NCBI GenBank assembly: GCA_002507545.1
Contig: DAVR01000029.1
Span: 1-64,000, forward strand
Direction of reading: 5' to 3'
Origin: Archaeoglobus sp. UBA230
Lineage (GTDB): Archaea > Halobacteriota > Archaeoglobi > Archaeoglobales > Archaeoglobaceae
DNA: 64,000 nt
Below are positions 1 through 64,000 of the stretch, piece after piece. The notes below the pieces were generated by a model. It had not been told where the DNA came from. It made no database searches and saw only the letters and a program-made list of their open reading frames with translations. The translations under genes were made by a program, and so were the position numbers. Within the stretch, counting starts at the first letter, position 1. Each line of letters starts with the position of its first letter.

Positions 1-24
1 ATACTGATGTTCGCCTACGGGTAA
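1..24 (+). CDS. atpK: 3' end of an A-type ATP synthase proteolipid (subunit K/c) gene, partial
   Basis: Only the last seven codons and a TAA stop are inside the window, encoding I-L-M-F-A-Y-G. Bases 1-22 are identical to bases 453-474, the end of the complete proteolipid gene downstream, so this is almost certainly a second c-subunit gene just upstream. The stop codon abuts the ATG of the next small ORF, so the two are probably cotranscribed and translationally coupled. Family assignment rests only on this short identity; a different upstream gene sharing a copied tail is the alternative. Confidence 0.6.
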   Translation: MLMFAYG

Positions 25-225
25 ATGATCGGAGAAGAGTTTGTGCACAAAATCGCAAGGAGAATTGCGACGGAAAAGAACGTAGAGAGGTTTGTCAGAT
101 ACTACTGGATAGTATCGACATTCAGACTCTCGCTCGGCGCTTCAATAGCGCTCCTGATATTATTTTTTGGATACAGGTTTGAAGATACTGTAAAGTGGAT
201 CGACATACTGTTAGGAGGTGGTTAG
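25..225 (+). CDS. Small membrane protein inside the ATP synthase operon, unknown function
   Basis: 66 residues starting directly after the TAA of the upstream proteolipid fragment and ending 2 nt before the atpK start. Residues about 1-25 are basic and amphipathic (K9, R12, R13, K18, R22, R25), residues about 30-49 form one hydrophobic helix, and a short acidic tail ends in three glycines. I do not recognise it as a standard A1Ao subunit; subunit H is a coiled coil and subunit I is large and polytopic. Its position between two c-subunit genes suggests a role in c-ring assembly or as an accessory rotor subunit, but that is inference from context. Confidence 0.7.
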   Translation: MIGEEFVHKIARRIATEKNVERFVRYYWIVSTFRLSLGASIALLILFFGYRFEDTVKWIDILLGGG

Positions 226-227
226 AA

Positions 228-476
228 ATGGTTGATGCCCTGATAAGTGATGAAGCATTCATAAAGGGATGCGCTGCTGTAGGAGCTGGACTTGCTGTAG
301 GACTTGCAGGAATTGGTGCTGGTGCTGGTGAGAGCGGTATTGGTGCAGCGGCAGTAGGAGCGATTGCAGAGGACAGAGGTTTCCTCGGTTTGGGTCTGCT
401 GTTCACAGTTATTCCAGAGACCATCGTTATATTCGGTCTCGTTATTAGCTTCATACTGATGTTCGCCTACGGGTGA
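228..476 (+). CDS. atpK: A-type ATP synthase proteolipid subunit K (c subunit)
   Basis: 82-residue, two-helix proteolipid of the membrane rotor ring that carries ions during ATP synthesis. Helix 1 is very Gly/Ala rich (about residues 15-45); helix 2 (about 54-78) carries the ion-binding carboxylate E64 in a P63-E64-T65 context typical of archaeal c subunits. Helix 1 also has an acidic residue, E35, near the place where Na+-type rings usually have Gln; whether this affects ion choice is open. The ATG at 228 is preferred to an upstream in-frame GTG because GGAGGTGG lies just before it. Followed by atpE with overlap at the stop codon. Confidence 0.92.
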   Translation: MVDALISDEAFIKGCAAVGAGLAVGLAGIGAGAGESGIGAAAVGAIAEDRGFLGLGLLFTVIPETIVIFGLVISFILMFAYG

Positions 477-481
477 AAGAG

Positions 482-1048
482 ATGCCTCTCGAACCCGTAC
501 TGGAGGAGATACAAAAAAGAGGCGATGAGACAGTAAAGAAGATAAAGGAGGAGGCAGAAAAAGAGGCCGAAAAGATAATAGAAGAGGCCAAAAGAGAGGC
601 AGAGGAAATACTGAAGAGGGCAAGATATGAGGCAGAGAGGGAGGGTGAGGCTCTTAAAAAGCAGGAAATATCGGCTGTTACACTTGAAATGAAAAGATTG
701 TTGCTAAACAAGCAGAAGGAGATAGTAGAGCAGGTATTTGATCTTCTGAGGCAGAAAGTGCGAGACATGGACGAGGGAACAAGAAAGGAGATCATTAAAA
801 AGTTGCTAAGCAAAAATGCTTCACCCGGCATGCTTGTATACTCAAGGAAGGAGGACGAGGGAATCGTGAAGGATGCTCTAAAAGAGCTGAAGCTTGACCT
901 CAATTATGCCGGAAACATCGAATGTATTGGTGGAATAATACTTGAAGACCCTAAGGGGGAGGTGAGGATCAACCTTACATTCGATGAGTTGCTGAATCAA
1001 GTTTACGAGCAGAAACTGGCTGAGGTCTCGAAGATTTTGTTCGGGTGA
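482..1048 (+). CDS. atpE: A-type ATP synthase peripheral stalk subunit E
   Basis: 188 residues. The N-terminal half (about residues 5-75) is a highly charged Glu/Lys/Arg-rich coiled coil, as expected for the peripheral stalk that holds the A3B3 head against the stator; the C-terminal half is a compact mixed domain contacting the head. ATG 482 gives the usual MPLE-type N-terminus; a GTG at 473 overlapping the atpK stop would add three residues. It lies between atpK and atpC in the standard archaeal order. Confidence 0.9.
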   Translation: MPLEPVLEEIQKRGDETVKKIKEEAEKEAEKIIEEAKREAEEILKRARYEAEREGEALKKQEISAVTLEMKRLLLNKQKEIVEQVFDLLRQKVRDMDEGTRKEIIKKLLSKNASPGMLVYSRKEDEGIVKDALKELKLDLNYAGNIECIGGIILEDPKGEVRINLTFDELLNQVYEQKLAEVSKILFG

Positions 1049-1053
1049 TTGCA

Positions 1054-2070
1054 ATGATTTCGAGGACGAAGGCTGCCTACGCCTACATAGTCGCAAGAAC
1101 AAAAGTGATGAAGAGTAGACTGCTAAAGGGAGAGGACTTTAGAAAGCTTTTGAACATGTCCTTCGATGAAATAGTGAGATTCTTAGAAGAAACAGAATAC
1201 AGGAAGGAAATTGATGAGATAGGTTACAGGTATTCGGGTCCTCGGCTGCTCGATTACGCTCTTGCCTCAAATCTTGCAAAAACCTACAGGAAGATACTTC
1301 AGGTCTCCTTCGGAGATGCGAAGATTCTCATCAGGGAGTATCTGAAAAGATGGGATGTCTGGAATATTATCAATATAATTAGAGGCAAAAACGCTGGTGT
1401 ACAGCCAGAGCTAATGGAAGAGACCATTGTCCCAGCCGGGGAGTTCAGTGAAGAATACCTAAAATCACTGATGGTTAAAGAGATGGATGAAATAGTCAAA
1501 GAGATGGAGGGTACGCCTTACTACGAAGCTTTATCCAAGATAGGCTCAGTTCCCATGAACGTCGTTGAGGATGAGATGTACAAGGCCTACTACAGAAAAA
1601 TCGTCGAGATGCCGGCAAGAGAGTTTGAAACCAAGCTCTTTGTAAACTTCATCAAAATGGAGATTGACATAAGAAACATAAAGACAATTCTCAGGTTGAA
1701 GATTGATGGCGCATCAACGGAGGAGATTCTGGAGAGGATAATACCCGGTGGATACGAGTTAACGGAGGATGAAGCAAGAAAGCTTGCAGCGATGTCCTTT
1801 GATGAGATATCGAAATCCTTGGAGGGATACTGGTTCTGGAAGGAGGTCGAGAATGTTACTGAAGAACTTTCGGAGATTGAAGTCAACTTCGACAAGGCCT
1901 GGATTTCTGCAATTGCGAGGAGGGCGAGCAATTATCCGCTGAGTGTATTGCCAGTTCTGCAATACATGGTTCTGAAAAAGGTCGAAGTGGACAACCTCAG
2001 AATACTTGGCTGGGGTAAGTATTACGGGTTGCCGAACGATGAAATTGAGAGACAGATGGTGATAATATGA
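1054..2070 (+). CDS. atpC: A-type ATP synthase subunit C
   Basis: 338 residues, the usual size for archaeal subunit C (homologue of V-ATPase subunit d), which caps the rotor ring and couples it to the central stalk. The N-terminal stretch rich in Arg, Lys, Tyr and Ala and the alternating helices carrying acidic repeats fit the family. ATG 1054 is chosen over GTG 1045, which overlaps the atpE stop. Its TGA overlaps the atpF ATG in an ATGA arrangement, implying coupled translation. Confidence 0.92.
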   Translation: MISRTKAAYAYIVARTKVMKSRLLKGEDFRKLLNMSFDEIVRFLEETEYRKEIDEIGYRYSGPRLLDYALASNLAKTYRKILQVSFGDAKILIREYLKRWDVWNIINIIRGKNAGVQPELMEETIVPAGEFSEEYLKSLMVKEMDEIVKEMEGTPYYEALSKIGSVPMNVVEDEMYKAYYRKIVEMPAREFETKLFVNFIKMEIDIRNIKTILRLKIDGASTEEILERIIPGGYELTEDEARKLAAMSFDEISKSLEGYWFWKEVENVTEELSEIEVNFDKAWISAIARRASNYPLSVLPVLQYMVLKKVEVDNLRILGWGKYYGLPNDEIERQMVII

Positions 2071-2372
2071 AGAAGCTTGCGGTAATCGGCGATACAGACT
2101 TTAGCCTTGGTTTTATGCTTGCAGGGATACCTGAGACATACGAGGTTTCATCGGACGAGGAGATTGTTAAAGCTGTTGAAGAGGTTTTAAAGAGAGACGA
2201 CGTTGGTGTTGTTATTATCAAGCAAGAATATCTCCAGAAGCTCCCTCCTGTGCTGAGGAGGGAGATTGATGAAAAGGTAGAACCCACCTTTGTTTCGGTG
2301 GGTGGAACTGGAGGTGTGGAAGAGATTAGGGAGAAAATAAGAAAGGCGATAGGTGTTGACCTATGGAAGTGA
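2067..2372 (+). CDS. atpF: A-type ATP synthase central stalk subunit F
   Basis: 101 residues with the family N-terminus (K-L-A-V-I-G-D, then a buried Phe-Leu region) and a Rossmann-like alternation of strands and helices. Subunit F sits with subunit D in the rotating central stalk and modulates catalysis. It overlaps atpC by 4 nt and atpA by 10 nt. Confidence 0.92.
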
Positions 2373-4108
2373 AAGAAGCTGGATTGGTAGGAGAAATTTA
2401 CAGGATATCTGGGCCCCTTGTCGTAGCCGAGGGACTCAAGGCGAGAATGTATGATCTGTGTAAGGTCGGTGAAGAGGGGCTGATGGGAGAGGTAGTTGGT
2501 TTAGTAGGTGAGAAAGTTCTCATTCAGGTTTACGAGGATACTTCTGGTGTCAAACCTGGTGACAGGGTGGAGAACACTGGAATGCCGCTCAGCGTTGAAC
2601 TCGGGCCTGGGTTAATCAGAAACATATACGACGGTGTCCAGAGACCTCTTCCTGTTCTGAAGGATGTAAGTGGAGACTTCATCGGTAGAGGTATTGAAGC
2701 TCCCGGTTTGGACAGAAAGGCAAAGTGGGAGTTCAAGCCAATTGTAAAGAAGGGTGACAAGATAACTCCAGGAGAGATCATAGGAACGGTTCAGGAGACT
2801 GAAGTTGTAGAGCAGAAAATACTGGCTCCACCAAACATCAAGGAAAGTACGGTAGCGGAGGTTTACGAGGGCAGCTTTACCGTTGAGGATACCGTTGTGG
2901 TTCTTGAAGACGGGACTGAACTCAAACTCTACCACAAATGGCCTGTCAGAATCCCGAGGCCATACGTGGAGAAGCTTCCACCTGTAGTGCCACTCATCAC
3001 GGGACAGAGAATTCTTGACACGTTCTTCCCGGTTGCAAAGGGTGGTACTGCAGCAATTCCCGGTCCGTTCGGAAGCGGCAAGACTGTGACACAGCACCAG
3101 TTGGCGAAGTGGAGTGATGCACAGATTATCGTTTACATTGGATGCGGTGAGAGAGGAAACGAGATGACGGAGGTTCTTGAGGAGTTCCCAGAACTTGAAG
3201 ACCCAAGAACTGGCAAGCCGTTGATGGAGAGAACCGTTCTCGTCGCTAACACATCCAACATGCCTGTCGCTGCGAGAGAAGCTTCAGTTTACACTGGAAT
3301 CACAATTGCAGAGTACTTCAGAGACATGGGGTACGACGTGGCAATTCAGGCAGACTCGACAAGCAGATGGGCAGAGGCAATGAGAGAGATTTCGGGAAGG
3401 CTTGAGGAGATGCCCGGTGAAGAAGGGTATCCGGCTTATCTGGCATCGAGGCTTGCAGAGTTCTATGAGAGAGCCGGGAGAGTCAAGACTCTCGCAGGAA
3501 ACGTAGGAAGTGTTACGGTTGTTGGTGCGGTTTCTCCACCGGGTGGAGATTTCAGTGAGCCTGTTACCCAGAACACACTCAGAATTGTTAAAGTGTTCTG
3601 GGCTCTCGATGCGAAGCTTGCTGCAAGAAGACACTTCCCCGCCATCAACTGGCTGCAGAGCTACAGCCTCTACATTGACACCCTGAGAGATTGGTTCACA
3701 GAGAATGTTAGTGAAGAGTGGGACGAGTTGAGGAAGTGGGCAATGGAGGTGCTGCAGGAGGAAGCGAACTTGCAGGAGATCGTGCAGCTTGTCGGTAGTG
3801 ATGCTCTGCCAGAGTCCCAGAGACTGCTGCTTGAAGTTGCGAGAATCATCAGAGAGGTTTATCTTGTGCAGTATGCATACCACCCGGTTGACACATACTG
3901 CAGTGTTGAGAAGCAGTATGACATGCTGAAGGCGATAAAGCAAATTAACGACTGGTTCTTCAAGGCGCTCGAAGCAGGAAAGACAATTGACGAGATCACA
4001 GGAGTTGAAGGTATGGAGGAGTTTGCAAGGTCAAAGCTTGAGGAGGACTACAAGACTGCAATGAATGCTGCGCTTGAGAAGATTAGGAAGAATTTGCTTG
4101 GAGAGTGA
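2363..4108 (+). CDS. atpA: A-type ATP synthase catalytic subunit A
   Basis: 581 residues, the catalytic subunit of the A3B3 head that makes or hydrolyses ATP. The archaeal variant P-loop G-P-F-G-S-G-K-T is at about residues 234-241, preceded by the beta-barrel domain and the roughly 90-residue non-homologous insertion of A/V-type A subunits (about 110-200). The GER stretch and the arginine-rich [13 protein letters not shown] region downstream are characteristic. The ATG overlaps the end of atpF by 10 nt. No intein or frameshift is visible. Confidence 0.97.
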
Positions 4109-4113
4109 TAAAA

Positions 4114-5526
4114 ATGAAGGAGTATAAGACCATAACTCAGGTTGCCGGACCTCTCGTTTTTGTTGAAAAAACAGAGCCAGTTGCCTATGGAGAGCTCGTT
4201 ACGCTCACACTTCCCGACGGCTCAACCAGAAGAGGACAGGTTCTCGACACGTCGAAAGATATTGTCATAGTTCAGGTTTTTGAGGGAACGAGAGGTGTTG
4301 ATACCACAAGCACTGTGAGATTTACGGGAGATATTGTTAAGCTGAACTGTTCCAAGGACATGCTGGGAAGAATTCTGAGTGGTTCCGGTGATCCGATTGA
4401 TGGTGGTCCGAAGATAGTGCCTGAAGAGAGGAGACCAATTGTAGGTGCTGCAATTAATCCCTATGCGAGGCAGTATCCGAGAGAGTTCATCCAGACCGGT
4501 ATTTCGGCTATTGACGGGATGAACACTCTCGTCAGAGGTCAGAAGCTTCCGATATTTAGCGGTTCAGGTTTGCCGCACAACGACATTGCTCTGCAGGTTG
4601 CGAGACAGGCGAAGGTTCTCGGAGAGGCTGAGGAGTTCGCTGTTATATTCGCGGCTATGGGTATTACTTACGAAGAAGCTTATCAGTTCATGAAGGAGTT
4701 CGAGAGAACCGGAGCTCTTGAAAGAGCCGTTGTTTTCCTGAACCTTGCCAACGATCCTGCTATCGAAAGGTTGCTCACCCCACGTATGGCACTGACAGCA
4801 GCAGAGTTTCTCGCATACGAATATGACTTGCACATCCTCGTCATCCTGACGGATATGACCAACTACTGCGAAGCTCTGCGAGAGATCTCTGCAGCAAGAG
4901 AAGAGGTTCCGGGAAGAAGAGGTTATCCGGGTTACATGTACACTGACCTCGCTACGATATACGAGAGAGCAGGAAGAATTAGAGGTAGAAAGGGAACGAT
5001 TACGCAGATGCCAATCTTGACGATGCCCGGTGACGACATCACCCACCCGATTCCCGACCTGACAGGCTATATCACTGAGGGACAGATCGTTCTGAGCAGA
5101 GAGCTGCATGCTAAGGGTATTTATCCGCCAATCAACGTTCTGCCGTCTCTCAGCAGGCTGATGAAAGAAGGTATTGGTGAGGGCTTCACAAGAGATGACC
5201 ATCCGCAGTGGAACGACCAGATGTATGCTGCCTACGCTGAGGGTGTTGATCTCCGTGGATTGGTTGCTATTGTCGGTGAAGAAGCTTTGTCAGAAAGAGA
5301 CAGGCTCTTCCTGAAGTTTGCAGATGAATTCGAGAGGAGATTCGTCCAGCAGGGCAGATACGAAGACAGAGACATCGAGCAGACCCTCGACCTTGGATGG
5401 GAATTGCTCGCAATGCTACCTGAGAGAGAACTGACCAAGGTTGAGAGGAAGTTCATCGAGAAATATCACCCCAAGTATAGAAAAGGGCAGGCTAAGGCAG
5501 AGGAGGCTGCAGAGGAGGCCTCCTGA
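4114..5526 (+). CDS. atpB: A-type ATP synthase regulatory subunit B
   Basis: 470 residues. Same fold as subunit A, but the P-loop lysine motif is degenerate (the stretch reads G-S-G-L-P-H-N), as expected for the non-catalytic nucleotide-binding B subunit alternating with A in the head. ATG 4114 is preferred to the in-frame GTG 4105 overlapping the atpA stop. The C-terminus is an Ala/Glu-rich tail. A small hairpin spans its stop codon ahead of atpD. Confidence 0.97.
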
Positions 5527-5540
5527 AAATATTTTTCAGG
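5522..5540 (+). promoter_or_regulatory. Inverted repeat at the atpB-atpD junction
   Basis: CCTGAAAA (5522-5529) and TTTTCAGG (5533-5540) are perfect complements separated by 3 nt and overlap the atpB stop codon. The ribosome binding site of atpD (GGGGTGA) starts at the edge of the right arm. It could be a processing or attenuation element that adjusts D-subunit yield relative to B; there is no long T-run, so a full terminator is unlikely. Confidence 0.4.
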
Positions 5541-5552
5541 GGTGACAAAGAA

Positions 5553-6182
5553 ATGGCAGAGGTTCAGCCAACACGAATGGAACTCATAAAGCTCAGAAGA
5601 AGGATAAAGATGGCCACCCGTGGTCATGCTCTGCTGAAGATGAAGAGAGATGGTCTCATCATGGAGTTCAGACAGCTCCTGGAGGAGGCTAAAGAAGTCA
5701 TAAGCGGAATGGTCGAGAAGTACAAGAAGGCTCAGCAGAAATTAACTCTGGCAATAGCTGTTGACGGAATTGTGGCTGTAAAGTCAATTGCCCTTTCATG
5801 CTGCCAGATTCAGCCTGAGTTCAGCATGAAGAGGAAAAACATAATGGGTGTAGTTGTTCCAGTGATAAAGCGTGAACCAGTTAGGAAAAAAGCAACTGAG
5901 AGAGGTTACGGTATTTTGAGCACATCAATGAGAGTTGATGAAGCAGTAGAAGCATATGAAGAGCTTGTTGACGCCATTCTTGAGGTGGCTGAGATTGAGA
6001 CTACACTGAGAAAGCTGATAGAAGAAATCGAAAGGACTAAAAGGAGAGTTAACGCTCTTGAATACAGAGTTATTCCAACAATGGAAGAGCTTGCGAAGTT
6101 TATTGCCTTCAAGCTTGAGGAAATGGACAGAGAGAACATTATCAGGCTGAAGAAGCTTAAGACGAAGAAGGCTGCAACATAA
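5553..6182 (+). CDS. atpD: A-type ATP synthase central stalk subunit D
   Basis: 209 residues with the conserved N-terminus (P-T-R-M-E-L-I-K-L-R-R-R-I) and long antiparallel helices rich in Lys, Arg and Glu, as in the rotor axle subunit D that penetrates the A3B3 head. The start is fixed by GGGGTGA at 5539-5545. It is the last gene of the operon and is followed directly by a T-run. Confidence 0.95.
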   Translation: MAEVQPTRMELIKLRRRIKMATRGHALLKMKRDGLIMEFRQLLEEAKEVISGMVEKYKKAQQKLTLAIAVDGIVAVKSIALSCCQIQPEFSMKRKNIMGVVVPVIKREPVRKKATERGYGILSTSMRVDEAVEAYEELVDAILEVAEIETTLRKLIEEIERTKRRVNALEYRVIPTMEELAKFIAFKLEEMDRENIIRLKKLKTKKAAT

Positions 6183-6192
6183 ATTTTTTTCT
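6183..6192 (+). terminator. T-rich terminator after atpD
   Basis: A run of seven T residues begins just after the atpD stop codon, followed by further pyrimidines. This is the usual form of an archaeal factor-independent termination signal, and the genes downstream are unrelated and decayed. Confidence 0.5.
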
Positions 6193-6363
6193 TCGTATAG
6201 TTTTAAAGTGGAGCATCCCACCTATGTGGAATCTTTCATGGGTATTTGGTCAGCAGATTGATAAAGCTTCCTTCCTCTTTAGCATGTAGTAGATGCATAC
6301 CAGCATTTTTCTTGATTCTTAGATAAAAGTTGCGAAGGTATCCATCGTGATAACGGAAATAAG

Positions 6364-7300
6364 ATGCTCCCCTTAATTGTCACCGCTGCTGCGATTGCCG
6401 CAATACTTAGCAGAAAACTCAGAATAACACCGATTCCAGCATACATTTTCGTAGGCATCGCTCTTAACCAGTTGGGATTACATCTGGCTGAAGACATTGA
6501 GATTATAGGGAAGCTGGGTGTTGTTTTTCTTGTTTTACATTGGGATGAAAATAAGTCCTGCTACGTTGAAGGCGAGAGGTTCGAAGATACTGCTAAGCGG
6601 TTTTGTAGACTTTGCCTTCAACTTTTCCCGGCTTTTCTTGTTCTACTTTACCTCGGCTTCAACATTCACGATTCGCTCATCCTTGCTTCCGTAGTTTACA
6701 TCAGCAGTTCTGCAATTAATTTGAAGATGCTGGTAGATAACAGAAAGCTGATTTTTGCCTTTGCGGAAATTGTCATCCTTTTGATGGTCTTTGAAGCAGC
6801 AGCCTTTGATATTTACCTTCTTTATCCGTTCTTAGGGAATTTGATGGATAGAGAGGATGAGATTCCATACCTTTTGACTTTCTCCATCCCGTCCATTTCC
6901 CTCTTTCTGGTGGAAAAAGCTGAAAGTTTCCGAAGCACTGGTTGCGGTGCTTTTGGCATTTCTCTTCACAGAAGCAAGTTTGACAAATTCTGATTTCCTT
7001 TAAGGAAGTTTTCATAGCCGTCTTTTCATCTTTTTCGGGACGATGATAGATTTCAGGCTGGATTACCTCGCTCTCCTGCTCGTAATTCTGGCAGTGGTCG
7101 GGAAGATGGCGGGAGCTTGTTTCATTGGAGAAATTGTTCACAAATCAAAGAGGGATGCAAAGGAGATTTTCAACTACACTCTGGTGATAGGTGAGTTCCC
7201 GGCAATCTTTCCCGCCCTCTTTGCTCCCGAATACGTTCCAGCGGTGGCGGTTGTTGTTCTTTATACGTCAATTGTGGGTTTGTTGATGGCGAGGGGTTAG
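6364..7300 (+). pseudogene. Decayed cation/proton antiporter (CPA2/KefB-type) gene
   Basis: No single frame is open, but the three forward frames together rebuild most of a polytopic membrane protein. Frame at 6364: two hydrophobic helices up to about 6530. Then a shifted frame gives a stretch typical of CPA2 antiporters (Y-I-G-M-K-I-S-P-A-T-L-K-A-R-G) to about 6640. The first frame returns with N-I-H-D-S-L-I-L-A-S to about 6795. Further shifts near 6795, 6900 and 7030 lead into an intact final 85 codons at 7043-7300 beginning M-I-D-F-R. At least four indels mean it cannot be translated as one protein. Family call is by recognition of the reconstructed sequence; the exact substrate is unknown. 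Confidence 0.75.
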
Positions 7301-7342
7301 GTTTGGCAAGAGCATTAATGTAGTTTGTTGATAACATGCAAC

Positions 7343-7356
7343 ATAAAATATATATG
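7343..7356 (+). promoter_or_regulatory. Probable TATA box for the secreted-protein gene
   Basis: An A/T-only stretch containing ATAAAATATATAT lies about 35-40 nt upstream of the signal-peptide ATG at 7387. Its composition and distance fit an archaeal TATA box with a short leader. Confidence 0.4.
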
Positions 7357-7386
7357 CTATAGCATCTCAGATTGGTTGGTGATGGC

Positions 7387-8207
7387 ATGGCAGGCAGGAA
7401 AGTGTTAAACCTGCTGCTGGTTTTGGTGATGCTTGGAAGTGGAGTGGTGCCGGTGATGGCTGCAGACAAAAAGAGTTTAAAACAGAAAGTGAACTAATGG
7501 CTAAAGAAAAACATCTGATTTCGGCGGTAGACTCGAGTAGGGTAATAAAAAGCAGCAAAGAAGTAGAAAAACTGTTAGAAATCGTACATGAAATGGCAAA
7601 AAGTGGAATCGAAGAATCTGTAAAAGCTTTTAGTAACAGTTTCACAACAAAGTCAACGGTTTATTTGGGTGTTGACGAGACGTTTTATGATTCCAATTGT
7701 GGTGACAAGGGAGCTTCACGATGGGGAGCTGCACCAGCATGGTATGGTTCCGAGTATTATTTTTCCCAAAACAAAATAGAGGTAGCGACTTTGTTAGGGC
7801 CAGGTGGATATGGAGGAGCCTCTGCATGGGGATGGATAGGGAAATCATTTTATGTCAGTGGAAGTGGTATGAAGCCAGCTAACATAATAATGCGTGGACA
7901 CATTTATGGACTAACAAGTGCCTTCGCAGGGGGAAACAGCAATGTAAATGTAAATCTGGTTGTTTATGACGCTACAACAGGTACTAAATACTCAACAACG
8001 ATTTATCAGCACTCCGAAGGCGGTGTTGGGTGGACTGGTGTAGATGATGACTTTAACAACGGGATTTCAGTAAATCTACAAGCAGGTCACACATACATAG
8101 TTTACGTCGAAGTAATTACCAGTGCAGCAGTATACGGGGCTGGAGAGGCAGGCTCAGACTTTGGACGATTTGATGGAGATTACCTGGGGGGGAGTGTGGT
8201 ATTATAG
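7387..8207 (+). pseudogene. Secreted beta-rich protein, unknown family, split by frameshifts
   Basis: A Sec-type signal peptide (M-A-G-R-K-V, hydrophobic Leu/Val core, V-M-A-A) begins at ATG 7387 and stops at 7497 after 36 codons. The main body is in another frame, from 7497 to 8207 (236 residues), with no signal peptide of its own. A 1-nt slip in the A-tract near 7468-7472 would join the two into a protein of about 270 residues. The body is Gly/Ser/Thr/aromatic rich with alternating beta-like strands and a low-complexity G-S-Y region. A G7 tract at 8186-8192 lies seven codons before the stop; losing one G would replace the end with one finishing in W-Y-Y-S-I-T-I-D-F, a better terminal strand. 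It may be a pseudogene, phase-variable or affected by sequencing error. Confidence 0.6.
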
Positions 8208-8213
8208 CATCAC

Positions 8214-8238
8214 AATAGATTTTTAAATCTATTTTTTT
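8214..8238 (+). terminator. Hairpin plus T-run terminator
   Basis: AATAGATTT (8214-8222) is complementary to AAATCTATT (8225-8233), and the right arm runs into seven T residues (8232-8238). This is a good intrinsic-terminator-like structure a few bases after the secreted-protein ORF, separating it from the next small gene. Confidence 0.6.
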
Positions 8239-8256
8239 AACTGAGGTGTGAGAAGA

Positions 8257-8460
8257 ATGAAAGAAGAGACACTTGAGGCTGTAGAGATTGTGGGAAAAAT
8301 TCTAATTCTGTTCCCAACGTTAAGTAGCTTAATTCTTTTACTGTATTTCGGCATAACAGGCAACTCCATAGAGTTGGGTCCAGGTTTCTGCTTGGGGACA
8401 ATAGTGGTCTCTGGTATAATAATGGTTGGATACAGCACGCTGAAGAAATTATGTAATTAA
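8257..8460 (+). CDS. Small two-helix membrane protein, unknown
   Basis: 67 residues, with a short charged N-terminus followed by hydrophobic segments at about residues 12-31 and 40-60. ATG 8257 follows GAGGTG (8244-8249); an in-frame GTG at 8248 is part of that site and unlikely to be the start. No family is recognised. It sits directly after a terminator in a patch of decayed and secreted-protein genes. Confidence 0.5.
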   Translation: MKEETLEAVEIVGKILILFPTLSSLILLLYFGITGNSIELGPGFCLGTIVVSGIIMVGYSTLKKLCN

Positions 8461-8477
8461 GTATAGCGAAAGGATTT

Positions 8478-8942
8478 ATGAAGCTACTGAACGTAACGCT
8501 CTACAACGAAACTTTCAGCTACAGCTTCCAGATTCTTGCCTACGGTGTAGAGTACGAGCAGTACAATGTGAGCATTGTGACAAGAATAATGCCAGTAAAC
8601 GATACGAACCTCTTCATGACGATTGTAAACATCGACCCGAGGGATGACAAGGCTCAGCCAGTAGCGGATGTGGTGTTTTTCGCAAACAAGACAACTCTAG
8701 CGGAGCACTACAGATTGCTTGACAAGGTGCTAAATGAGATCAGGAAGAACGATAACACGAGCCGGATTTGGAACAAGGTTAAAGTTGAACTCAATGACTT
8801 GGCGAGGGGGGGGGTCGAGAGGGGTTTGAGGGAGTATAACGTTGAGGGGTTCGGTGGTGCTGTGGTAATTGACGATCTTTGTACTGAAGCTTGTAAGTTT
8901 AGTTTGCAGTATGGCAGGAGCGGACGTGTCCACTTAACATAA
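8478..8942 (+). CDS. Possible fragment of a secreted or surface protein, with a G9 tract
   Basis: 154 residues with several Asn-X-Ser/Thr sites (N5, N9, N30 region) and beta-rich composition like an extracellular domain, yet no signal peptide and only a poor ribosome site (AAAGGA, 3 nt from ATG). It is therefore likely a 5'-truncated gene or a wrongly started ORF. A run of nine G residues at 8806-8814 lies in the coding region; the present frame is the only one open on both sides of it. The C-terminal part contains two cysteines four residues apart. Family unknown. Confidence 0.4.
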   Translation: MKLLNVTLYNETFSYSFQILAYGVEYEQYNVSIVTRIMPVNDTNLFMTIVNIDPRDDKAQPVADVVFFANKTTLAEHYRLLDKVLNEIRKNDNTSRIWNKVKVELNDLARGGVERGLREYNVEGFGGAVVIDDLCTEACKFSLQYGRSGRVHLT

Positions 8943-9077
8943 ACAACAGTATGCGGTCCGCTATTGTCTCAGTTTTGTTAAATATGAATCTCAAAATCCT
9001 ATTTTTAAATTTTGTAAGGAACGATTTTATTAGCTGCAGTATTCAGCGCTGTTCTTTTCTTACATTTCGGAACGAGT

Positions 9078-9305
9078 GTGCTGTTTGCTGCAATGATTTC
9101 TCTGTTCATTGATTTGGCGTACGTTTTGCGCAAAAAAGGAGTTCTGAGGAGAGGAGAAATTAAAGTTCATAACTACTGGCCAAAGTTGGCATTAAAAGAG
9201 TTTGTCGTGGTAATTTGCTCGATAACAAGTTTCTTTTTACGCGTTAACATCTTAAAAGCTCTCGGAATTGGATCCTTCTTTTTCATCATAGCAGAAATTT
9301 ATTAA
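9078..9305 (+). CDS. Small membrane protein or remnant, unknown
   Basis: 75 residues from GTG 9078. The reading frame is open upstream to 9018 and encodes more hydrophobic residues (a full helix) with no start codon, so the 5' end may be missing or decayed. Two to three hydrophobic segments with basic loops between them. No family recognised. The gene has no clear ribosome binding site. Confidence 0.35.
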   Translation: MLFAAMISLFIDLAYVLRKKGVLRRGEIKVHNYWPKLALKEFVVVICSITSFFLRVNILKALGIGSFFFIIAEIY

Positions 9306-9384
9306 TACGTCGTTACCCAACCTGATAAGATTCTCTCACACGGCTCTTACTGTAAGAAAAATTCTGTGTTTTCTCAGCGTTACA

Positions 9385-9678
9385 ATGGGCTGGTATTCGC
9401 TGATGGAATTGAATTTTGTCTTGAGCATATTAGCGGGGTTTGTGACGTTCTTACTCATCGAATCTAACCGGAAAGTAACAAAAAGGTTATACAAACTGAA
9501 TATGCTTTCAGAAGAAGATTTGAGAAAAAGTGCGGATAGAGTTCTTATGACCCTCGGATTGGTATTGGGCATGGCAGCAGGCTGGATGATCGGAAAAGGA
9601 GTATTTGAAACTGATTGGTTACCTCAATTATTCAAGTTCTATCCACTAACTATTTTATTCTATCTTTCAATCTACTAA
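9385..9678 (+). CDS. Small membrane protein, unknown
   Basis: 97 residues with hydrophobic segments at about residues 8-24, 53-70 and 85-97 and a charged cytoplasmic-looking loop (about 26-50, rich in Lys, Arg, Glu). The frame is open for some 16 codons upstream without a normal start. It resembles a shortened integral membrane protein; no family recognised. It lies in the decayed region, so it may be a remnant. Confidence 0.35.
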   Translation: MGWYSLMELNFVLSILAGFVTFLLIESNRKVTKRLYKLNMLSEEDLRKSADRVLMTLGLVLGMAAGWMIGKGVFETDWLPQLFKFYPLTILFYLSIY

Positions 9679-10446
9679 CTGGCTTAAAGTATATCTAACA
9701 TGAGCGAAAGTATAGGTGAAGATGTATGTTAACTAAACTCTTCTTAACGGTCTTTGGAATGTACCTTGACGCCCCTATTCTTTTACGTATATCTACAAGT
9801 TCACGAAAGCAGGATTTACCTGATCTTAAAAATGCTTAGGAGAAAGAAGCTGATCAGGTTTGGAGATTCAATAATTGGATAAGGGATTTTACAGCTACAG
9901 AACTTTAATCGGGATTAGATACGGCATAATACTGATTATCTCAAAAATTTCAGGTTTGAGAGGCTTAGAGGTTTGATAAGCTATCCTCTTTTCATATTTA
10001 ACTCGAAGAACGTTGAGAAGGAGAAGAAAAGGTATAGAAGGCTGATTAAGAAGTTGTTTGAAGGATTAAGTCTAAATCTTAAGAGTTTTGAGGAGCATAA
10101 TAGAGGACGTAATAAAACTGGGGAAAGAGGCTTTCAGTTTGAAGAAGTTGCACTGCTATGATTGCGAGCCAGTTAAAAAGAGGTGTTCTCTTTCTGTCCT
10201 GTTGACAGTGACTTTTAAGCTCAGATTCAGGGGAAAAGAGGGTTATTCAGAAATTATCTGAGTGGTGAGATGGAGAAGACCCCACTCCTTTTTTAGTATT
10301 TTTGCAATACAATTGCGTTACACCTGTATCCCTCATACACTTCATCTATGGCTTTTATTTCCTTCTCTAATAATTATTTTCTCAGATTTCTGCCCGTTCT
10401 GGCTAAAGTGGGAAATAATTTCGAGAAAAGACATTAAAATAAAAAT
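9679..10446. other. Region without an intact gene
   Basis: About 770 A/T-rich bases. The longest plausible coding piece is 9973-10161 on the plus strand (62 residues, very Lys/Arg rich, no recognised family, no ribosome site). The surrounding frames are broken by many stops. The basic composition could be the residue of a transposase or similar gene, but I cannot support a family. The 3' end of dph6, on the opposite strand, bounds the region. Confidence 0.5.
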
Positions 10447-11070
10447 TCAGAGAGCTTTTATCCTCAAATGGTAATATTTTTCGCTCTCAAAAACCTCTCC
10501 AAACTCGAAACTAACCCTTTCTCTGAAAATCGGCCCATCAACGACAATTGTATGGAACTCCCCGTCCTCTCCGCAGGGGTCAATTCCGTTTTTCAATGCA
10601 AAGTCAATTAGCTGCCTGTCAAACCTTCTGCCAAGAATCTCCTCTAAATCCTTTCTCACTGCGATAACGTAAGCCTCGAATCCAGCATCAATGAATTCCT
10701 CCGCAAGCCTTTTTGTATCTTCACCCCAAAGAGGGAAAACGGGCTCAACTCCAGCTTCGCTGCAAACCCTCTCTATCCAGTCTCTGTGCTCCTGCAGGTA
10801 AATGTCCCCGAAAATCGCCTTGTTAACACTAAACTTTCTGAAAACACTCTTTAACCTCTCCTCGTAGCTTTTCCATGTCACCTCTTCAATAAAGATTTCT
10901 TTGCCCATCGCCCTCTCCTGAGCTCTGATAATCTCGACATCAATGCCATGTGCCCTTGCCTTACCCTCGTGAACCATGCAAAGCAATCTGTCAACGTTCA
11001 TTTCTTTCGATGCTCTCCACAAAGCGAGGCTGCTGTCCTTTCCCCCACTCCACATTGCTATGGTACTCAT
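10447..11070 (-). CDS. dph6: Diphthine--ammonia ligase (Dph6-type ATP pyrophosphatase)
   Basis: 207 residues. The PP-loop S-G-G-K-D-S is at residues 8-13 and the family motif E-D-G-E-F-H-T lies at about 174-180. This enzyme uses ATP and ammonia to amidate diphthine on elongation factor 2, the last step of diphthamide synthesis. It is the last gene of the leftward cobalamin operon, about 11 nt after cbiX, probably by chance of gene packing. Broad-family alternative: another MJ0570-type N-type ATPase. Confidence 0.88.
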   Translation of the reverse strand: MSTIAMWSGGKDSSLALWRASKEMNVDRLLCMVHEGKARAHGIDVEIIRAQERAMGKEIFIEEVTWKSYEERLKSVFRKFSVNKAIFGDIYLQEHRDWIERVCSEAGVEPVFPLWGEDTKRLAEEFIDAGFEAYVIAVRKDLEEILGRRFDRQLIDFALKNGIDPCGEDGEFHTIVVDGPIFRERVSFEFGEVFESEKYYHLRIKAL

Positions 11071-11081
11071 CTTTCATCCCT

Positions 11082-11465
11082 CTATTCTCTCCCGATTCTG
11101 TAAACCGAGTTAAGTATTGCATACGTCACAAAGTAATCTTCGCCAATTGGCTCGCAAATAACAACTTTCTTACCCTCAAACTCGCCTTCCTTTATCCCCC
11201 TCCCCCTCGGAAATCCGAGTATGTCAGGCAGGTCTTCTGTGACGTGGAGGCCATAGGAGATGAAGAGCGGTACAACGTAAACGACATCACAGTCCATCTC
11301 TCTTATGGCCTCGTCAGGCATCGGTCTCCTTTTCCTCGCAGCGAAGGCTATTTTAACCTCATCAAAAGCTCCACTATCCTCAATTCTCTTCCTGTGCAGC
11401 TCCATAACCTCTCTGTAATGGTTTAGCTGGCTCCCGTGTCCAACAATCAACAAACCCTTCCTCAT
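11082..11465 (-). CDS. cbiX: Sirohydrochlorin cobaltochelatase, short form (CbiX-S)
   Basis: 127 residues, half the length of bacterial CbiX, as in archaeal CbiX-S that works as a symmetric homodimer. The two metal-binding histidines are H10 (V-G-H-G-S) and H74 (G-L-H-V-T). It inserts cobalt into sirohydrochlorin, the entry step of the anaerobic corrin pathway; related enzymes can insert nickel. The start ATG follows GGAGGTGG and overlaps the cbiE stop by 4 nt. Confidence 0.93.
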
Positions 11466-12046
11466 TCAACCACCTCCTTTTCGAGGAAAATTATCGTATA
11501 ATCAGATTTGATCTCAGCTGAGTCTGCAAAATCCTCTCTTACCATTTCATTCTCCATACAGAGATTTTCAAGGATTACAACCCTCCTCTTTCCAAGCTTG
11601 GTAAGATCAAATCTTCTGTCAGCTAAGATGAGCAAATGGCGATATCTAAGAAAATCAAGCAGTGATGAATCGAAATCCCTCGCATGGCAGTCAACAACCA
11701 CAACCTCTGTGAGATCGACCTTGAGCTTTGCCAGAGCGAGCTGAACGCTCGAAATTCCCGGCTCTATCTCTACCTCTGCATCAATCCCCCGAATTCTTCT
11801 CCCAAGCCCGGCGACCATCGGATCTCCGGTGGAGAGCACAACCACTTCTTTCCCTGCTCCCTCTCTTGCAATCTCCTCGAAAACAGAATCGTCAAATCTG
11901 GTAAGGATTCTCTTTTCCTTTACCTCGACATTCATTAGTTCAAACGCCCTTCTGCTCCCGTAAACGACATCTGCTCTTCTCAGCAATTCCCTACCTCTCT
12001 CAGTGATCTGCCCCTGACAGATACCAGCTCCAACTACCCATATCAT
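11462..12046 (-). CDS. cbiE: Cobalt-precorrin-7 (C5)-methyltransferase CbiE
   Basis: 194 residues with the SAM-dependent tetrapyrrole methylase fold: N-terminal V-V-G-A-G and [11 protein letters not shown] in the middle, then a glycine-rich P-G-I-S-S-V-Q loop. Length and motifs fit CbiE, which methylates C5; the C15 partner CbiT is encoded separately at 18931. ATG 12046 is placed 8 nt after GGAGGT; a TTG at 12052 is too close to that site. It overlaps the end of cbiD. Confidence 0.88.
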
Positions 12047-12899
12047 CCTCAATTACCTCCACTCTCGCTCCAGCTTTCTCAGCTTTTTCCTGAATCTTCT
12101 CCCTCCCACCAGCCCAGATTGAAAGCAAACCGGGAAAGCCGACGATAATTTTCTCCCCCGGATGCTTCAACGCTTTGTCGATATGAACGCCAAAAACAAA
12201 GGGCTGGTAATTGGGATACTTTTTCAAAGCGTAAAACCACGCTTTCCTGCCGGTTGTAATGGCAATCTTCCTGTACTGCATCGCAATTTTCAGCTTGGTT
12301 TCTACAAGCTTCCTGCACCACGGCTCCACTAATCCGGTGGTCCCCAGAATGGATATACCTTTCATCACTCCCACTCTTTCGTTTCCAGTCTTCTTTGCCA
12401 CCTTTCTCCCCTCAGGGACTTCAACGACAACTCCGCCTCTGTATCCAAACTTCCTACTGTAAAAGTCGAAGTTCTCGACAATCTGCTTCATCGCAGATTC
12501 ACTAACAGCCTTTTCACCTTTTTTCTCACCAATTCCCTCACCGAACTTTATCCCAGCATCAATTAAACGAGCCTCGAAAACAAGACCGTCAGTTACGTCA
12601 AACTCGTGGTCACCTGCAAATTTCCTAACCCTCGCAAAGCCATTCTCAGCCTCCTCCACCTTAACCCTGACTTTGATTCCTACTGGCGTGAAAACCTCTA
12701 CCTCCTCAACTTCATCAAATTTCGAGCAGATTGCTGCTGCAACCGCTGCTGAAGCAGCTGTCCCAGTCGTTATCCCTCTCCTCAGAAAACCGTCCTCTGT
12801 AAGAATGTAAAGCCCTGACTTCACCTTATCAGCCAATTCTGCATCTCCTCTGTGCCAGTCAAAGGGATACTCGTAGAGTTCAATCGGATCTCTCAGCAT
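12000..12899 (-). CDS. cbiD: Cobalt-precorrin-5B (C1)-methyltransferase CbiD
   Basis: 299 residues from ATG 12899. The family signature R-R-G-I-T-T-G-T-A-A-S-A is near residue 40. CbiD methylates C1 during ring contraction in the anaerobic pathway and is unrelated to the other methylases. It overlaps the end of the cbiH-cbiC fusion by 20 nt, with no strong ribosome site, so translation is probably coupled. A TTG two codons upstream is an alternative start. Confidence 0.92.
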   Translation of the reverse strand: MLRDPIELYEYPFDWHRGDAELADKVKSGLYILTEDGFLRRGITTGTAASAAVAAAICSKFDEVEEVEVFTPVGIKVRVKVEEAENGFARVRKFAGDHEFDVTDGLVFEARLIDAGIKFGEGIGEKKGEKAVSESAMKQIVENFDFYSRKFGYRGGVVVEVPEGRKVAKKTGNERVGVMKGISILGTTGLVEPWCRKLVETKLKIAMQYRKIAITTGRKAWFYALKKYPNYQPFVFGVHIDKALKHPGEKIIVGFPGLLSIWAGGREKIQEKAEKAGARVEVIEDDMGSWSWYLSGADH

Positions 12900-14232
12900 G
12901 CTCAATCAGGCAGTTAACTATTGCAGCACAGATTCCACTCCCTCCTATCGACCCCTCAGTTGTGACCGATGGAATTTCAAGGCTCCTTATTGCCTCTTTG
13001 GACTCTGCAGCGTTCACGAAACCAACGGGTGTGGCCACAATGAATCTCGGCGGATAATCTTGAGCAATCTCATACAAGGCCAAGGCAGCCGAAGGTGAAT
13101 TGCCTATTGCAACAATACTCCCTTCAATCAAATCGCTGAGATTTCTTAAACCTGAAGCGGTCTTCGTGCTTCTATCACCATCAGCAAAATCAACGGCGGC
13201 TATCGAATCTCTCCTCAAACCGGCCTTTACCATGTGAACGTCAACAATTATCCTGCATCCATCCTTCAAAGCCCTTACACCCTCATAAACGTCTCCCTTA
13301 AACCTCAAAACGTCCCTGATGGAAGCATCTCCAGTAGTTGCGATGCATCTCCTCACGATATCCCCTTTCAACCCTTCTTCTGGGTGTAAGGCTTTAAGAA
13401 TTTCCTCGCTCTTCCTCGCAATCTCTACAGCTTCTCTTGTTTCTGCGCCCATCTTAGCTACTTGTTTTTGTTCTGCTGAAATGCTGTACTTCCTCGAATA
13501 GCCCCTTGGAGTGTACATAACCTCTTTCGCCCCTTTTCTCACGACGGTCTCAGAATTCCCGACAATCAGAATCGTGTTCATGTCCACCTCATCGTCTTCA
13601 AGCTCCGAAACTCTCTTCATTGTAATGCTCTCGCAATCTCTGAAAGCATTTCTTACAACTCCAACCCAGACGTCCCCTCTGAACTTTCTTATCAGTTTCA
13701 GAGCCTTCTTTAGATTTTCCTTCCTTCTCCTGCTCGAAGGATTGTAAATTGCAGTGACAAAGTCTCCCTTAAGTGCGTGAACCAGCCTCTTCTCTATCTG
13801 ATTCCAAGGAACTAGAAGGTCGCTAAGGCTCACAACCGCATGATCGCCGCTTATTGGAGAGCCAAGAAGTGCAGAAGCGGCATTCAAGGCTGTAACGCCC
13901 GGAACAACCTCGATTGTGACGTCCAGATTGTTCTCAACCACATACTCAATAACGAGAGGTAGTATGCCATAAACCGACGGATCACCACCGCTTATGAGAG
14001 AAACGACATGCTGCCTTGCAAGATTCAGAGCAATTTCAACCCTCTCAACCTCTTTCCTCATTGGAGTCGTCATTACCTTCTTACCCTCCAGCAAATCCGA
14101 AATTCTGTCAACGTACGTTTTGTAACCTATAACGTAATCCGACTCCTCGATGGCTTTCTTCGCCCTTACGGTCATCAGCTCAACATTTCCGGGTCCTATG
14201 CCAACGACGTAAAGCTTACCTTGCGATTGCAA
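12880..14232 (-). CDS. cbiHC: CbiH-CbiC fusion: precorrin-3B C17-methyltransferase plus precorrin-8 methylmutase
   Basis: 450 residues in one uninterrupted frame. Residues about 7-250 are a tetrapyrrole methylase (V-V-G-I-G-P-G; G-G-D-P-S-V-Y-G; I-Y-N-P-S-S-R-R-R) of CbiH type, which methylates C17 and contracts the ring. Residues about 255-447 are CbiC, the methylmutase moving the C11 methyl to C12 to give cobyrinate (D-V-H-M-V-K-A-G; A-T-P-V-G-F-V-N-A-A; G-S-I-G-G-S-G). The start is TTG 14232, backed by GGAGGTG at 14239-14245. It overlaps the end of cbiG by 17 nt. These are usually separate proteins. Confidence 0.9.
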   Translation of the reverse strand: MQSQGKLYVVGIGPGNVELMTVRAKKAIEESDYVIGYKTYVDRISDLLEGKKVMTTPMRKEVERVEIALNLARQHVVSLISGGDPSVYGILPLVIEYVVENNLDVTIEVVPGVTALNAASALLGSPISGDHAVVSLSDLLVPWNQIEKRLVHALKGDFVTAIYNPSSRRRKENLKKALKLIRKFRGDVWVGVVRNAFRDCESITMKRVSELEDDEVDMNTILIVGNSETVVRKGAKEVMYTPRGYSRKYSISAEQKQVAKMGAETREAVEIARKSEEILKALHPEEGLKGDIVRRCIATTGDASIRDVLRFKGDVYEGVRALKDGCRIIVDVHMVKAGLRRDSIAAVDFADGDRSTKTASGLRNLSDLIEGSIVAIGNSPSAALALYEIAQDYPPRFIVATPVGFVNAAESKEAIRSLEIPSVTTEGSIGGSGICAAIVNCLIEHAERSD

Positions 14233-14917
14233 CCGTTACACCTCCGTAAACCGTTTTTGGGAGTAAAAGCTCGCCAGTATTTGATGCGTAAATCGCACAG
14301 CCTTCAGCAACATTCTTAACTCCAATTTTGACCGCCTTGGTTTCCCTCAAATCCATCGAATTAAGCTCTTCGGCCCTAACAAAAACAAGGGGCTTTTTCA
14401 ACCTGTCCGCAACCTCCACAATTGCACTTCCTCTTTTAGCATCCAGGGTCGCAATGACTCTAACATCCCCCATCTCCGCTCCAATCTCGGCAAGAGCTCT
14501 GTTTATCGCATCAATAATCTCATCGGCTTTAACGTCCTTCCTGAATCCCACGCCTAAGCTAAGTCCGTTGCTGTATTCCATGGCTGTGCTTATCACCGCC
14601 TTCAAACCTACACTTTCAAGAAGCTTTGCAACATCATTTCCACCATGATGCCCCCCAAGCAGGACAACCGCATGTTTCAGGGGCTTATCAAGCACGACCA
14701 CAGCAGGATCAGCCCACTTGCTCCTCAAATGTCCGCAAATCCCCCTAACAACTATGCCGGCAGCAAGGTAGGCAACAATGCAGTCGTAAACCATCAGCCT
14801 GCTCCAGACACCTCCTGAATATAGCACAAATTCGACTTCAGCATAGCTTTTCAGCAAATCGTAAATTTCTTCCAGCCTGTCCCTATCTTTTTCAAAGCAC
14901 AGAAGAGCAATTTTCAT
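14216..14917 (-). CDS. cbiG: Cobalt-precorrin-5A hydrolase CbiG
   Basis: 233 residues from ATG 14917. The middle has G-G-H-H-G-G-N as in the CbiG central domain, and the C-terminal half (about 125-230) is the CbiG C domain with G-V-G-F-R-K-D. CbiG opens the delta-lactone and releases acetaldehyde in the anaerobic pathway. The ATG begins one base after the cbiF stop. Longer in-frame starts upstream lie inside cbiF and are rejected. Confidence 0.9.
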   Translation of the reverse strand: MKIALLCFEKDRDRLEEIYDLLKSYAEVEFVLYSGGVWSRLMVYDCIVAYLAAGIVVRGICGHLRSKWADPAVVVLDKPLKHAVVLLGGHHGGNDVAKLLESVGLKAVISTAMEYSNGLSLGVGFRKDVKADEIIDAINRALAEIGAEMGDVRVIATLDAKRGSAIVEVADRLKKPLVFVRAEELNSMDLRETKAVKIGVKNVAEGCAIYASNTGELLLPKTVYGGVTVAIAR

Positions 14918-14918
14918 T

Positions 14919-15623
14919 CTATCCGTAGAGGTGTGACCTTTCTTCATAACCCTCAACCACCTTACCCACAATTATCGTTGCCGTCTTTTCTATTCCTCTT
15001 TTCCTTACCTCTTCACCTATCTTTCCAAGTGTCGAGACAATTTTAACCTCATCTTCCCTCGAAGCATGAAATACTACAGCACATGGCTCTTCTTCGCCCC
15101 TGACTTTCGAAATCTTCTCTGCCACATACTCTATTCTGTCTGTCCCAAGAAGAATGACGAGTGTTAAAGGCAGCTTTGCCAGTTCGTCGAGGGGGTCCTC
15201 TTTAAGAGTCCTCCCTGCTGGCCTGACAATTGCCACGCCGGGTACGGATGGAGATGTAAGCTCTATGCGGAGCGAAGCAGCAGAGGCAAAAACGCTGCTA
15301 ACTCCGGGTATAACCTCGCAATCAATTCCTCTCTTCCTCAACTCTCTTATCTGCTCCCAGATTGCTCCAAAAATTGATGGATCACCGCTCTGCAACCTTA
15401 CGACTCTCTTACCCTCCCTCACTGCCCTTTCTATAATCTCCACAATCTCCTCAAGCTTCATTCCGTGACTGTTGATTTTCTCTCCACCAAATTCATCCAG
15501 AAATCTCTCTTCTACGAGTGATCCGGGATATATGATTAGATCAGCCTCCTTCAAAAGCCTGTAGGCTTTGAGTGTAAGAAGCTCAACATCTCCCGGCCCA
15601 AAACCAACAAAATAGACCTTCAT
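14919..15623 (-). CDS. cbiF: Cobalt-precorrin-4 (C11)-methyltransferase CbiF
   Basis: 234 residues from ATG 15623, which follows GGAGGTAGT. The methylase signature V-G-F-G-P-G-D-V-E-L-L-T is N-terminal, L-Q-S-G-D-P-S-I-F-G is near residue 80, and P-S-V-P-G is present as in CbiF. It methylates C11. The start is 1 nt beyond the cbiL stop. A 30-residue upstream extension in the same frame lies within cbiL and lacks coding support. Confidence 0.92.
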   Translation of the reverse strand: MKVYFVGFGPGDVELLTLKAYRLLKEADLIIYPGSLVEERFLDEFGGEKINSHGMKLEEIVEIIERAVREGKRVVRLQSGDPSIFGAIWEQIRELRKRGIDCEVIPGVSSVFASAASLRIELTSPSVPGVAIVRPAGRTLKEDPLDELAKLPLTLVILLGTDRIEYVAEKISKVRGEEEPCAVVFHASREDEVKIVSTLGKIGEEVRKRGIEKTATIIVGKVVEGYEERSHLYG

Positions 15624-15624
15624 A

Positions 15625-16212
15625 CTACCTCCTCGCAACAAGAACGCTGAAGTAGCTCGAGTTTTCGGGCATCTCTTCGTAAAAAGCCTCACCCTCCATA
15701 AACATCTTTTCAAGAAGGAAGAACTTCTTAAACCCTTTCTCCCTGAGCTTTTTCTCTACGTCCTTTGGATTCTTAACCTTCAGAATGACAGCAACCTCTG
15801 TTTCACTGAAATCTGGGGTTGATATTATAGCTGAATTGCTAACGAAGGTCTCAGTGAGGGCCATAGCAGTTGAAATGCTGCTTATTCCAGGAATAATCCT
15901 GATTTCAGCGTCCGGTTTAATATTTCTCAACTCATCGACAAGGTGGTGAAATGTGGAGTAAAATACCGGGTCACCAATGCAGCAAAAAGCTATTTCCTCA
16001 TTCAGCCTGCTGGCAATCTCCATTGCAAGATTTTTTACCACCTCTTCACTTTTACCCATCAGGAACTCCACTATTCTCGGTTCCCTGATATCCTTAATAA
16101 TCTCATAAGCCATTTTACCTGGAACTATAACTTCATCAACCTTTTTTATGACTTTGATGGCCTCAAGTGTTAGATGCTCTTTAGTTAGCCCAATTCCCAC
16201 TCCGTAAAGCAA
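15625..16212 (-). CDS. cbiL: Cobalt-factor II / precorrin-2 C20-methyltransferase CbiL
   Basis: 195 residues from TTG 16212, preceded by GGGTGGTTTGA. N-terminal G-V-G-I-G, then C-C-I-G-D-P-V-F-Y-S-T and P-G-I-S-S-I-S fit the C20 methylase of the corrin pathway. It is the first gene of the leftward cobalamin operon, with the rightward cobalt transporter operon diverging 135 bp away. A little shorter than bacterial CbiL (about 230 residues). Confidence 0.88.
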   Translation of the reverse strand: MLYGVGIGLTKEHLTLEAIKVIKKVDEVIVPGKMAYEIIKDIREPRIVEFLMGKSEEVVKNLAMEIASRLNEEIAFCCIGDPVFYSTFHHLVDELRNIKPDAEIRIIPGISSISTAMALTETFVSNSAIISTPDFSETEVAVILKVKNPKDVEKKLREKGFKKFFLLEKMFMEGEAFYEEMPENSSYFSVLVARR

Positions 16213-16347
16213 TCAAACCACCCCAACATTACGAATTTTCCTTAACCACTACACCAACCCTACTTTATCGAAGTTAATTAAACTTTACTCAACATCCAAA
16301 AAATTTAAATAAAGTTTTCTTGACGTAGAGTCAAAGGAGGTGGTTTA
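16213..16347. promoter_or_regulatory. Divergent promoter region between cobalamin and cobalt-transport operons
   Basis: Holds a rightward TATA-like box TTTAAATA (16304-16311) suited to cbiM and a leftward one within GTTTAATTAAC (about 16273-16284) suited to cbiL. The ribosome sites of both genes contain GGTGGTTT, making an inverted pair at the edges. A shared regulator sensing cobalt or cobalamin would be natural, but no known operator is recognised. Confidence 0.5.
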
Positions 16348-17001
16348 GTGCACATAATGGAGGGTTTTCTTCCCGCTGAGTGGAGTGTTGTATGGTATGC
16401 TTTTGCCATTCCCATCGTAATTTACGGGGCCTGGAAGACCAAGAAGCTCATAGATAGAGAACCAGCTATGAAGTCACTTGTAGCAGTTGCTGCAGGATTT
16501 ATTTTCGTGCTTTCAGCATTGAAGCTTCCTTCTGTCACTGGAAGCTGCTCTCACCCCACTGGCACTGGAGTTGCCGTAGTTCTGTTTGGGCCATCAATAA
16601 CAGCTTTCCTTTCGATCATCGTTCTCCTCTATCAGGCATTGCTTTTGGCCCACGGTGGCATTACGACCCTCGGCGCCAACACGGCGTCGATGGGTATAAT
16701 TGGCCCATTTGTCGGATGGCTGGCTTACAGGACTTTGAAAAATTTTAACCTTAAAGCTGCTATTTTCGCCGCAGCCATGCTTGCTGACCTTGTTACTTAC
16801 ATTGTAACATCAATACAGCTTGCTTTAGCCTTTCCGGCAAGTGAGGGGGTTTCCGGGATTCTGACATCGACAGCAACATTCATGGGTGTTTTCGCCATAA
16901 CTCAGATTCCTCTGTCAATTGTGGAAGGAGTGGTTGCGGTATTGCTGGTCTCGTACCTTATCGAGGTCAGAAGCGATGTTCTGGAGGTGGTAAAAGCATG
17001 A
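16348..17001 (+). CDS. cbiM: Cobalt ECF transporter substrate-binding membrane protein CbiM
   Basis: 217 residues, several membrane helices. The N-terminus M-H-I-M-E-G-F-L-P, in which His2 helps bind the metal, fixes the GTG at 16348 as start; GGAGGTGG lies just upstream. A further conserved region with Cys-Ser-His-Pro-Thr-Gly-Thr-Gly is at about residue 70. CbiM is the S component for Co2+ (Ni2+ relatives are NikM). It overlaps cbiN by 4 nt. Confidence 0.94.
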   Translation: MHIMEGFLPAEWSVVWYAFAIPIVIYGAWKTKKLIDREPAMKSLVAVAAGFIFVLSALKLPSVTGSCSHPTGTGVAVVLFGPSITAFLSIIVLLYQALLLAHGGITTLGANTASMGIIGPFVGWLAYRTLKNFNLKAAIFAAAMLADLVTYIVTSIQLALAFPASEGVSGILTSTATFMGVFAITQIPLSIVEGVVAVLLVSYLIEVRSDVLEVVKA

Positions 17002-17267
17002 TCAGGAATTTTTTACTTATCCTCTTCTCCGTCGCCCTGCTTTTAGTCACTGTCCAAGCAGAGGAATGGGCTGGGACAGATGAACAGGCAGAGGAGATCA
17101 TTTCACAAATAAATCCCAATTACGAGCCTTGGTTTTCTCCAATCTGGGAACCGCCGAGTGGTGAGATAGAGAGTTTGCTATTCAGCCTTCAGGCAGCAAT
17201 CGGCGCTTCTCTGATTGGTTACTTCCTTGGATATTACAGAGGACTGAAACATGCACGAAACGCTTGA
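16998..17267 (+). CDS. cbiN: Cobalt transport accessory protein CbiN
   Basis: 89 residues. N-terminal hydrophobic helix (about 4-20), an extracytoplasmic acidic segment with W24, and a second helix (about 63-80). CbiN contacts CbiM and helps load the metal. It lies between cbiM and cbiQ with overlaps on both sides. N- and C-terminal helices and the length are typical. Confidence 0.9.
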   Translation: MIRNFLLILFSVALLLVTVQAEEWAGTDEQAEEIISQINPNYEPWFSPIWEPPSGEIESLLFSLQAAIGASLIGYFLGYYRGLKHARNA

Positions 17268-17973
17268 AATTGTACAGATGAGGTCGAGAAAGATTATAGA
17301 TGGAAATCTCAAGGTTTATCTTGCCTTATCCTCTCTTTTTCTTGTACTGGTTCTTGGAAAATTCTCTCAAATCCTTGCAGTAGTGATTTTCTCAGTGCTT
17401 TGCATTTACGCTGACTGGAAAGCTTACCTTAGAATAATACGGATTCCAGCATTCTTCCTGTTAGGAGCAATGGCTGTAATTCTTTTTACGATTGATGGAA
17501 AGGTTTTGGCGAGTTTCTGGATTTTTAGGATAACTGAAGAGAGCACTGGCATAGCTTTCTCTGTCCTGCTGCGTTCGACGGCATCTCTATCCATACTCTC
17601 CTTTCTCATAATGACCACCTCCATCCCTGAATTTATTACTGCACTCTCAAAGCTGAAAATCCCAAAGTTCGTTGTAGAGATGCTTATGCTCGTTTACAGG
17701 GCTATTCAGATTCTTTTTGAGGAAATATCGAGACTTGACACCGCAGCATCATCCCGTCTTGGCTTCCTTGGGTTCAGGAACATGATAAGAACTGCATCTC
17801 TCCTCGCATTTTCAGCATTTATGAAATCTCTGAAGAGGTCGGAGATTATGGAAGAGGCTTTGGAGTCGAGATGCTACCGCGGTTGCTACCCGTTGCTGGA
17901 TTCCAGAACCGAGGGTGCTGGCATTTCAGCTCTGATACTCTCTGCACTGTTTCTCGCAGGGTGGTTTGGTTGA
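17251..17973 (+). CDS. cbiQ: Cobalt ECF transporter transmembrane coupling protein CbiQ
   Basis: 240 residues, polytopic, with the T-component Ala-Arg-Gly-like coupling motifs in the C-terminal half (S-R-L-G-F and E-S-R-C-Y-R). It connects the CbiM/N substrate-binding part to the CbiO ATPase. ATG 17251 overlaps cbiN by 17 nt; its TGA overlaps the TTG start of cbiO. Confidence 0.9.
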   Translation: MHETLEIVQMRSRKIIDGNLKVYLALSSLFLVLVLGKFSQILAVVIFSVLCIYADWKAYLRIIRIPAFFLLGAMAVILFTIDGKVLASFWIFRITEESTGIAFSVLLRSTASLSILSFLIMTTSIPEFITALSKLKIPKFVVEMLMLVYRAIQILFEEISRLDTAASSRLGFLGFRNMIRTASLLAFSAFMKSLKRSEIMEEALESRCYRGCYPLLDSRTEGAGISALILSALFLAGWFG

Positions 17974-18953
17974 TTCTTACGGAGAATCTTTGGTTCAGGT
18001 ATGGTGAAAAAGACATTCTGAAGGGAGTCGATTTTAAAGCTGAGAAAGGAGAGGTTACAGTTCTGATGGGGAAAAATGGTGCTGGAAAGACGACACTGCT
18101 GAAGCACTTCAACGGTTTACTCAGGCCGTATGAAGGTTACGTTTCGGTTGACGGTGAAAGGCTAAGATACGACAGAAAAAGCCTCCTCAAAGTGAGAAAG
18201 AAGGTCTTTTACGTTTTTCAGAATCCGGACGACCAGATTCTCTCCCCAACTGTCTGGCAGGACGTTGCCTTCGGCCCGAAAAATCTCGGTATTGATGGGG
18301 AGGAGCTTGAAAAGGTTGTGGAAGTGGCTCTCAAGGCTGTTGGTTTGAATGGCTATGAGAGGAGACTTTGCAGCACATTAAGCGGTGGTGAGAAGAGGAG
18401 ACTAACCATAGCATCCGCCCTTGCCATGAATCCTGAATACGTTATTATGGATGAGCCTTCCGCTAACGTCGATGGTTACGGCTTCGAAATGATTGTTGAG
18501 CTTATCAAAATGCTCAGAGAGGATGGTAAAGGAGTTGTGATTTCCACGCACGACCTTGATCTGGCCAAAGCCGTTGGGGACAGATTTTATTTTATGGACT
18601 CTGGCAGAATTGTTTGGGAAGGGGAAAGACTGAGCTGGGACATGGCAAGGAGGCTTGGGATCAGAACTTTTGCGTTTGGGAAGATTGTTTTGTCCTCGTC
18701 TCTGGATGGGGAATTTGATTTCGTTGGTGTTGTGAATGGGAGTTCGAGTGGGTTTGAGATTGAAAATGAAAGAGTAATGGAAAGTAAGGGGCTTGATGTT
18801 GTTGAAAAGGCCATTTTGAGGGCGATTGAGGGGAATGAAGTTTTGCTAATTTGCGATGATGGCTGCATGCGGGATGTGGCTCAAATTATTGAGAGATATC
18901 CCGTGGAGCTTGAGGTAAGGGTGGGAAAAGATGGGGAAGTACACGAAAACTGA
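17970..18953 (+). CDS. cbiO: Cobalt ECF transporter ATPase CbiO
   Basis: 327 residues from TTG 17970. Walker A G-K-N-G-A-G-K-T-T at about residues 33-41, Q-loop F-Q-N-P-D-D-Q, signature L-S-G-G-E, Walker B Y-V-I-M-D-E-P, and switch His in S-T-H-D. The TTG overlaps the cbiQ stop (TTGA) and follows GGGTGG. The roughly 100-residue tail after the ABC core is longer than in minimal CbiO. The last 23 nt overlap cbiT. Confidence 0.93.
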   Translation: MILTENLWFRYGEKDILKGVDFKAEKGEVTVLMGKNGAGKTTLLKHFNGLLRPYEGYVSVDGERLRYDRKSLLKVRKKVFYVFQNPDDQILSPTVWQDVAFGPKNLGIDGEELEKVVEVALKAVGLNGYERRLCSTLSGGEKRRLTIASALAMNPEYVIMDEPSANVDGYGFEMIVELIKMLREDGKGVVISTHDLDLAKAVGDRFYFMDSGRIVWEGERLSWDMARRLGIRTFAFGKIVLSSSLDGEFDFVGVVNGSSSGFEIENERVMESKGLDVVEKAILRAIEGNEVLLICDDGCMRDVAQIIERYPVELEVRVGKDGEVHEN

Positions 18954-19425
18954 GGTTATTGGGGTGGTTTTTTCAAAGCTAAAACCAGACAAAAGCAAGG
19001 TTTTTGCAGATATAGGGTGTGGGAGTGGTGCCGTTACGGAATTTTTCGCTCCATACGTCGCGAAGGCCTACGCTGTGGATTCAGGCGTTGAAGCCATAAA
19101 GCAGGCTCAGGAGAGGCTGAGGGAGTTTGAGAACGTTGAGGTGATTTGTTCTGACGGAAGGGAGTTTCTTGAAAGCCATAAGGTGGATCTGGTGTTTTTT
19201 GGAGGTACTAAAGGGATTGAGACCATGCTTGAGGTTTGCAGGGTTGAGAGAGTGGTCGTGAACGCTGCAAGAGTTGATGTTGCTGTAAAGGTTGCAGAGA
19301 AAATGAAGGAGCTTGGGATTTTTGAGGAGATTGTGGTGGTGAATGTTGCAAAAAGTTATGAACTTGCTGGTGGTCTGGCCTTCAAACCTTTAAATCCGGT
19401 TTTTGTCGTTTGCGGTCGGATGTAA
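18931..19425 (+). CDS. cbiT: Cobalt-precorrin-6B (C15)-methyltransferase, decarboxylating, CbiT
   Basis: 164 residues, a class I SAM methyltransferase: T-K-T-E-V at the N-terminus and the SAM loop D-I-G-C-G-S-G-A-V-T at about residues 27-36, then V-D-S, and F-F-G-G-T-K-G. CbiT methylates C15 and removes the C12 acetate carboxyl. It completes the set with CbiE, though separated from it and placed after the transporter genes. The precorrin-6A reductase (cbiJ) is not in this window. Confidence 0.9.
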   Translation: MGKYTKTEVIGVVFSKLKPDKSKVFADIGCGSGAVTEFFAPYVAKAYAVDSGVEAIKQAQERLREFENVEVICSDGREFLESHKVDLVFFGGTKGIETMLEVCRVERVVVNAARVDVAVKVAEKMKELGIFEEIVVVNVAKSYELAGGLAFKPLNPVFVVCGRM

Positions 19426-20126
19426 GTTATTTATGGTCTTAGCATATTTATACTAAAAAACAACGTGGGTAGAAAGCGAGTTTACGAAGTTGTAAAACAT
19501 CTGCCAGTAGAAGAACTGGATAAAATGATCAAATCGAAAAAGATACGCGAATCCTAAGAAGGCTTTACTTCATAAGATATCTTGAGACGAGAATGATTTT
19601 GAGAGTATCTTCAAAAACGTGATTGAAAAAAGGAGTTGCAAGGGACCACGTTCTGAGGGAGTTGGGGCTTGAGCCTCCTAATCCCCATGGTGAGAAGAGT
19701 TGGCGAAAAAGTTCCAACCCTTATGAAACATCCCACATACAAGAGAAAGGTGGATTTACGCAGAAGATTAGCTGGAGAGACAAAAATTCTGTAAGAATGC
19801 TGACAAAAACCATCAAAAAAGGAAAATTGCTCAACAAATTGTTCTACCATCTACTGCCACAGTGTCTCTCATGACAGACCAGTTTTATGACTTCCAAATC
19901 CACGTATCCGCAGCCCACCTCACATAAATTCCCTTATAAGAAATCTTAAATCTCAAAGCAGAGTTAAAAATTTCTCTTGTAAATTGAGTGTCCTATTTCG
20001 ATCTAACAACCTAATGCAAGGGTATTTGCCAGTGCCATATCAAACTTTTCTTTGAACTTCATTGAGGTGATATTTCAAAAACAACCAGTTCTGGTCAACA
20101 ATTTTTTCAGATTATGCGTGAAAAAG
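19426..20126. other. Region of transposase debris, no intact gene
   Basis: Around 700 bases between cbiT and the fadD promoter. The first part contains an IS630-like N-terminal remnant listed separately. From about 19623 to 19880 frames with basic residues are interrupted by stops; one piece is 83 codons at 19623-19874, but the better amino-acid sequence alternates between frames (a K-R-K-V-D-L-R-R-R-L-A-G-E-T stretch is in another frame). I recognise no intact family here. Confidence 0.5.
19465..19618 (+). pseudogene. IS630-type transposase N-terminal remnant
   Basis: A GTG at 19465 after a TATA-like TTTATACT opens a frame of about 30 codons (G-R-K-R-V-Y-E-V-V-K-H-L-P-V-E-E-L-D-K) and then, after a shift near 19540, a second frame reads D-T-R-I-L-R-R-L-Y-F-I-R-Y-L to 19618. 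Together this matches the start of IS630-family transposases, which begin with a helix-turn-helix. The catalytic part is missing. Confidence 0.4.
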
Positions 20127-20133
20127 GAAAAAA

Positions 20134-20141
20134 TTTATAAA
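20134..20141 (+). promoter_or_regulatory. TATA box of the acyl-CoA synthetase gene
   Basis: TTTATAAA centred about 26 nt before ATG 20163, preceded by purines as in an archaeal BRE. The spacing puts the transcript start at the ATG, so a leaderless mRNA is likely; there is no ribosome site before the ATG. Confidence 0.55.
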
Positions 20142-20162
20142 AAATCTTGTTCACGTTCTATC

Positions 20163-21890
20163 ATGGTGCTTGGTGTAGAAGGAGAAAACATACGTGAAGT
20201 TGATCCGGAGAAGATAAACAGGGTATGGCTTAAATTTTACGATGAGGGTGTGAGAGCGAACATTGACTACCCTGTTATCCCAGCATACAAGCTACTGGAT
20301 AATGCTGCCGCAACTGACCCAAATAAAATATGTTTCGAATTCTTTGGGGCGAAGTGGACTTACCAGCAGGTTAAAGATGCATCGGATAAGGTTGCAAATT
20401 TCCTTTTTGACATAGGTGTTGAGAAGGGTGACAGAATCGTTGTCGGACTCCCCAACACACCCCATTACGCAATCATCGCTTCTGCAATCTACAAAGTGGG
20501 AGGTATAGTTGTTCAGTGTAATCCGATATACACCGAGAGAGAACTGAGATACATTGTCAAGAACAGTGAGGCAACGAGGATGTTCTGTTTTGAAGGAATG
20601 TACCCCAGAGTCAGGCCCCTGATTGAAGAGGGAGACCTTGAGAAGGTTGTTATCTGCAGAATTGAGGACTTCCTTGGCTGGTTGAAGGGGGCACTTTTCA
20701 AAGCGTTCCTAAAGAGGAAAGTTGTTGGAAAAGTAGATATTGATAAAAGGAGTGAAGTCGTTTTCTGGGATGATGTGATGAGATACGAGAGAACAGAAAA
20801 AAGGGAAGAGATAAATCCGCTTGAAGATGTTGCGATGTTCCAGTATACTGGGGGAACTACTGGCTTTCCTAAGGGTGTTATGCTCACACACTACAACCTT
20901 GTGGTGAACGCCTATCAGGTTGCAGAGTGGGATGTAAAGACGACACCCTTTGATGTTGCTGTTGGCTGTCTGCCAGTTTTCCATGTCTACGGCATGACGA
21001 TGATGAATGCATCGGCAGTTTTGAGAATGAAGGTTATCCCCATCCCAGACCCAAGAGACGTTGAGGCGATCATGAAAGCTGTACACAAGTATAGAGCAAC
21101 GACTTTCACAGGTGTGCCGACCATGTTCATCGCAATGCTGAACCATCCAAAATTGCACAAATACAACCTGAGGAGCCTAAGGGTCTGTGTCAGCGGTGCC
21201 GCACCATTACCAGTTGAGGTCAAGCGAAGATGGGAGGAGATTACAGGTGGTAAACTCGTTGAGGGTTATGGACTGAGTGAAGCTTCACCCGTCACCCACT
21301 GTAACCCGCTTTACGGACAAAACAAGGCCGGAAGTATAGGAGTGCCGTATCCAGACACCTACGCTGTCATCGTTGATGAGGAAGGCACAATTCTTCCACC
21401 GGGCGAAGATGGGGAGTTGGCAATCTTTGGCCCTCAGGTGATGAAAGGCTACTGGAAGATGGATGAAGAAACGGACAAGACTTTGATAAACGGATGGCTG
21501 CTGACTGGAGATATGGCAAGAATGGATGAGGATGGCTACTTCTACATCGTTGACAGGAAGAAAGATATGATCGTGGCTGGTGGATACAACATCTACCCCA
21601 GAGAGGTTGAAGAAGTGCTCTTCGAGCATCCAGCAGTGGCTGAGGCTGCAGTTGTCGGTATTCCTGACCCCTACAGAGGAGAGACTGTAAAAGCTTACAT
21701 CGTCCTCAGACCGGAGTATAGAGGAAAAGTTACGGAGAGGGACCTTGATAAGTTCTGCAGGGAAAGGTTGGCAGCTTACAAGGTGCCAAAAATTTACGAG
21801 TTCAGAAATGAACTGCCCAAGTCCCTTGTTGGGAAGGTTCTGAGAAGAGTTCTCAGAGATGAAGAACTTGAGAAGCTGAAAAAAGGTTAA
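20163..21890 (+). CDS. fadD: Long-chain fatty acid--CoA ligase
   Basis: 575 residues from ATG 20163; the 37 in-frame codons upstream contain the TATA box and are noncoding. Adenylate-forming motifs: [11 protein letters not shown] (about residues 225-235), [18 protein letters not shown] and the C-terminal [11 protein letters not shown] with the catalytic Lys. It activates fatty acids to acyl-CoA with ATP, for beta-oxidation in an anaerobe. Its stop overlaps that of purA on the other strand by 4 nt. Confidence 0.92.
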
Positions 21891-22900
21891 AGCTTTTCTT
21901 TTCTTAAATCTATTATCTGCTTGGTCTCGGGCCCTGTGGAGATCAGAGTGACCGGAACCTTGACATCATCTTCAACCTTTTCCACGAACTGCTTTGCCTT
22001 TGGTGTTAGTTTCTCCCACTCGGTAACACCATAACACTCCTTGTCCAGCTTGTCCACTCCGGTTAAAGCAACCTGAGTGGCACCGTTCACCATCGCGGAG
22101 TAGCGGGCAAATTCTCCATCCCAGTAACCTATTCTCCTCCTTCTACCAGTAACTGTCCCGTATTCTACAATCCCAAGCTTCTCTGCCTCCTCCTGTGGCA
22201 TCTCAGTCGGAAAAGGTCCAGCACCGACTCTCGTTGGGAAGCACTTGAAAACCACTATAACGTCGTCAATTCTCGTTGGTCCTACACCAACATCCGATGC
22301 CATTGCAGAGGCACTTGTATCCTTCGATGTCACGTAGGGATACGTGCCATAGTAAAGACTCAAGCCAAATCCCTGACTGCCCTCGATCAAAACAAACTCT
22401 CCCCTGTCTATAGCCTGGTTAACTTCCAGTGGCACGTCAGCCAAGAAATCCTTCAGCTCAGGGATATCTTTCGCTTGCTTTGCAGTTCTGTTCACCCTAT
22501 CAACATTTGCTGGCCCGCAGCCCGTTCCAGTTGTGCCAATCTTCTTGCTCAAATGCTCACTCCCCTTATCAGCCTCGATGTGTTTTGGCTCGATTACGGA
22601 ACACCTGTAGTCAATTCTCGCCCTGTCAGCCACATTCAACAGCTCAACCTCCCTCAAAAAGACCTCAGGATTTACGAGGACTCCAGCACCGATAAAAAGC
22701 TTCGCATCCTTGTAAACGAACCCTGAAGGTATCATCCTCACTCCAAACTTCTGACCGTCAATCTCAACCGTATGCCCCGCGTTAGGCCCTACTCCTCCCC
22801 TCGCGATGATTGTAGGTTTGTCACTGTATGCAACATGTGCCACAATCTTTCCCTTGCCTTCATCTCCCCAAAATCCGCCAACAACTATCGTAGCTCCCAT
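21887..22900 (-). CDS. purA: Adenylosuccinate synthetase
   Basis: 337 residues, the shorter archaeal form (bacterial about 430). N-terminal [10 protein letters not shown] is the IMP/GTP P-loop, followed by [10 protein letters not shown] and G-T-T-G-T-G-C-G-P. It joins aspartate to IMP using GTP in AMP synthesis. Convergent with fadD, sharing 4 nt of 3' end. Confidence 0.95.
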
Positions 22901-22924
22901 AACATTAAAACTTTTCTTGGCTGT

Positions 22925-23935
22925 TTATTTCATTTGCGATTTTTCAGCCACTATTTTCTCAAGCTCGCCCACCCTTTCTTCTATTTCTTCCAGCCTTTTC
23001 TCCATTTCAATCTTCTCAAATTCTTTATGCTTGATTTCCACCACATCCCATCTGCTGTAATGGCCCACACAATCGAAATAAGCCTTTGTAACCATTCTCT
23101 CCCGCACGTCTATGTCGGCGTATATTATCTCCGCCCTATTCAAAACGGGTTCGACAATGTAAAGGGAAGAGGGATTTACAACTGAGCTCCCCCCGGCTGC
23201 TATGTCGAAGGCACCCTCTGGGAGCAAGTCGGATGAAAGATACATATTTGCACTAAGAACGAAGGTCTGCGTCTCGAAAGCGTATTCTCTGATCGCACAG
23301 TCAACATCGCATTGGTGAATTCTGTCCTTCTCAGGGTCAAATCTCCTCTTTACTGCGGTCGTTTTTTCTGCTACCCAGTATCCGGGCCAGAGAGCAATGT
23401 GAATTTCCTCACCCTTTAGTGCAAGTAGAGACTTTATAGGTGTCATGTGGTTTTCGTAGCAAACTAACCCTCCAATCATCCCAACATCGGTTTTGTAAGC
23501 CTCAATATCTCTCCCATCCCCCAACCCCCAGACCATTCTCTCTCCGTGCGTTGGCATCAACTTTCTGTGTCTCCCCAGATACTCTCCCCTCGAGGAAACG
23601 AAAGCAATTGTGTTGTAGAGAGTGAGGCTTCCAGGTTTATCGTCAAGCTCACTCACACCAAGCACAACGTTAATATTGCCCTCTTTTGCAGCTTCCATGA
23701 TCGGAGAGAGGTCTTGAGGCAACCTTACAGAATTGCGCTGATATTCCAGCATATAATCTGCCCACTTCTGTCCGGTAAACCCCCTCCAGTAGGGGTATCC
23801 GGGGATAAAGGTCTCAGGGAATGCAATTATCTTCGCACCCTTTTTTCCTGCTTCTTCTATTGCCTTCACAGCCCTATCAATGCTCCCCTCCTTGGACATG
23901 TAATCTGGTTCAATCTGGGCAATGGCCACTTTCAT
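22925..23935 (-). CDS. Nitrilase-family carbon-nitrogen hydrolase
   Basis: 336 residues. The catalytic triad is visible: E41 (F-P-E-T-F), K125 (R-H-R-K-L-M-P-T) and C159 (G-L-V-C-Y-E-N-H). The longer form of the triad context (H-G-E-R-M-V-W-G after the lysine) matches true nitrilases (branch 1) rather than amidases or NAD synthetase domains, so hydrolysis of a nitrile to acid and ammonia is plausible; substrate unknown. Residues about 300-332 form a Glu/Lys-rich heptad coiled coil that may drive oligomer formation. True nitrilases are unusual in archaea, so horizontal gain is possible. Ends 24 nt before purA, same direction. Confidence 0.85.
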   Translation of the reverse strand: MKVAIAQIEPDYMSKEGSIDRAVKAIEEAGKKGAKIIAFPETFIPGYPYWRGFTGQKWADYMLEYQRNSVRLPQDLSPIMEAAKEGNINVVLGVSELDDKPGSLTLYNTIAFVSSRGEYLGRHRKLMPTHGERMVWGLGDGRDIEAYKTDVGMIGGLVCYENHMTPIKSLLALKGEEIHIALWPGYWVAEKTTAVKRRFDPEKDRIHQCDVDCAIREYAFETQTFVLSANMYLSSDLLPEGAFDIAAGGSSVVNPSSLYIVEPVLNRAEIIYADIDVRERMVTKAYFDCVGHYSRWDVVEIKHKEFEKIEMEKRLEEIEERVGELEKIVAEKSQMK

Positions 23936-23972
23936 AATAATTTAAAAGTAAAGAATCAATAAAAGAGTTTCC

Positions 23973-25112
23973 TTAAATAAATTTCTCGACTATAGGTAGG
24001 AGTGGGGAAATAAGTCTGATTTTCGCTGGTATTCTGCATCTGAGAATTTTTCCCATATCTGCATCGCTCGCCAAACTCAATATTCTCGTTATTCTTTCAT
24101 CGCTATCCGAGAATCTATCCCATAACCTTTTCAAGTAGTATGCATTCATCAGTGGTTGGTAAAGATATCTTTTCCACAACCTGTCATATTCCTCAAGCTC
24201 AGCATTTCCGTCAAAGTAACCGTTTATCACCTTTGCAGCCGCATCTCCAGCAACCATTGATGGGGGTATCCCTCCTCCAACATGGCTGATCACCATACTT
24301 GCGGAATCTCCTGCAAATAGAACGTTTCCGTAAACTGCCCTTTCCACAGGCAGATCAACTGGCACCACGGCACCAATGCCGCTCACAACCTCAGCCTTTT
24401 TCAGAAATTGTGAGGAATATGGATATTCCCTGACGAATCTGTCAAGTGCTCTGACAATTGTATCTCCTTTGTTGCTGTATTCAGGCCTGAATCCAATTCC
24501 AACGTTTGCCACACCATCCCCTTTGGGAATTATCCACGCGTAGGCTCCGGGAGATATTTCTCTGCCAATATACATGTAAACCACGTCCTCATCGCACTCA
24601 ACACCCCTCATGACATATTGCTTTGCAGGCGAGAATTCCCTTTTCGGCAGGTTAAGAGCTTTAGCCAACCTTGAATTTGGACCATCGGATGCCACAATAA
24701 CCTCCGCATCAATCTCTCCCCTTTCCGTGATTAGCTTATCCCCCCTCAATCCTTTGATCCTCGTTTTCAGCATTAGCTCATGTCCAGACTCTTCTGCAAT
24801 GGTCTGGATCATCTTATCTCTTTCTACAACATGAAACTCAAAGTCTATTTCGTAGGTTCTTCCATTCGGGAGAATGAAGTGGACTTCTTTCGTTCTGTTA
24901 CTCTCAAATCTCTTTGGAATGTTAAAAAGAGAGTAATCTTCAAGATTTGGGAGGAGGACTTTCATCTCCTTTTTTGTGGGTATGATCTCTCCACATTCAA
25001 CCGGATAACCAAGCTTTTCCCTCTTATCAATGCCCAAAACTTCCAGCGAGCCTTTTAAACCTCTTAAAACGAATGCACCAGCGATCCCGACGCCCGCAAC
25101 GGCAACATCCAT
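23973..25112 (-). CDS. Geranylgeranyl reductase-family flavoprotein
   Basis: 379 residues. N-terminal FAD-binding G-V-G-I-A-G-A, followed by the family P-V-E-C-G-E (about residues 37-42) and, later, G-D-S-A-S-M-V for FAD binding. The fold is that of archaeal GGR, which saturates the isoprenoid chains of membrane lipids. The paralogues in Archaeoglobales have several roles, so the exact substrate is uncertain; menaquinone side-chain reduction is an alternative. Confidence 0.82.
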   Translation of the reverse strand: MDVAVAGVGIAGAFVLRGLKGSLEVLGIDKREKLGYPVECGEIIPTKKEMKVLLPNLEDYSLFNIPKRFESNRTKEVHFILPNGRTYEIDFEFHVVERDKMIQTIAEESGHELMLKTRIKGLRGDKLITERGEIDAEVIVASDGPNSRLAKALNLPKREFSPAKQYVMRGVECDEDVVYMYIGREISPGAYAWIIPKGDGVANVGIGFRPEYSNKGDTIVRALDRFVREYPYSSQFLKKAEVVSGIGAVVPVDLPVERAVYGNVLFAGDSASMVISHVGGGIPPSMVAGDAAAKVINGYFDGNAELEEYDRLWKRYLYQPLMNAYYLKRLWDRFSDSDERITRILSLASDADMGKILRCRIPAKIRLISPLLPIVEKFI

Positions 25113-25132
25113 GAGCCAAGATGGGCATCAAC

Positions 25133-25140
25133 TTTTTAAA
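25133..25140 (+). promoter_or_regulatory. TATA box for the 25161 gene
   Basis: TTTTTAAA centred about 25 nt before ATG 25161. This placement makes that ATG, rather than the one at 25149, the likely start of a leaderless transcript covering the small ORF and the radical SAM gene. Confidence 0.45.
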
Positions 25141-25160
25141 GTTTTCATATGACTCTGAGC

Positions 25161-25451
25161 ATGGATGAGGAGATTTCATTATACGCATCCAGAGTCCTCG
25201 ATTCCTTTGAATTTCTAAAAAAATTACTCGTTGAAAGAGGAGAATGTAATGAAAACGAGATTACTATTTACGATGACCCTCTGAAGGTTGTTGTAAAGAG
25301 GGACAGAATTGATTTTTACATCGGCGAGGTGTATGAGGGATCAGTGGGAAGAAATTTTGTGAGACTGAGTGACGAAGTTCTGGAGGAGGCGAAAATGTGG
25401 TTACAGGGTTTAGCGCTGCTCAAGTTCAAAAGATTCAGTGTGAGGAGGTAA
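25161..25451 (+). CDS. Conserved-looking small protein of unknown function, upstream of radical SAM gene
   Basis: 96 residues, acidic, mixed alpha/beta pattern with no signal peptide or membrane helix and a basic C-terminus. The ATG at 25161 is chosen because the TATA box suits a leaderless start there; ATG 25149 would add four residues. It ends 1 nt before the radical SAM gene, whose ribosome site GAGGAGGT lies within its last codons. The close linkage suggests a shared pathway or complex, but no function is visible. Confidence 0.65.
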   Translation: MDEEISLYASRVLDSFEFLKKLLVERGECNENEITIYDDPLKVVVKRDRIDFYIGEVYEGSVGRNFVRLSDEVLEEAKMWLQGLALLKFKRFSVRR

Positions 25452-25452
25452 C

Positions 25453-26370
25453 ATGTACGACTTCCCACCCTTCCGCCCGCCAAGTGAGGCTGGGAGCTAT
25501 TTGATAAGAGCTGTTAGAGGTTGCAACTGGAATAAGTGCGCTTTTTGTGCGATGTATAAAGGTATGAGGTTTGAGATCAGAAAAAAAGAGGACGTTATGA
25601 GGGATATAGATAACATTCCCAAGCACTTCCCACCTTCAAAAACCGCCTTTATTGGTGACTCCAACCCCCTCATTCACCCAGACATACTTGAGATTGTCAA
25701 ATACCTGAGGGAAAAGAGGAGGGAAGTGGAGAGAGTTACAGCCTATGCAAGAATCAAGACGATAGCAAAGATGCCAGAGAAGAGGCTTGAGGCATTGAGT
25801 GAGGCAGGATTGACAAGGCTGCACATGGGTCTTGAAAGTGGAGATAGAGAGGTGCTTGAGCTTGTAAATAAAGGGATAAAGCCTGAAGATGCTGTTGAAG
25901 CAGGTAGAAAGGCAACGAAGTATTTTGAAGTTACATACTATGTTATGACGGGTCTCGGCGGGAGAGAGAGGAGTGAGAGGCATGCAAGGAATACTGCAGA
26001 GGTGATAAACAAGGCAAAACCCACATTCGTAAGAGTTCGTAACTTCACGGTTATAGAGGGGACGCCGATAGAGGAGATGATAGGAAAGGAGATAACTTTG
26101 CTCAACGCAAGGGAGCAGCTTGAGGAGCTGAGGATGCTGATTGAGGGAATAGAAATCAAGACGTATTTCACCTGCGACCACGTTTCCAACTACCTCTTCA
26201 CGAGGGGCGGCCCAATATTTTTCGGTGTTCACGGCATGCTGCCAGATGAAAAAGAGAATATGCTTGAGCAGATTGACGACACAATCAGGACAGTGGAGGT
26301 GCTGGAAAAGAGCGGAGAGAGGGTTTTGACGAGCAATGACATGTATAAACTTGGGCTGATAGGGCTATAG
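25453..26370 (+). CDS. Radical SAM protein with CX4CX2C cluster motif
   Basis: 305 residues. The N-terminal cluster motif is C-N-W-N-K-C-A-F-C (C24, C29, C32), i.e. CX4CX2C rather than the usual CX3CX2C, followed by M-Y-K-G, a spacing seen in the Elp3/MiaB-like radical SAM subgroup with a G-C-x-W-N-x-C core. H-M-G-L-E-S-G-D lies at about residues 124-131, and the barrel ends with F-G-V-H-G. It probably binds a [4Fe-4S] cluster and cleaves SAM. Substrate unknown. Confidence 0.85.
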   Translation: MYDFPPFRPPSEAGSYLIRAVRGCNWNKCAFCAMYKGMRFEIRKKEDVMRDIDNIPKHFPPSKTAFIGDSNPLIHPDILEIVKYLREKRREVERVTAYARIKTIAKMPEKRLEALSEAGLTRLHMGLESGDREVLELVNKGIKPEDAVEAGRKATKYFEVTYYVMTGLGGRERSERHARNTAEVINKAKPTFVRVRNFTVIEGTPIEEMIGKEITLLNAREQLEELRMLIEGIEIKTYFTCDHVSNYLFTRGGPIFFGVHGMLPDEKENMLEQIDDTIRTVEVLEKSGERVLTSNDMYKLGLIGL

Positions 26371-26392
26371 CATTTCAGGAGGAAAAAATAAG

Positions 26393-26677
26393 TCAAGATT
26401 TAAGCTTCTCTATCAGTTCATCTACTGGAATGGCGGGCATGGTGACAGTCCTTATAGTTCCTCTGCTCGCCAGTTCAACCATTGCTTTCATAACTATCGC
26501 ATTATCCTCTGCCTCCACAATATTGACAAAATCATATTCCCCAAAAACCGCATATTGCTCCAGAACCCTTATCCCCATTCTTTCAAGCTCCTGATTTACT
26601 TCTTTTATTCTCTCAGGCTTTTCCTTCAGGGTTTCTGCTCCCTCATCCGTCAGTCTGGAGAGGATTACATACTTCAT
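26393..26677 (-). CDS. GYD-domain protein
   Basis: 94 residues from ATG 26677, the start giving M-K-Y-V-I-L-S-R-L. It contains the F-G-E-Y-D-F-V core of the GYD (DUF3303-like) domain, a ferredoxin-like fold of unknown role, and a conserved hydrophobic A-M-V-E-L-A-S-R-G-T-I-R-T segment. Small cytoplasmic protein. A GTG three codons upstream is less likely. Convergent with the radical SAM gene. Confidence 0.8.
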   Translation of the reverse strand: MKYVILSRLTDEGAETLKEKPERIKEVNQELERMGIRVLEQYAVFGEYDFVNIVEAEDNAIVMKAMVELASRGTIRTVTMPAIPVDELIEKLKS

Positions 26678-26779
26678 TTGCCTCACCCCATTATTGTTAA
26701 TAATTAAACGTATTTAAAGTTAATTGGCCTGTGACGTGGAACAAGACAATTTTAAAAACCGCCATGAAATGCAGAGCAT

Positions 26780-27751
26780 ATGGATGTCGCTGAAAAGCTA
26801 AAGCTCGCAATGAGAAACGCAGAAGAAGTTGTAACTGAGGAGGAGTTAAAACATCTGATTGAAACCTCCGAAAGACCCACAGCATATGTCGGTTACGAGC
26901 CGAGCGGTGAGATACATCTGGGACACATGATGACTGTGCAGAAGCTGATAGATTTGCAGAAAGTTGGATTCAGAATTATCGTTCTTCTTGCTGATATTCA
27001 CGCTTACCTGAATGAGAAAGGTACGTTTGAGGAGATTGCTGAGGTGGCTGAATACAACAAGAGGGTTTTCATAGCACTTGGTCTCGATGAGAGTATGGCA
27101 AAATTCGTGCTTGGCAGCGAGTATCAGCTCAATAGAGACTACGTCCTCGATGTCCTGAAGCTTGCGAGGATTACGACGCTCAACAGAGCAAGAAGAAGTA
27201 TGGATGAAGTAAGCAGAAGAAAAGAGGATCCGATGGTATCGCAGATGATATATCCACTCATGCAGGCTCTTGATATAGCACACCTTGGGGTTGATTTAGC
27301 TGTTGGTGGGATAGACCAGAGAAAAATACACATGCTTGCAAGAGAGAATCTACCAAAGCTGGGTTACAAATCACCAGTATGCTTGCACACTCCAATTCTT
27401 GTCGGGCTTGATGGTGAGAAAATGAGCAGTTCTAAGGGTAACTACATCTCCGTCAGAGATGCCCCGGATGTCGTGGAGAGAAAGATCAGGAAAGCCTACT
27501 GTCCTGCTGGTGTTGTTGAAGACAATCCCATACTGGATATTGCGAGATATCACATCTTTCCGAGGTTCGGGGAGATGAAAATTGAAAGAGACGCTAAGTT
27601 CGGAGGAGATGTTGAATACGAGAGCTTTGAAAATCTGGTAGAAGATTTCAAATCAGGCTCGCTACATCCACTTGACCTAAAAATTGCCGTGGCAAAATAT
27701 TTAAACAAGCTTCTCGAAGATGCAAGAAAAAGATTAGAGGTGTCTGTCTGA
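26780..27751 (+). CDS. tyrS: Tyrosyl-tRNA synthetase
   Basis: 323 residues, the archaeal compact TyrRS. H-L-G-H at residues 46-49 replaces HIGH, and K-M-S-S-S at about 214-218 is the class I signature; the tyrosine pocket (Y-x-x-E-P near residue 38; Q-M-I-Y-P-L-M-Q) is present. A TATA-like TTTTAAAA at about 26750-26757 precedes. Its stop codon overlaps the apparent CTG start of the aIF1A gene. Confidence 0.96.
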
Positions 27752-28041
27752 GTGATGAAGAGGATGTAATCAGGGTCAGACTTCCGGACAGGAATAAGGG
27801 AGAGATGTTCGGGATAGTGACGTCTATGCTGGGAGCTGGGCACATAAGGGTCAGATGTGAGGATGGTGTAGAGAGACTGGCAAGAATTCCGGGAAAGATG
27901 AGGAAGAGAATCTGGATCAGGGAAGGAGACGTTGTCATAGTCGTTCCCTGGTCGTTCCAGAAAGATAGAGGAGACATAGTCTGGAGATACACAAACCCGC
28001 AGGTTGAGTGGCTTGAGAGAAAGGGATATCTGAAGTTCTGA
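27748..28041 (+). CDS. eif1A: Translation initiation factor aIF1A, apparently with a CTG start
   Basis: 97 residues if it starts at CTG 27748, which overlaps the tyrS stop as CTGA and has GAGGTG 5 nt upstream (27737-27742). This gives an N-terminus ([12 protein letters not shown]) and a complete OB fold with G-A-G-H-I-R-V-R and G-D-V-V-I-V-V-P-W. No ATG, GTG or TTG is available in frame upstream of ATG 27805, which would remove the first strand of the OB fold. aIF1A binds the small subunit A site and helps start-codon selection. It lies between tyrS and the DUF1152 gene. Confidence 0.85.
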
Positions 28042-28042
28042 A

Positions 28043-28966
28043 ATGGAGATTATTGATCTTCTGAAAGAGGCGGAGAGTAGGAAAGCTCTTGCTTTCGGAA
28101 TCGGTGGCGGAGGAGATATAGTAAGCACGATACCCATTGCGGGGTTTCTGAGGCATTTTGGGTTTGAAGTCTACCACGGTAGCATAATCTGGGACAGAAT
28201 AGTTGTTGATCCCAAACCCGGTCCGAGAAGTCTGGAGGAACTTGAAAGCATTGAAGTCATTAACAATACTGTAGGAATTGCAAACGTGAAAACGAGAACC
28301 AAAGACGGGGTCACACCCAATATCGCGAGGAGTGCAAGGCATTTCGGGAGGGTTGTGGCGCTCGATATCACGAAGGGTGTGGCAAAGCTGGCAGAAGGGA
28401 TAAGAGACTTTGCGGAAAAAGAGAGTATTTCAGTCATAATTGGAGTTGATGCGGGGGGAGATGCGATCTCAGTAGGTTTTGAGTCTGGAGTTAGAAGTCC
28501 CCTCGCTGATGCGATGTGTGTCGCAGCGTTAAAGCAGGTTGATGGAATAGTTGCGGTTACGGGCTTCGGCAGCGATGGAGAGCTGAGGGTGGAAGAGCTT
28601 TTGCTAAACATTTCGCAGATTTTAGCCAATGGGGGCTTTCTCGGATGCTCATCCATGAGTAAGAGGGATTACCTGCTGATGAAGGAAGTAATCAGAGATG
28701 TTACAACGGAAGCGAGTCTGATACCTGTTCTGGCTTACGAAGGTGAGATGGGATTGAAGAAGCTCAGAAAGGGTAGAACAGCTTTAATTACCCCTCTTTC
28801 AACCCTGATCTTCTACTTCAAAGCGAAGGGCGTTTTTGAAATTAATGAGGCTGCAAAAATTGTTGAAAAAGCTTCAAATTTTGAGGAGGCTAACAGACTG
28901 CTCAATGCAGAGGGGATTCTGACTGAATACGACTTTGAGAGGGCTGTGAGCGGGTTAAAGATTTGA
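28043..28966 (+). CDS. DUF1152 protein, unknown function
   Basis: 307 residues. N-terminal A-F-G-I-G-G-G-G-D-I-V is a nucleotide-binding-like glycine loop of the DUF1152 family; G-V-D-A-G-G-D-A lies at about residues 134-141. Cytoplasmic, no membrane helix. It starts 1 nt after aIF1A and may be cotranscribed with it and tyrS. The family is archaeal and its enzymatic role is not known to me. Confidence 0.8.
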   Translation: MEIIDLLKEAESRKALAFGIGGGGDIVSTIPIAGFLRHFGFEVYHGSIIWDRIVVDPKPGPRSLEELESIEVINNTVGIANVKTRTKDGVTPNIARSARHFGRVVALDITKGVAKLAEGIRDFAEKESISVIIGVDAGGDAISVGFESGVRSPLADAMCVAALKQVDGIVAVTGFGSDGELRVEELLLNISQILANGGFLGCSSMSKRDYLLMKEVIRDVTTEASLIPVLAYEGEMGLKKLRKGRTALITPLSTLIFYFKAKGVFEINEAAKIVEKASNFEEANRLLNAEGILTEYDFERAVSGLKI

Positions 28967-28969
28967 CTC

Positions 28970-29647
28970 TCAGTCTTCAAGTAGCTCCGTGAGGTCTATT
29001 TCCTCCTCCTCTATATCAAAGTCTATATCACCCTCTTCTTCGATCTCTTCCTCCTCTACAATCTCTTCTTCCTCTTCAACTGTGTACTCCTCCTTAAGCC
29101 TCAGCAGAGCCTCTTTGACAGCCTTCCTATACTCCTCAACGTCAGTGCCATAGATTTCCCTTGCAAGCTTCACGTTCTCCCCTTCTCCTCTCTCCATCTC
29201 CCTGATCCTCTGTATCGTAGCCTTTGCAGTCTCAACAACCCAGTAATCCCTCGATTCCGCATCTGCTATGCTTATACTCTCCGGTCTTAGAGAGACAAAC
29301 TTTCTCGTCTCACCCTCGAACAGCCTGACCTTGGCTGTAACAGCAACGAGATTTAGAACGTCAATCTCTGCGATGGCATCGTAGGCTTCGGGCTGAAACC
29401 TTCCGATATATCCTACAAAGCTCCCCGTCTGATCGGTAATGCGGATTCTGTAAATGCTGCTATCTTCTCCAACATCCGTTTTCTCCGTGAGAGCGCCTAT
29501 GATGAAAACTCTGTTGCACTTCAGTCCGAGGGGAGTTAAGATGTAAACTGGGCTCTTCTCACCCTCATCTCTCATCGCATAGGTAGAATCCATTAGCTCT
29601 TTGGCAAAAACTCTCCTTGCTACCTCTCTTTTCATAAAAACAGTCAT
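28970..29647 (-). CDS. RPA-associated protein (single-stranded DNA-binding partner)
   Basis: 225 residues: an OB-fold region at about residues 30-125 and a long, very acidic Glu-rich tail from about residue 185 to the end, typical of the archaeal RPA-associated (COG3390) protein. It works with the RPA encoded just upstream; the ATG is 1 nt after that gene's TAA, so they are one operon. The acidic tail may mimic DNA or bind partner proteins. Confidence 0.85.
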   Translation of the reverse strand: MTVFMKREVARRVFAKELMDSTYAMRDEGEKSPVYILTPLGLKCNRVFIIGALTEKTDVGEDSSIYRIRITDQTGSFVGYIGRFQPEAYDAIAEIDVLNLVAVTAKVRLFEGETRKFVSLRPESISIADAESRDYWVVETAKATIQRIREMERGEGENVKLAREIYGTDVEEYRKAVKEALLRLKEEYTVEEEEEIVEEEEIEEEGDIDFDIEEEEIDLTELLED

Positions 29648-29648
29648 T

Positions 29649-30587
29649 TTATCCCTCCTCCAGCTCCGCCAGAAGCTCGTTTATTTCATTCTTGATGTCC
29701 GGTCTGTAGAACTCGACCTGTTTTGCCACGAGATACCTCGGCGTAAGACTTCCGACAACCTTAAGATACTTGCCCAGCAGTAACTTTTTCAGCTCTTCAA
29801 GAACTGCTCCTCTGTCGTAGTTTTCCTCAGCCATTTTTTTCGCCTTTTCGATGTCTATTCCCGTAAGCTCCTTTACACCTTCCTCGTTTATTATTACCTC
29901 ATAAGTCCTCTCTCCATCGTCAAGCACACCCTTTATCCTCAAATCGTCATACCACTTCGTTTTTCCGTGAACCGGGCACTTACCCGACTTTATAACCCTG
30001 TTGCATCCTTCCTCACCACACCTCTGTATCAGGCCGCTGTTCTGCTGTATCGCTACCAGAGCCCCGACAACCTCTGTGTCCTCTCGCAAATCTTCAATTG
30101 GCTTTACCGCAATATCCTCCTTCAATTCCTCTATCTCACTTATCCTCGTGACATTCAACCTTAAAACATTGCCATAGTCGTCAACAACCACATTTCGGAA
30201 TATGTAGCTTTTACCCTCAACAACGGGCTGTTTGTTCGCCTTTGCCCAAATCAGAAATCTTATCACACCTGTTTCATCCCCAATCAAGCCCGTTTGTGCT
30301 ATTGACGGACTGCCAGACTCCCAGAGCTGGACAACTTTGGCTTTAACGCTCACCCACTTTCCAGCCTCCTTTATATCCCCAATCTTCGTAAATTGCTCTT
30401 TCAACTCTTCTCTGGGAACCTTGTACTCCCGAATGATGTAGTTGTTCATCGTCCGTATGGCCTCGCTTTCAGGAACCTTGAATTCCAGAAGGAGCTTTTT
30501 CAGTTTCTCAACAATTTCCTTCCTGTCAACACCATAATCCTTATACTTTTCGTAAATTTCGTTCGCGAGTGATTCAACTTTATCCAT
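29649..30587 (-). CDS. rpa: Replication protein A, single-stranded DNA-binding
   Basis: 312 residues. OB folds with W-V-S-V-K-A-K-V and I-G-D-E-T-G-V-I-R-F, and a C-terminal zinc motif C-G-E-E-G-C ... C-P-V-H (about residues 191-211, ligands C, C, C, H). It coats single-stranded DNA during replication and repair. First gene of a two-gene operon with its partner. Start ATG 30587. Confidence 0.9.
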   Translation of the reverse strand: MDKVESLANEIYEKYKDYGVDRKEIVEKLKKLLLEFKVPESEAIRTMNNYIIREYKVPREELKEQFTKIGDIKEAGKWVSVKAKVVQLWESGSPSIAQTGLIGDETGVIRFLIWAKANKQPVVEGKSYIFRNVVVDDYGNVLRLNVTRISEIEELKEDIAVKPIEDLREDTEVVGALVAIQQNSGLIQRCGEEGCNRVIKSGKCPVHGKTKWYDDLRIKGVLDDGERTYEVIINEEGVKELTGIDIEKAKKMAEENYDRGAVLEELKKLLLGKYLKVVGSLTPRYLVAKQVEFYRPDIKNEINELLAELEEG

Positions 30588-30666
30588 CCGATCACCTTAT
30601 CACCCTTTATCAAACCTGTAAAAAGCTTTTCCGAAAGTTAAAAAATCGAGATATGAAGAGATTTGT

Positions 30667-31605
30667 GTGGCTAAGGTACTTGACGGCAGTACAGATGGGG
30701 TAAAAAGAGCTGTGGAGATTCTGAAAGAGGGTGGACTGGTTGCTTTTCCAACGGAGACGGTCTATGGATTAGGATGCGACGCTTTGGATGAGAACGCTGT
30801 AAGAAGAGTTTTTGAAGTCAAAAAAAGACCGCTTTCCAAACCGCTTATTGTTGGAGTTTCGGAAATTGATGAGGTTTACAAAATTGCAGAGGTTACCGGA
30901 GAAGCTGAAAGACTCATGAAGGAGTTTTTTCCCGGTCCTCTGACAATCGTTCTGAGAAAGAAGCTGGTTATTCCCAGCATCGTCACTGCAGGGATGAACA
31001 AGGTTGCGGTGAGAATGCCAGATCACGAAATTCCGCTCAAGCTTGCCAAAAAGCTCGGAAGACCGATTGTAGTTCCATCAGCCAATAAAACTGGGAAGCC
31101 AAGCCCGACGACCTACAAACATGTGCTCGAAGACTTGGGAAATGAGATAGACGCAGTAATCGTTGGGGAATGTTCTTTCGGCATAGAGTCCACTATCGTT
31201 GACCTCACAGTTAGACCTGCAAGAGTCTTGAGAACGGGGGCCGTTAAGGTGAACGAACTCAGAAAATCCATTGATGTTGTTGTTGAACCTCAAAAAGATG
31301 AGATATACACCATTTCATCCCCCGTTTACGTTTTTGTAGGGGAGAGGGCTGAAGAGAGGGTCAGAGAGTTTGCTGAAAGAATGGCAGAGAGAGGAATGAA
31401 GGTTGCAGTGATCGCGAGAAGGAAGATATTCGAGAACACAATAATCCTTGGAGAGTCAATTGAAAAATACTCATCAAAGCTTTTTTCAGCAGTAAGAGAG
31501 GCAGAATTGTTGAGACCTGATTTAATTGTTATTGAGGGCATCGAAGAGGAGGGGATTATGGACAGGCTTCGAAGGTTGGCAGGAGAGAAGATTTTCAGGG
31601 CTTAG
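30667..31605 (+). CDS. Threonylcarbamoyl-AMP synthase (Sua5, long form)
   Basis: 312 residues from GTG 30667. N-terminal YrdC domain (F-P-T-E-T-V-Y-G-L-G-C-D near residue 29; P-S-A-N-K-T-G) plus a C-terminal Sua5 domain (about 215-312). It makes threonylcarbamoyl-AMP from threonine, bicarbonate and ATP for the t6A modification of tRNA. The two-domain form is common in archaea and eukaryotes. Divergent from the RPA operon. Confidence 0.92.
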   Translation: MAKVLDGSTDGVKRAVEILKEGGLVAFPTETVYGLGCDALDENAVRRVFEVKKRPLSKPLIVGVSEIDEVYKIAEVTGEAERLMKEFFPGPLTIVLRKKLVIPSIVTAGMNKVAVRMPDHEIPLKLAKKLGRPIVVPSANKTGKPSPTTYKHVLEDLGNEIDAVIVGECSFGIESTIVDLTVRPARVLRTGAVKVNELRKSIDVVVEPQKDEIYTISSPVYVFVGERAEERVREFAERMAERGMKVAVIARRKIFENTIILGESIEKYSSKLFSAVREAELLRPDLIVIEGIEEEGIMDRLRRLAGEKIFRA

Positions 31606-31620
31606 GAAATTTGTGCAATG

Positions 31621-31630
31621 TTTAATATAC
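31621..31630 (+). promoter_or_regulatory. TATA box for the alpha/beta hydrolase gene
   Basis: TTTAATATAC centred about 26 nt before ATG 31651, so transcription would start at or beside the ATG; a leaderless transcript is likely. The preceding gene ends only 15 nt upstream of the box. Confidence 0.5.
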
Positions 31631-31650
31631 ACAAATGAATTTATCTTTTC

Positions 31651-32484
31651 ATGGAAGAAATCTGGCTTGGAAAGGATGGTGAAAAATTCCATGCCCTCCT
31701 TTTCAGAAATGGTAGTGAAGCATGCATTGTGATGGCTCATGGATTCGGTGCAGTGAAGGATGCTTTGCTCCCCTACGCTGACGTTTTCAAAGAAAAATTT
31801 GATGTTCTTCTCTTCGACTACAGACATTTTGGCAAAAGTGACGGAGAACCGAGGCAACTCATCAGCATCAAAAAGCAGCTTGAGGACTGGGAGAGGGCTG
31901 TGAAATACGCCAAGGAAAGATATCGGAAGGTGGCTCTGTGGGGGTCATCCTTCAGTGGAGGACATGTTTTGGTGACAGCATCTAAACTCGATGTTGATGC
32001 AGTGGTATCTCAGGTTCCCTTTGTTGATGGAATGGCATGTGTGAAGGCTGCGGGGATGAAGGATTCAACTCTCCTAACACTGGCTGCCTTTGTTGATCTG
32101 CTTGCTTCTCTCTTTGGCAGATACTTTAATCTACCCATTGTCTCACCTCCCGGTAAGCTCGCCTTCATGAATACACCGGATGCCATGAAGTATCTCGAAA
32201 TGCTGCCAGAAGGGGTTGAGTGGGAGAATTCAACACCCGCGAGAGTTGCTTTATCCCTCCCAAGATACAAACCAATTAGATTTGTAGATAAAATAAAATG
32301 TCCCGTGATGTATGTAATCGCCGAGAATGATTTGATAACACCAGCCTACGCAGCCCACAAAGCGGCGAAGATGACAAAAAAAGCAGAAGTTTTCAGCCTT
32401 GATTGCGGACACTTCGATGTCTATCTTGATTATTTCGATAAATGCACGAAAGCAGAGATGGAATTTCTCGAAAGAAATTTATGA
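31651..32484 (+). CDS. Alpha/beta hydrolase
   Basis: 277 residues. The nucleophile elbow G-S-S-F-S-G-G (Ser about 96), the acid D in E-N-D-L-I-T-P (about 225) and the His in C-G-H-F-D (about 251) form a complete triad. H-G-F-G near residue 30 supplies the oxyanion hole. Likely a cytoplasmic esterase or lipase-like enzyme; substrate unknown. It ends 1 nt before the zinc-ribbon gene. Confidence 0.85.
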   Translation: MEEIWLGKDGEKFHALLFRNGSEACIVMAHGFGAVKDALLPYADVFKEKFDVLLFDYRHFGKSDGEPRQLISIKKQLEDWERAVKYAKERYRKVALWGSSFSGGHVLVTASKLDVDAVVSQVPFVDGMACVKAAGMKDSTLLTLAAFVDLLASLFGRYFNLPIVSPPGKLAFMNTPDAMKYLEMLPEGVEWENSTPARVALSLPRYKPIRFVDKIKCPVMYVIAENDLITPAYAAHKAAKMTKKAEVFSLDCGHFDVYLDYFDKCTKAEMEFLERNL

Positions 32485-32485
32485 T

Positions 32486-32719
32486 ATGCCTCCAACCCTC
32501 TACATGGAATACATCGAGATTGACTGCCCCATATGTGACGATGCCAAGCTGCACAAAGCAGAAGTTCTCCAAGTCAGGAAGGGAAAGTTCAGGAGGAGAA
32601 CTTCAGAATTTGATGCCACAATTTTTATAGTCAGATGCACAGATTGCGGGACAAAGGGAATCGTTAGGAAAGTTGAACAGATTAATATGGAGAGCTATGA
32701 GTTCCCCTTTGAGGATTAG
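32486..32719 (+). CDS. Small zinc-ribbon protein, unknown
   Basis: 77 residues from ATG 32486 (another ATG is at 32504). Two Cys pairs, C-P-I-C at about residues 14-17 and C-T-D-C at about 55-58, form a zinc ribbon, with a basic K-V-R-K-G-K-F-R-R-R stretch between them suited to RNA or DNA binding. It overlaps the pseudokinase-like gene by 23 nt. Resembles small archaeal zinc-ribbon proteins of unknown function. Confidence 0.75.
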   Translation: MPPTLYMEYIEIDCPICDDAKLHKAEVLQVRKGKFRRRTSEFDATIFIVRCTDCGTKGIVRKVEQINMESYEFPFED

Positions 32720-33590
32720 CTTCGACGAAAATATCGCTGAAGACCATGTGGTGTGTTGGGGGATAACAGTAGCACTGCTTAAAAAATCCCTTTTTGGGAA
32801 AACTCCTGATGAAAGGCGTGAAGTCATCAAAAGGAAGATCACTAAAGCAATAGAGGAGCTTGAGCTTGAGAGAGTTGCGAATGAGTTCAAGGTATCAATG
32901 CTCTCCGCGTGGGTGAGATACTACGTTTTCAAGATTGATGGGGATGGAAAAAGCTATGTTCTCAACATTCTGGCCCCCAATTCGCCAATCAATAGCTTTC
33001 GCGAAATACTTGACCCGTTGAAAGGGGTTTTTGAGAAATACAATGAAAATATTGCAAGACCAATAGCCTATACAGATGAATTCATGCTCCAAGAATGGGT
33101 TGACGGCATACCTCTCTCGGAATTCAGAGATGGAGACATCATGAAGAGCGACCCTAAAACTGTGAAGATGATTGAAGAGTCAATTTTCAGGAGTGTAAAG
33201 CTACTCTACAGCCTTTGGAAGGATGGATACACCTACACACCCTTTGAAGACTATGAAGCCATGTACTGCAAAGGAAAAATCGTCCTGCTCGACGTTACGA
33301 GGTTCTCAAGGAGAATGAACACAGATGAGGAGTTTTTTGATTGTTACTACGGTACTCCATTCACACCACCTGACGTGCTGAAGCCGAGCGACAATCCTGT
33401 TAATCGCCTTTACTTCCGGGGCGTTAGTGAGAAGGACTACTTCGGGGTTGACAGGAAGAGGTATCTTGAGCTGTTTCTAATGGGGGTTGCGAGTGAGTGC
33501 GAGAGCTTCGAAGAATTCAGCAGTGTCTGCCCTCCAGATGTGGACGCTGAAATGATTTGGGCTATTTCAAACCCTCAACAAAGGCTCTGA
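32697..33590 (+). CDS. Protein with a protein-kinase-like fold, apparently without catalytic residues; unknown
   Basis: 297 residues. The order of segments recalls a RIO/ABC1-like kinase: a strand pair ending Y-V-L-N where a VAIK lysine would be, a hinge-like L-Q-E-W-V-D-G-I-P-L-S-E-F, a helix, a catalytic-loop-like G-Y-T-Y-T-P-F-E-D-Y-E-A where HGDxxxxN would be, and I-V-L-L-D-V-T-R in place of the metal-binding DFG-type aspartate. The Lys, catalytic Asp and Asn are not seen. A pseudokinase is therefore plausible but unproven. Translationally coupled to the zinc-ribbon gene, and its 3' end overlaps the HDAC-family gene by 29 nt. Confidence 0.6.
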   Translation: MSSPLRISFDENIAEDHVVCWGITVALLKKSLFGKTPDERREVIKRKITKAIEELELERVANEFKVSMLSAWVRYYVFKIDGDGKSYVLNILAPNSPINSFREILDPLKGVFEKYNENIARPIAYTDEFMLQEWVDGIPLSEFRDGDIMKSDPKTVKMIEESIFRSVKLLYSLWKDGYTYTPFEDYEAMYCKGKIVLLDVTRFSRRMNTDEEFFDCYYGTPFTPPDVLKPSDNPVNRLYFRGVSEKDYFGVDRKRYLELFLMGVASECESFEEFSSVCPPDVDAEMIWAISNPQQRL

Positions 33591-34293
33591 CATTCTTTCC
33601 AAGCACCGAGTGATTGTATCCGCCCTCAAGAACTGCAAATCTCCTCCCTTCACATTTGTTCTCCGCATTCTCTCTCACGATTTTCCCAATTTCTCTGTAG
33701 TCTTCAGTTTCCAATATTCCGCCCCAGTCATCCTTATGCCTGTCGAATCCTGCTGAAACTGCAATGATGTCATACTCTTCTTTCCTCAGAAAATCGTCAA
33801 TTCCTGCTACATCTCCTCCCTGCATGTGAAAATATTTCACCCTCTCATCATTTGCAAAGGTGTTGGCAGTCCCGTCTCCAAAGTGCAGATCAAAGTCAAC
33901 TATTGCTGCCCTCCTTATTTTACCTGTATTCAGCAGCTTTTTAACCGCTATAGCTATGTTGTTGAAATAACAGAAGCCCCAGCTGCTATCAGGGCTTGCA
34001 TGATGTCCCGGAGGTCGTATTGCTGCGAATGCAGGCTCGGTGAATGCAATTTGTGATGCCTTAATCGCTCCTCCTGCTGCAAGGACTGCAACCTCATAAA
34101 CCTCCGGCTCGCTCCTGACGTAAGCGTAGTGCTCTGATGTATGAACGAGCAGAATATCCTCTTTTGTTGCAGATTCTGGCTCAACAAACTCAAAATCTCG
34201 GAGCTCTTCAACAATTGACTCCATCCTTCCAGATTCCGCAGCAGGGTCTGAGGTGTAAACTGTATAGAACTTGGGATGAAACACAATTTTCAT
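33562..34293 (-). CDS. Histone deacetylase-superfamily amidohydrolase
   Basis: 243 residues from ATG 34293. R-P-P-G-H-H-A (about residues 90-96), D-F-D-L-H-F-G-D-G-T (zinc ligands D and H, about 132-141) and G-F-D-R-H match the HDAC/AcuC/acetylpolyamine amidohydrolase fold. It probably removes acetyl groups from lysines or polyamines. Shorter than most family members (about 340). A ribosome site precedes ATG 34293; a longer start at 34311 is possible. Confidence 0.85.
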   Translation of the reverse strand: MKIVFHPKFYTVYTSDPAAESGRMESIVEELRDFEFVEPESATKEDILLVHTSEHYAYVRSEPEVYEVAVLAAGGAIKASQIAFTEPAFAAIRPPGHHASPDSSWGFCYFNNIAIAVKKLLNTGKIRRAAIVDFDLHFGDGTANTFANDERVKYFHMQGGDVAGIDDFLRKEEYDIIAVSAGFDRHKDDWGGILETEDYREIGKIVRENAENKCEGRRFAVLEGGYNHSVLGKNVRAFVEGLK

Positions 34294-34342
34294 ACAGATC
34301 AATCTCCACAAAATTCTTTAATTTTTCCGATTATATGCCCTA

Positions 34343-35203
34343 ATGATTGCATCCGCTCCGGGCAAGATAATTCTGTTCGGCGAGCATGCAGTTGTTTACG
34401 GAAGGCATGCCCTCGTTTCAGCAATAAATAAGAGATGTAGGGTTAGGGTGGAGAAGGCAGAGGACTTCAGAATAAAATCTCAGCTTGGGATAACCGGACT
34501 GGACTTCAAGATTCATCCATACGTCAGCTTTGCCGTTAAAAGGTTCGGAGAGGTCGTGGACATTAAGGGTGCTGAAATAGAGATTGAAAGTGAAATTCCC
34601 ATAGGTTCGGGACTTGGAAGTTCTGCTGCCGTGATTGTGGCGACGATTAAAGCATTAAGTGCCGAGTTTGATGTTGGTCTGAGCAAAGAGGAGATATTTG
34701 AGATGGCAAAGAAAGTTGAAATTGACGTTCAGGGGAGAGCGAGCGGAATAGACCCATTCATATCCACCTACGGTGGAGCGTGGCTATTTCCCGAAAGAGT
34801 AAAGGTTGAAGTTCCCTTCAGCTTTTTCGTCTTCAATCTCGGGGAGAAGTCAACAGCTGAAATGGTTTCAAAAGTGGCTGGGCTGAAAGAGAGGCATCCA
34901 GAAATTGTGGAAAAGATTTTTGATGCAATTGACATCATCTCGCTCGAAGCGAGCAAGAACATGGACGATGTTGAATTCATAAATGAACTTATAGCCCTCA
35001 ACCAGTCCCTGCTGAGAGCAATAGGTGTAAGCACTCCAGAAATAGACGAGGTGATTGCCGAATTAGAAAAACAGGGGATGACGGCAAAAATAACCGGGGC
35101 AGGTGGAGGAGGATGTGTGTTTGGTATCTACACGGGAAATAAACCAGAAGGGAGTATGATCGTTGAATGCGAGACGGAAGGTGTTAGAGTTGAGGAAGAT
35201 TAG
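34343..35203 (+). CDS. mvk: Mevalonate kinase
   Basis: 286 residues, GHMP kinase. N-terminal A-P-G-K-I-I-L-F-G-E-H-A, P-loop G-S-G-L-G-S-S-A-A at about 91-99, and C-terminal G-A-G-G-G-G-C motif. It phosphorylates mevalonate with ATP, feeding the archaeal lipid pathway. First gene of a four-gene operon with ipk, fni and a prenyl synthase. A weak TATA-like stretch (34314-34324) suggests a leaderless start. Confidence 0.95.
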   Translation: MIASAPGKIILFGEHAVVYGRHALVSAINKRCRVRVEKAEDFRIKSQLGITGLDFKIHPYVSFAVKRFGEVVDIKGAEIEIESEIPIGSGLGSSAAVIVATIKALSAEFDVGLSKEEIFEMAKKVEIDVQGRASGIDPFISTYGGAWLFPERVKVEVPFSFFVFNLGEKSTAEMVSKVAGLKERHPEIVEKIFDAIDIISLEASKNMDDVEFINELIALNQSLLRAIGVSTPEIDEVIAELEKQGMTAKITGAGGGGCVFGIYTGNKPEGSMIVECETEGVRVEED

Positions 35204-35915
35204 AATACTGAAGGTTGGCGGGTCTGTTATTACGGACAAGGACGAGGGTGCTTTTGAAAAACTTAATAGAGATGCTCTCAAAGAGGTGTGCAGAGCCATA
35301 TCTGAAAGTTGGGATGGTCTGATTGTCGTTCACGGTGCTGGCTCATTCGGTCACCCCCACGTGAAAAAGTATGGTCTGAACACTCTTGGAGCTTCAAAGG
35401 TTCATCTTGCATGTCTTCGCCTGAGTGAGCATTTCTGTTCCACCCTTGTGGAATTTGGAGTTGCAGCACTACCAATCCATCCCATGACCTTCTACACACG
35501 CACTTCAGACCTTGAGTGCAATGTGGAATACATCACGAGAGCCTTAAATTCTGGCTTCCTTCCGGTTCTCCATGGCGACGTCATTTTTGGTAAAGATGGC
35601 ATAGAGGTTCTTTCGGGGGATGACATCGTGATTCATTTGGCAGAATGCATCAAACCATCCCGAATCGGCTTCGCCACTGATGTTGACGGCGTATTGCTCA
35701 AGGGAAAGGTTGTTGAAAGGCTGGATATTGAGACTGTGGAAAGGATCGAGTATGAAGGGAGAGAGAAGACTGATGTAACGGGAGGAATGCTGAATAAAAT
35801 TCGGAAGGTTTTCAGCATGAACCACAGATGCGAGGTTTTCATCTTCAGAGGAGATTACAGTAATTTGAAGAGGTTTTTGAAGGGAGAAAAAGTGGGAACG
35901 GAGGTGGTTTTGTGA
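35190..35915 (+). CDS. ipk: Isopentenyl phosphate kinase
   Basis: 241 residues from TTG 35190, preceded by GGAAGGTG; GTG 35181 and TTG 35163 are longer alternatives that extend into mvk. I-L-K-V-G-G-S-V-I-T-D-K near the start, V-V-H-G-A-G-S-F-G-H with the catalytic His (about residue 51), and D-V-D-G-V fit IPK. It phosphorylates isopentenyl phosphate to IPP, the archaeal branch of the mevalonate pathway. Overlaps mvk and fni at its two ends. Confidence 0.9.
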   Translation: MRKIRILKVGGSVITDKDEGAFEKLNRDALKEVCRAISESWDGLIVVHGAGSFGHPHVKKYGLNTLGASKVHLACLRLSEHFCSTLVEFGVAALPIHPMTFYTRTSDLECNVEYITRALNSGFLPVLHGDVIFGKDGIEVLSGDDIVIHLAECIKPSRIGFATDVDGVLLKGKVVERLDIETVERIEYEGREKTDVTGGMLNKIRKVFSMNHRCEVFIFRGDYSNLKRFLKGEKVGTEVVL

Positions 35916-36955
35916 GCACATCAAAAAGGAAGATAGACCACATAAGAATCTGCCTCGAAGAAGGGGTCGAATCGGAGTATACCGGACTTGAGGACGTCAT
36001 GCTCATCCATAAAGCCTTACCTGAGGTAGATTACTCAAAGATAAAGACTGAGGTTGATTTTTTTGGCAAAAAACTGTCTTTTCCCTTCCTTATAGCTTCG
36101 ATGACTGGTGGACATCCAGAAACAAAGAGTATCAACGCGAATTTGGCTGAGGCTGTTGAGGAGATGGGAATAGGGATGGGTGTTGGAAGCCAGAGGGCGG
36201 CTATTGAGAATGAGGGTTTGGCTGATAGCTTTACGATTGTAAGAGAGAAGGCACCAAAAGCATTCATTTACGCTAACATAGGTGCACCTCAAGTTCTTGA
36301 GGAGGGTGTTGAGATTGTGGAGAAGGCTGTTGAGATGATAGACGCTGATGCTGTTGCTATCCACCTCAACTACCTTCAAGAGGCGATTCAGCCTGAAGGA
36401 GATGTGAATGCAGAAAAGTGCGTAGATGCAGTCAGAGAGGTGTGTAGAGATATCAAGGTGCCAGTGATAGCAAAGGAGACTGGAGCTGGGGTCAGCAGAG
36501 AGGTCGCGGTTATGCTCAGAGATGCCGGAGTTGCTGCAATAGATGTGGGAGGAAAGGGGGGGACGACATTCAGCGGGGTTGAGGTTTACAGAGTTGATGA
36601 TGAAATAAGCAGGGCTGTAGGCCTCGACTTTTGGGACTGGGGAATACCGACTGCATTCAGCATAGTTGACTGCAGGGGTATTCTTCCTCTCATTGCAACT
36701 GGCGGTATAAGAAATGGTATTGACGTTGCGAAATGTATTGTGCTCGGAGCTGAAGTCGCGAGCGCTGCCTTACCATTCCTCAGGGCAGCAGTTGAGGGTG
36801 TTGAAGCTGTAAAGGAGATCATCGAATACTTCAGGAAGGGGCTGAAAACGGCAATGTTTTTAACTGGTTGCAGAGATACTGACGATCTGAAGAGGGCACC
36901 TGTGTTCATCAGTGGATGGCTGAGAGAGTGGATTAGGTTTCGAGAAGGGAGGTAG
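35912..36955 (+). CDS. fni: Isopentenyl-diphosphate delta-isomerase, type 2 (FMN)
   Basis: 347 residues from GTG 35912. S-K-R-K-I-D-H-I-R-I at the N-terminus, A-S-M-T-G-G-H near residue 64, the substrate-binding H-L-N-Y-L-Q-E-A-I-Q-P-E-G-D and G-K-G-G-T-T match type 2 isomerase. It interconverts IPP and DMAPP using reduced FMN. GTG overlaps the ipk stop codon; ends 1 nt before the prenyl synthase gene. Confidence 0.95.
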   Translation: MSTSKRKIDHIRICLEEGVESEYTGLEDVMLIHKALPEVDYSKIKTEVDFFGKKLSFPFLIASMTGGHPETKSINANLAEAVEEMGIGMGVGSQRAAIENEGLADSFTIVREKAPKAFIYANIGAPQVLEEGVEIVEKAVEMIDADAVAIHLNYLQEAIQPEGDVNAEKCVDAVREVCRDIKVPVIAKETGAGVSREVAVMLRDAGVAAIDVGGKGGTTFSGVEVYRVDDEISRAVGLDFWDWGIPTAFSIVDCRGILPLIATGGIRNGIDVAKCIVLGAEVASAALPFLRAAVEGVEAVKEIIEYFRKGLKTAMFLTGCRDTDDLKRAPVFISGWLREWIRFREGR

Positions 36956-36956
36956 C

Positions 36957-37910
36957 ATGCTGAAGGATGAAATTGAAAAAAGGGCTGAGATAATTAATAG
37001 AGCAATCGAGAGATTCTTGCCCGAGATGGAGCCTGAAGGACTCTACTCTGCAGCAAGACATCTAATTAAAGCTGGAGGAAAAAGGTTGAGGCCAGTTATA
37101 AGCCTCCTTATTGCCGAGGCTCTTGGTAAAGACTATAAGAGAATTATTCCAGCTGCCGTTAGCGTTGAGACTGTGCACAACTTCACACTCGTCCATGATG
37201 ATATAATGGACAGGGATGAAATGAGGCGAGGAGTTCCGACTGTTCACAGGGTTTACGGAGAGGCTACCGCAATTCTTGCAGGTGATACCCTCTTTGCCGA
37301 AGCTTTCAAACTGCTGACGAAATGTGATACTGAACCAGAAAACATCGTAAAGGCTGTTGAAACTCTCTCCAATGTGTGCATTAAAATCTGTGAGGGGCAA
37401 TATATGGACATGAGCTTTGAGAGCAGGGATGTGATTTCTGAAGAAGAGTATCTTGAAATGGTCAAGCTCAAAACTGGCGTTCTTATAGCAGCCTCATCCT
37501 CTCTACCTGCCATTCTGCTGGGTGAAGATGAAGATGTCGTGAACAGCCTTTGGGAGTATGGGATCCTGAGTGGAATAGCTTTTCAGATACACGACGATGT
37601 TCTCGACCTAACCGAAAATACGGGGAAGGACTGGGGAAGTGACCTGCTCAAAGGAAAGAAAACCTTAATCGTGATAAAGGCCTTTGAGGATGGTGTTAAG
37701 CTAAATACGTTCGGCAAGCAGGTTGCAAGCGAAGAAGAGATTAGATACGACATTGAAAAGCTCAAGAAATGTGGAGCTATTGACTATGCTGTAATAAGAG
37801 CAAGGGAGTATGCGGAACAGGCAAAGGAGAGATTGACGATACTGCCAGAAAGTGACGCAAGAGAAGTGTTGATTGAGCTTACCGATTACCTTGTTAGAAG
37901 AAAAAAGTAG
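36957..37910 (+). CDS. idsA: Geranylgeranyl diphosphate synthase-type prenyltransferase
   Basis: 317 residues. The first aspartate-rich motif is D-D-I-M-D (about 81-85) and the second D-D-V-L-D (about 211-215). K-R-L-R-P, V-E-T-V-H and G-Q-Y-M-D are also conserved. It builds GPP, FPP or GGPP from IPP and DMAPP for ether lipids; chain length is not settled by sequence alone. Last gene of the operon. Confidence 0.92.
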   Translation: MLKDEIEKRAEIINRAIERFLPEMEPEGLYSAARHLIKAGGKRLRPVISLLIAEALGKDYKRIIPAAVSVETVHNFTLVHDDIMDRDEMRRGVPTVHRVYGEATAILAGDTLFAEAFKLLTKCDTEPENIVKAVETLSNVCIKICEGQYMDMSFESRDVISEEEYLEMVKLKTGVLIAASSSLPAILLGEDEDVVNSLWEYGILSGIAFQIHDDVLDLTENTGKDWGSDLLKGKKTLIVIKAFEDGVKLNTFGKQVASEEEIRYDIEKLKKCGAIDYAVIRAREYAEQAKERLTILPESDAREVLIELTDYLVRRKK

Positions 37911-37959
37911 CGACAAAAATTTATATGGGTTAAATTGAAATTTAAAAAGGTGAGAGAAA

Positions 37960-38199
37960 ATGTACGTTCCTGCGAGGAGTCTGGCGAGAAAGTCCGTAGT
38001 CCTTACAGATGGTACCGTTGTTGGAACGCTTTACAACATCACTGTTGATTTCAAAACTGGGAGCATCGTAAATCTGCTTGTAAAGCCACAGAATGAAGTT
38101 CCTGAGTTTAAGAAGGAGGAAGGGCTGTATATAATCCCCTTTGAGTGTGTGAGGTCTTTAAAGGATTTCATAGTAGTTGACAGAAGAAGAGTCAGATGA
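37960..38199 (+). CDS. PRC-barrel domain protein
   Basis: 79 residues, a single PRC-barrel (A-R-K-S-V-V-L-T-D-G-T-V-V-G-T-L-Y near the start, then V-K-P). Such small barrels bind RNA or protein partners, and relatives act in rRNA processing and in cell division of archaea. ATG 37960 follows AAGGTGAG; TATA TTTATATG is at 37919-37926. Overlaps the DUF1614 gene by 4 nt. Confidence 0.85.
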   Translation: MYVPARSLARKSVVLTDGTVVGTLYNITVDFKTGSIVNLLVKPQNEVPEFKKEEGLYIIPFECVRSLKDFIVVDRRRVR

Positions 38200-38894
38200 G
38201 AGATTACCTATTTCCACCCCTTGTCCTCCCACTTTTCGTCCTACTCATAGTTCTCCCCTTCTTGCTTATCCTGTTCATATTTACTGGTACTGCAGTTTTT
38301 CAGATTGTTTTCGGTGTTGATGCGAATACGGCTTTAATGATATTTGCATTAATTTTATTCGGTAGCATTATCAATATCCCGATTTATGAAAAGGAGGGAA
38401 TTGTCTACGAGACAAGATATAGAGTATTCGGATTTATCTACGCGATCAGAAGAAGAGGAAAGATAGTTGTAGCGGTAAATCTGGGAGGATGTATTTTCCC
38501 GTCAATTCTCGCCATTAAGGCTTTATCAGACCTGCTCAAATATATGAGCACAGAATTCTGGCTTTTCATATTTGTTCTCACGTCTGTCGTTATATACTCC
38601 TTCGCTAAACCTGTGCCGGGTGTGGGAGTGGTCGTTCCAATGCTTATACCCCCACTAACAGCGGCATTCTTCAGCTTTATAGCCATCTCTTTGGCAAATC
38701 TACCCTTAATCTTGCTTCCAAAACTTGCATTTTCGACCGGTGTTCTTTCTGCACTTTTCGGTGCAGACATACTACACATGAAAGACTTGGACAGGATAGG
38801 TTCAGGAGTTGTAAGTATCGGAGGTGCAGGCACCTTTGACGGGATTTTCCTGACGGGTATTTTTGCAGTTATCTTCTCAGTTTTGCTTATTTAG
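38196..38894 (+). CDS. DUF1614 membrane protein
   Basis: 232 residues, with about six membrane helices (first at about 8-40). G-C-I-F-P-S and G-I-S-type polar patches (P-V-P-G-V-G-V, G-A-D-I-L-H, S-I-G-G-A-G-T-F-D-G-I-F) resemble DUF1614, a family of unknown function often found in archaea and methanogens. It follows the PRC-barrel gene with ATGA overlap. The 3' end overlaps the epimerase on the other strand by 18 nt. Confidence 0.8.
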   Translation: MRDYLFPPLVLPLFVLLIVLPFLLILFIFTGTAVFQIVFGVDANTALMIFALILFGSIINIPIYEKEGIVYETRYRVFGFIYAIRRRGKIVVAVNLGGCIFPSILAIKALSDLLKYMSTEFWLFIFVLTSVVIYSFAKPVPGVGVVVPMLIPPLTAAFFSFIAISLANLPLILLPKLAFSTGVLSALFGADILHMKDLDRIGSGVVSIGGAGTFDGIFLTGIFAVIFSVLLI

Positions 38895-39794
38895 CTCTTC
38901 AATCAAATCCCTTACCGCCATCCTCACTGCCTCCTCGCTGCTGTATTTAGGTCTCCATCCGATTTTTTTCAGTCTCTCTATGCTCAGCAGCATAACTGGC
39001 ACATCCCCTTTCCACCCCCTGTCACCTCCCGTAAAACGGAACTTGGGGTTCAAATCCAGTTCCTCGCAGACAATCTCCGCGATTCTTCTGACCTTAACCT
39101 GATCCTCACTGCCTATGTTGAATATGTTGACCCTTTCATTAGCTTTCAGACCTGCAAACATAGCATCAACGCAGTCACTAATGTAGATATAGGATTTATT
39201 CTGCTCACCATTTCCGAGAATCTCAAGCTCCTTCGGATTTTTCCTTAGTTTCATCATAAAATCGTAGATAACCCCATGCGTGCTTCTTCTGCCGATCACG
39301 TTGGCAAATCTATATATCCACGCCTGCATGTCGAAGGTGTGACAATACGACTCGATTAAAGCCTCACAAGCGAGCTTTGAAGCTCCGTAGAGGCTTATCG
39401 GGTGGGTGGGATAATCTTCAGGAGTGGGAATGACCTTTGCTTCTCCATAAACAGTAGAGGTGGATGTGAATATTATTCTGCTCACCTTAGTTTTCCTCAT
39501 AGATTCAAGAAGTCTGTATGTAGCGAGAATGTTATTTCTGTAAATCTCATCTGGATTTTCTGCACCAATTCTAACATTAGGATTTGCTGCAATGTGCCAG
39601 ACCTCTTCTGCACCGCTAATATACTCTGTAACTTCCTCAGAAGATATATCAGCTTTAACAATTTTTGCCTCCGGATTGACAAACTCCTCTTTCCCACTGG
39701 AAAAGTTGTCTATAACTATTATCTCATCGGATTCTATCAGCTTATCAACCACATGACTGCCGATGAAGCCTGCTCCTCCCGTTACCACTATCAT
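38877..39794 (-). CDS. NAD-dependent sugar epimerase/dehydratase (GalE-like)
   Basis: 305 residues, extended short-chain dehydrogenase: G-G-A-G-F-I-G (residues 6-12) for NAD, S-T-S-T-V-Y-G with the catalytic Ser region, and Y-G-A-S-K (Tyr/Lys pair, about 134-138). Likely UDP-glucose 4-epimerase or a related nucleotide-sugar enzyme for glycoprotein or envelope glycans. Single gene with its own start near 39794. Confidence 0.88.
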   Translation of the reverse strand: MIVVTGGAGFIGSHVVDKLIESDEIIVIDNFSSGKEEFVNPEAKIVKADISSEEVTEYISGAEEVWHIAANPNVRIGAENPDEIYRNNILATYRLLESMRKTKVSRIIFTSTSTVYGEAKVIPTPEDYPTHPISLYGASKLACEALIESYCHTFDMQAWIYRFANVIGRRSTHGVIYDFMMKLRKNPKELEILGNGEQNKSYIYISDCVDAMFAGLKANERVNIFNIGSEDQVKVRRIAEIVCEELDLNPKFRFTGGDRGWKGDVPVMLLSIERLKKIGWRPKYSSEEAVRMAVRDLIEELNKQN

Positions 39795-39854
39795 TGGGAA
39801 AGATTTTAAAATGAGTAGTTATATACTTTTTCTGCACACGCCAGTGAGGTGATA

Positions 39855-40082
39855 GTGGTGCTTCCAAACCAGATGGTAAAGTCAATGATAGGAAAAATAA
39901 TTAAGGTTGAAATGAAAGGCGAAGAGAGCCAGTTGGTTGGCAGGCTTGAGGGGGTAGATGACTACATGAACCTCTATCTCACAAATGCAATGGAATACAA
40001 AGGAGAAGAGAAAGTTAGAAACTTAGGTGAAATAGTGCTTAGAGGAAACAACGTTGTGTTGATTCAACCACAAGAAGAATGA
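39855..40082 (+). CDS. Sm-like protein, Sm2 type
   Basis: 75 residues with the Sm1 motif (K-I-I-K-V-E-M-K, G-R-L-E-G-V-D-D-Y-M-N-L) and the Sm2 motif (I-V-L-R-G-N-N-V-V). The protein M-V-L-P-N-Q-M-V-K closely resembles the Sm2 protein of A. fulgidus, which favours GTG 39855 (GTG 39849 and 39858 are alternatives). Sm proteins make ring oligomers that bind U-rich RNA. The stop overlaps the ATG of the next gene. Confidence 0.9.
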   Translation: MVLPNQMVKSMIGKIIKVEMKGEESQLVGRLEGVDDYMNLYLTNAMEYKGEEKVRNLGEIVLRGNNVVLIQPQEE

Positions 40083-40465
40083 CAGACTTTCAGATAACAG
40101 ACACAAGGGAGGAAATCCTGAAAATACTCGAGGAAAGAGGAGCTGTTCTACAGAAGGATTTGTGGAAGGAGCTGAATATTGATAGCAGCAAATGCTCCAG
40201 AATTTTAAGAAAGCTGGAGAAAGAGGGGCTGATAAGGAGAGTCGAAGTTGTCGTTGATGGAGTTAAGACCTTCAAGATAATTCCTGCTGGTGCAGAAGAG
40301 GAAGTGGAAGAGGAGGAGGAACTTGATCTCAAGGCAGTATTAAGCAGAATGGAGGAGGTTGCAAGACTTCCACCTTGCTTTGCCTGTATTGAAACTGACT
40401 GTGAGGCTGAGAAATGTTTGAAGCTTGAGGTGTGGTTTTTGGGGAGATGCAGAATGTTGAGTTAG
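40079..40465 (+). CDS. Winged-helix regulator with a C-terminal Cys cluster
   Basis: 128 residues. A winged helix (about residues 8-65: D-L-W-K-E-L-N, S-K-C-S-R-I-L-R-K-L-E-K-E-G-L-I-R-R) is followed by a Glu-rich linker (about 73-82) and a Cys-rich end with C-F-A-C, then C and C at 4-residue spacings and one further Cys (about 100-124). The Cys pattern CX2CX4CX4C could bind an Fe-S cluster or zinc, suggesting a redox- or metal-sensing regulator. Translationally coupled (ATGA) to the Sm gene; function unproven. Confidence 0.75.
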   Translation: MTDFQITDTREEILKILEERGAVLQKDLWKELNIDSSKCSRILRKLEKEGLIRRVEVVVDGVKTFKIIPAGAEEEVEEEEELDLKAVLSRMEEVARLPPCFACIETDCEAEKCLKLEVWFLGRCRMLS

Positions 40466-40498
40466 ATATTTTAATATGTTTGAACTATTTGGTTAGGA

Positions 40499-42364
40499 AT
40501 GAGTGACGAAATTGCTGAACTCCTCGGTGGCTTGGAATTCGAATCAACGAAGGAGGTTACTGTCCCAGAAAGGTTGATAGACCAGGTTATAGGCCAGGAT
40601 CATGCAGTGGAGGCTATTAGAAAAGCTGCAGTTCAAAAAAGACATGTCATGCTCATAGGCTCACCCGGAACGGGCAAATCTATGCTTGCAAAGGCAATGG
40701 CAGAACTTTTGCCCAAAGAGGAACTTGAAGACATACTCGTTTATCCCAACCCGCAAGACCCAAACCAGCCGAGAATAAGACTCGTTCCTGCGGGCAAAGG
40801 GCGGGAAATCGTTGAAGCCTACAAAGAAGAGGCGATGAAAAAGGTTCAGGCGAGAAACTTTATTATATTTACGCTCGTCTTCCTTGTTGTAGGATACACA
40901 ATTCTGATAGACATTAAAAACCTGATCTGGGGCATAATCGCCGCAGTCCTAATTCTCATGCTCTCCCGGTACTTCATGCCGAGGGAGGACAGAAACATTC
41001 CCAAGTTACTTGTTGACAACTCCGAGAAAACAACTGCTCCCTTTGAAGATGCTACTGGAGCTCACGCTGGGGCATTGTTTGGTGACGTCAGGCACGATCC
41101 ATTCCAGAGCGGTGGTTTGGAGACTCCCGCTCATGAAAGAGTTGAGGCGGGAGCAATTCACAGAGCACATAAAGGTGTGCTTTATATTGACGAAATAAAC
41201 ACGCTCACTATTGAATCCCAGCAGAAATTGCTCACGGCTTTACAGGACAAAAAGTTCCCCATTACTGGACAGAGTGAAAGAAGCAGTGGAGCGATGGTGA
41301 GGACTGAACCTGTGCCATGCGATTTTGTTCTGGTTGCTGCAGGAAATCTTGATGCTCTCATGGGTATGCATCCCGCCCTGAGGAGCAGAATCGAGGGTTA
41401 CGGTTATGAGATTTATATGAACGACACAATGCCCGATACGGAAGAAAATAGGAAGAAGCTGGTTAGATTCGTTGCTCAGGAAGTTGTGAAGGACGGCAAG
41501 ATTCCACACTTCGACAAATACGCGGTAGCGGAAATAATCAAGGAGGCGAGGAGGAGAGCGGGAAGAAGAAACCATCTAACCCTCAGGCTAAGAGAGCTTG
41601 GTGGGTTAGTGAGGACTGCGGGAGATATAGCGAAAAGTGAGGGATCGGATATTGTCAGGCTGGAGCATGTCCTGATGGCCAAGAAAATTGCCAAAACTAT
41701 AGAGGAGCAACTTGCTGATAAGTACATCGAAAGGAGGAAGGACTACAAGCTGTTCCTGACTGAAGGTTACGAGGTTGGAAGGGTTAATGGACTGGCGGTA
41801 ATTGGAGAGTCTGCGGGCATCGTGCTGCCCATAATCGCCGAGGTTACGCCAGCAATGAGCAAATCCGAAGGAAAAGTTATAGCCACCGGAAGACTCCAGG
41901 AGATTGCGAGAGAGGCGGTGATGAACGTTTCGGCTATAATCAAGAAATACACTGGAAGGGACATTTCAAGTATGGATGTCCACATTCAATTTGTTGGAAC
42001 CTACGAAGGCGTTGAAGGAGATTCAGCAAGTATAAGCGTTGCAACCGCCGTTATTTCGGCAATTGAAGGGATTCCGATTGATCAGTCAGTTGCCATGACT
42101 GGCAGTCTTTCAGTCAAGGGCGAAGTTCTGCCTGTAGGCGGGGTTACGCAGAAAATTGAGGCAGCGATTCAGGCGGGACTGAAGAAGGTGGTAATTCCCA
42201 GAGATAACCTCGACGATGTTCTGCTCGATGCGGAGCACGAGGGTAAGATAGAGGTTATACCCGTTTCGAGGATAGATGAAGTTCTTGAGCACGTGCTTGT
42301 TGAGGGTGAGAAGAAGGAGAAGCTGATAAACAAGTTCAGAGAACTTGCACTTGCGGTAGCGTGA
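40499..42364 (+). CDS. lon: Membrane-anchored ATP-dependent protease LonB
   Basis: 621 residues. AAA+ domain with Walker A G-S-P-G-T-G-K-S at about 54-61 and Walker B Y-I-D-E-I-N; a two-helix membrane hairpin inserted at about 123-160 anchors it to the inner face of the membrane; the C-terminal protease domain has catalytic Ser509 and Lys552 by count. It degrades misfolded and regulatory proteins. The start is the ATG at 40499. The residue numbers match those known for the A. fulgidus enzyme. Confidence 0.95.
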   Translation: MSDEIAELLGGLEFESTKEVTVPERLIDQVIGQDHAVEAIRKAAVQKRHVMLIGSPGTGKSMLAKAMAELLPKEELEDILVYPNPQDPNQPRIRLVPAGKGREIVEAYKEEAMKKVQARNFIIFTLVFLVVGYTILIDIKNLIWGIIAAVLILMLSRYFMPREDRNIPKLLVDNSEKTTAPFEDATGAHAGALFGDVRHDPFQSGGLETPAHERVEAGAIHRAHKGVLYIDEINTLTIESQQKLLTALQDKKFPITGQSERSSGAMVRTEPVPCDFVLVAAGNLDALMGMHPALRSRIEGYGYEIYMNDTMPDTEENRKKLVRFVAQEVVKDGKIPHFDKYAVAEIIKEARRRAGRRNHLTLRLRELGGLVRTAGDIAKSEGSDIVRLEHVLMAKKIAKTIEEQLADKYIERRKDYKLFLTEGYEVGRVNGLAVIGESAGIVLPIIAEVTPAMSKSEGKVIATGRLQEIAREAVMNVSAIIKKYTGRDISSMDVHIQFVGTYEGVEGDSASISVATAVISAIEGIPIDQSVAMTGSLSVKGEVLPVGGVTQKIEAAIQAGLKKVVIPRDNLDDVLLDAEHEGKIEVIPVSRIDEVLEHVLVEGEKKEKLINKFRELALAVA

Positions 42365-42892
42365 CTATTTTTCTACCACAATCAATTTTCCAAAACCTTC
42401 TTTTATATCTGCTTTAATTTCCTGGCCCTCAAAAACCTTTTCCAGAAAGACCTTGACGAACCTTTTAATTTTCAGATCATTGAGGATTAGAGTGTAAATT
42501 CCCCTCTTCTCTTCTTTAATCTCATACCAGTTTGCCTTCTCAACATAACGCAGAATCTTCTCCACGGTGTCCAGCCCCTTCATTTTGTACTGCAACGCGT
42601 GGCTCAGCCCAATCTCCTCCATTTGCTTCCAGAAATCATTGCTGTCAACTCTCTCAAGCTCGTTGAATATAACCCTCCAATGCTCGATGTCAAGAATCAT
42701 ATGCTGCCTCTTCGCCAGATAATCAATCCAAGCTTTAAGAGATTCAGTATCAACTCCAGTCTGGTAAATCTCATACCCCAAATCAATCAGATCTCTAATA
42801 AGCTCGCTTGTACCCTTTCTCGTTTTATCCTTCAACCTCTCAAGTTTCTCCTTCGATTCATCATCAATTGATATACTCAATCTTTCAACCAT
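42365..42892 (-). CDS. Ribbon-helix-helix protein, possible regulator of acs-satP
   Basis: 175 residues. The first about 45 residues are a ribbon-helix-helix: a beta strand (E-R-L-S-I-S-I-D-D) then two helices (E-K-L-E-R-L-K, T-S-E-L-I-R-D-L-I). The rest is helical with Trp and Tyr residues and could sense a ligand. It starts 228 bp from the divergent acs gene, which makes acs-satP a natural target, but this is inference. Convergent 3' end directly abuts LonB. Confidence 0.7.
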   Translation of the reverse strand: MVERLSISIDDESKEKLERLKDKTRKGTSELIRDLIDLGYEIYQTGVDTESLKAWIDYLAKRQHMILDIEHWRVIFNELERVDSNDFWKQMEEIGLSHALQYKMKGLDTVEKILRYVEKANWYEIKEEKRGIYTLILNDLKIKRFVKVFLEKVFEGQEIKADIKEGFGKLIVVEK

Positions 42893-43120
42893 TTGATTTT
42901 TTTGTAAAAATCTTGTTAATTAGTTTTTCGATATGCAAATTGCAGAGCAGTAATATTCTTGCACAACTACAGGCAAGTTTACGTATAATTATTATCCAGA
43001 TACAGGCTGGAAAACAGTCAACTGCAATCTTACGATTGATTTGGCTATTTTTTAACATCCTTATTTGTTAATCATAAATAAATTTAAATATTGATAATTT
43101 AACCAGTTACTGGTGGTGTT
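42893..43120. promoter_or_regulatory. Divergent promoter region of the RHH gene and acs
   Basis: 228 bp of A/T-rich DNA. TTTAAATA at 43083-43090 suits acs, with the transcript starting near 43110 just upstream of its GGTGGTG site. CTTGC (42958-42962) and GCAAG (42973-42977) form a small inverted repeat that could be an operator for the RHH protein; this is weak on its own. A second A/T patch near 42893 should serve the leftward gene. Confidence 0.4.
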
Positions 43121-45100
43121 ATGGAGACAATTCAGAGTTTGCTCCGTGAGGGGAGGGTATTTTACCCTCCAAAGGAGCTCGTAGAGAACTCAAACATCAA
43201 GCGTTTCATGGATAAAATTGGAGTTAAAGACGAGGACGAGTTAAGAAAGAGGGCTCTGGAAAATCCAGAATGGTTCTGGAGCGAAATGGCAAAGGAAGTC
43301 GGAATAGAGTGGTTTGAGGAGCCCAAGAAAGTTCTGGAGTGGAACCCGCCCTATGTAAAGTGGTTTGTAGGGGCTAAGTATAACATAGTGCATGATGCGG
43401 TTGACAAGCAGGCGAAGTTGAGAGGTGATAAGATTGCATACATCTGGGAGGGTGAGCCGGGAGATGTGAGAAAGATAACATACGCCGAGCTCTACAGAGA
43501 AGTTAACAGGTTTGCCAATGCATTGAAGGAGCTTGGAGTTAAGAAGGGAGACAGAGTCTCAATATGGCTGCCGATGATTCCCGAACTGCCCATAGCCATG
43601 TTAGCATGTGCAAAGATTGGGGCGATTCATTCAGTCGTTTTCTCAGGTTTCAGTGAAAAAGCCTTGCTGGACAGAATTCAGGACGCTGAGGCTAAGATTC
43701 TCATTACTGCCGATGGCTTCTATAGGGGAGGTAATGTTGTTGAGTTGAAGAACCGGGCTGATACCATTCTCAGCCAAGCACCAAGTATGGAACATGTTAT
43801 TGTATACAAGAGATGTGGGAACAGCACAAACATGCAGGAAGGTAGAGATGTCTGGTGGGATGAAATTACGGAAGAGCATAGTGACAAGTGTGAGACTGAG
43901 GTGATGGACGCAAACGACCTGCTGTTCATCCTCTACACGTCAGGAACGACAGGAAAGCCGAAGGGAGTTATGCACGCCCATGGGGGGTATGCAGTGGGCG
44001 TTGCCTCAACATTGAAGATGATTTTCGACATCAAGGAGGACGACATCTGGTGGTGTTCTGCCGACATAGGCTGGATTACCGGGCATAGTTACATAGTTTA
44101 TGCCCCCCTCATCCTCGGGGCCACATCCATAATGTACGAGGGTGCTCCGCTGTATCCAAAGCCCGACAGGTGGTGGGAGATCATAGAGAAGTATAGTGTT
44201 ACTGTATTCTACACCGCCCCAACCGCAATCAGGATGTTCATGCGTCTTGGAGAGAAGTGGCCTCAGCAGCATGATCTGAGCAGTTTAAGACTTCTCGGAA
44301 CTGTTGGTGAACCAATAAATCCAGAAGCGTGGGTGTGGTATTACAAGTACATCGGAAACGAGAGATGTCAGATAATGGACACGTGGTGGCAGACGGAGAC
44401 GGGGATGCAACTTATATCACCTCTGCCAACAACCCCACTGAAGCCCGGTTCAGCAACAAAGCCGTTTCCAGGGGTTGAAGCGGACGTCTTTACTCCAGAA
44501 GGCGAGTCACTCTACAAGAAGAATACAGGCGGGTATCTCGTGCTGAAGAGGCCATGGCCAGCCATGCTTCGTGGGCTATGGAGGGCTGAGGAGAGATACA
44601 TAAAAACTTACTGGAGCACTTACAGGGATATTTACTTCACCGGAGATGCTGCGAGAGTTGACGAAGACGGCTACTTCTGGATACAGGGAAGACTGGATGA
44701 CGTCTTGAATGTATCTGGGCACAGGATTGGCAACAGCGAGGTTGAGTCTGCTTTGGTCAGCCATCCAGCAGTGAGTGAGGCTGCTGTTGTTGGCAAATCA
44801 CATGAGGTAAAGGGAGAGGCGATAGTTGCGTTTGTGATTCTCAAAGAAGGACACAAACCATCTGAGGAGCTAAAGGAGGAGCTTAGGGAGCACGTTGCTA
44901 AGGAGATCGGGAAAATTGCTCGCCCAGATGAAATTTACTTCGTTCCAGATTTACCAAAGACGAGGAGTGGCAAGATAATGAGGAGAGTTTGCAGAGCTGT
45001 CATGCTGGGTAAGGACCCAGGAGACATCTCGACGCTCGCAAATCCAGAAGCTGTGGAGATTGTTAAGAAAATTGTCACGGGAGATGAGTACTACGGGTGA
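43121..45100 (+). CDS. acs: Acetyl-CoA synthetase, AMP-forming
   Basis: 659 residues. [11 protein letters not shown] is the ATP loop (about residue 270), Y-F-T-G-D-A-A follows, and R-S-G-K-I-M-R-R near residue 620 holds the catalytic lysine. S-V-V-F-S-G-F and W-W-Q-T-E-T-G are typical of the acetate-specific enzyme. It uses ATP to join acetate to CoA, and the transporter gene downstream fits acetate uptake. Start ATG 43121 after GGTGGTG. Confidence 0.95.
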
Positions 45101-45101
45101 T

Positions 45102-45683
45102 ATGATGCAAAGAGAGATACAGGAACTGGTAATAAAAGATATCACAGCCAATCCTGCTCCCCTTGGTTTGATGGGTTTCGGTATGACGACGGTGTTGCTG
45201 AACTTGCATAATGCAGGGTTCTTCGCCCTCGGAACAATGATTCTTGCCGTGGGCATATTTTATGGGGGTCTGGCACAGATTATTGCAGGTGTTATGGAAT
45301 GGAAAAAGAAAAACACGTTCGGAACAACAGCTTTTACATCCTATGGGCTTTTCTGGCTAACACTGGTTGGTCTAATAGTAATGCCGAATTTGGGGTTGGG
45401 AAGTGCTCCAGAGAGCAGTGCAATGGTAGCATATCTATTCATGTGGGGACTATTCACCGCAGTGATGTTTTTGAGTACACTTAAACTAAACAAAGCATTA
45501 CAATTCGTTTTTGCAACCCTGACGATACTGTTCTTCCTGCTCGCTATAGCTGACGCCACAGGAAACATCATTATAAAGCAGATTGCTGGTTATGAAGGAG
45601 TGATATGTGGATTTTCAGCAATCTACACTGCTCTCGCTCAGGTGTTAAATGATGTGTATGGAAGAACGGTCGCTCCACTCTGA
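45102..45683 (+). CDS. satP: Acetate/succinate transporter, GPR1/FUN34/YaaH (SatP) family
   Basis: 193 residues with six hydrophobic segments. The family signature [11 protein letters not shown] is near residue 17 and L-N-L-H-N-A-G follows. ATG 45102 (or 45105) begins just after the acs stop; the longer frame inside acs is rejected. Close linkage with acs argues for acetate import feeding Acs. Confidence 0.88.
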
Positions 45684-45692
45684 CTTAACTAT

Positions 45693-45698
45693 TTTTTA
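45693..45698 (+). terminator. T-run after acs-satP
   Basis: Six T residues about 10 nt after the satP stop, within a short A/T-rich stretch. This is compatible with an archaeal terminator, and the following gene lies on the other strand. Confidence 0.35.
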
Positions 45699-45713
45699 AA
45701 GGCGGCAAAACAA

Positions 45714-46145
45714 TCAGACATAGGTATCAACCAGAACGGCTTTGTATCCATCACTGAACTCGCCTACAATAACAAGGTGGTCGTCATTTTTCCCATAATG
45801 CGGGTTGAAAACTTTCGATAAAGCACCCGGACCCTGTGGACACTGTCCAGCCTCAAACACCCACGTGTCACCTATTTTAGGTTTCGACGAGTAGTTGACG
45901 AATTCCTCACCGTTTACAACGATTTTAATCCCCACAATTTCCCCTAAATCTATCCCACCGTGAAATGTAACCCTGAATCCGTCTCCCGTTGCTTCGGCAA
46001 GAAACAACTTGGAGGTGTGAAAGTTCTCCGGTTTTATTACAGAGCCAGTAACGTAAGTGTAGGCTAAAGCGGCAATTGCAACTGTAACGAGAATAGCCAG
46101 TACCTCACCTATTATAGAGGATACACCACTGCTATTATTTCTCAC
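45714..46145 (-). CDS. Archaeal type IV pilin-like protein
   Basis: 143 residues. N-terminal charged stretch then V-S-S-I-I-G-E-V-L-A-I-L-V-T-V-A, with the class III signal peptide and conserved Glu, and a hydrophobic helix (about 9-33) as in archaeal pilins (DUF1628 type). The remainder is a beta-rich pilin head. It probably forms surface filaments or a pseudopilin; it stands alone without assembly genes here. Confidence 0.85.
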   Translation of the reverse strand: MRNNSSGVSSIIGEVLAILVTVAIAALAYTYVTGSVIKPENFHTSKLFLAEATGDGFRVTFHGGIDLGEIVGIKIVVNGEEFVNYSSKPKIGDTWVFEAGQCPQGPGALSKVFNPHYGKNDDHLVIVGEFSDGYKAVLVDTYV

Positions 46146-46230
46146 ACTCGGAAAGAATGGGTTCGACTTTAAATTTTTATCGCTGACGGAGTATTACTTT
46201 ATCCTGACCACGCGGTCTGATCGAGGGCAG

Positions 46231-46450
46231 TCATAGTAACTTCGACTTAATGTCATCACTCAGCTTAACGACTTTTTGCACTCCATCTTGATACCTCACA
46301 ACAATGTTCCGTGATTCGAGGTTTGTGAGTGTCCTCGATACAGTTGCATGGCTCAGCTTGGTTCTTGCGACAATTTCGCTTTGATTCGACTACTTTTCTC
46401 TCATTTAGATGAATAATTTTCCTAAAAAGGCTGAAAAAGCAACTGCAAGC
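46231..46450 (-). pseudogene. Broken winged-helix (MarR-like) regulator
   Basis: On the minus strand 46389-46231 reads an unbroken 52-codon winged-helix end (S-E-I-V-A-R-T-K-L-S-H-A-T-V-S-R-T-L, then wing residues V-V-R-Y) with a stop at both ends and no start codon. Upstream, other frames hold I-I-H-L-N-E-R-K-V and, further, a hydrophobic M-L-A-V-A-F-S-A-F-L-G segment resembling a membrane helix. The parts fit a membrane-bound winged-helix regulator damaged by frameshifts. Family assignment is approximate. Confidence 0.5.
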
Positions 46451-46520
46451 ATAGATCGAGGTTAGTTTCTGTAAAATTACAGTGACGATTAAACGTTTTA
46501 ATTTAACACTTTACTCAAAA

Positions 46521-46528
46521 TTTAAATA
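46521..46528 (+). promoter_or_regulatory. TATA box of aIF2-gamma gene
   Basis: TTTAAATA, with A-rich bases upstream, is centred about 26 nt before ATG 46550. This spacing suggests a leaderless transcript for the initiation factor gene. Confidence 0.5.
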
Positions 46529-46549
46529 CATGCCCCTAAAATTGAGTCT

Positions 46550-47773
46550 ATGGGTGAAGTTCCACTTCCAGAAGTTAATATTGGTCTCGTTGGTCACGTT
46601 GATCACGGTAAAACCACACTTGTTGCAGCTTTAAGTGGAGTTTGGACTGATAGACATAGTGAGGAGATAAAGAGGGGAATATCAATAAAGCTCGGATACG
46701 CAGATGCTACATTCCGCAAATGCCCAGAATGTGAACCTCCTCAGGCGTATACTGTTGAGGAAGTCTGTCCGGTTCATGGCGTGGAAACAGAAATTCTCAG
46801 GACAGTTAGCTTCGTTGATAGCCCCGGACACGAGATGCTCATGGCAACGATGCTCAGCGGTGCTGCAATAATGGATGGGGCAGTGCTTGTGATTGCTGCA
46901 AATGAAAAATGCCCGAGACCCCAGACCAAAGAGCATTTGATGGCGCTGCAGATTATCGGCGTTGAAAGGATCGTCATTGCCCAGAACAAAATAGACATTG
47001 TAAGCAAGGAGAGAGTTCTTGAAAACTATGAGGAGATAAAAGAGTTTGTTAATGGGACAATTGCTGAAAACGCGCCAATTGTTCCAATTTCAGCCCAGCA
47101 GAAGGTAAACATAGATGCAATAATCGAGGCAATCGAAGAAACCATACCGACTCCAGAGAGGGATTTCGACTCGCCACCATTGATGCACATTGCAAGGAGC
47201 TTCGATGTCAACAAGCCCGGTACTCCACCTGAAAAGCTGCTTGGCGGTGTTTTGGGAGGTAGCCTGCTGAGAGGAAAGATAGGGGTTGGGGACGAGATAG
47301 AAATACGGCCGGGAATAAAGGATGACAGGGGGAAGTGGTCGCCTCTGGTAACAGAGGTGCAGAGCATCGTCGCGTCTGGCAGATTTGTTGAGGAGGCGAC
47401 GCCAGGAGGGCTTGTTGGTGTTGCAACGAAGCTCGACCCGAGCTTAACCAAGAGCGATGCTCTTGTTGGAAATGTTATAGGCTACCCAAATGAGCTTCCG
47501 GATGTGCTGACGAGTTTTACAATGGAAGTAAAACTGCTTGATAGAGTTGTCGGGCTCGACGAGGAAATGGAGGTTGACAAGATAAAAATGAATGAGCCCC
47601 TCATGCTCGCTGTTGGCACAGCAATAACACTCGGAGTCGTTACTTCAGCAAGAGACGACGTTGTTGAAGTCAATCTCAGAAGGCCCGTGTGTGCTGAGAC
47701 AGGGTCGAGAGTCGCCATCAGCAGGAGAGTAGGGAGTAGATGGAGACTGATAGGTTCAGGAACAATAAGGTAA
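46550..47773 (+). CDS. eif2g: Translation initiation factor aIF2 subunit gamma
   Basis: 407 residues, EF-Tu-like GTPase. G1 G-H-V-D-H-G-K-T at residues 15-22, G3 D-S-P-G-H-E and G4 N-K-I-D are present, and a Cys-rich knuckle (C-P-E-C ... C-P-V-H) lies at about residues 62-80 as in the archaeal gamma subunit. It brings initiator Met-tRNA to the ribosome as GTP complex. The stop lies inside the next gene, overlapping it by 34 nt. Confidence 0.97.
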
Positions 47774-48150
47774 GATGCGCTGTAATTGACACCAACGTTC
47801 TCATGTATATCTACTTAAACAAAGTTGATGTGATTTCTCAGCTGAGAGATTACGGTATTTGCAAGTTCATTATCACTGAGAGTGTGTTAAGCGAACTTGA
47901 AAAGCTTGAAAGGAATTTAAAGGGTAGAGAGAAGATTGCAGCAAGGTTTGCAAGAAGGCTCATTGAAAGTGTCGGTTTTGAAATTGTAGAGACTGAAAGC
48001 AGGGGAGATTTATCCCTCATTGAAGCCGCTGAAAGATTTGGGTGTGCAATCATCACAAACGATAAGATGCTGAAGAAAAGAGCTAAGGCTAAGAAGATAC
48101 CCCTCGGCTATCTAAAGGGAGATAGAAAGGTCGTGGTCGAGATACTATAA
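47740..48150 (+). CDS. PIN-domain nuclease-like protein (Fcf1/VapC type)
   Basis: 136 residues. Acidic PIN residues are visible: D17 (I-D-T-N-V), E47-region, and I-I-T-N-D-K (about 107-112). ATG 47740 is the only start in frame before the core and overlaps aIF2-gamma by 34 nt. The eif2g-PIN neighbour pair recurs in archaea and points to a housekeeping rRNA processing role rather than a toxin; there is no antitoxin gene nearby. Confidence 0.82.
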
Positions 48151-48153
48151 ACC

Positions 48154-49068
48154 TCAATCACCAAAGGTTATCACAGGGGAGGTGGCTATTCTCTTCGCTC
48201 CCATGTCCCGCATAATGGGCTTCAGGAACTTTACCTGCGAGCGATCTATGATTATGTGCACCGCAGCACCACCCTTAGCAAGCGGAGATATTGTGGGATC
48301 AAAGCCTCTATCTGTGAGGTAACCAATTATTCTTTTAAGGTCCTCCTCATCTGGAACGTTGAAGTATAGGCTAACGAGATTTCTCGACTCTATTACCTCT
48401 CTCAAATCCGTTACGAGATTTTCCATAACTCTCCTCTTCTCCTCCTCCTTTATCGAGTCCCTGTTCACTATAAAGACCGAATGAACCTTTTCCATGACAA
48501 CATCAATGATCCTGCACATGTTCTCCTTTAACGTCGTCCCGAACTCTGTAACCTCTATAATAAGGTCTGCTTCTGGCATAGGTGGAAGGAGAGAGGCTTC
48601 TGTTTTCCCTATCGGGTCGAAAACAATAGCATTAAGTTCGTGTTTTTCGGCATATCTCCTCGCTATTTCTGGAAATTCGGACGCTATGAAGACCCTTTTG
48701 TCTCCCACCTCTGCTTTGAAGTCCTCGATTGTCTTTACATTTGGATATATTTCTTCGGAAATAGCTGCCACAAGCTTCGTCGGTCTTAGTGGTAATTCTT
48801 CAAGAACCTCAACATTCTGCAAATCGGATTTGAGCACCCAGTTTTCAAGGATGTCTTCTCCAGTTATTCCACCATCACCTTTCCCCATTTCTATATAAAA
48901 GGGCATGATCTGCGGCCTAACTTGCTTAAATATGAGGTTGGGGTGATCAACATCTATAAGATAACCTCTCTCGCTTTTGCTTAACCTGTAGCCTGCCGTA
49001 GTTAGAGCATCCCATATGGGCTTTTCGAGATGACCGTCAGGAAAGTAAACCTTAACCCTCTCATTCAT
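48154..49068 (-). CDS. hisG: ATP phosphoribosyltransferase, long form (HisG)
   Basis: 304 residues. G-K-G-D-G-G-I-T-G-E-D, E-A-D-L-I-I-E-V-T-E-F-G-T-T-L-K-E-N and a C-terminal regulatory ferredoxin-like domain (about 215-300) fit the long HisG, which joins ATP and PRPP in the first step of histidine synthesis. The sequence is divergent from bacterial HisG-L, so confidence is a little lower. It follows prs by 24 nt in the same direction; prs makes the PRPP it uses. Confidence 0.85.
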   Translation of the reverse strand: MNERVKVYFPDGHLEKPIWDALTTAGYRLSKSERGYLIDVDHPNLIFKQVRPQIMPFYIEMGKGDGGITGEDILENWVLKSDLQNVEVLEELPLRPTKLVAAISEEIYPNVKTIEDFKAEVGDKRVFIASEFPEIARRYAEKHELNAIVFDPIGKTEASLLPPMPEADLIIEVTEFGTTLKENMCRIIDVVMEKVHSVFIVNRDSIKEEEKRRVMENLVTDLREVIESRNLVSLYFNVPDEEDLKRIIGYLTDRGFDPTISPLAKGGAAVHIIIDRSQVKFLKPIMRDMGAKRIATSPVITFGD

Positions 49069-49092
49069 GCCTTATGGGATATCAGGCGGGTT

Positions 49093-49950
49093 TTAAAAAT
49101 TTAGTGCAGCAGCAATAGTTTCGGCAACGCTCACGTGACTGACGGGACTGAGGATTGTGTCGGTCGCAACAACACCTTCAATCCCGGATTCGAGGATGCG
49201 CATCATAGCATCTCCCGCAAGAATTGCGTGGGTGCAGGCAGCGAAAACTCTTCTGCATCCCGCCTTCTTCGCGATTCTTGCTGCTTGACAGACTGTTCCT
49301 CCTGTTGAAACTATATCATCCACAATAACCACATCCCCTCCAAGGACAAGCTTTACCGGATCAATTATCACATTTTCAGCATCTATTCTTATCTTTCGAA
49401 GGGCTATTACCTCACTATCCGACTTTTCAGCAAATTTTTTCGCCCAGTATACTGCCTTCTCGTCGGGGGCTATGACTGTAAAGCTGTCTGAAAATTCCTC
49501 AAGACAGTATTCTGCGAGTTTTTCCATCCCTGAGATATCAGTATGCTCAATTCCAAAAACATTCTTTTGCAGATGGAAGTCAACCGTGCATATCCTCTTT
49601 ATGCCAGCATTTTTGAGCATTTTTACAATGGCGTGGATCGGTGTGGCTTCTCCTCTGACACTTTCAGCATTTCTGGCGTAGGCAAAGTATGGAAAAACGC
49701 AGCTTACCGATTCCGCACCGCTCTCGTATGCTGTTTCGGCAATCAGGATGGTTTCAAAAAGAATCTCATCTGGATTCGGGTGCATGGAGTTAAAAATTAT
49801 GACATCCTCTCCACTAACATCACACGCAAACCTAAAATACTTCTCACCGTCAGGATACCGGTCAATTTGAGAGTAACAGATGGGAAATCCAGTTATTTTG
49901 GTAACCTTGAGTGCCATAACACCATTCGTTCCGGCAACAAGCACTGGCAT
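49093..49950 (-). CDS. prs: Ribose-phosphate pyrophosphokinase
   Basis: 285 residues. The PRPP-binding V-V-I-V-D-D-I-V-S-T-G-G-T (about 206-218) and the N-terminal F-P-Y-F-A-Y-A-R are characteristic. It makes PRPP from ribose-5-phosphate and ATP for nucleotide and histidine synthesis. Probably cotranscribed with hisG, and divergent from tgtA. Confidence 0.94.
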   Translation of the reverse strand: MPVLVAGTNGVMALKVTKITGFPICYSQIDRYPDGEKYFRFACDVSGEDVIIFNSMHPNPDEILFETILIAETAYESGAESVSCVFPYFAYARNAESVRGEATPIHAIVKMLKNAGIKRICTVDFHLQKNVFGIEHTDISGMEKLAEYCLEEFSDSFTVIAPDEKAVYWAKKFAEKSDSEVIALRKIRIDAENVIIDPVKLVLGGDVVIVDDIVSTGGTVCQAARIAKKAGCRRVFAACTHAILAGDAMMRILESGIEGVVATDTILSPVSHVSVAETIAAALNF

Positions 49951-50021
49951 GTATTTTCGTGGTTGTGAATGTAAATATACCCATCGGAAGTATTATCATC
50001 CCTCCAACAATCCCTGAGTTA

Positions 50022-51470
50022 ATGCAGAAATTCGAAATAATTGACAAGGATGCAATGGGAAGGATTTGCAGAATTGACACTCCACACGGAAGGATAGAAA
50101 CCCCCACAATTCTCCCCGTGATTAATCCCAACATCCCCTTCATCCCCTCAGACAAGATGAGGAGATTTGGAGCTGAGGCTGTAATCACAAATTCTTACAT
50201 AATATACAGAACAATGAGAGATGAAGCCATCGAAAAGGGAATTCACAGAATACTTGATATCAACATGCCGGTTATGACTGATAGTGGAAGCTACCAGCTC
50301 ATGGTCTACGGGGATGTTGAGATAACAAACGCCGAAATTGTTGAATTTCAGAAGATTATTGGCTCAGACATCGTAGTTCCCCTTGACATTCCAACCCCTC
50401 CGGATGCTGAAAGAGGCACGGCATCAAATGACCTCAAAATCACGCTCGAGAGAGAAAGGGAGGCAAAGATGCTTCTTTCAGATTCAGAATCGCTACTCGC
50501 CTTACCAGTTCAGGGCTCAACTCATCCTGATCTCAGGAGGTTTTCTGCTGAAGAATCCAAGAAAATTGGTGGTGATATTTATCCAATTGGTGCAGTCGTG
50601 CCACTGATGGATGCCTACCGATTTAAAGACCTTGCAAGGATAATTCTTGAGGTCAGGAGTGTTATCGGCGTTGAACCCATTCATCTGTTTGGCTGCGGTC
50701 ATCCTATGCTGTTTGCAATGGCAGTTGCACTGGGTTGTGACCTATTCGATTCAGCGGCCTACGCCCTTTACGCCAAGGACGATAGATATCTGACGGTTTA
50801 CGGCACAAAGAAGCTTTCCGAGATGAACTACTTTCCGTGCAAGTGCCCCATCTGCTCATCATACAGCCCTGAAGAGCTCAGAAAGATGGAAAAGAGCGAG
50901 AGAGAGAAGCTCATCGCCCAGCACAACCTATATGTGAGCTTTCAGGAGATAGACACGATAAAGCAGGCTATAAAGGAGAACTCGTTATTTGAACTCGTCG
51001 AGAAGAGAGTGAGGGCGCATCCAAACCTTCTCGCAGGATGGAGACTCATAAAAGAGTATGCTGATCTTATGGAGAGGTATGATCCGAAGATGAAGAGAAA
51101 GTTCCTCTACACTGGTCTGGACAGCATTTACAGGCCGGCAGTCAGAAGACATAGCAATGCCCTGCTCAACATCGAGTGGGAGAAGGATGTGCTTGTAATT
51201 TCAACCGATTTCGGCATGCTGGCAGATTTATACCTCAGACCTGTCTTCGGCCCAGTCCCTGCTGAGATGCTTGAAACATATCCCGCTGGTCATGCGGAGA
51301 TTCCCGACGAAGATTTTATTGAAACAGAAGCTATAAAATCTGCCGCAGAGAACCTACTGAAGCTTCTTAAAAACAACCCAAATAAAAAATTCAGGATATA
51401 CGTTTCGGAGATTTGGGTCAGCTACCTGAAAGACCTACCACCCAACGGTGAGCTGAATGTTCTATCCTGA
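50022..51470 (+). CDS. tgtA: Archaeosine tRNA-guanine transglycosylase
   Basis: 482 residues from ATG 50022; the 21 upstream in-frame codons overlap the promoter (TATA-like TAAATATA near 49974). The catalytic Asp region (M-T-D-S-G-S-Y, about 86-92) and D-I-P-T-P-P are present, and the zinc site C-K-C-P-I-C lies at about 260-265. It replaces G15 of tRNA by preQ0. Overlaps arcS by 14 nt. Confidence 0.93.
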   Translation: MQKFEIIDKDAMGRICRIDTPHGRIETPTILPVINPNIPFIPSDKMRRFGAEAVITNSYIIYRTMRDEAIEKGIHRILDINMPVMTDSGSYQLMVYGDVEITNAEIVEFQKIIGSDIVVPLDIPTPPDAERGTASNDLKITLEREREAKMLLSDSESLLALPVQGSTHPDLRRFSAEESKKIGGDIYPIGAVVPLMDAYRFKDLARIILEVRSVIGVEPIHLFGCGHPMLFAMAVALGCDLFDSAAYALYAKDDRYLTVYGTKKLSEMNYFPCKCPICSSYSPEELRKMEKSEREKLIAQHNLYVSFQEIDTIKQAIKENSLFELVEKRVRAHPNLLAGWRLIKEYADLMERYDPKMKRKFLYTGLDSIYRPAVRRHSNALLNIEWEKDVLVISTDFGMLADLYLRPVFGPVPAEMLETYPAGHAEIPDEDFIETEAIKSAAENLLKLLKNNPNKKFRIYVSEIWVSYLKDLPPNGELNVLS

Positions 51471-53046
51471 GAAAAGAGATGGATACTCGCGGATTGGCAA
51501 AATAAAGACTGAGAATTTAGTCCTGAATACACCCACACTGCTTGAGTTTAACGGCAAACCGGAACTTCAAGTGGATTTTGGAAAGGCTCCTTATGCTCTA
51601 AGGTTCATTTCGGAAACACTTTATGAGCGTTTGAAACCAATAGAAAAAGAAATAAGTGTTCTGACAGGTTTAAATGTCCTGTCTCCTCGCCAAATCCTTC
51701 AAGCCTTCGAGGAAAAGCGATCAACAAAGCCTCTTTACGCCGTTGCTGCTGCAACAACCTCAAATGTTGCTCTGCTGTTCTATCTTGGAGCAGATATCGT
51801 TGACAACATTCTTGCAATTGCAAAAGCATATAGCGGCCTTTACTTCGTCGGTGACATTGAGATGAATGTTTTCAAACTCAAAAAATTTCCGTGCAGCTGC
51901 CAGTACTGTAAAAGTCGGTCGCTAAATGATCTAAGCAGAGACGAAATTTACGAGATTGCCGCTGGACACAACACGGAAATGCTGAAACTTGAAGTCGAGA
52001 AGTGCAGGCATCTCATTGAGAGAGAGGAGTTGAGGAACTACGTTGAGGCGAAGGTGAAGCTTCATCCTGAGATGACAGCCGTTTTGAGGGTCGCTGACAG
52101 CTACGGAGATAAAAAGTATTTTTCAAGGTTCAAAAAGTCCAGATGCCACTTTTCAGCTATGGAAAGTGCAAATCGCTTTGAGGTCAGCTACTTTCTCAAC
52201 AGAGCACTTGAATGCTACAAACCGGTAACGGATACGGTTCTTCTTCTACCCTGCACCGCGAGAAAGCCCTATCTCACCTCAAGAACTCACAGACACATAA
52301 GGAGCAGGGTCAGGATTAACGTTAACGAAATTATAATCTCTTCTCCCCTTGTAGTTCCGAGAGAGTTCGAGCTTACTTACCCCGCTATCAACTACGACAC
52401 ACCGGTAACCGGACACTGGAGCGAGGATGAGATAGCTTTCGTGGCCTCGTGGCTCAGAAGGTTCATAGAGAAGGGAGGATTTAGAAAAGTCGTGGCGCAT
52501 GTGGAGGGAGGATACAGAAAGGTTGTAGAGAGGGCACTTGAGAACTTACAGATCGAGGTGGTTTACACAGTAGAGGATGGCATATTGGGAGAGGGATCAA
52601 TGGAGAGATTGAGGGAGGAGGTTGCGGGATTAAAAGGGTTCGACCTCTACGAGCGAATTTTCGACCACATGCTCCGATACCAGTTTGATATTGAATACCG
52701 GAACTGCAGATATTCGGGCAAATATCCTGAGATCGAGATGCTCAAAGGGAAAGAAAGAGTTGCAAGAGTGGATGTCAGGTATGGTATGCTCGACATTTAC
52801 GAAAAGATTGCCAGAATCTTGCTCGATAAGGGCATATACACTGTTAAAATCGCGGACTTCGACTTCACAAATACGATTTTCGCAGCTGGAGTCCTTGAAG
52901 CGGATGAAAACATTAGACCAAACGATGTCGTCGTTTTCACCAGCAATAGCATTCTTGGTGTTGGAATAGCGGCTATGAGCGGGGGAGAAATGGTGGAGAG
53001 TGAGAAAGGTATTGCCGTTCGTGTGAAAAGAAAGTATCCAGTATAG
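51457..53046 (+). CDS. arcS: Archaeosine synthase ArcS (TgtA2)
   Basis: 529 residues. A TGT-like N-terminal half keeps a zinc site (C-S-C-Q-Y-C near residue 150) but lacks the catalytic Asp context; the ArcS signature P-C-T-A-R-K-P-Y-L-T-S-R-T-H is at about residues 266-279; the C-terminal part (about 450-529) is a PUA domain with G-V-G-I-A. It acts on tRNA carrying preQ0 to give archaeosine. Its ATG overlaps the end of tgtA, matching sequential steps. Confidence 0.93.
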   Translation: MFYPEKRDGYSRIGKIKTENLVLNTPTLLEFNGKPELQVDFGKAPYALRFISETLYERLKPIEKEISVLTGLNVLSPRQILQAFEEKRSTKPLYAVAAATTSNVALLFYLGADIVDNILAIAKAYSGLYFVGDIEMNVFKLKKFPCSCQYCKSRSLNDLSRDEIYEIAAGHNTEMLKLEVEKCRHLIEREELRNYVEAKVKLHPEMTAVLRVADSYGDKKYFSRFKKSRCHFSAMESANRFEVSYFLNRALECYKPVTDTVLLLPCTARKPYLTSRTHRHIRSRVRINVNEIIISSPLVVPREFELTYPAINYDTPVTGHWSEDEIAFVASWLRRFIEKGGFRKVVAHVEGGYRKVVERALENLQIEVVYTVEDGILGEGSMERLREEVAGLKGFDLYERIFDHMLRYQFDIEYRNCRYSGKYPEIEMLKGKERVARVDVRYGMLDIYEKIARILLDKGIYTVKIADFDFTNTIFAAGVLEADENIRPNDVVVFTSNSILGVGIAAMSGGEMVESEKGIAVRVKRKYPV

Positions 53047-53475
53047 CTATTTACCTGCCTTCACCCTCACCCTTATCCTGCAAGCCTCCCCACAACTCAA
53101 CTCCACTTCAACATCCAAGTTGAAGGCCTTGAAAAAACCCTCGACGAATCCCCTGCAGACTTCATTTCTTTTGACGTCGGTCATCGCGTAAGCCGGGCAG
53201 CCTGAGTAAACAGCGACGTCATCCCCTTTATCTACAGTAACACCCGTGACCATCCCGAGAAACTCAGCCACATCATCGAACGTTTTCAGAGCAATGTTTC
53301 TCCTAACTTCCTTGCCCTTCTCAATACCATATCCGACAGAATATCTGTAAAGCATTTCTGAGATGCCTTCAACAGAGTTTAGACACTCCTCAATAAACCT
53401 TGGAGCAAAATCGCTCCTCTGCATTTTGGAGAGTTTGATCAGCCTCCACTTTTTGGTTAGCTTTTCGCCCCTCAT
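53047..53475 (-). CDS. V4R-like (hydrocarbon-binding fold) small protein, unknown
   Basis: 142 residues. The C-terminal half reads S-G-C-P-A-Y then C-R-G-F-V-E-G-F-F and a closing L-S-C-G-E-A-C-R-I-R-V-R-V, as in 4-vinyl-reductase-like/V4R small-molecule-binding domains that end in a Cys-containing strand. Four cysteines might bind a metal. It starts with a 4-nt overlap with the membrane-protein gene, itself overlapping an Lrp-type regulator; a sensor module is possible. Confidence 0.6.
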   Translation of the reverse strand: MRGEKLTKKWRLIKLSKMQRSDFAPRFIEECLNSVEGISEMLYRYSVGYGIEKGKEVRRNIALKTFDDVAEFLGMVTGVTVDKGDDVAVYSGCPAYAMTDVKRNEVCRGFVEGFFKAFNLDVEVELSCGEACRIRVRVKAGK

Positions 53476-53747
53476 TTTACGACCGAATAGAATATTGTCG
53501 AAAGACCAGCAATCTGTAACAAAATTGCGACAACTACCGTGCTTCTATCAAGAACCGCCACTGTGTAGCTTAGAACAGGCAAAGCTGCTCCAATGATCAG
53601 GAAGAAAAACCCCACGGAAAGGTAAAGCATGAATTTCTGTTTCGTCCTCTTATATGAGTCGTAAATGTATATTATGAATCCGCCACCAATCAGAAGGTAT
53701 ATCGCTGCCAAAACCAAGATAAGTGTTTGATAGTAGTCATACATCAT
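53472..53747 (-). CDS. Small three-helix membrane protein, unknown
   Basis: 91 residues with hydrophobic helices at about 8-28, 38-60 and 68-88 and a short basic cytoplasmic loop (K-R-T-K-Q-K). No family recognised. It overlaps the regulator gene (53744) and the V4R-like gene (53475) by 4 nt each, so the three are one translation-coupled unit. Confidence 0.7.
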   Translation of the reverse strand: MMYDYYQTLILVLAAIYLLIGGGFIIYIYDSYKRTKQKFMLYLSVGFFFLIIGAALPVLSYTVAVLDRSTVVVAILLQIAGLSTIFYSVVK

Positions 53748-54187
53748 ACCACCTCCAGATCAGGTGTCCAAATCTCCTCCTTTAGTCTTCTGGTCGTTAC
53801 AATACATTCCACCATCATAACACCCTCTATTGCGGAAATTTTCGAGGTTATTTCACCAATCCTATCGAGATTTTTACTCCTAACCTTCGCCACCATACTG
53901 AAGTTCCCGAGGGTTTTGTAAACCTCAACAACGTCCTTAGCTTGTTTTATCTCATCAAAAACCTTTTTTGTATCTTCAGCACTGATAAGCAAAAAGGCTG
54001 TTACCGAATCAAACTTATCAGGATTGATAACTGCCGAATACTTTTCGATAACTCCCCCACTCTCAAGTTTCTTAATTCTCTTGTGTATGCTCGAAATGGA
54101 CATTCCAAGAATTTCAGAGAGTTCAGAGAGAGTTGTTCGAGCATCCCTGACAAGTTCTGCAATTATCTTCATATCCTTGTCATCCAT
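53744..54187 (-). CDS. Lrp/AsnC-family transcription regulator
   Basis: 147 residues from ATG 54187. N-terminal helix-turn-helix (T-L-S-E-L-S-E-I-L-G-M-S-I-S-S-I-H-K-R-I-K-K-L) and a C-terminal RAM/ferredoxin-like ligand domain (V-V-E-V-Y-K-T-L-G-N-F-S-M-V-A-K-V). The 48 codons upstream in frame overlap the DUF2298 gene and are rejected. The ligand and target genes are unknown; its own operon is a reasonable candidate. Confidence 0.88.
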   Translation of the reverse strand: MDDKDMKIIAELVRDARTTLSELSEILGMSISSIHKRIKKLESGGVIEKYSAVINPDKFDSVTAFLLISAEDTKKVFDEIKQAKDVVEVYKTLGNFSMVAKVRSKNLDRIGEITSKISAIEGVMMVECIVTTRRLKEEIWTPDLEVV

Positions 54188-54206
54188 GTCGAAAAATGTG
54201 CGCCAT

Positions 54207-56105
54207 TTATGATATATTTTTTGTTGCAAATATGTAAGTTCCCCTGCTTTCGAAGACTTTTGTGAAACATCTTTCAAATTTTTCAGGTGATACGGAGAAA
54301 ATCCTCTTTTCCTCGTATCCAAAAAAAACATAGCTTATATTATACTTACTGACAATCTTTAACATCTCATCGCATGAACTGGTTGTGTAGAACTCTCTCA
54401 CATCATTCGCTCTTTCAGCTATTATCGGGTAATCTCTCCTCCATGCAAACTCGTGATTAGTCCACGCAATCACTGCAGGATTTCCAGTAAAGGCTGAAAC
54501 TCTGCCACCATATTTATAACCGCACAAGGCTCCATGGGTGCAACCTTCCTCTATTATAACCCCACTCTTCCCTTGAAGCCATTTTATCGCCTCATAATCT
54601 CCATCGAAGGTTTTCATAAAAGCCATGCCATCAAGTGTGCACTCTCTAAGGTTATACCTCACAGGCGTTGCCGCCATGGGATAAACGAGGCTAACTACAA
54701 GGACTAAAACGACTACATATTTCCTGACATCCCCAAATTCAAGCTTCGTTGCTGGGGCTATCATCAGCGAGAGCCAAGCTACGATGTAGAACTTAAATAC
54801 AGTGTTCAGTCGCGATTCAACAGCCACAAACTCTGGCAGGATGAAAGCCATAAGACCCGTGAGAACTATTGCTGAAGCAACATCCTTCTTGTAGATACCA
54901 TAGACCGACGATATCGCAAGAGGTGCCGTTAAAGCTAAAACCGGAGAGATAAAATAGAGCGGAATGGACAGGGGTAAAGAGTAAAGGGTGTATCTGTTCC
55001 CGGTGAAAAGGTAGGAGAAAAACAATGGTGTGAGGGCATACATCAGGAACTCAATGGCATTAGTCTTATCCTCAACAAGAAAAATCTTTGCTGCGGGAGT
55101 GTTCATGCTTGAGTAAAGCAAGATGACGAAGGGGATTGAAAGGATTAAGGCAATGACGATTTCTTTTTTCTTCAGTGATAGAGCCGCAAGAAGGCAAGCT
55201 AAAGCAGCTAAGGGATAATCCCACGAATTTGTGGCGAAAATAGCAAAGAGCGCTAAGGCGAGTGCAAGTGTTGTTCTTCTGCCATACTCTTTACCTTCAA
55301 CTTCCTCCCAGCTCCTGAGGATTAGAGAAATTATGAGGGTAAAAATGGGGATTGCGACAACGTGAGCATGCAGGTCAGCATGTATGAAGCTGAAATACGG
55401 AAACTCGTTAATTGTGTCGGCTATCACCCTCGTTGCGTTCCAATAATAACCACCATCAATGACCTTTCCCGCAAAAACTCTTCTAAGGAAATCTACGAAG
55501 GAGTAAGCGTTTCCAGAAAAGATTGAAAGAGCAATTCCACTTAATGCAACCTTCATCCCCTTCCTTCTCAAAATTCCGTAGATTATGACTGCAGTGTAGG
55601 CAGGTATTGCAGACATGGCAATGTTATAACCCACTTCTGGAGGAGAGAAGGACATCAGGGTTATGCAGGCTGAAATCACGTGGCCAAAGTAGTAGTAGAA
55701 GTCAAGCTTTCCGCCAGCAAAGAATGGATCATCCGGAGGGAAAGCTGAGGACTTCAACACTGCGTTCATGAAGGCTGAATCCATGAACTTCTCTGCATCT
55801 TGAATGTAGGGATTTAGGAAGCGAAGAAATATGAAGAAGGCAAAAACGAGAGCGAAAACAGTTTCAGTATTTTCAACCTTTACTTTGTCGGAATAGATCG
55901 TGTAAAGGGATACACCAATTGTGACTGCGAATACAATATAGAAGGAAATTTTAAAGGGAAACACAAATCCGATGGCAAAGGAGATAGCTGAGATTGTTAA
56001 AAGGGAAAGAAATCTCGCTTCACTGAACTTAAAAAACTTCAGAAATGGGATAGTTACAAGCAGAGAGGACAGGTAAAAGCAGAGGGCGTAGATCAGGGTG
56101 TACAA
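54207..56105 (-). CDS. DUF2298 (YYY-motif) polytopic membrane protein, probable glycosyltransferase-like
   Basis: 632 residues with more than ten membrane helices. The family tyrosine motif is F-Y-Y-Y-F-G-H (about 134-140), with D-P-F-F-A-G-G upstream and H-A-D-L-H-A-H in an extracytoplasmic loop. The fold resembles GT-C glycosyltransferases using polyprenyl-phosphate sugars, and the neighbour gene is a GT2 with a flippase-like domain. The TTG at 56105 follows GGAGGG and is separated by 2 nt from that gene's end. Confidence 0.82.
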   Translation of the reverse strand: MYTLIYALCFYLSSLLVTIPFLKFFKFSEARFLSLLTISAISFAIGFVFPFKISFYIVFAVTIGVSLYTIYSDKVKVENTETVFALVFAFFIFLRFLNPYIQDAEKFMDSAFMNAVLKSSAFPPDDPFFAGGKLDFYYYFGHVISACITLMSFSPPEVGYNIAMSAIPAYTAVIIYGILRRKGMKVALSGIALSIFSGNAYSFVDFLRRVFAGKVIDGGYYWNATRVIADTINEFPYFSFIHADLHAHVVAIPIFTLIISLILRSWEEVEGKEYGRRTTLALALALFAIFATNSWDYPLAALACLLAALSLKKKEIVIALILSIPFVILLYSSMNTPAAKIFLVEDKTNAIEFLMYALTPLFFSYLFTGNRYTLYSLPLSIPLYFISPVLALTAPLAISSVYGIYKKDVASAIVLTGLMAFILPEFVAVESRLNTVFKFYIVAWLSLMIAPATKLEFGDVRKYVVVLVLVVSLVYPMAATPVRYNLRECTLDGMAFMKTFDGDYEAIKWLQGKSGVIIEEGCTHGALCGYKYGGRVSAFTGNPAVIAWTNHEFAWRRDYPIIAERANDVREFYTTSSCDEMLKIVSKYNISYVFFGYEEKRIFSVSPEKFERCFTKVFESRGTYIFATKNIS

Positions 56106-56107
56106 TT

Positions 56108-57691
56108 CTATCCCTCCACCTCTCTGAGACTGAGATTAAGAGATGCAAGAGCCAGAATGCCAAGAACCATGGTTGAAACGTTCTTTACAGCGTGATCAAC
56201 CAGAGCAATTGTGAAGGCAGCTCCAGTGCTGTAGCCAGAGGAGAGAATTGCTGTGAGAGCTGCCTCATAAGTGCCAATCCCACCGGGCGTTATCGGCAAG
56301 GCCTTAACTATGTTCCCCAATGCAACCGCGAGGGCAACAAGGACGAAATCTGGATTACCGAAACTCAAAGCAATTATGTAGCACACGAAAATATCGGAAA
56401 ACCAGAGAAGGAGGGAGAGGGATACTACAACAATGCTCTCCTTTATCCCCATAGCCTTTCTGGCGTTTCTGAAAATTTTTCCAACAATATTTTCCATCCT
56501 TGAAAGAGCAAAGATTCCCGTAAATATCAAGACGGAGAAGAGGAGCGCGTAGACAGGCTCCCTAATTCCAGAACCGATGATCAATGCGGAAACCATGGCA
56601 ATTATAGCCACAGAAATGAGATCAAAAAACCTCTCGGCAGCAATACCCCCGATCGAAGATGAATAGGGAACATCCCTCCGCTTAAAAACGTACGCCCTTG
56701 CCATGTCTCCTATTCTGACAGGCGTGATAACATTCACAGTCTGACTTATGCTCACGGCAGCTGTTGAGAAGGCAGTACTGCGATTATACCCAAGCTTTGA
56801 TAAGATATACCTAAATCTGTAGCCTCTAAGGACGTAGGAGAGAGCGTATAAGGCTGAGGAAGCAACTATATAGTAGAGATTTATGGACAGCAAGCTTTGG
56901 TAAACGTTCTGCAATCCGGCTCTGTAGGCTATAAAAGTGAGGATCACAACTGCAATAACTGTCGTCAGAAACAAATACTTCCTGCTCCTCTTCCTCTCAT
57001 TGAGCCACATTCTGAGAACTTGAGAAAACATGTAGACCACATCTTTCCCAAAATCTACCTTCGTCTCCCCTCCATGTCTCCACTCAACCGGAATTTCCTT
57101 GACTTTGTAACCTCTCTTCTGAGCCAGAACCAAAACTTCGGTGTCCCAGAACCAGTGATTGTCCTTTACATACTTTGCAATCTCAAGAATCACCTGCTTC
57201 CTGAAAGCTTTGAAACCGCACTGATGATCGTGGATTTTTGAGCCGAGAAATAGGCGAACGAGAAAATTGTATCCACGAGAGGCAATTTCTCTTTTTGCTG
57301 GTCTGTCTGTCCTGCTCTCCTTCATCAGCCTTGATCCGGTTGCAATATCGTAGCCATCAACCACTATTGCATCAACAAGCTCCTTGAGGTGCTTCAAATC
57401 TGTGGCAAGATCAACGTCCATATAAACTACCACATCGCCTGTCGCCTTGTCAAAGGCGTTCATAAGGGCTCTTCCCCGCCCAAGTCTTTCATCTGAATGC
57501 AGATGGACTATTTTTGAGTTTTCAGAGGAAAGCTCAGCCGCTATTTTGTCTGTCCCATCCGTCGAACCGTCTTCGGCTATGATGATCTCATAGTCGTATC
57601 CAGTTTTCTCAGCAGCCTCTCGAACTTTTTCAACAGTCTCTCTTAACCTCTTTGCCTCGTTGTACGCTGGCAGAACGATGCTGATCTTCAT
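56108..57691 (-). CDS. Dolichyl-phosphate glycosyltransferase fused to a flippase-like membrane domain (AglD-like)
   Basis: 527 residues. A GT2 domain (residues about 1-235) has the D-x-D-type V-Y-M-D-V-D-L-A, P-A-Y-N-E and E-D-G-S-T-D-G; it is followed by a lysylphosphatidylglycerol-synthase/flippase-type membrane domain (about 245-520) with P-I-R-I-G-D-type and P-G-G-I-G-T-Y-E-A motifs. This architecture matches haloarchaeal AglD, which charges a dolichol with a sugar for glycoprotein assembly. First gene of the leftward group. Confidence 0.88.
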   Translation of the reverse strand: MKISIVLPAYNEAKRLRETVEKVREAAEKTGYDYEIIIAEDGSTDGTDKIAAELSSENSKIVHLHSDERLGRGRALMNAFDKATGDVVVYMDVDLATDLKHLKELVDAIVVDGYDIATGSRLMKESRTDRPAKREIASRGYNFLVRLFLGSKIHDHQCGFKAFRKQVILEIAKYVKDNHWFWDTEVLVLAQKRGYKVKEIPVEWRHGGETKVDFGKDVVYMFSQVLRMWLNERKRSRKYLFLTTVIAVVILTFIAYRAGLQNVYQSLLSINLYYIVASSALYALSYVLRGYRFRYILSKLGYNRSTAFSTAAVSISQTVNVITPVRIGDMARAYVFKRRDVPYSSSIGGIAAERFFDLISVAIIAMVSALIIGSGIREPVYALLFSVLIFTGIFALSRMENIVGKIFRNARKAMGIKESIVVVSLSLLLWFSDIFVCYIIALSFGNPDFVLVALAVALGNIVKALPITPGGIGTYEAALTAILSSGYSTGAAFTIALVDHAVKNVSTMVLGILALASLNLSLREVEG

Positions 57692-57728
57692 TACTCTAAG
57701 CTGAACTGGATGTAATATTTGCTTTTCC

Positions 57729-58502
57729 CTACAGATTGAATTCAGCGATTAAAGGTGTGTGATCTGACGGTTTTTCGGTAAGTCTTGGCTGGATGTCAAC
57801 ATAGCAATCTATGCATTTCTCAGCGAGAGGTGGAGAAGCATTGATTGCATCAACTCTCCAGCCTAAGCCCCTTTCTATAGCTCCCCTAACTCTGTAGTCG
57901 TAGAAAGTGTAAATTTTCTCTCCAGGATGGAATTTTCTTAGCAAGTCCACGAAACCCATATCCACTATTTTCTTGTAGGCTTTTCTTGCATCCTCATGAA
58001 AGCAGACGTGGTTTTTGAGCCTTTCAGGGCTGTGAACGTCTATTGGTTGAGAAGCAACATTCATATCCCCGCACCATGCAACATAATTCGTGAGATCAAC
58101 AGTTTTTTCAAAATAATTCTTGAGCCTTTTCAGCCATTCGAGCTTGTACTGATACTTGTCGCTATCAATTCTGAACCCCTGCGGAACGTAGGTGTTTATG
58201 ACATCAATACCAGCTATTTCGGCCCTTATAAGCCTGTCTTCGTCTCTCGGCTCACTGTCGAAGCCGAAGCTGACGTTTTTCGGTTCTTCAATTGACGCAA
58301 TGGCGACTCCATTCCTGCCCTTGCTCCCGCTGAAGACTACATGGTAACCGATACGGTGGAAATTTGACTCCGGAAACCTTCGATTTTCAACCTTCGTCTC
58401 CTGCATGCATAGCACGTCTGGCCTGTTCTTCTCAAGCCAGGGTATAACGATGTGCAGCCTGCTTCTTATCGAGTTCACGTTGAAGGTGGCTATTTTAAAC
58501 AT
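57729..58502 (-). CDS. xthA: Exodeoxyribonuclease III / AP endonuclease
   Basis: 257 residues. N-terminal T-F-N-V-N-S-I-R, L-C-M-Q-E-T-K with catalytic Glu, G-D-M-N-V-A (Asp/Asn pair) and S-D-H-T-P-L with the His. W-R-V-D-A-I near residue 215 replaces the usual W-R-I-D-Y. It cuts at abasic sites for base excision repair, in keeping with the uracil-DNA glycosylase gene nearby. Confidence 0.93.
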   Translation of the reverse strand: MFKIATFNVNSIRSRLHIVIPWLEKNRPDVLCMQETKVENRRFPESNFHRIGYHVVFSGSKGRNGVAIASIEEPKNVSFGFDSEPRDEDRLIRAEIAGIDVINTYVPQGFRIDSDKYQYKLEWLKRLKNYFEKTVDLTNYVAWCGDMNVASQPIDVHSPERLKNHVCFHEDARKAYKKIVDMGFVDLLRKFHPGEKIYTFYDYRVRGAIERGLGWRVDAINASPPLAEKCIDCYVDIQPRLTEKPSDHTPLIAEFNL

Positions 58503-58533
58503 GTCATTAGTTCTGGATACAAAATTAAATTAA

Positions 58534-59697
<1,164 letters not shown>

Positions 59698-59733
59698 GCA
59701 AACTATTTTAATTTCCATTTCAACTATTGGGCG

Positions 59734-60333
59734 ATGGAGACAATTGAGGAGATAACCGAAGAGATTTTGAACTGCAGGAAATGCGATTTACACAAAACGA
59801 AGACGAATTACGTTCCCGGTGTAGGCAACGAGAATGCAGAGGTCGTATTTGTGGGAGAGGCTCCGGGGAGAGAAGAAGATTTGAAAGGCGAACCTTTTGT
59901 CGGTGCTGCAGGAAAATTGCTCACAGAAATGCTCTCAAAGATTGGTTTGAGAAGAGAAGACGTTTTCATCTGCAATGTTCTCAAATGCAGACCTCCCAAC
60001 AACCGTGATCCCCTGCTTGAAGAGATTGAAACTTGTGGAGAGTACTTAAAGAGGCAGCTTGACGCAATAAAGCCAAACATTATCGTCTGTCTCGGCAGAT
60101 TTGCTGCTCAGTTTATCTTTGATCATTTCTGCCTTGATTTCACCTCCATATCAAGGGTTAAGGGGAAAGTGTTTGAGGTTGAGAAATGGAATAAAAAAGT
60201 CAAAATCATACCAATTTACCACCCTGCAGCAATCCTCTACCGTCCTCAGTTGAGAGAAGAATACGAGCAGCAGTTCAGAAAGATTAGCGAGTTACTGAAC
60301 AGGAAACAGCCAACTCTGTTTGATTATCTATGA
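59734..60333 (+). CDS. udg: Family 4 uracil-DNA glycosylase (Fe-S)
   Basis: 199 residues. Four likely cluster ligands: C14, C17 (C-R-K-C), and two cysteines farther on (C-N-V-L-K-C region and E-T-C). G-E-A-P-G-R-E-E-D and H-P-A-A-I are the family active-site motifs. It excises uracil from DNA, a heat-driven damage. The last eight residues Q-P-T-L-F-D-Y-L read like a PIP box for binding the PCNA clamp. Its stop overlaps the next gene's ATG by 4 nt. Confidence 0.93.
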   Translation: METIEEITEEILNCRKCDLHKTKTNYVPGVGNENAEVVFVGEAPGREEDLKGEPFVGAAGKLLTEMLSKIGLRREDVFICNVLKCRPPNNRDPLLEEIETCGEYLKRQLDAIKPNIIVCLGRFAAQFIFDHFCLDFTSISRVKGKVFEVEKWNKKVKIIPIYHPAAILYRPQLREEYEQQFRKISELLNRKQPTLFDYL

Positions 60334-61208
60334 TCGAAAAAGCAGCGTATTCCACAGCTATTTTTCTGCTAAAAACCCTTCCAATTGTTGTCATTGCAAT
60401 ATATCTCGTTTCCTATTCAATAAGAAAGGGATACATGGAAAGATTTGCCAAATTACTTCATCCCATGCTGAAAAAGTTTGGTGTGAGTGAAATAGCTTCT
60501 GCAAGTGTTGCAGCGTGCTTTATCAGCCCAACCGCGAGCTACTCTATACTTTCTCAGGCATGGAGAGAGGGAAGAGTTGACAAAGGAGAAGTAATCGCGA
60601 TATCCTTCCTCAACTCTTTTCCCAGCGTATTCAGCCACCTCTACACCTACTTCATCCCTTTCGTTATACCAGTCCTCGGATTTGCCGGGATTGTTTACAC
60701 CGCAATTCGTTTTGCGTCAGCCATTATAAAGTCGGCGTTCGGTCTGATTCTCTCAAGAAGGTGGAGAAATGGAGAGATAAAGGCTGATTTAGATATCAAG
60801 CCAATCTCTCCACAGGAAAACATAATTAGGATTGCCGTCATTATGGCGGTATCATACTTTGCCGTCTCAGTGGCGAGCGAGTATGGCTTGTTCGACTTAT
60901 TGGCCGAAAGTCTGACTTTTGTGCCCTTGAATCCGAGCGTAATCACAATTGCCGGAGTTGAGTTCTTCAATATCAGGGCTGCAGTTGTTCTTGCGGCAGG
61001 ATTTATTGATGGAGGATTGCACTGGAGATGGGCAGTCGTAGGCCTTATACTTGGCAACGTCGTTAGTTTTTCAACGAGGGCTGTTAAGCACTCACTACCG
61101 ATGCATGTAGCCATGTTCGGGAAGTTTGGTGTAAAAATTGTGCTACTTAATTCCATCGCAACCCTGCTTCTTGATATTATTTTTCTCGCAATATTATTAA
61201 TTGTGTAG
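60330..61208 (+). CDS. Nucleoside-recognition (Gate) domain membrane protein
   Basis: 292 residues, with eight or so hydrophobic segments. The Gate domain is recognised from A-C-F-I-S-P-T-A-S-Y-S-I-L and the second copy near the C-terminus (R-A-A-V-V-L-A-A-G-F). The family covers nucleoside and divalent-metal transport-related proteins; role unknown here. It overlaps the udg stop. Confidence 0.78.
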   Translation: MIEKAAYSTAIFLLKTLPIVVIAIYLVSYSIRKGYMERFAKLLHPMLKKFGVSEIASASVAACFISPTASYSILSQAWREGRVDKGEVIAISFLNSFPSVFSHLYTYFIPFVIPVLGFAGIVYTAIRFASAIIKSAFGLILSRRWRNGEIKADLDIKPISPQENIIRIAVIMAVSYFAVSVASEYGLFDLLAESLTFVPLNPSVITIAGVEFFNIRAAVVLAAGFIDGGLHWRWAVVGLILGNVVSFSTRAVKHSLPMHVAMFGKFGVKIVLLNSIATLLLDIIFLAILLIV

Positions 61209-61295
61209 TCATTCATGGTAATAATTACAATTTATCACAATATATAACGAAAAATTAAAAAAATGATTGTTAATTGTATGTTTTGGTGATAGAGT

Positions 61296-62513
61296 ATGCA
61301 GTTTGATTTCAGTCAGGAACACAGGTTGTTTAGAGATAGCTTGAGAGAGTTTCTGGCAAAGGAGATAGAGCCGATTGTAGATGAGAAGGAGAAGAAGGGG
61401 CCATTGACAAAGGAGGAAGTATTGGACCTTTACGCCAAATTCAGAAAACTCGGAATAGGCTATGATCCGGAAAGCCTTTCAGTATACTTTGAAGACCCGT
61501 TTTACTACGGAATAGCAAGTGAGGAGATAAGCAGGGTTTGGGCAAGCCTGAATGTTGTCCTTGGAATGTCCTTCCCAGTTGTTTTTGTAAACCTTGCCTC
61601 AGAGCAAACGAAAGAAGTGATGATGCCGAAGCTGGAGAAAAATCAGCTGATAGGATGCTTAGCAGCTACCGAGCCTGAAGCAGGGAGTGATACAACTACA
61701 ATGAAAACAACGGCGGAGCTTGACGGGGATGAGTGGGTTCTGAATGGGACAAAGACATGGATTAGCAACGCCACAATCGCTGATATTGCATTAGTGGTGG
61801 CAACGAACAAGGAAACGGGAATGCAGGACATGTTTCTCGTTGATAGGGTCAACTCTCCCTTCGAGACGAGTGAGCTTCACAAAATCGGCTGGAGAGCATC
61901 ACCAACAGGTGAGATATATCTCAAGAACTGCAGGGTGCCGAAGGAGAACGCTCTGAGTCACATGATACAGAAAGCCTTGAGTAAGGGAGAACTGACCGAG
62001 GCGTTGCCAATTCACAGTGGAATCACTAAGCTCTACGCCTACATGTCACCTCTGAGTGCTGTGTTCTGCATGATGAGGTCGGGGATGGCATTGATGGCTA
62101 CCGGAATCTCACAAGCAGCTCTTGATGCCTCTATTGCCTATGCAAAGCAGAGAAAAGCCTTTGGAAAGCCAATTGGAAAATTCCAGCTCATCCAAGATAT
62201 GCTCTATAAGATGGTAGCAATTACCGAATCATCAAGGCTACTGGGATACAAGGCTCTCTACTTAGTCAGCAAGGGAGACCCTCAGGCGAGGTTGATGTCG
62301 TCCTTAGCCAAGGGTTACGCATGTGAGGGATGTGTAAAGGTCACATACTACGGTATTCAGATACATGGCGGTCTTGGACTCAGCGATGAATATCCGCTGG
62401 AGAGATACTTCAGAGATGCGAGAGTTATGACAATCCCCGACGGGACGACGGAGATTCAGAAGCTCATAGTCGGCAGAGAGTTACTTGGAAAAGGATTCTC
62501 GGCATATTCCTGA
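61296..62513 (+). CDS. Acyl-CoA dehydrogenase
   Basis: 405 residues. A-A-T-E-P-E-A-G-S-D-T-T (about 128-139) binds FAD and substrate, W-I-S-N-A is present, and the C-terminal Q-I-H-G-G-L-G-L-S-D-E-Y-P-L-E-R-Y-F-R-D is conserved. Catalyses the first dehydrogenation in beta-oxidation. Probably cotranscribed with the acyl-CoA synthetase that begins 3 nt after its stop. Confidence 0.93.
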   Translation: MQFDFSQEHRLFRDSLREFLAKEIEPIVDEKEKKGPLTKEEVLDLYAKFRKLGIGYDPESLSVYFEDPFYYGIASEEISRVWASLNVVLGMSFPVVFVNLASEQTKEVMMPKLEKNQLIGCLAATEPEAGSDTTTMKTTAELDGDEWVLNGTKTWISNATIADIALVVATNKETGMQDMFLVDRVNSPFETSELHKIGWRASPTGEIYLKNCRVPKENALSHMIQKALSKGELTEALPIHSGITKLYAYMSPLSAVFCMMRSGMALMATGISQAALDASIAYAKQRKAFGKPIGKFQLIQDMLYKMVAITESSRLLGYKALYLVSKGDPQARLMSSLAKGYACEGCVKVTYYGIQIHGGLGLSDEYPLERYFRDARVMTIPDGTTEIQKLIVGRELLGKGFSAYS

Positions 62514-62515
62514 CC

Positions 62516-64000
62516 ATGAAGCCCTGGTTTAAAGCCTACCAGATACTTGGTCTCAGGGAGTCCCTTGAGCCTTACCCGGAGGTCCCCCTATATCATTTTC
62601 TTGAGGAATCTGCGAGAAACTTTCCCAATTCAACGGCAGTTACATACCTCGAAAAGAAGATGACCTACTCAGAGATGCTTGATGCTGTCAACAGACTGGC
62701 AAATGGCTTCTCAGAGCATCTAAGCAAGGGGGACAGAGTTCTGATAACCCTCAGGAACTGCCCTCAGCTTCTCATCGCCGAGCTTGCAGCGCTAAAGTGT
62801 GGAGCTTCAGCCGTGCTCGTAAGTCCACTCCAGCCGGAAAAGGAGCTGAAGGATATAGCTGAGAAAACAGATCCAAAAATTGTAGTGGGAGAAAAGAACT
62901 TTTCTGAATCTGGAATTTTTGTTGAAACCAAGCCATCTAATTTTATGGAGAGTGATGACTTCTGGAACTTGATCTCATCAAGCCAACCTGATCCACCTGA
63001 TATAGAAATAAATCCAAAAGAGGATGTTGCAGTTATTCTATTCACCGGTGGAGTTACAGGCGTGCCAAAGGGGGTTATGCTCACCCACTACAATCTGACA
63101 ACCAATGTTCTTCAGGTTTTGCCATGGCTTCTTGGTGGTGCAGCTGAGGCTGTCAGGGGTTCTGGCTCGGTTCTACTTGCATCTCCAATCTTCCACTCCT
63201 ATGGACACTGGGGTATGCATGTGGGAATTTACTGGGCATTCAACCTGCTGATAGTCTCTGATCCGAGAAACTACGATGAAATACTTGATTACATGAAGAA
63301 ATACAGTCCATGGGTTACTGTTGGTGTTCCGGGGCAGTATATGAAGCTCATACAGAGGGAAATCGAAGGGCTCTGGACCATAAGTGTGTCAGGTTCGGCA
63401 CCCCTGCCAAAGAGGACTGCAAAGGAGTATGAGAAAAAGGCTGGCATTCCAATAGTTGAAGGCTACGGCTTGACAGAAACTTCTCCAGTTACGCACATCA
63501 ACATCGCAAGTATTGCAAGATTTCTTGGCTTGGACGCTCCAGACAAGACAGGCTCAATAGGTGTGCCAGTCCCAGATACCGATGTTAGGGTCGTAAGAGA
63601 GGATGGTAGCGAGGCAGAAGTGGGAGAGGAGGGAGAGCTGCAGATAAAAGGTCCCCAGGTCATGAAGGGATACTGGAACGCTGAAAATCCCTTCATTGAC
63701 GGCTGGTTGCCAACGGGTGATATAGCCTACATGGACGAAGACGGGTTCTTCTACATCGTTGATAGAGTTAAGGACATGATAAACGTCTCTGGATACAAGG
63801 TGTATTCGAGGGTTGTTGAGGAAGTTCTGCACCAGCATCCTGCTGTTGAACTGGCTGCTGTCGTGGGAATTCCAGATAAGGAAAAAGAGGGATCAGAAAG
63901 GGTCAAGGCCTTTGTAAAGCTCTTTGATGGAGCGTCAGCAACGCCCGAAGAAATAAGGGAGTTCTGCAGGGAAAGACTTCCTCCTTACGCCGTTCCTGTT
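62516..64000 (+). CDS. Acyl-CoA synthetase (AMP-binding), 3' end cut by the window edge
   Basis: 495 codons to the window edge, open throughout. F-T-G-G-V-T-G-V-P-K-G, G-Y-G-L-T-E-T-S-P-V, G-D-I-A-Y-M-D-E-D-G and the start of the C-terminal lid are present; the last lysine motif would lie beyond the edge. The second ligase of this window, linked to acyl-CoA dehydrogenase, so probably for fatty-acid degradation. ATG 62516 is 2 nt after the previous stop. Confidence 0.9.
   Translation, partial: MKPWFKAYQILGLRESLEPYPEVPLYHFLEESARNFPNSTAVTYLEKKMTYSEMLDAVNRLANGFSEHLSKGDRVLITLRNCPQLLIAELAALKCGASAVLVSPLQPEKELKDIAEKTDPKIVVGEKNFSESGIFVETKPSNFMESDDFWNLISSSQPDPPDIEINPKEDVAVILFTGGVTGVPKGVMLTHYNLTTNVLQVLPWLLGGAAEAVRGSGSVLLASPIFHSYGHWGMHVGIYWAFNLLIVSDPRNYDEILDYMKKYSPWVTVGVPGQYMKLIQREIEGLWTISVSGSAPLPKRTAKEYEKKAGIPIVEGYGLTETSPVTHINIASIARFLGLDAPDKTGSIGVPVPDTDVRVVREDGSEAEVGEEGELQIKGPQVMKGYWNAENPFIDGWLPTGDIAYMDEDGFFYIVDRVKDMINVSGYKVYSRVVEEVLHQHPAVELAAVVGIPDKEKEGSERVKAFVKLFDGASATPEEIREFCRERLPPYAVPV

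Follow-up and report, generated by a model that had tools for sequence, protein, structure and literature searches.

A conserved CTG start codon of the archaeal initiation factor gene aIF1A suggests that the factor may control its own production

The aIF1A locus in the window and the start of its coding sequence

The window, by which we mean the whole stretch of 64,000 nucleotides that was analysed, carries on its + strand the gene of the archaeal initiation factor aIF1A, read in the order tyrS, aIF1A, DUF1152 gene (Table 1). The open frame of aIF1A extends from 27676 to its stop codon at 28039-28041. According to the original prediction, translation starts at a CTG placed five nucleotides behind a GAGGTG site and overlapping the tyrS stop as CTGA, and direct reading bears out this arrangement, the TGA at 27749-27751 being common to both. 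The frame listing likewise agrees that ATG, GTG and TTG are absent in frame before the ATG at 27805.

Table 1. Position of the aIF1A gene, its start signals and its neighbours in the window
Feature	Position	Strand	Evidence and remarks
tyrS, tyrosine--tRNA ligase	26780..27751	+	NF006330, 480.6 bits; upstream neighbour of aIF1A, same direction
Shine-Dalgarno site GAGGTG	27737..27742	+	Within the tyrS 3' end; 5 nt (27743-27747) ahead of the CTG
aIF1A coding sequence, 97 aa and stop	27748..28041	+	TIGR00523, 162.6 bits; PF01176, 95.3 bits; best solved relative 1jt8
CTG start codon of aIF1A	27748..27750	+	Direct reading; conserved in relatives
ATG, first canonical in-frame codon of aIF1A	27805..27807	+	Codon 20, within the OB domain; rejected as the start
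DUF1152 gene	28043..28966	+	PF06626, 326.3 bits; ATG one base past the aIF1A stop

The claim that the CTG gives a full fold also stands. Indeed, the product read from it fills TIGR00523 (cut-off 102.9 bits), its residues 3-97 covering model positions 4-98 of 98, with the Pfam eIF-1a domain at residues 18-80, and in sequence comparison with solved structures it aligns from query residue 4 or 5 with 1jt8 (E 6.8e-35) and 5jb3 (E 2.7e-30). A start at ATG 27805 would truncate this fold, as had been stated, the 19 residues lost including the conserved VIRVRLP stretch and the two that open the Pfam OB domain. The match to the bacterial infA model TIGR00008 is weak (31.9 bits against a cut-off of 61.15), and scans of NCBIfam and Pfam (E ≤ 0.001) gave solely eIF-1A/aIF-1A/IF-1 models and no homology to IF3.

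Among the other frames of the window, the first canonical codon is found at frame codon 0-23 in all 31 compared with codon 43 in aIF1A, which is a weak control given that the true starts of these 31 are not established. This 32-frame listing consists of 31 of the 36 frames of an earlier similarity scan, with aIF1A replacing its antisense frame and four frames left out. The DNA-similarity scan itself was rejected as coding evidence since it confuses similarity with coding, the 8 of 36 frames that it flagged including the one antisense to aIF1A. Two further observations were made in the window. Right behind the CTG, at 27752-27769, an out-of-frame GTG ATG AAG AGG ATG TAA makes up a very small decoy frame, and its GTGATG is not kept in every relative. 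On the - strand, a long conserved frame at 54207-56135 has TTG as its first canonical codon, with GGAGG upstream at the same spacing, and its next canonical codon lies 47 codons beyond.

In order to locate the beginning of the coding sequence, variability was compared by codon position in 29 loci. In the six codons before LPDR, downstream of the CTG, the variability of positions 1, 2 and 3 is 0.19, 0.07 and 0.55 respectively, compared with 0.46, 0.44 and 0.50 in the eight codons upstream of the CTG in the same loci. The same pattern is seen in a subset of 15 loci in which no tyrS was detected or its stop lies 14 to 70 bases upstream. Furthermore, among the 95 loci assigned a CTG or ATT start in the survey described below, 62 have no in-frame ATG, GTG or TTG between the upstream stop and the point six codons ahead of the LPDR motif, while such a stretch free of canonical codons occurs in 0 of 42 comparison loci (mostly Thermoplasmata and nearly all from other phyla, with one haloarchaeon, L104, and the phylum of some not stated). 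In the remaining 33 of the 95, at least one of these codons stands in frame upstream or in the tail and, given this canonical alternative, their start call rests on the Shine-Dalgarno (SD) site and on position.

The SD site itself points to the same codon. The 16S 3' end of this genome reads GGATCACCTCCT, to which GAGGTG is complementary, and the 16S 3' end sequence GGCTGGATCACCTCCT occurs once in the genome. With the site five bases from the start, the mean SD match over the 95 CTG/ATT loci is 5.2 of 7, and none of the other shifts from -6 to +6 exceeds a mean of 3.6. At this five-base spacing, 75 of the 95 loci agree with GGAGGTG in five or more of its 7 places. An RNA hairpin at the start was considered as well and rejected, the mean fold z being -0.29 over 88 CTG loci with 30 mononucleotide shuffles each.

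A gene finder limited to ATG, GTG and TTG would accept ATG 27805 as its first codon, and one could suppose either that translation begins there behind an untranslated segment or that the CTG is a sequencing error. However, that segment evolves as protein, belongs to the TIGR00523 model and can be aligned with 1jt8 and 5jb3 in their N-terminal parts, while the CTG is found again in independent assemblies, several single-contig genomes among them. We give this explanation next to no chance, and the doubt raised originally about an ATG or TTG hidden by an error at 27748 is removed by these independent relatives. The CTG start is thereby strongly supported and comparison of relatives establishes, as far as sequence evidence can, that aIF1A is translated from a CUG at the five-base SD spacing here and in most of the SD-using lineages sampled in the phylum.

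Start codons of aIF1A in Archaeoglobales and across the phylum

In Archaeoglobales, aIF1A is present in 51 of the 57 genomes searched, with no match in the other 6. The original prediction had proposed to look throughout this order for an NTG accompanied by the ribosome site, and both were found in all 50 readable loci. Leaving out L126, whose locus is cut at a contig end, these 50 loci display CTG in 31, TTG in 14 and ATG in 5. Family f1 accounts for 48 of them (CTG 29, TTG 14, ATG 5) and family f2 for two, both with CTG. Within the order, TTG is the start in 7/7 loci of genus g7 and in 2/2 of genus g6. Positions -9 to -6 are nearly invariant across the 48 loci of f1 (G 47, G 47, T 46, G 47). 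The sole further family of the class that was examined, f3, shows CTG in three loci.

Across the phylum, aIF1A was found in 294 of 295 genomes. A first sample of 101 loci displayed CTG in 57, TTG in 19, ATG in 16, GTG in 7 and ATT in 2. Sixteen of these loci, from nine families, have no SD site at the assigned start (9 ATG, 7 GTG), and we infer that these families resemble haloarchaea and are leaderless-looking. With the nine families set aside, 123 loci from 22 families display CTG in 88, TTG in 19, ATG in 9, ATT in 7 and GTG in 0; the loci are related rather than independent, genera g1 and g13 contributing many of them. CTG is present in 20 of the 22 families, while f14 and f7, with two loci each, have TTG only. 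Counted by genus, the starts other than CTG are TTG in 8, ATG in 6 and ATT in 4, and one genus, g11, has ATG in all four readable loci. Both copies start with CTG in the two-copy genomes G059 and G147. CTG accompanies SD-led initiation and is absent from the leaderless-looking families sampled, as would be expected if CUG were usable only with an SD site.

Outside f1-f3 the genomes were hand-picked to spread across families, and starts were assigned by the position of the SD site, 10 of them by hand in the first sample and all 38 later rows by hand. For f5 and f22, more loci were added once the first starts of these families had been read. The counts leave out L126 and L308 (partial), four f5 matches and one G272 match without loci, and the survey leaves out Methanobacteriota and Thermoproteota.

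The ATT assignments are weaker than those of CTG. Six of the seven come from family f22 (L182, L304, L305, L306, L307 and L311), at the same place and at the five-base SD spacing, and only one of the seven is without any other in-frame start in the tested stretch. What supports these calls is chiefly their spacing and common position, and less the lack of alternatives. Two loci outside the counts bear on unusual codons as well: a Methanoregula locus (L064) has ATT at the five-base spacing but also an upstream ATG, with no SD site by eye, and L308, a partial locus, seems on inspection by eye to have ATA at the start position.

Several observations concern gene copies and close relatives. In genus g108, one locus of L164 and L172 starts with ATG and the other with CTG, a natural pair for an expression comparison. 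At least two aIF1A copies are found in 12 of 21 f5 genomes, and one of this family, G166, has three matches within about 2.7 kb (C1:2760529-2763236) and four in the whole genome. In the haloarchaea-like two-copy genomes (L183-L190, L197-L203), ATG is the start in 7 of 8 best-scoring copies and GTG in 6 of 7 second copies.

The neighbouring tyrS and the starts of other factor genes

In the window the aIF1A start overlaps the end of tyrS by four bases, and one reading is that ribosomes finishing tyrS at CTGA restart in place, the identity of the codon being then nearly irrelevant. Among short-distance gene pairs, a -4 overlap is indeed the arrangement met most often in the groups studied (PMC10666635). 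However, the start is conserved without the overlap. Of the 57 CTG loci of the first sample, 31 have a tyrS detected directly upstream and 26 do not (tblastn, E 1e-6, within 400 bases, a search that a diverged tyrS may escape), and the four-base overlap is found in only 12 of the 57, the tyrS stop lying 10 to 71 bases before the CTG in another 10. Furthermore, in 9 of the 12 overlapping loci the last tyrS codon is four-fold degenerate, leaving free the first base of the start codon, which is the base whose change yields ATG or GTG; either codon would thus have been available. By these counts the overlap is incidental to the CTG start, and we regard termination-reinitiation as very improbable. 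A frameshift fusion of TyrS and aIF1A was likewise rejected as a general cause because tyrS is undetected or 10 to 71 bases away in 36 of the 57 loci.

The start codons of three other factor genes, aIF1, aIF6 and aIF2-beta, were read in 30 of the same genomes, a panel chosen when most of its aIF1A states were known. Taking ATG where several canonical codons stand close together, the 90 control loci show 79 ATG, 6 GTG and 4 TTG, with 1 further upstream. In 89 of them a canonical start lies within 6 codons of the domain, and in the 90th the nearest canonical codons are 8 and 14 codons upstream. For aIF1 alone, ATG is the start in 29/30 loci (29 genomes). Compared with these three genes in 30 genomes, the CTG start is specific to aIF1A. 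Such starts are otherwise scarce: new CUG starts are among the rarest, with 2 of 61,358 ancestral AUG starts changed to CUG (PMC5622118), and in M. mazei ATG is the start of 79% of longer genes while CTG accounts for 5% of unannotated small frames (PMC11456600).

Possible self-regulation and comparison with known systems

The conserved start suggests that aIF1A may control its own production, as the original prediction had proposed. The factor occupies the A site of the initiation complex (PMC5103072). In P. abyssi it makes the pre-initiation complex more dynamic when aIF1 is present, and favours stable tRNA binding in the P site when aIF1 is absent, and the authors conclude that the two factors cooperate in start-codon selection (PMC6237735). 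Given these effects on the complex, the level of the factors should be felt at a codon whose pairing with the initiator tRNA is poor. The SD site would position the 30S subunit on the aIF1A mRNA, where initiator Met-tRNA would mispair with CUG at the first base, and acceptance of the CUG would depend on the stringency of the pre-initiation complex, set jointly by aIF1A and aIF1. Scarce aIF1A would lower stringency and raise CUG use, while plentiful aIF1A would have CUG complexes rejected. The net effect, with aIF1 in normal supply, would be a negative feedback by codon discrimination; as aIF1A stabilises P-site tRNA without aIF1, the sign of the feedback would then be opposite. We lean slightly towards the view that a weak start has been selected which lets initiation stringency set the aIF1A level, in an archaeal analogue of the AUU start of infC. 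Within this view, what we infer rather than read from the loci is that weakness has been selected, that feedback acts and in which direction, and which of aIF1A and aIF1 does the sensing.

In favour of such feedback, CTG persists across the phylum though ATG is one mutation away, and GTG is never used in the 123 loci. Likewise, two features expected of weak-start initiation-factor genes were found here, namely a conserved start other than ATG, GTG or TTG with a good SD site (CTG/ATT in 95/123 loci) and specificity to the gene, as seen against the 90 control loci of three factors in 30 genomes. Against it, aIF1, the better studied proofreading factor of archaea, has an ordinary ATG, and some lineages manage with ATG for aIF1A itself (9/123 loci). 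TTG, which is common among the replacements, may escape the discrimination, and ATG replacements (6 genera) are nearly as frequent as those by TTG (8).

A serious rival, if on balance an unlikely one, is that the CUG is the true start and holds aIF1A synthesis at a fixed low level relative to its operon neighbours, without any feedback. The same comparative start-codon data fit it, translation typically drops several-fold when another start takes the place of AUG (PMC5622118), and a good SD site at a set spacing suggests that strength is tuned. However, a weaker SD site with ATG would suffice for this, yet CTG with a good SD site is kept in 20 of 22 families. Moreover, CTG is kept in 26 of the 57 CTG loci without a detected adjacent tyrS, so that the output is not matched to one operon partner. 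It is still less probable that an old CTG start has been retained by drift with no regulatory role. The start is evidently replaceable, by ATG included: a poorly resolved tree of the 101 loci (86 columns, many unresolved forks) gives a rough count of 15 or more changes between five start states. On the other side, ATG is one substitution away, the other genes of the same genomes mainly use it, GTG is absent from the 123 loci, and changes from GUG and UUG to AUG are more frequent per codon than the reverse (PMC5622118; no rate for CUG is given there).

Taking up again the reading in which stringency sets the aIF1A level, it is possible, and we hold it tentatively, that aIF1A is the regulatory counterpart of infC: a phylum-wide factor of the IF1 family that would sense and set stringency via the CUG or AUU at the start of its own gene. 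The device would presuppose SD-dependent initiation and would have been lost where initiation turned leaderless. If this is true, bacteria and archaea separately reached the same trick, in which unrelated initiation factors are policed by their own poor start codon, and the aIF1A start is a natural reporter of start-codon stringency in archaea. Autoregulation of archaeal initiation factors thereby becomes directly testable in the genetically tractable Methanosarcina. Furthermore, gene finders restricted to ATG, GTG and TTG will misplace the aIF1A start in many genomes. Full-text literature searches, which have incomplete coverage, gave no report of a conserved CUG start of aIF1A among the matches listed, and an earlier report is possible. 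Stringency-sensitive starts of initiation-factor genes are known already, and what would be new here is the protein family, the domain of life and, for the most part, the codon.

The closest parallel, missing from the original prediction, is bacterial infC, the gene of IF3, which starts with ATT in E. coli and ATC in Streptomyces and is limited by IF3 through that start (PMC5472188). Both infC (PMC5472188) and aIF1A encode an initiation fidelity factor from a start other than ATG, GTG or TTG, and the ATT assigned in seven aIF1A loci is the codon of E. coli infC. Unlike infC, aIF1A belongs to the IF1/eIF1A OB-fold family and not to IF3, its start is mostly CUG, and its feedback is only proposed. 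Streptomyces sigR, with a GTC start repressed by IF3, is similar in having an unusual start, in being controlled by stringency and in being misannotated in genomes (PMC5472188), but it is bacterial and encodes a sigma factor rather than an initiation factor. Among eukaryotes, eIF1 is a start-selection factor that limits itself via a poor start site (discussed in PMC6237735), as is proposed here for aIF1A. However, eIF1 combines AUG with a poor context while aIF1A combines a poor codon with a good SD site, and the analogy is not simply transferable, the archaeal aIF1 gene having ATG in 29 of 30 loci. Finally, BZW1 and BZW2 are autoregulated via the stringency of start-codon selection (PMC5823381), in the manner proposed for aIF1A, but they are different proteins, eukaryotic and dependent on scanning.
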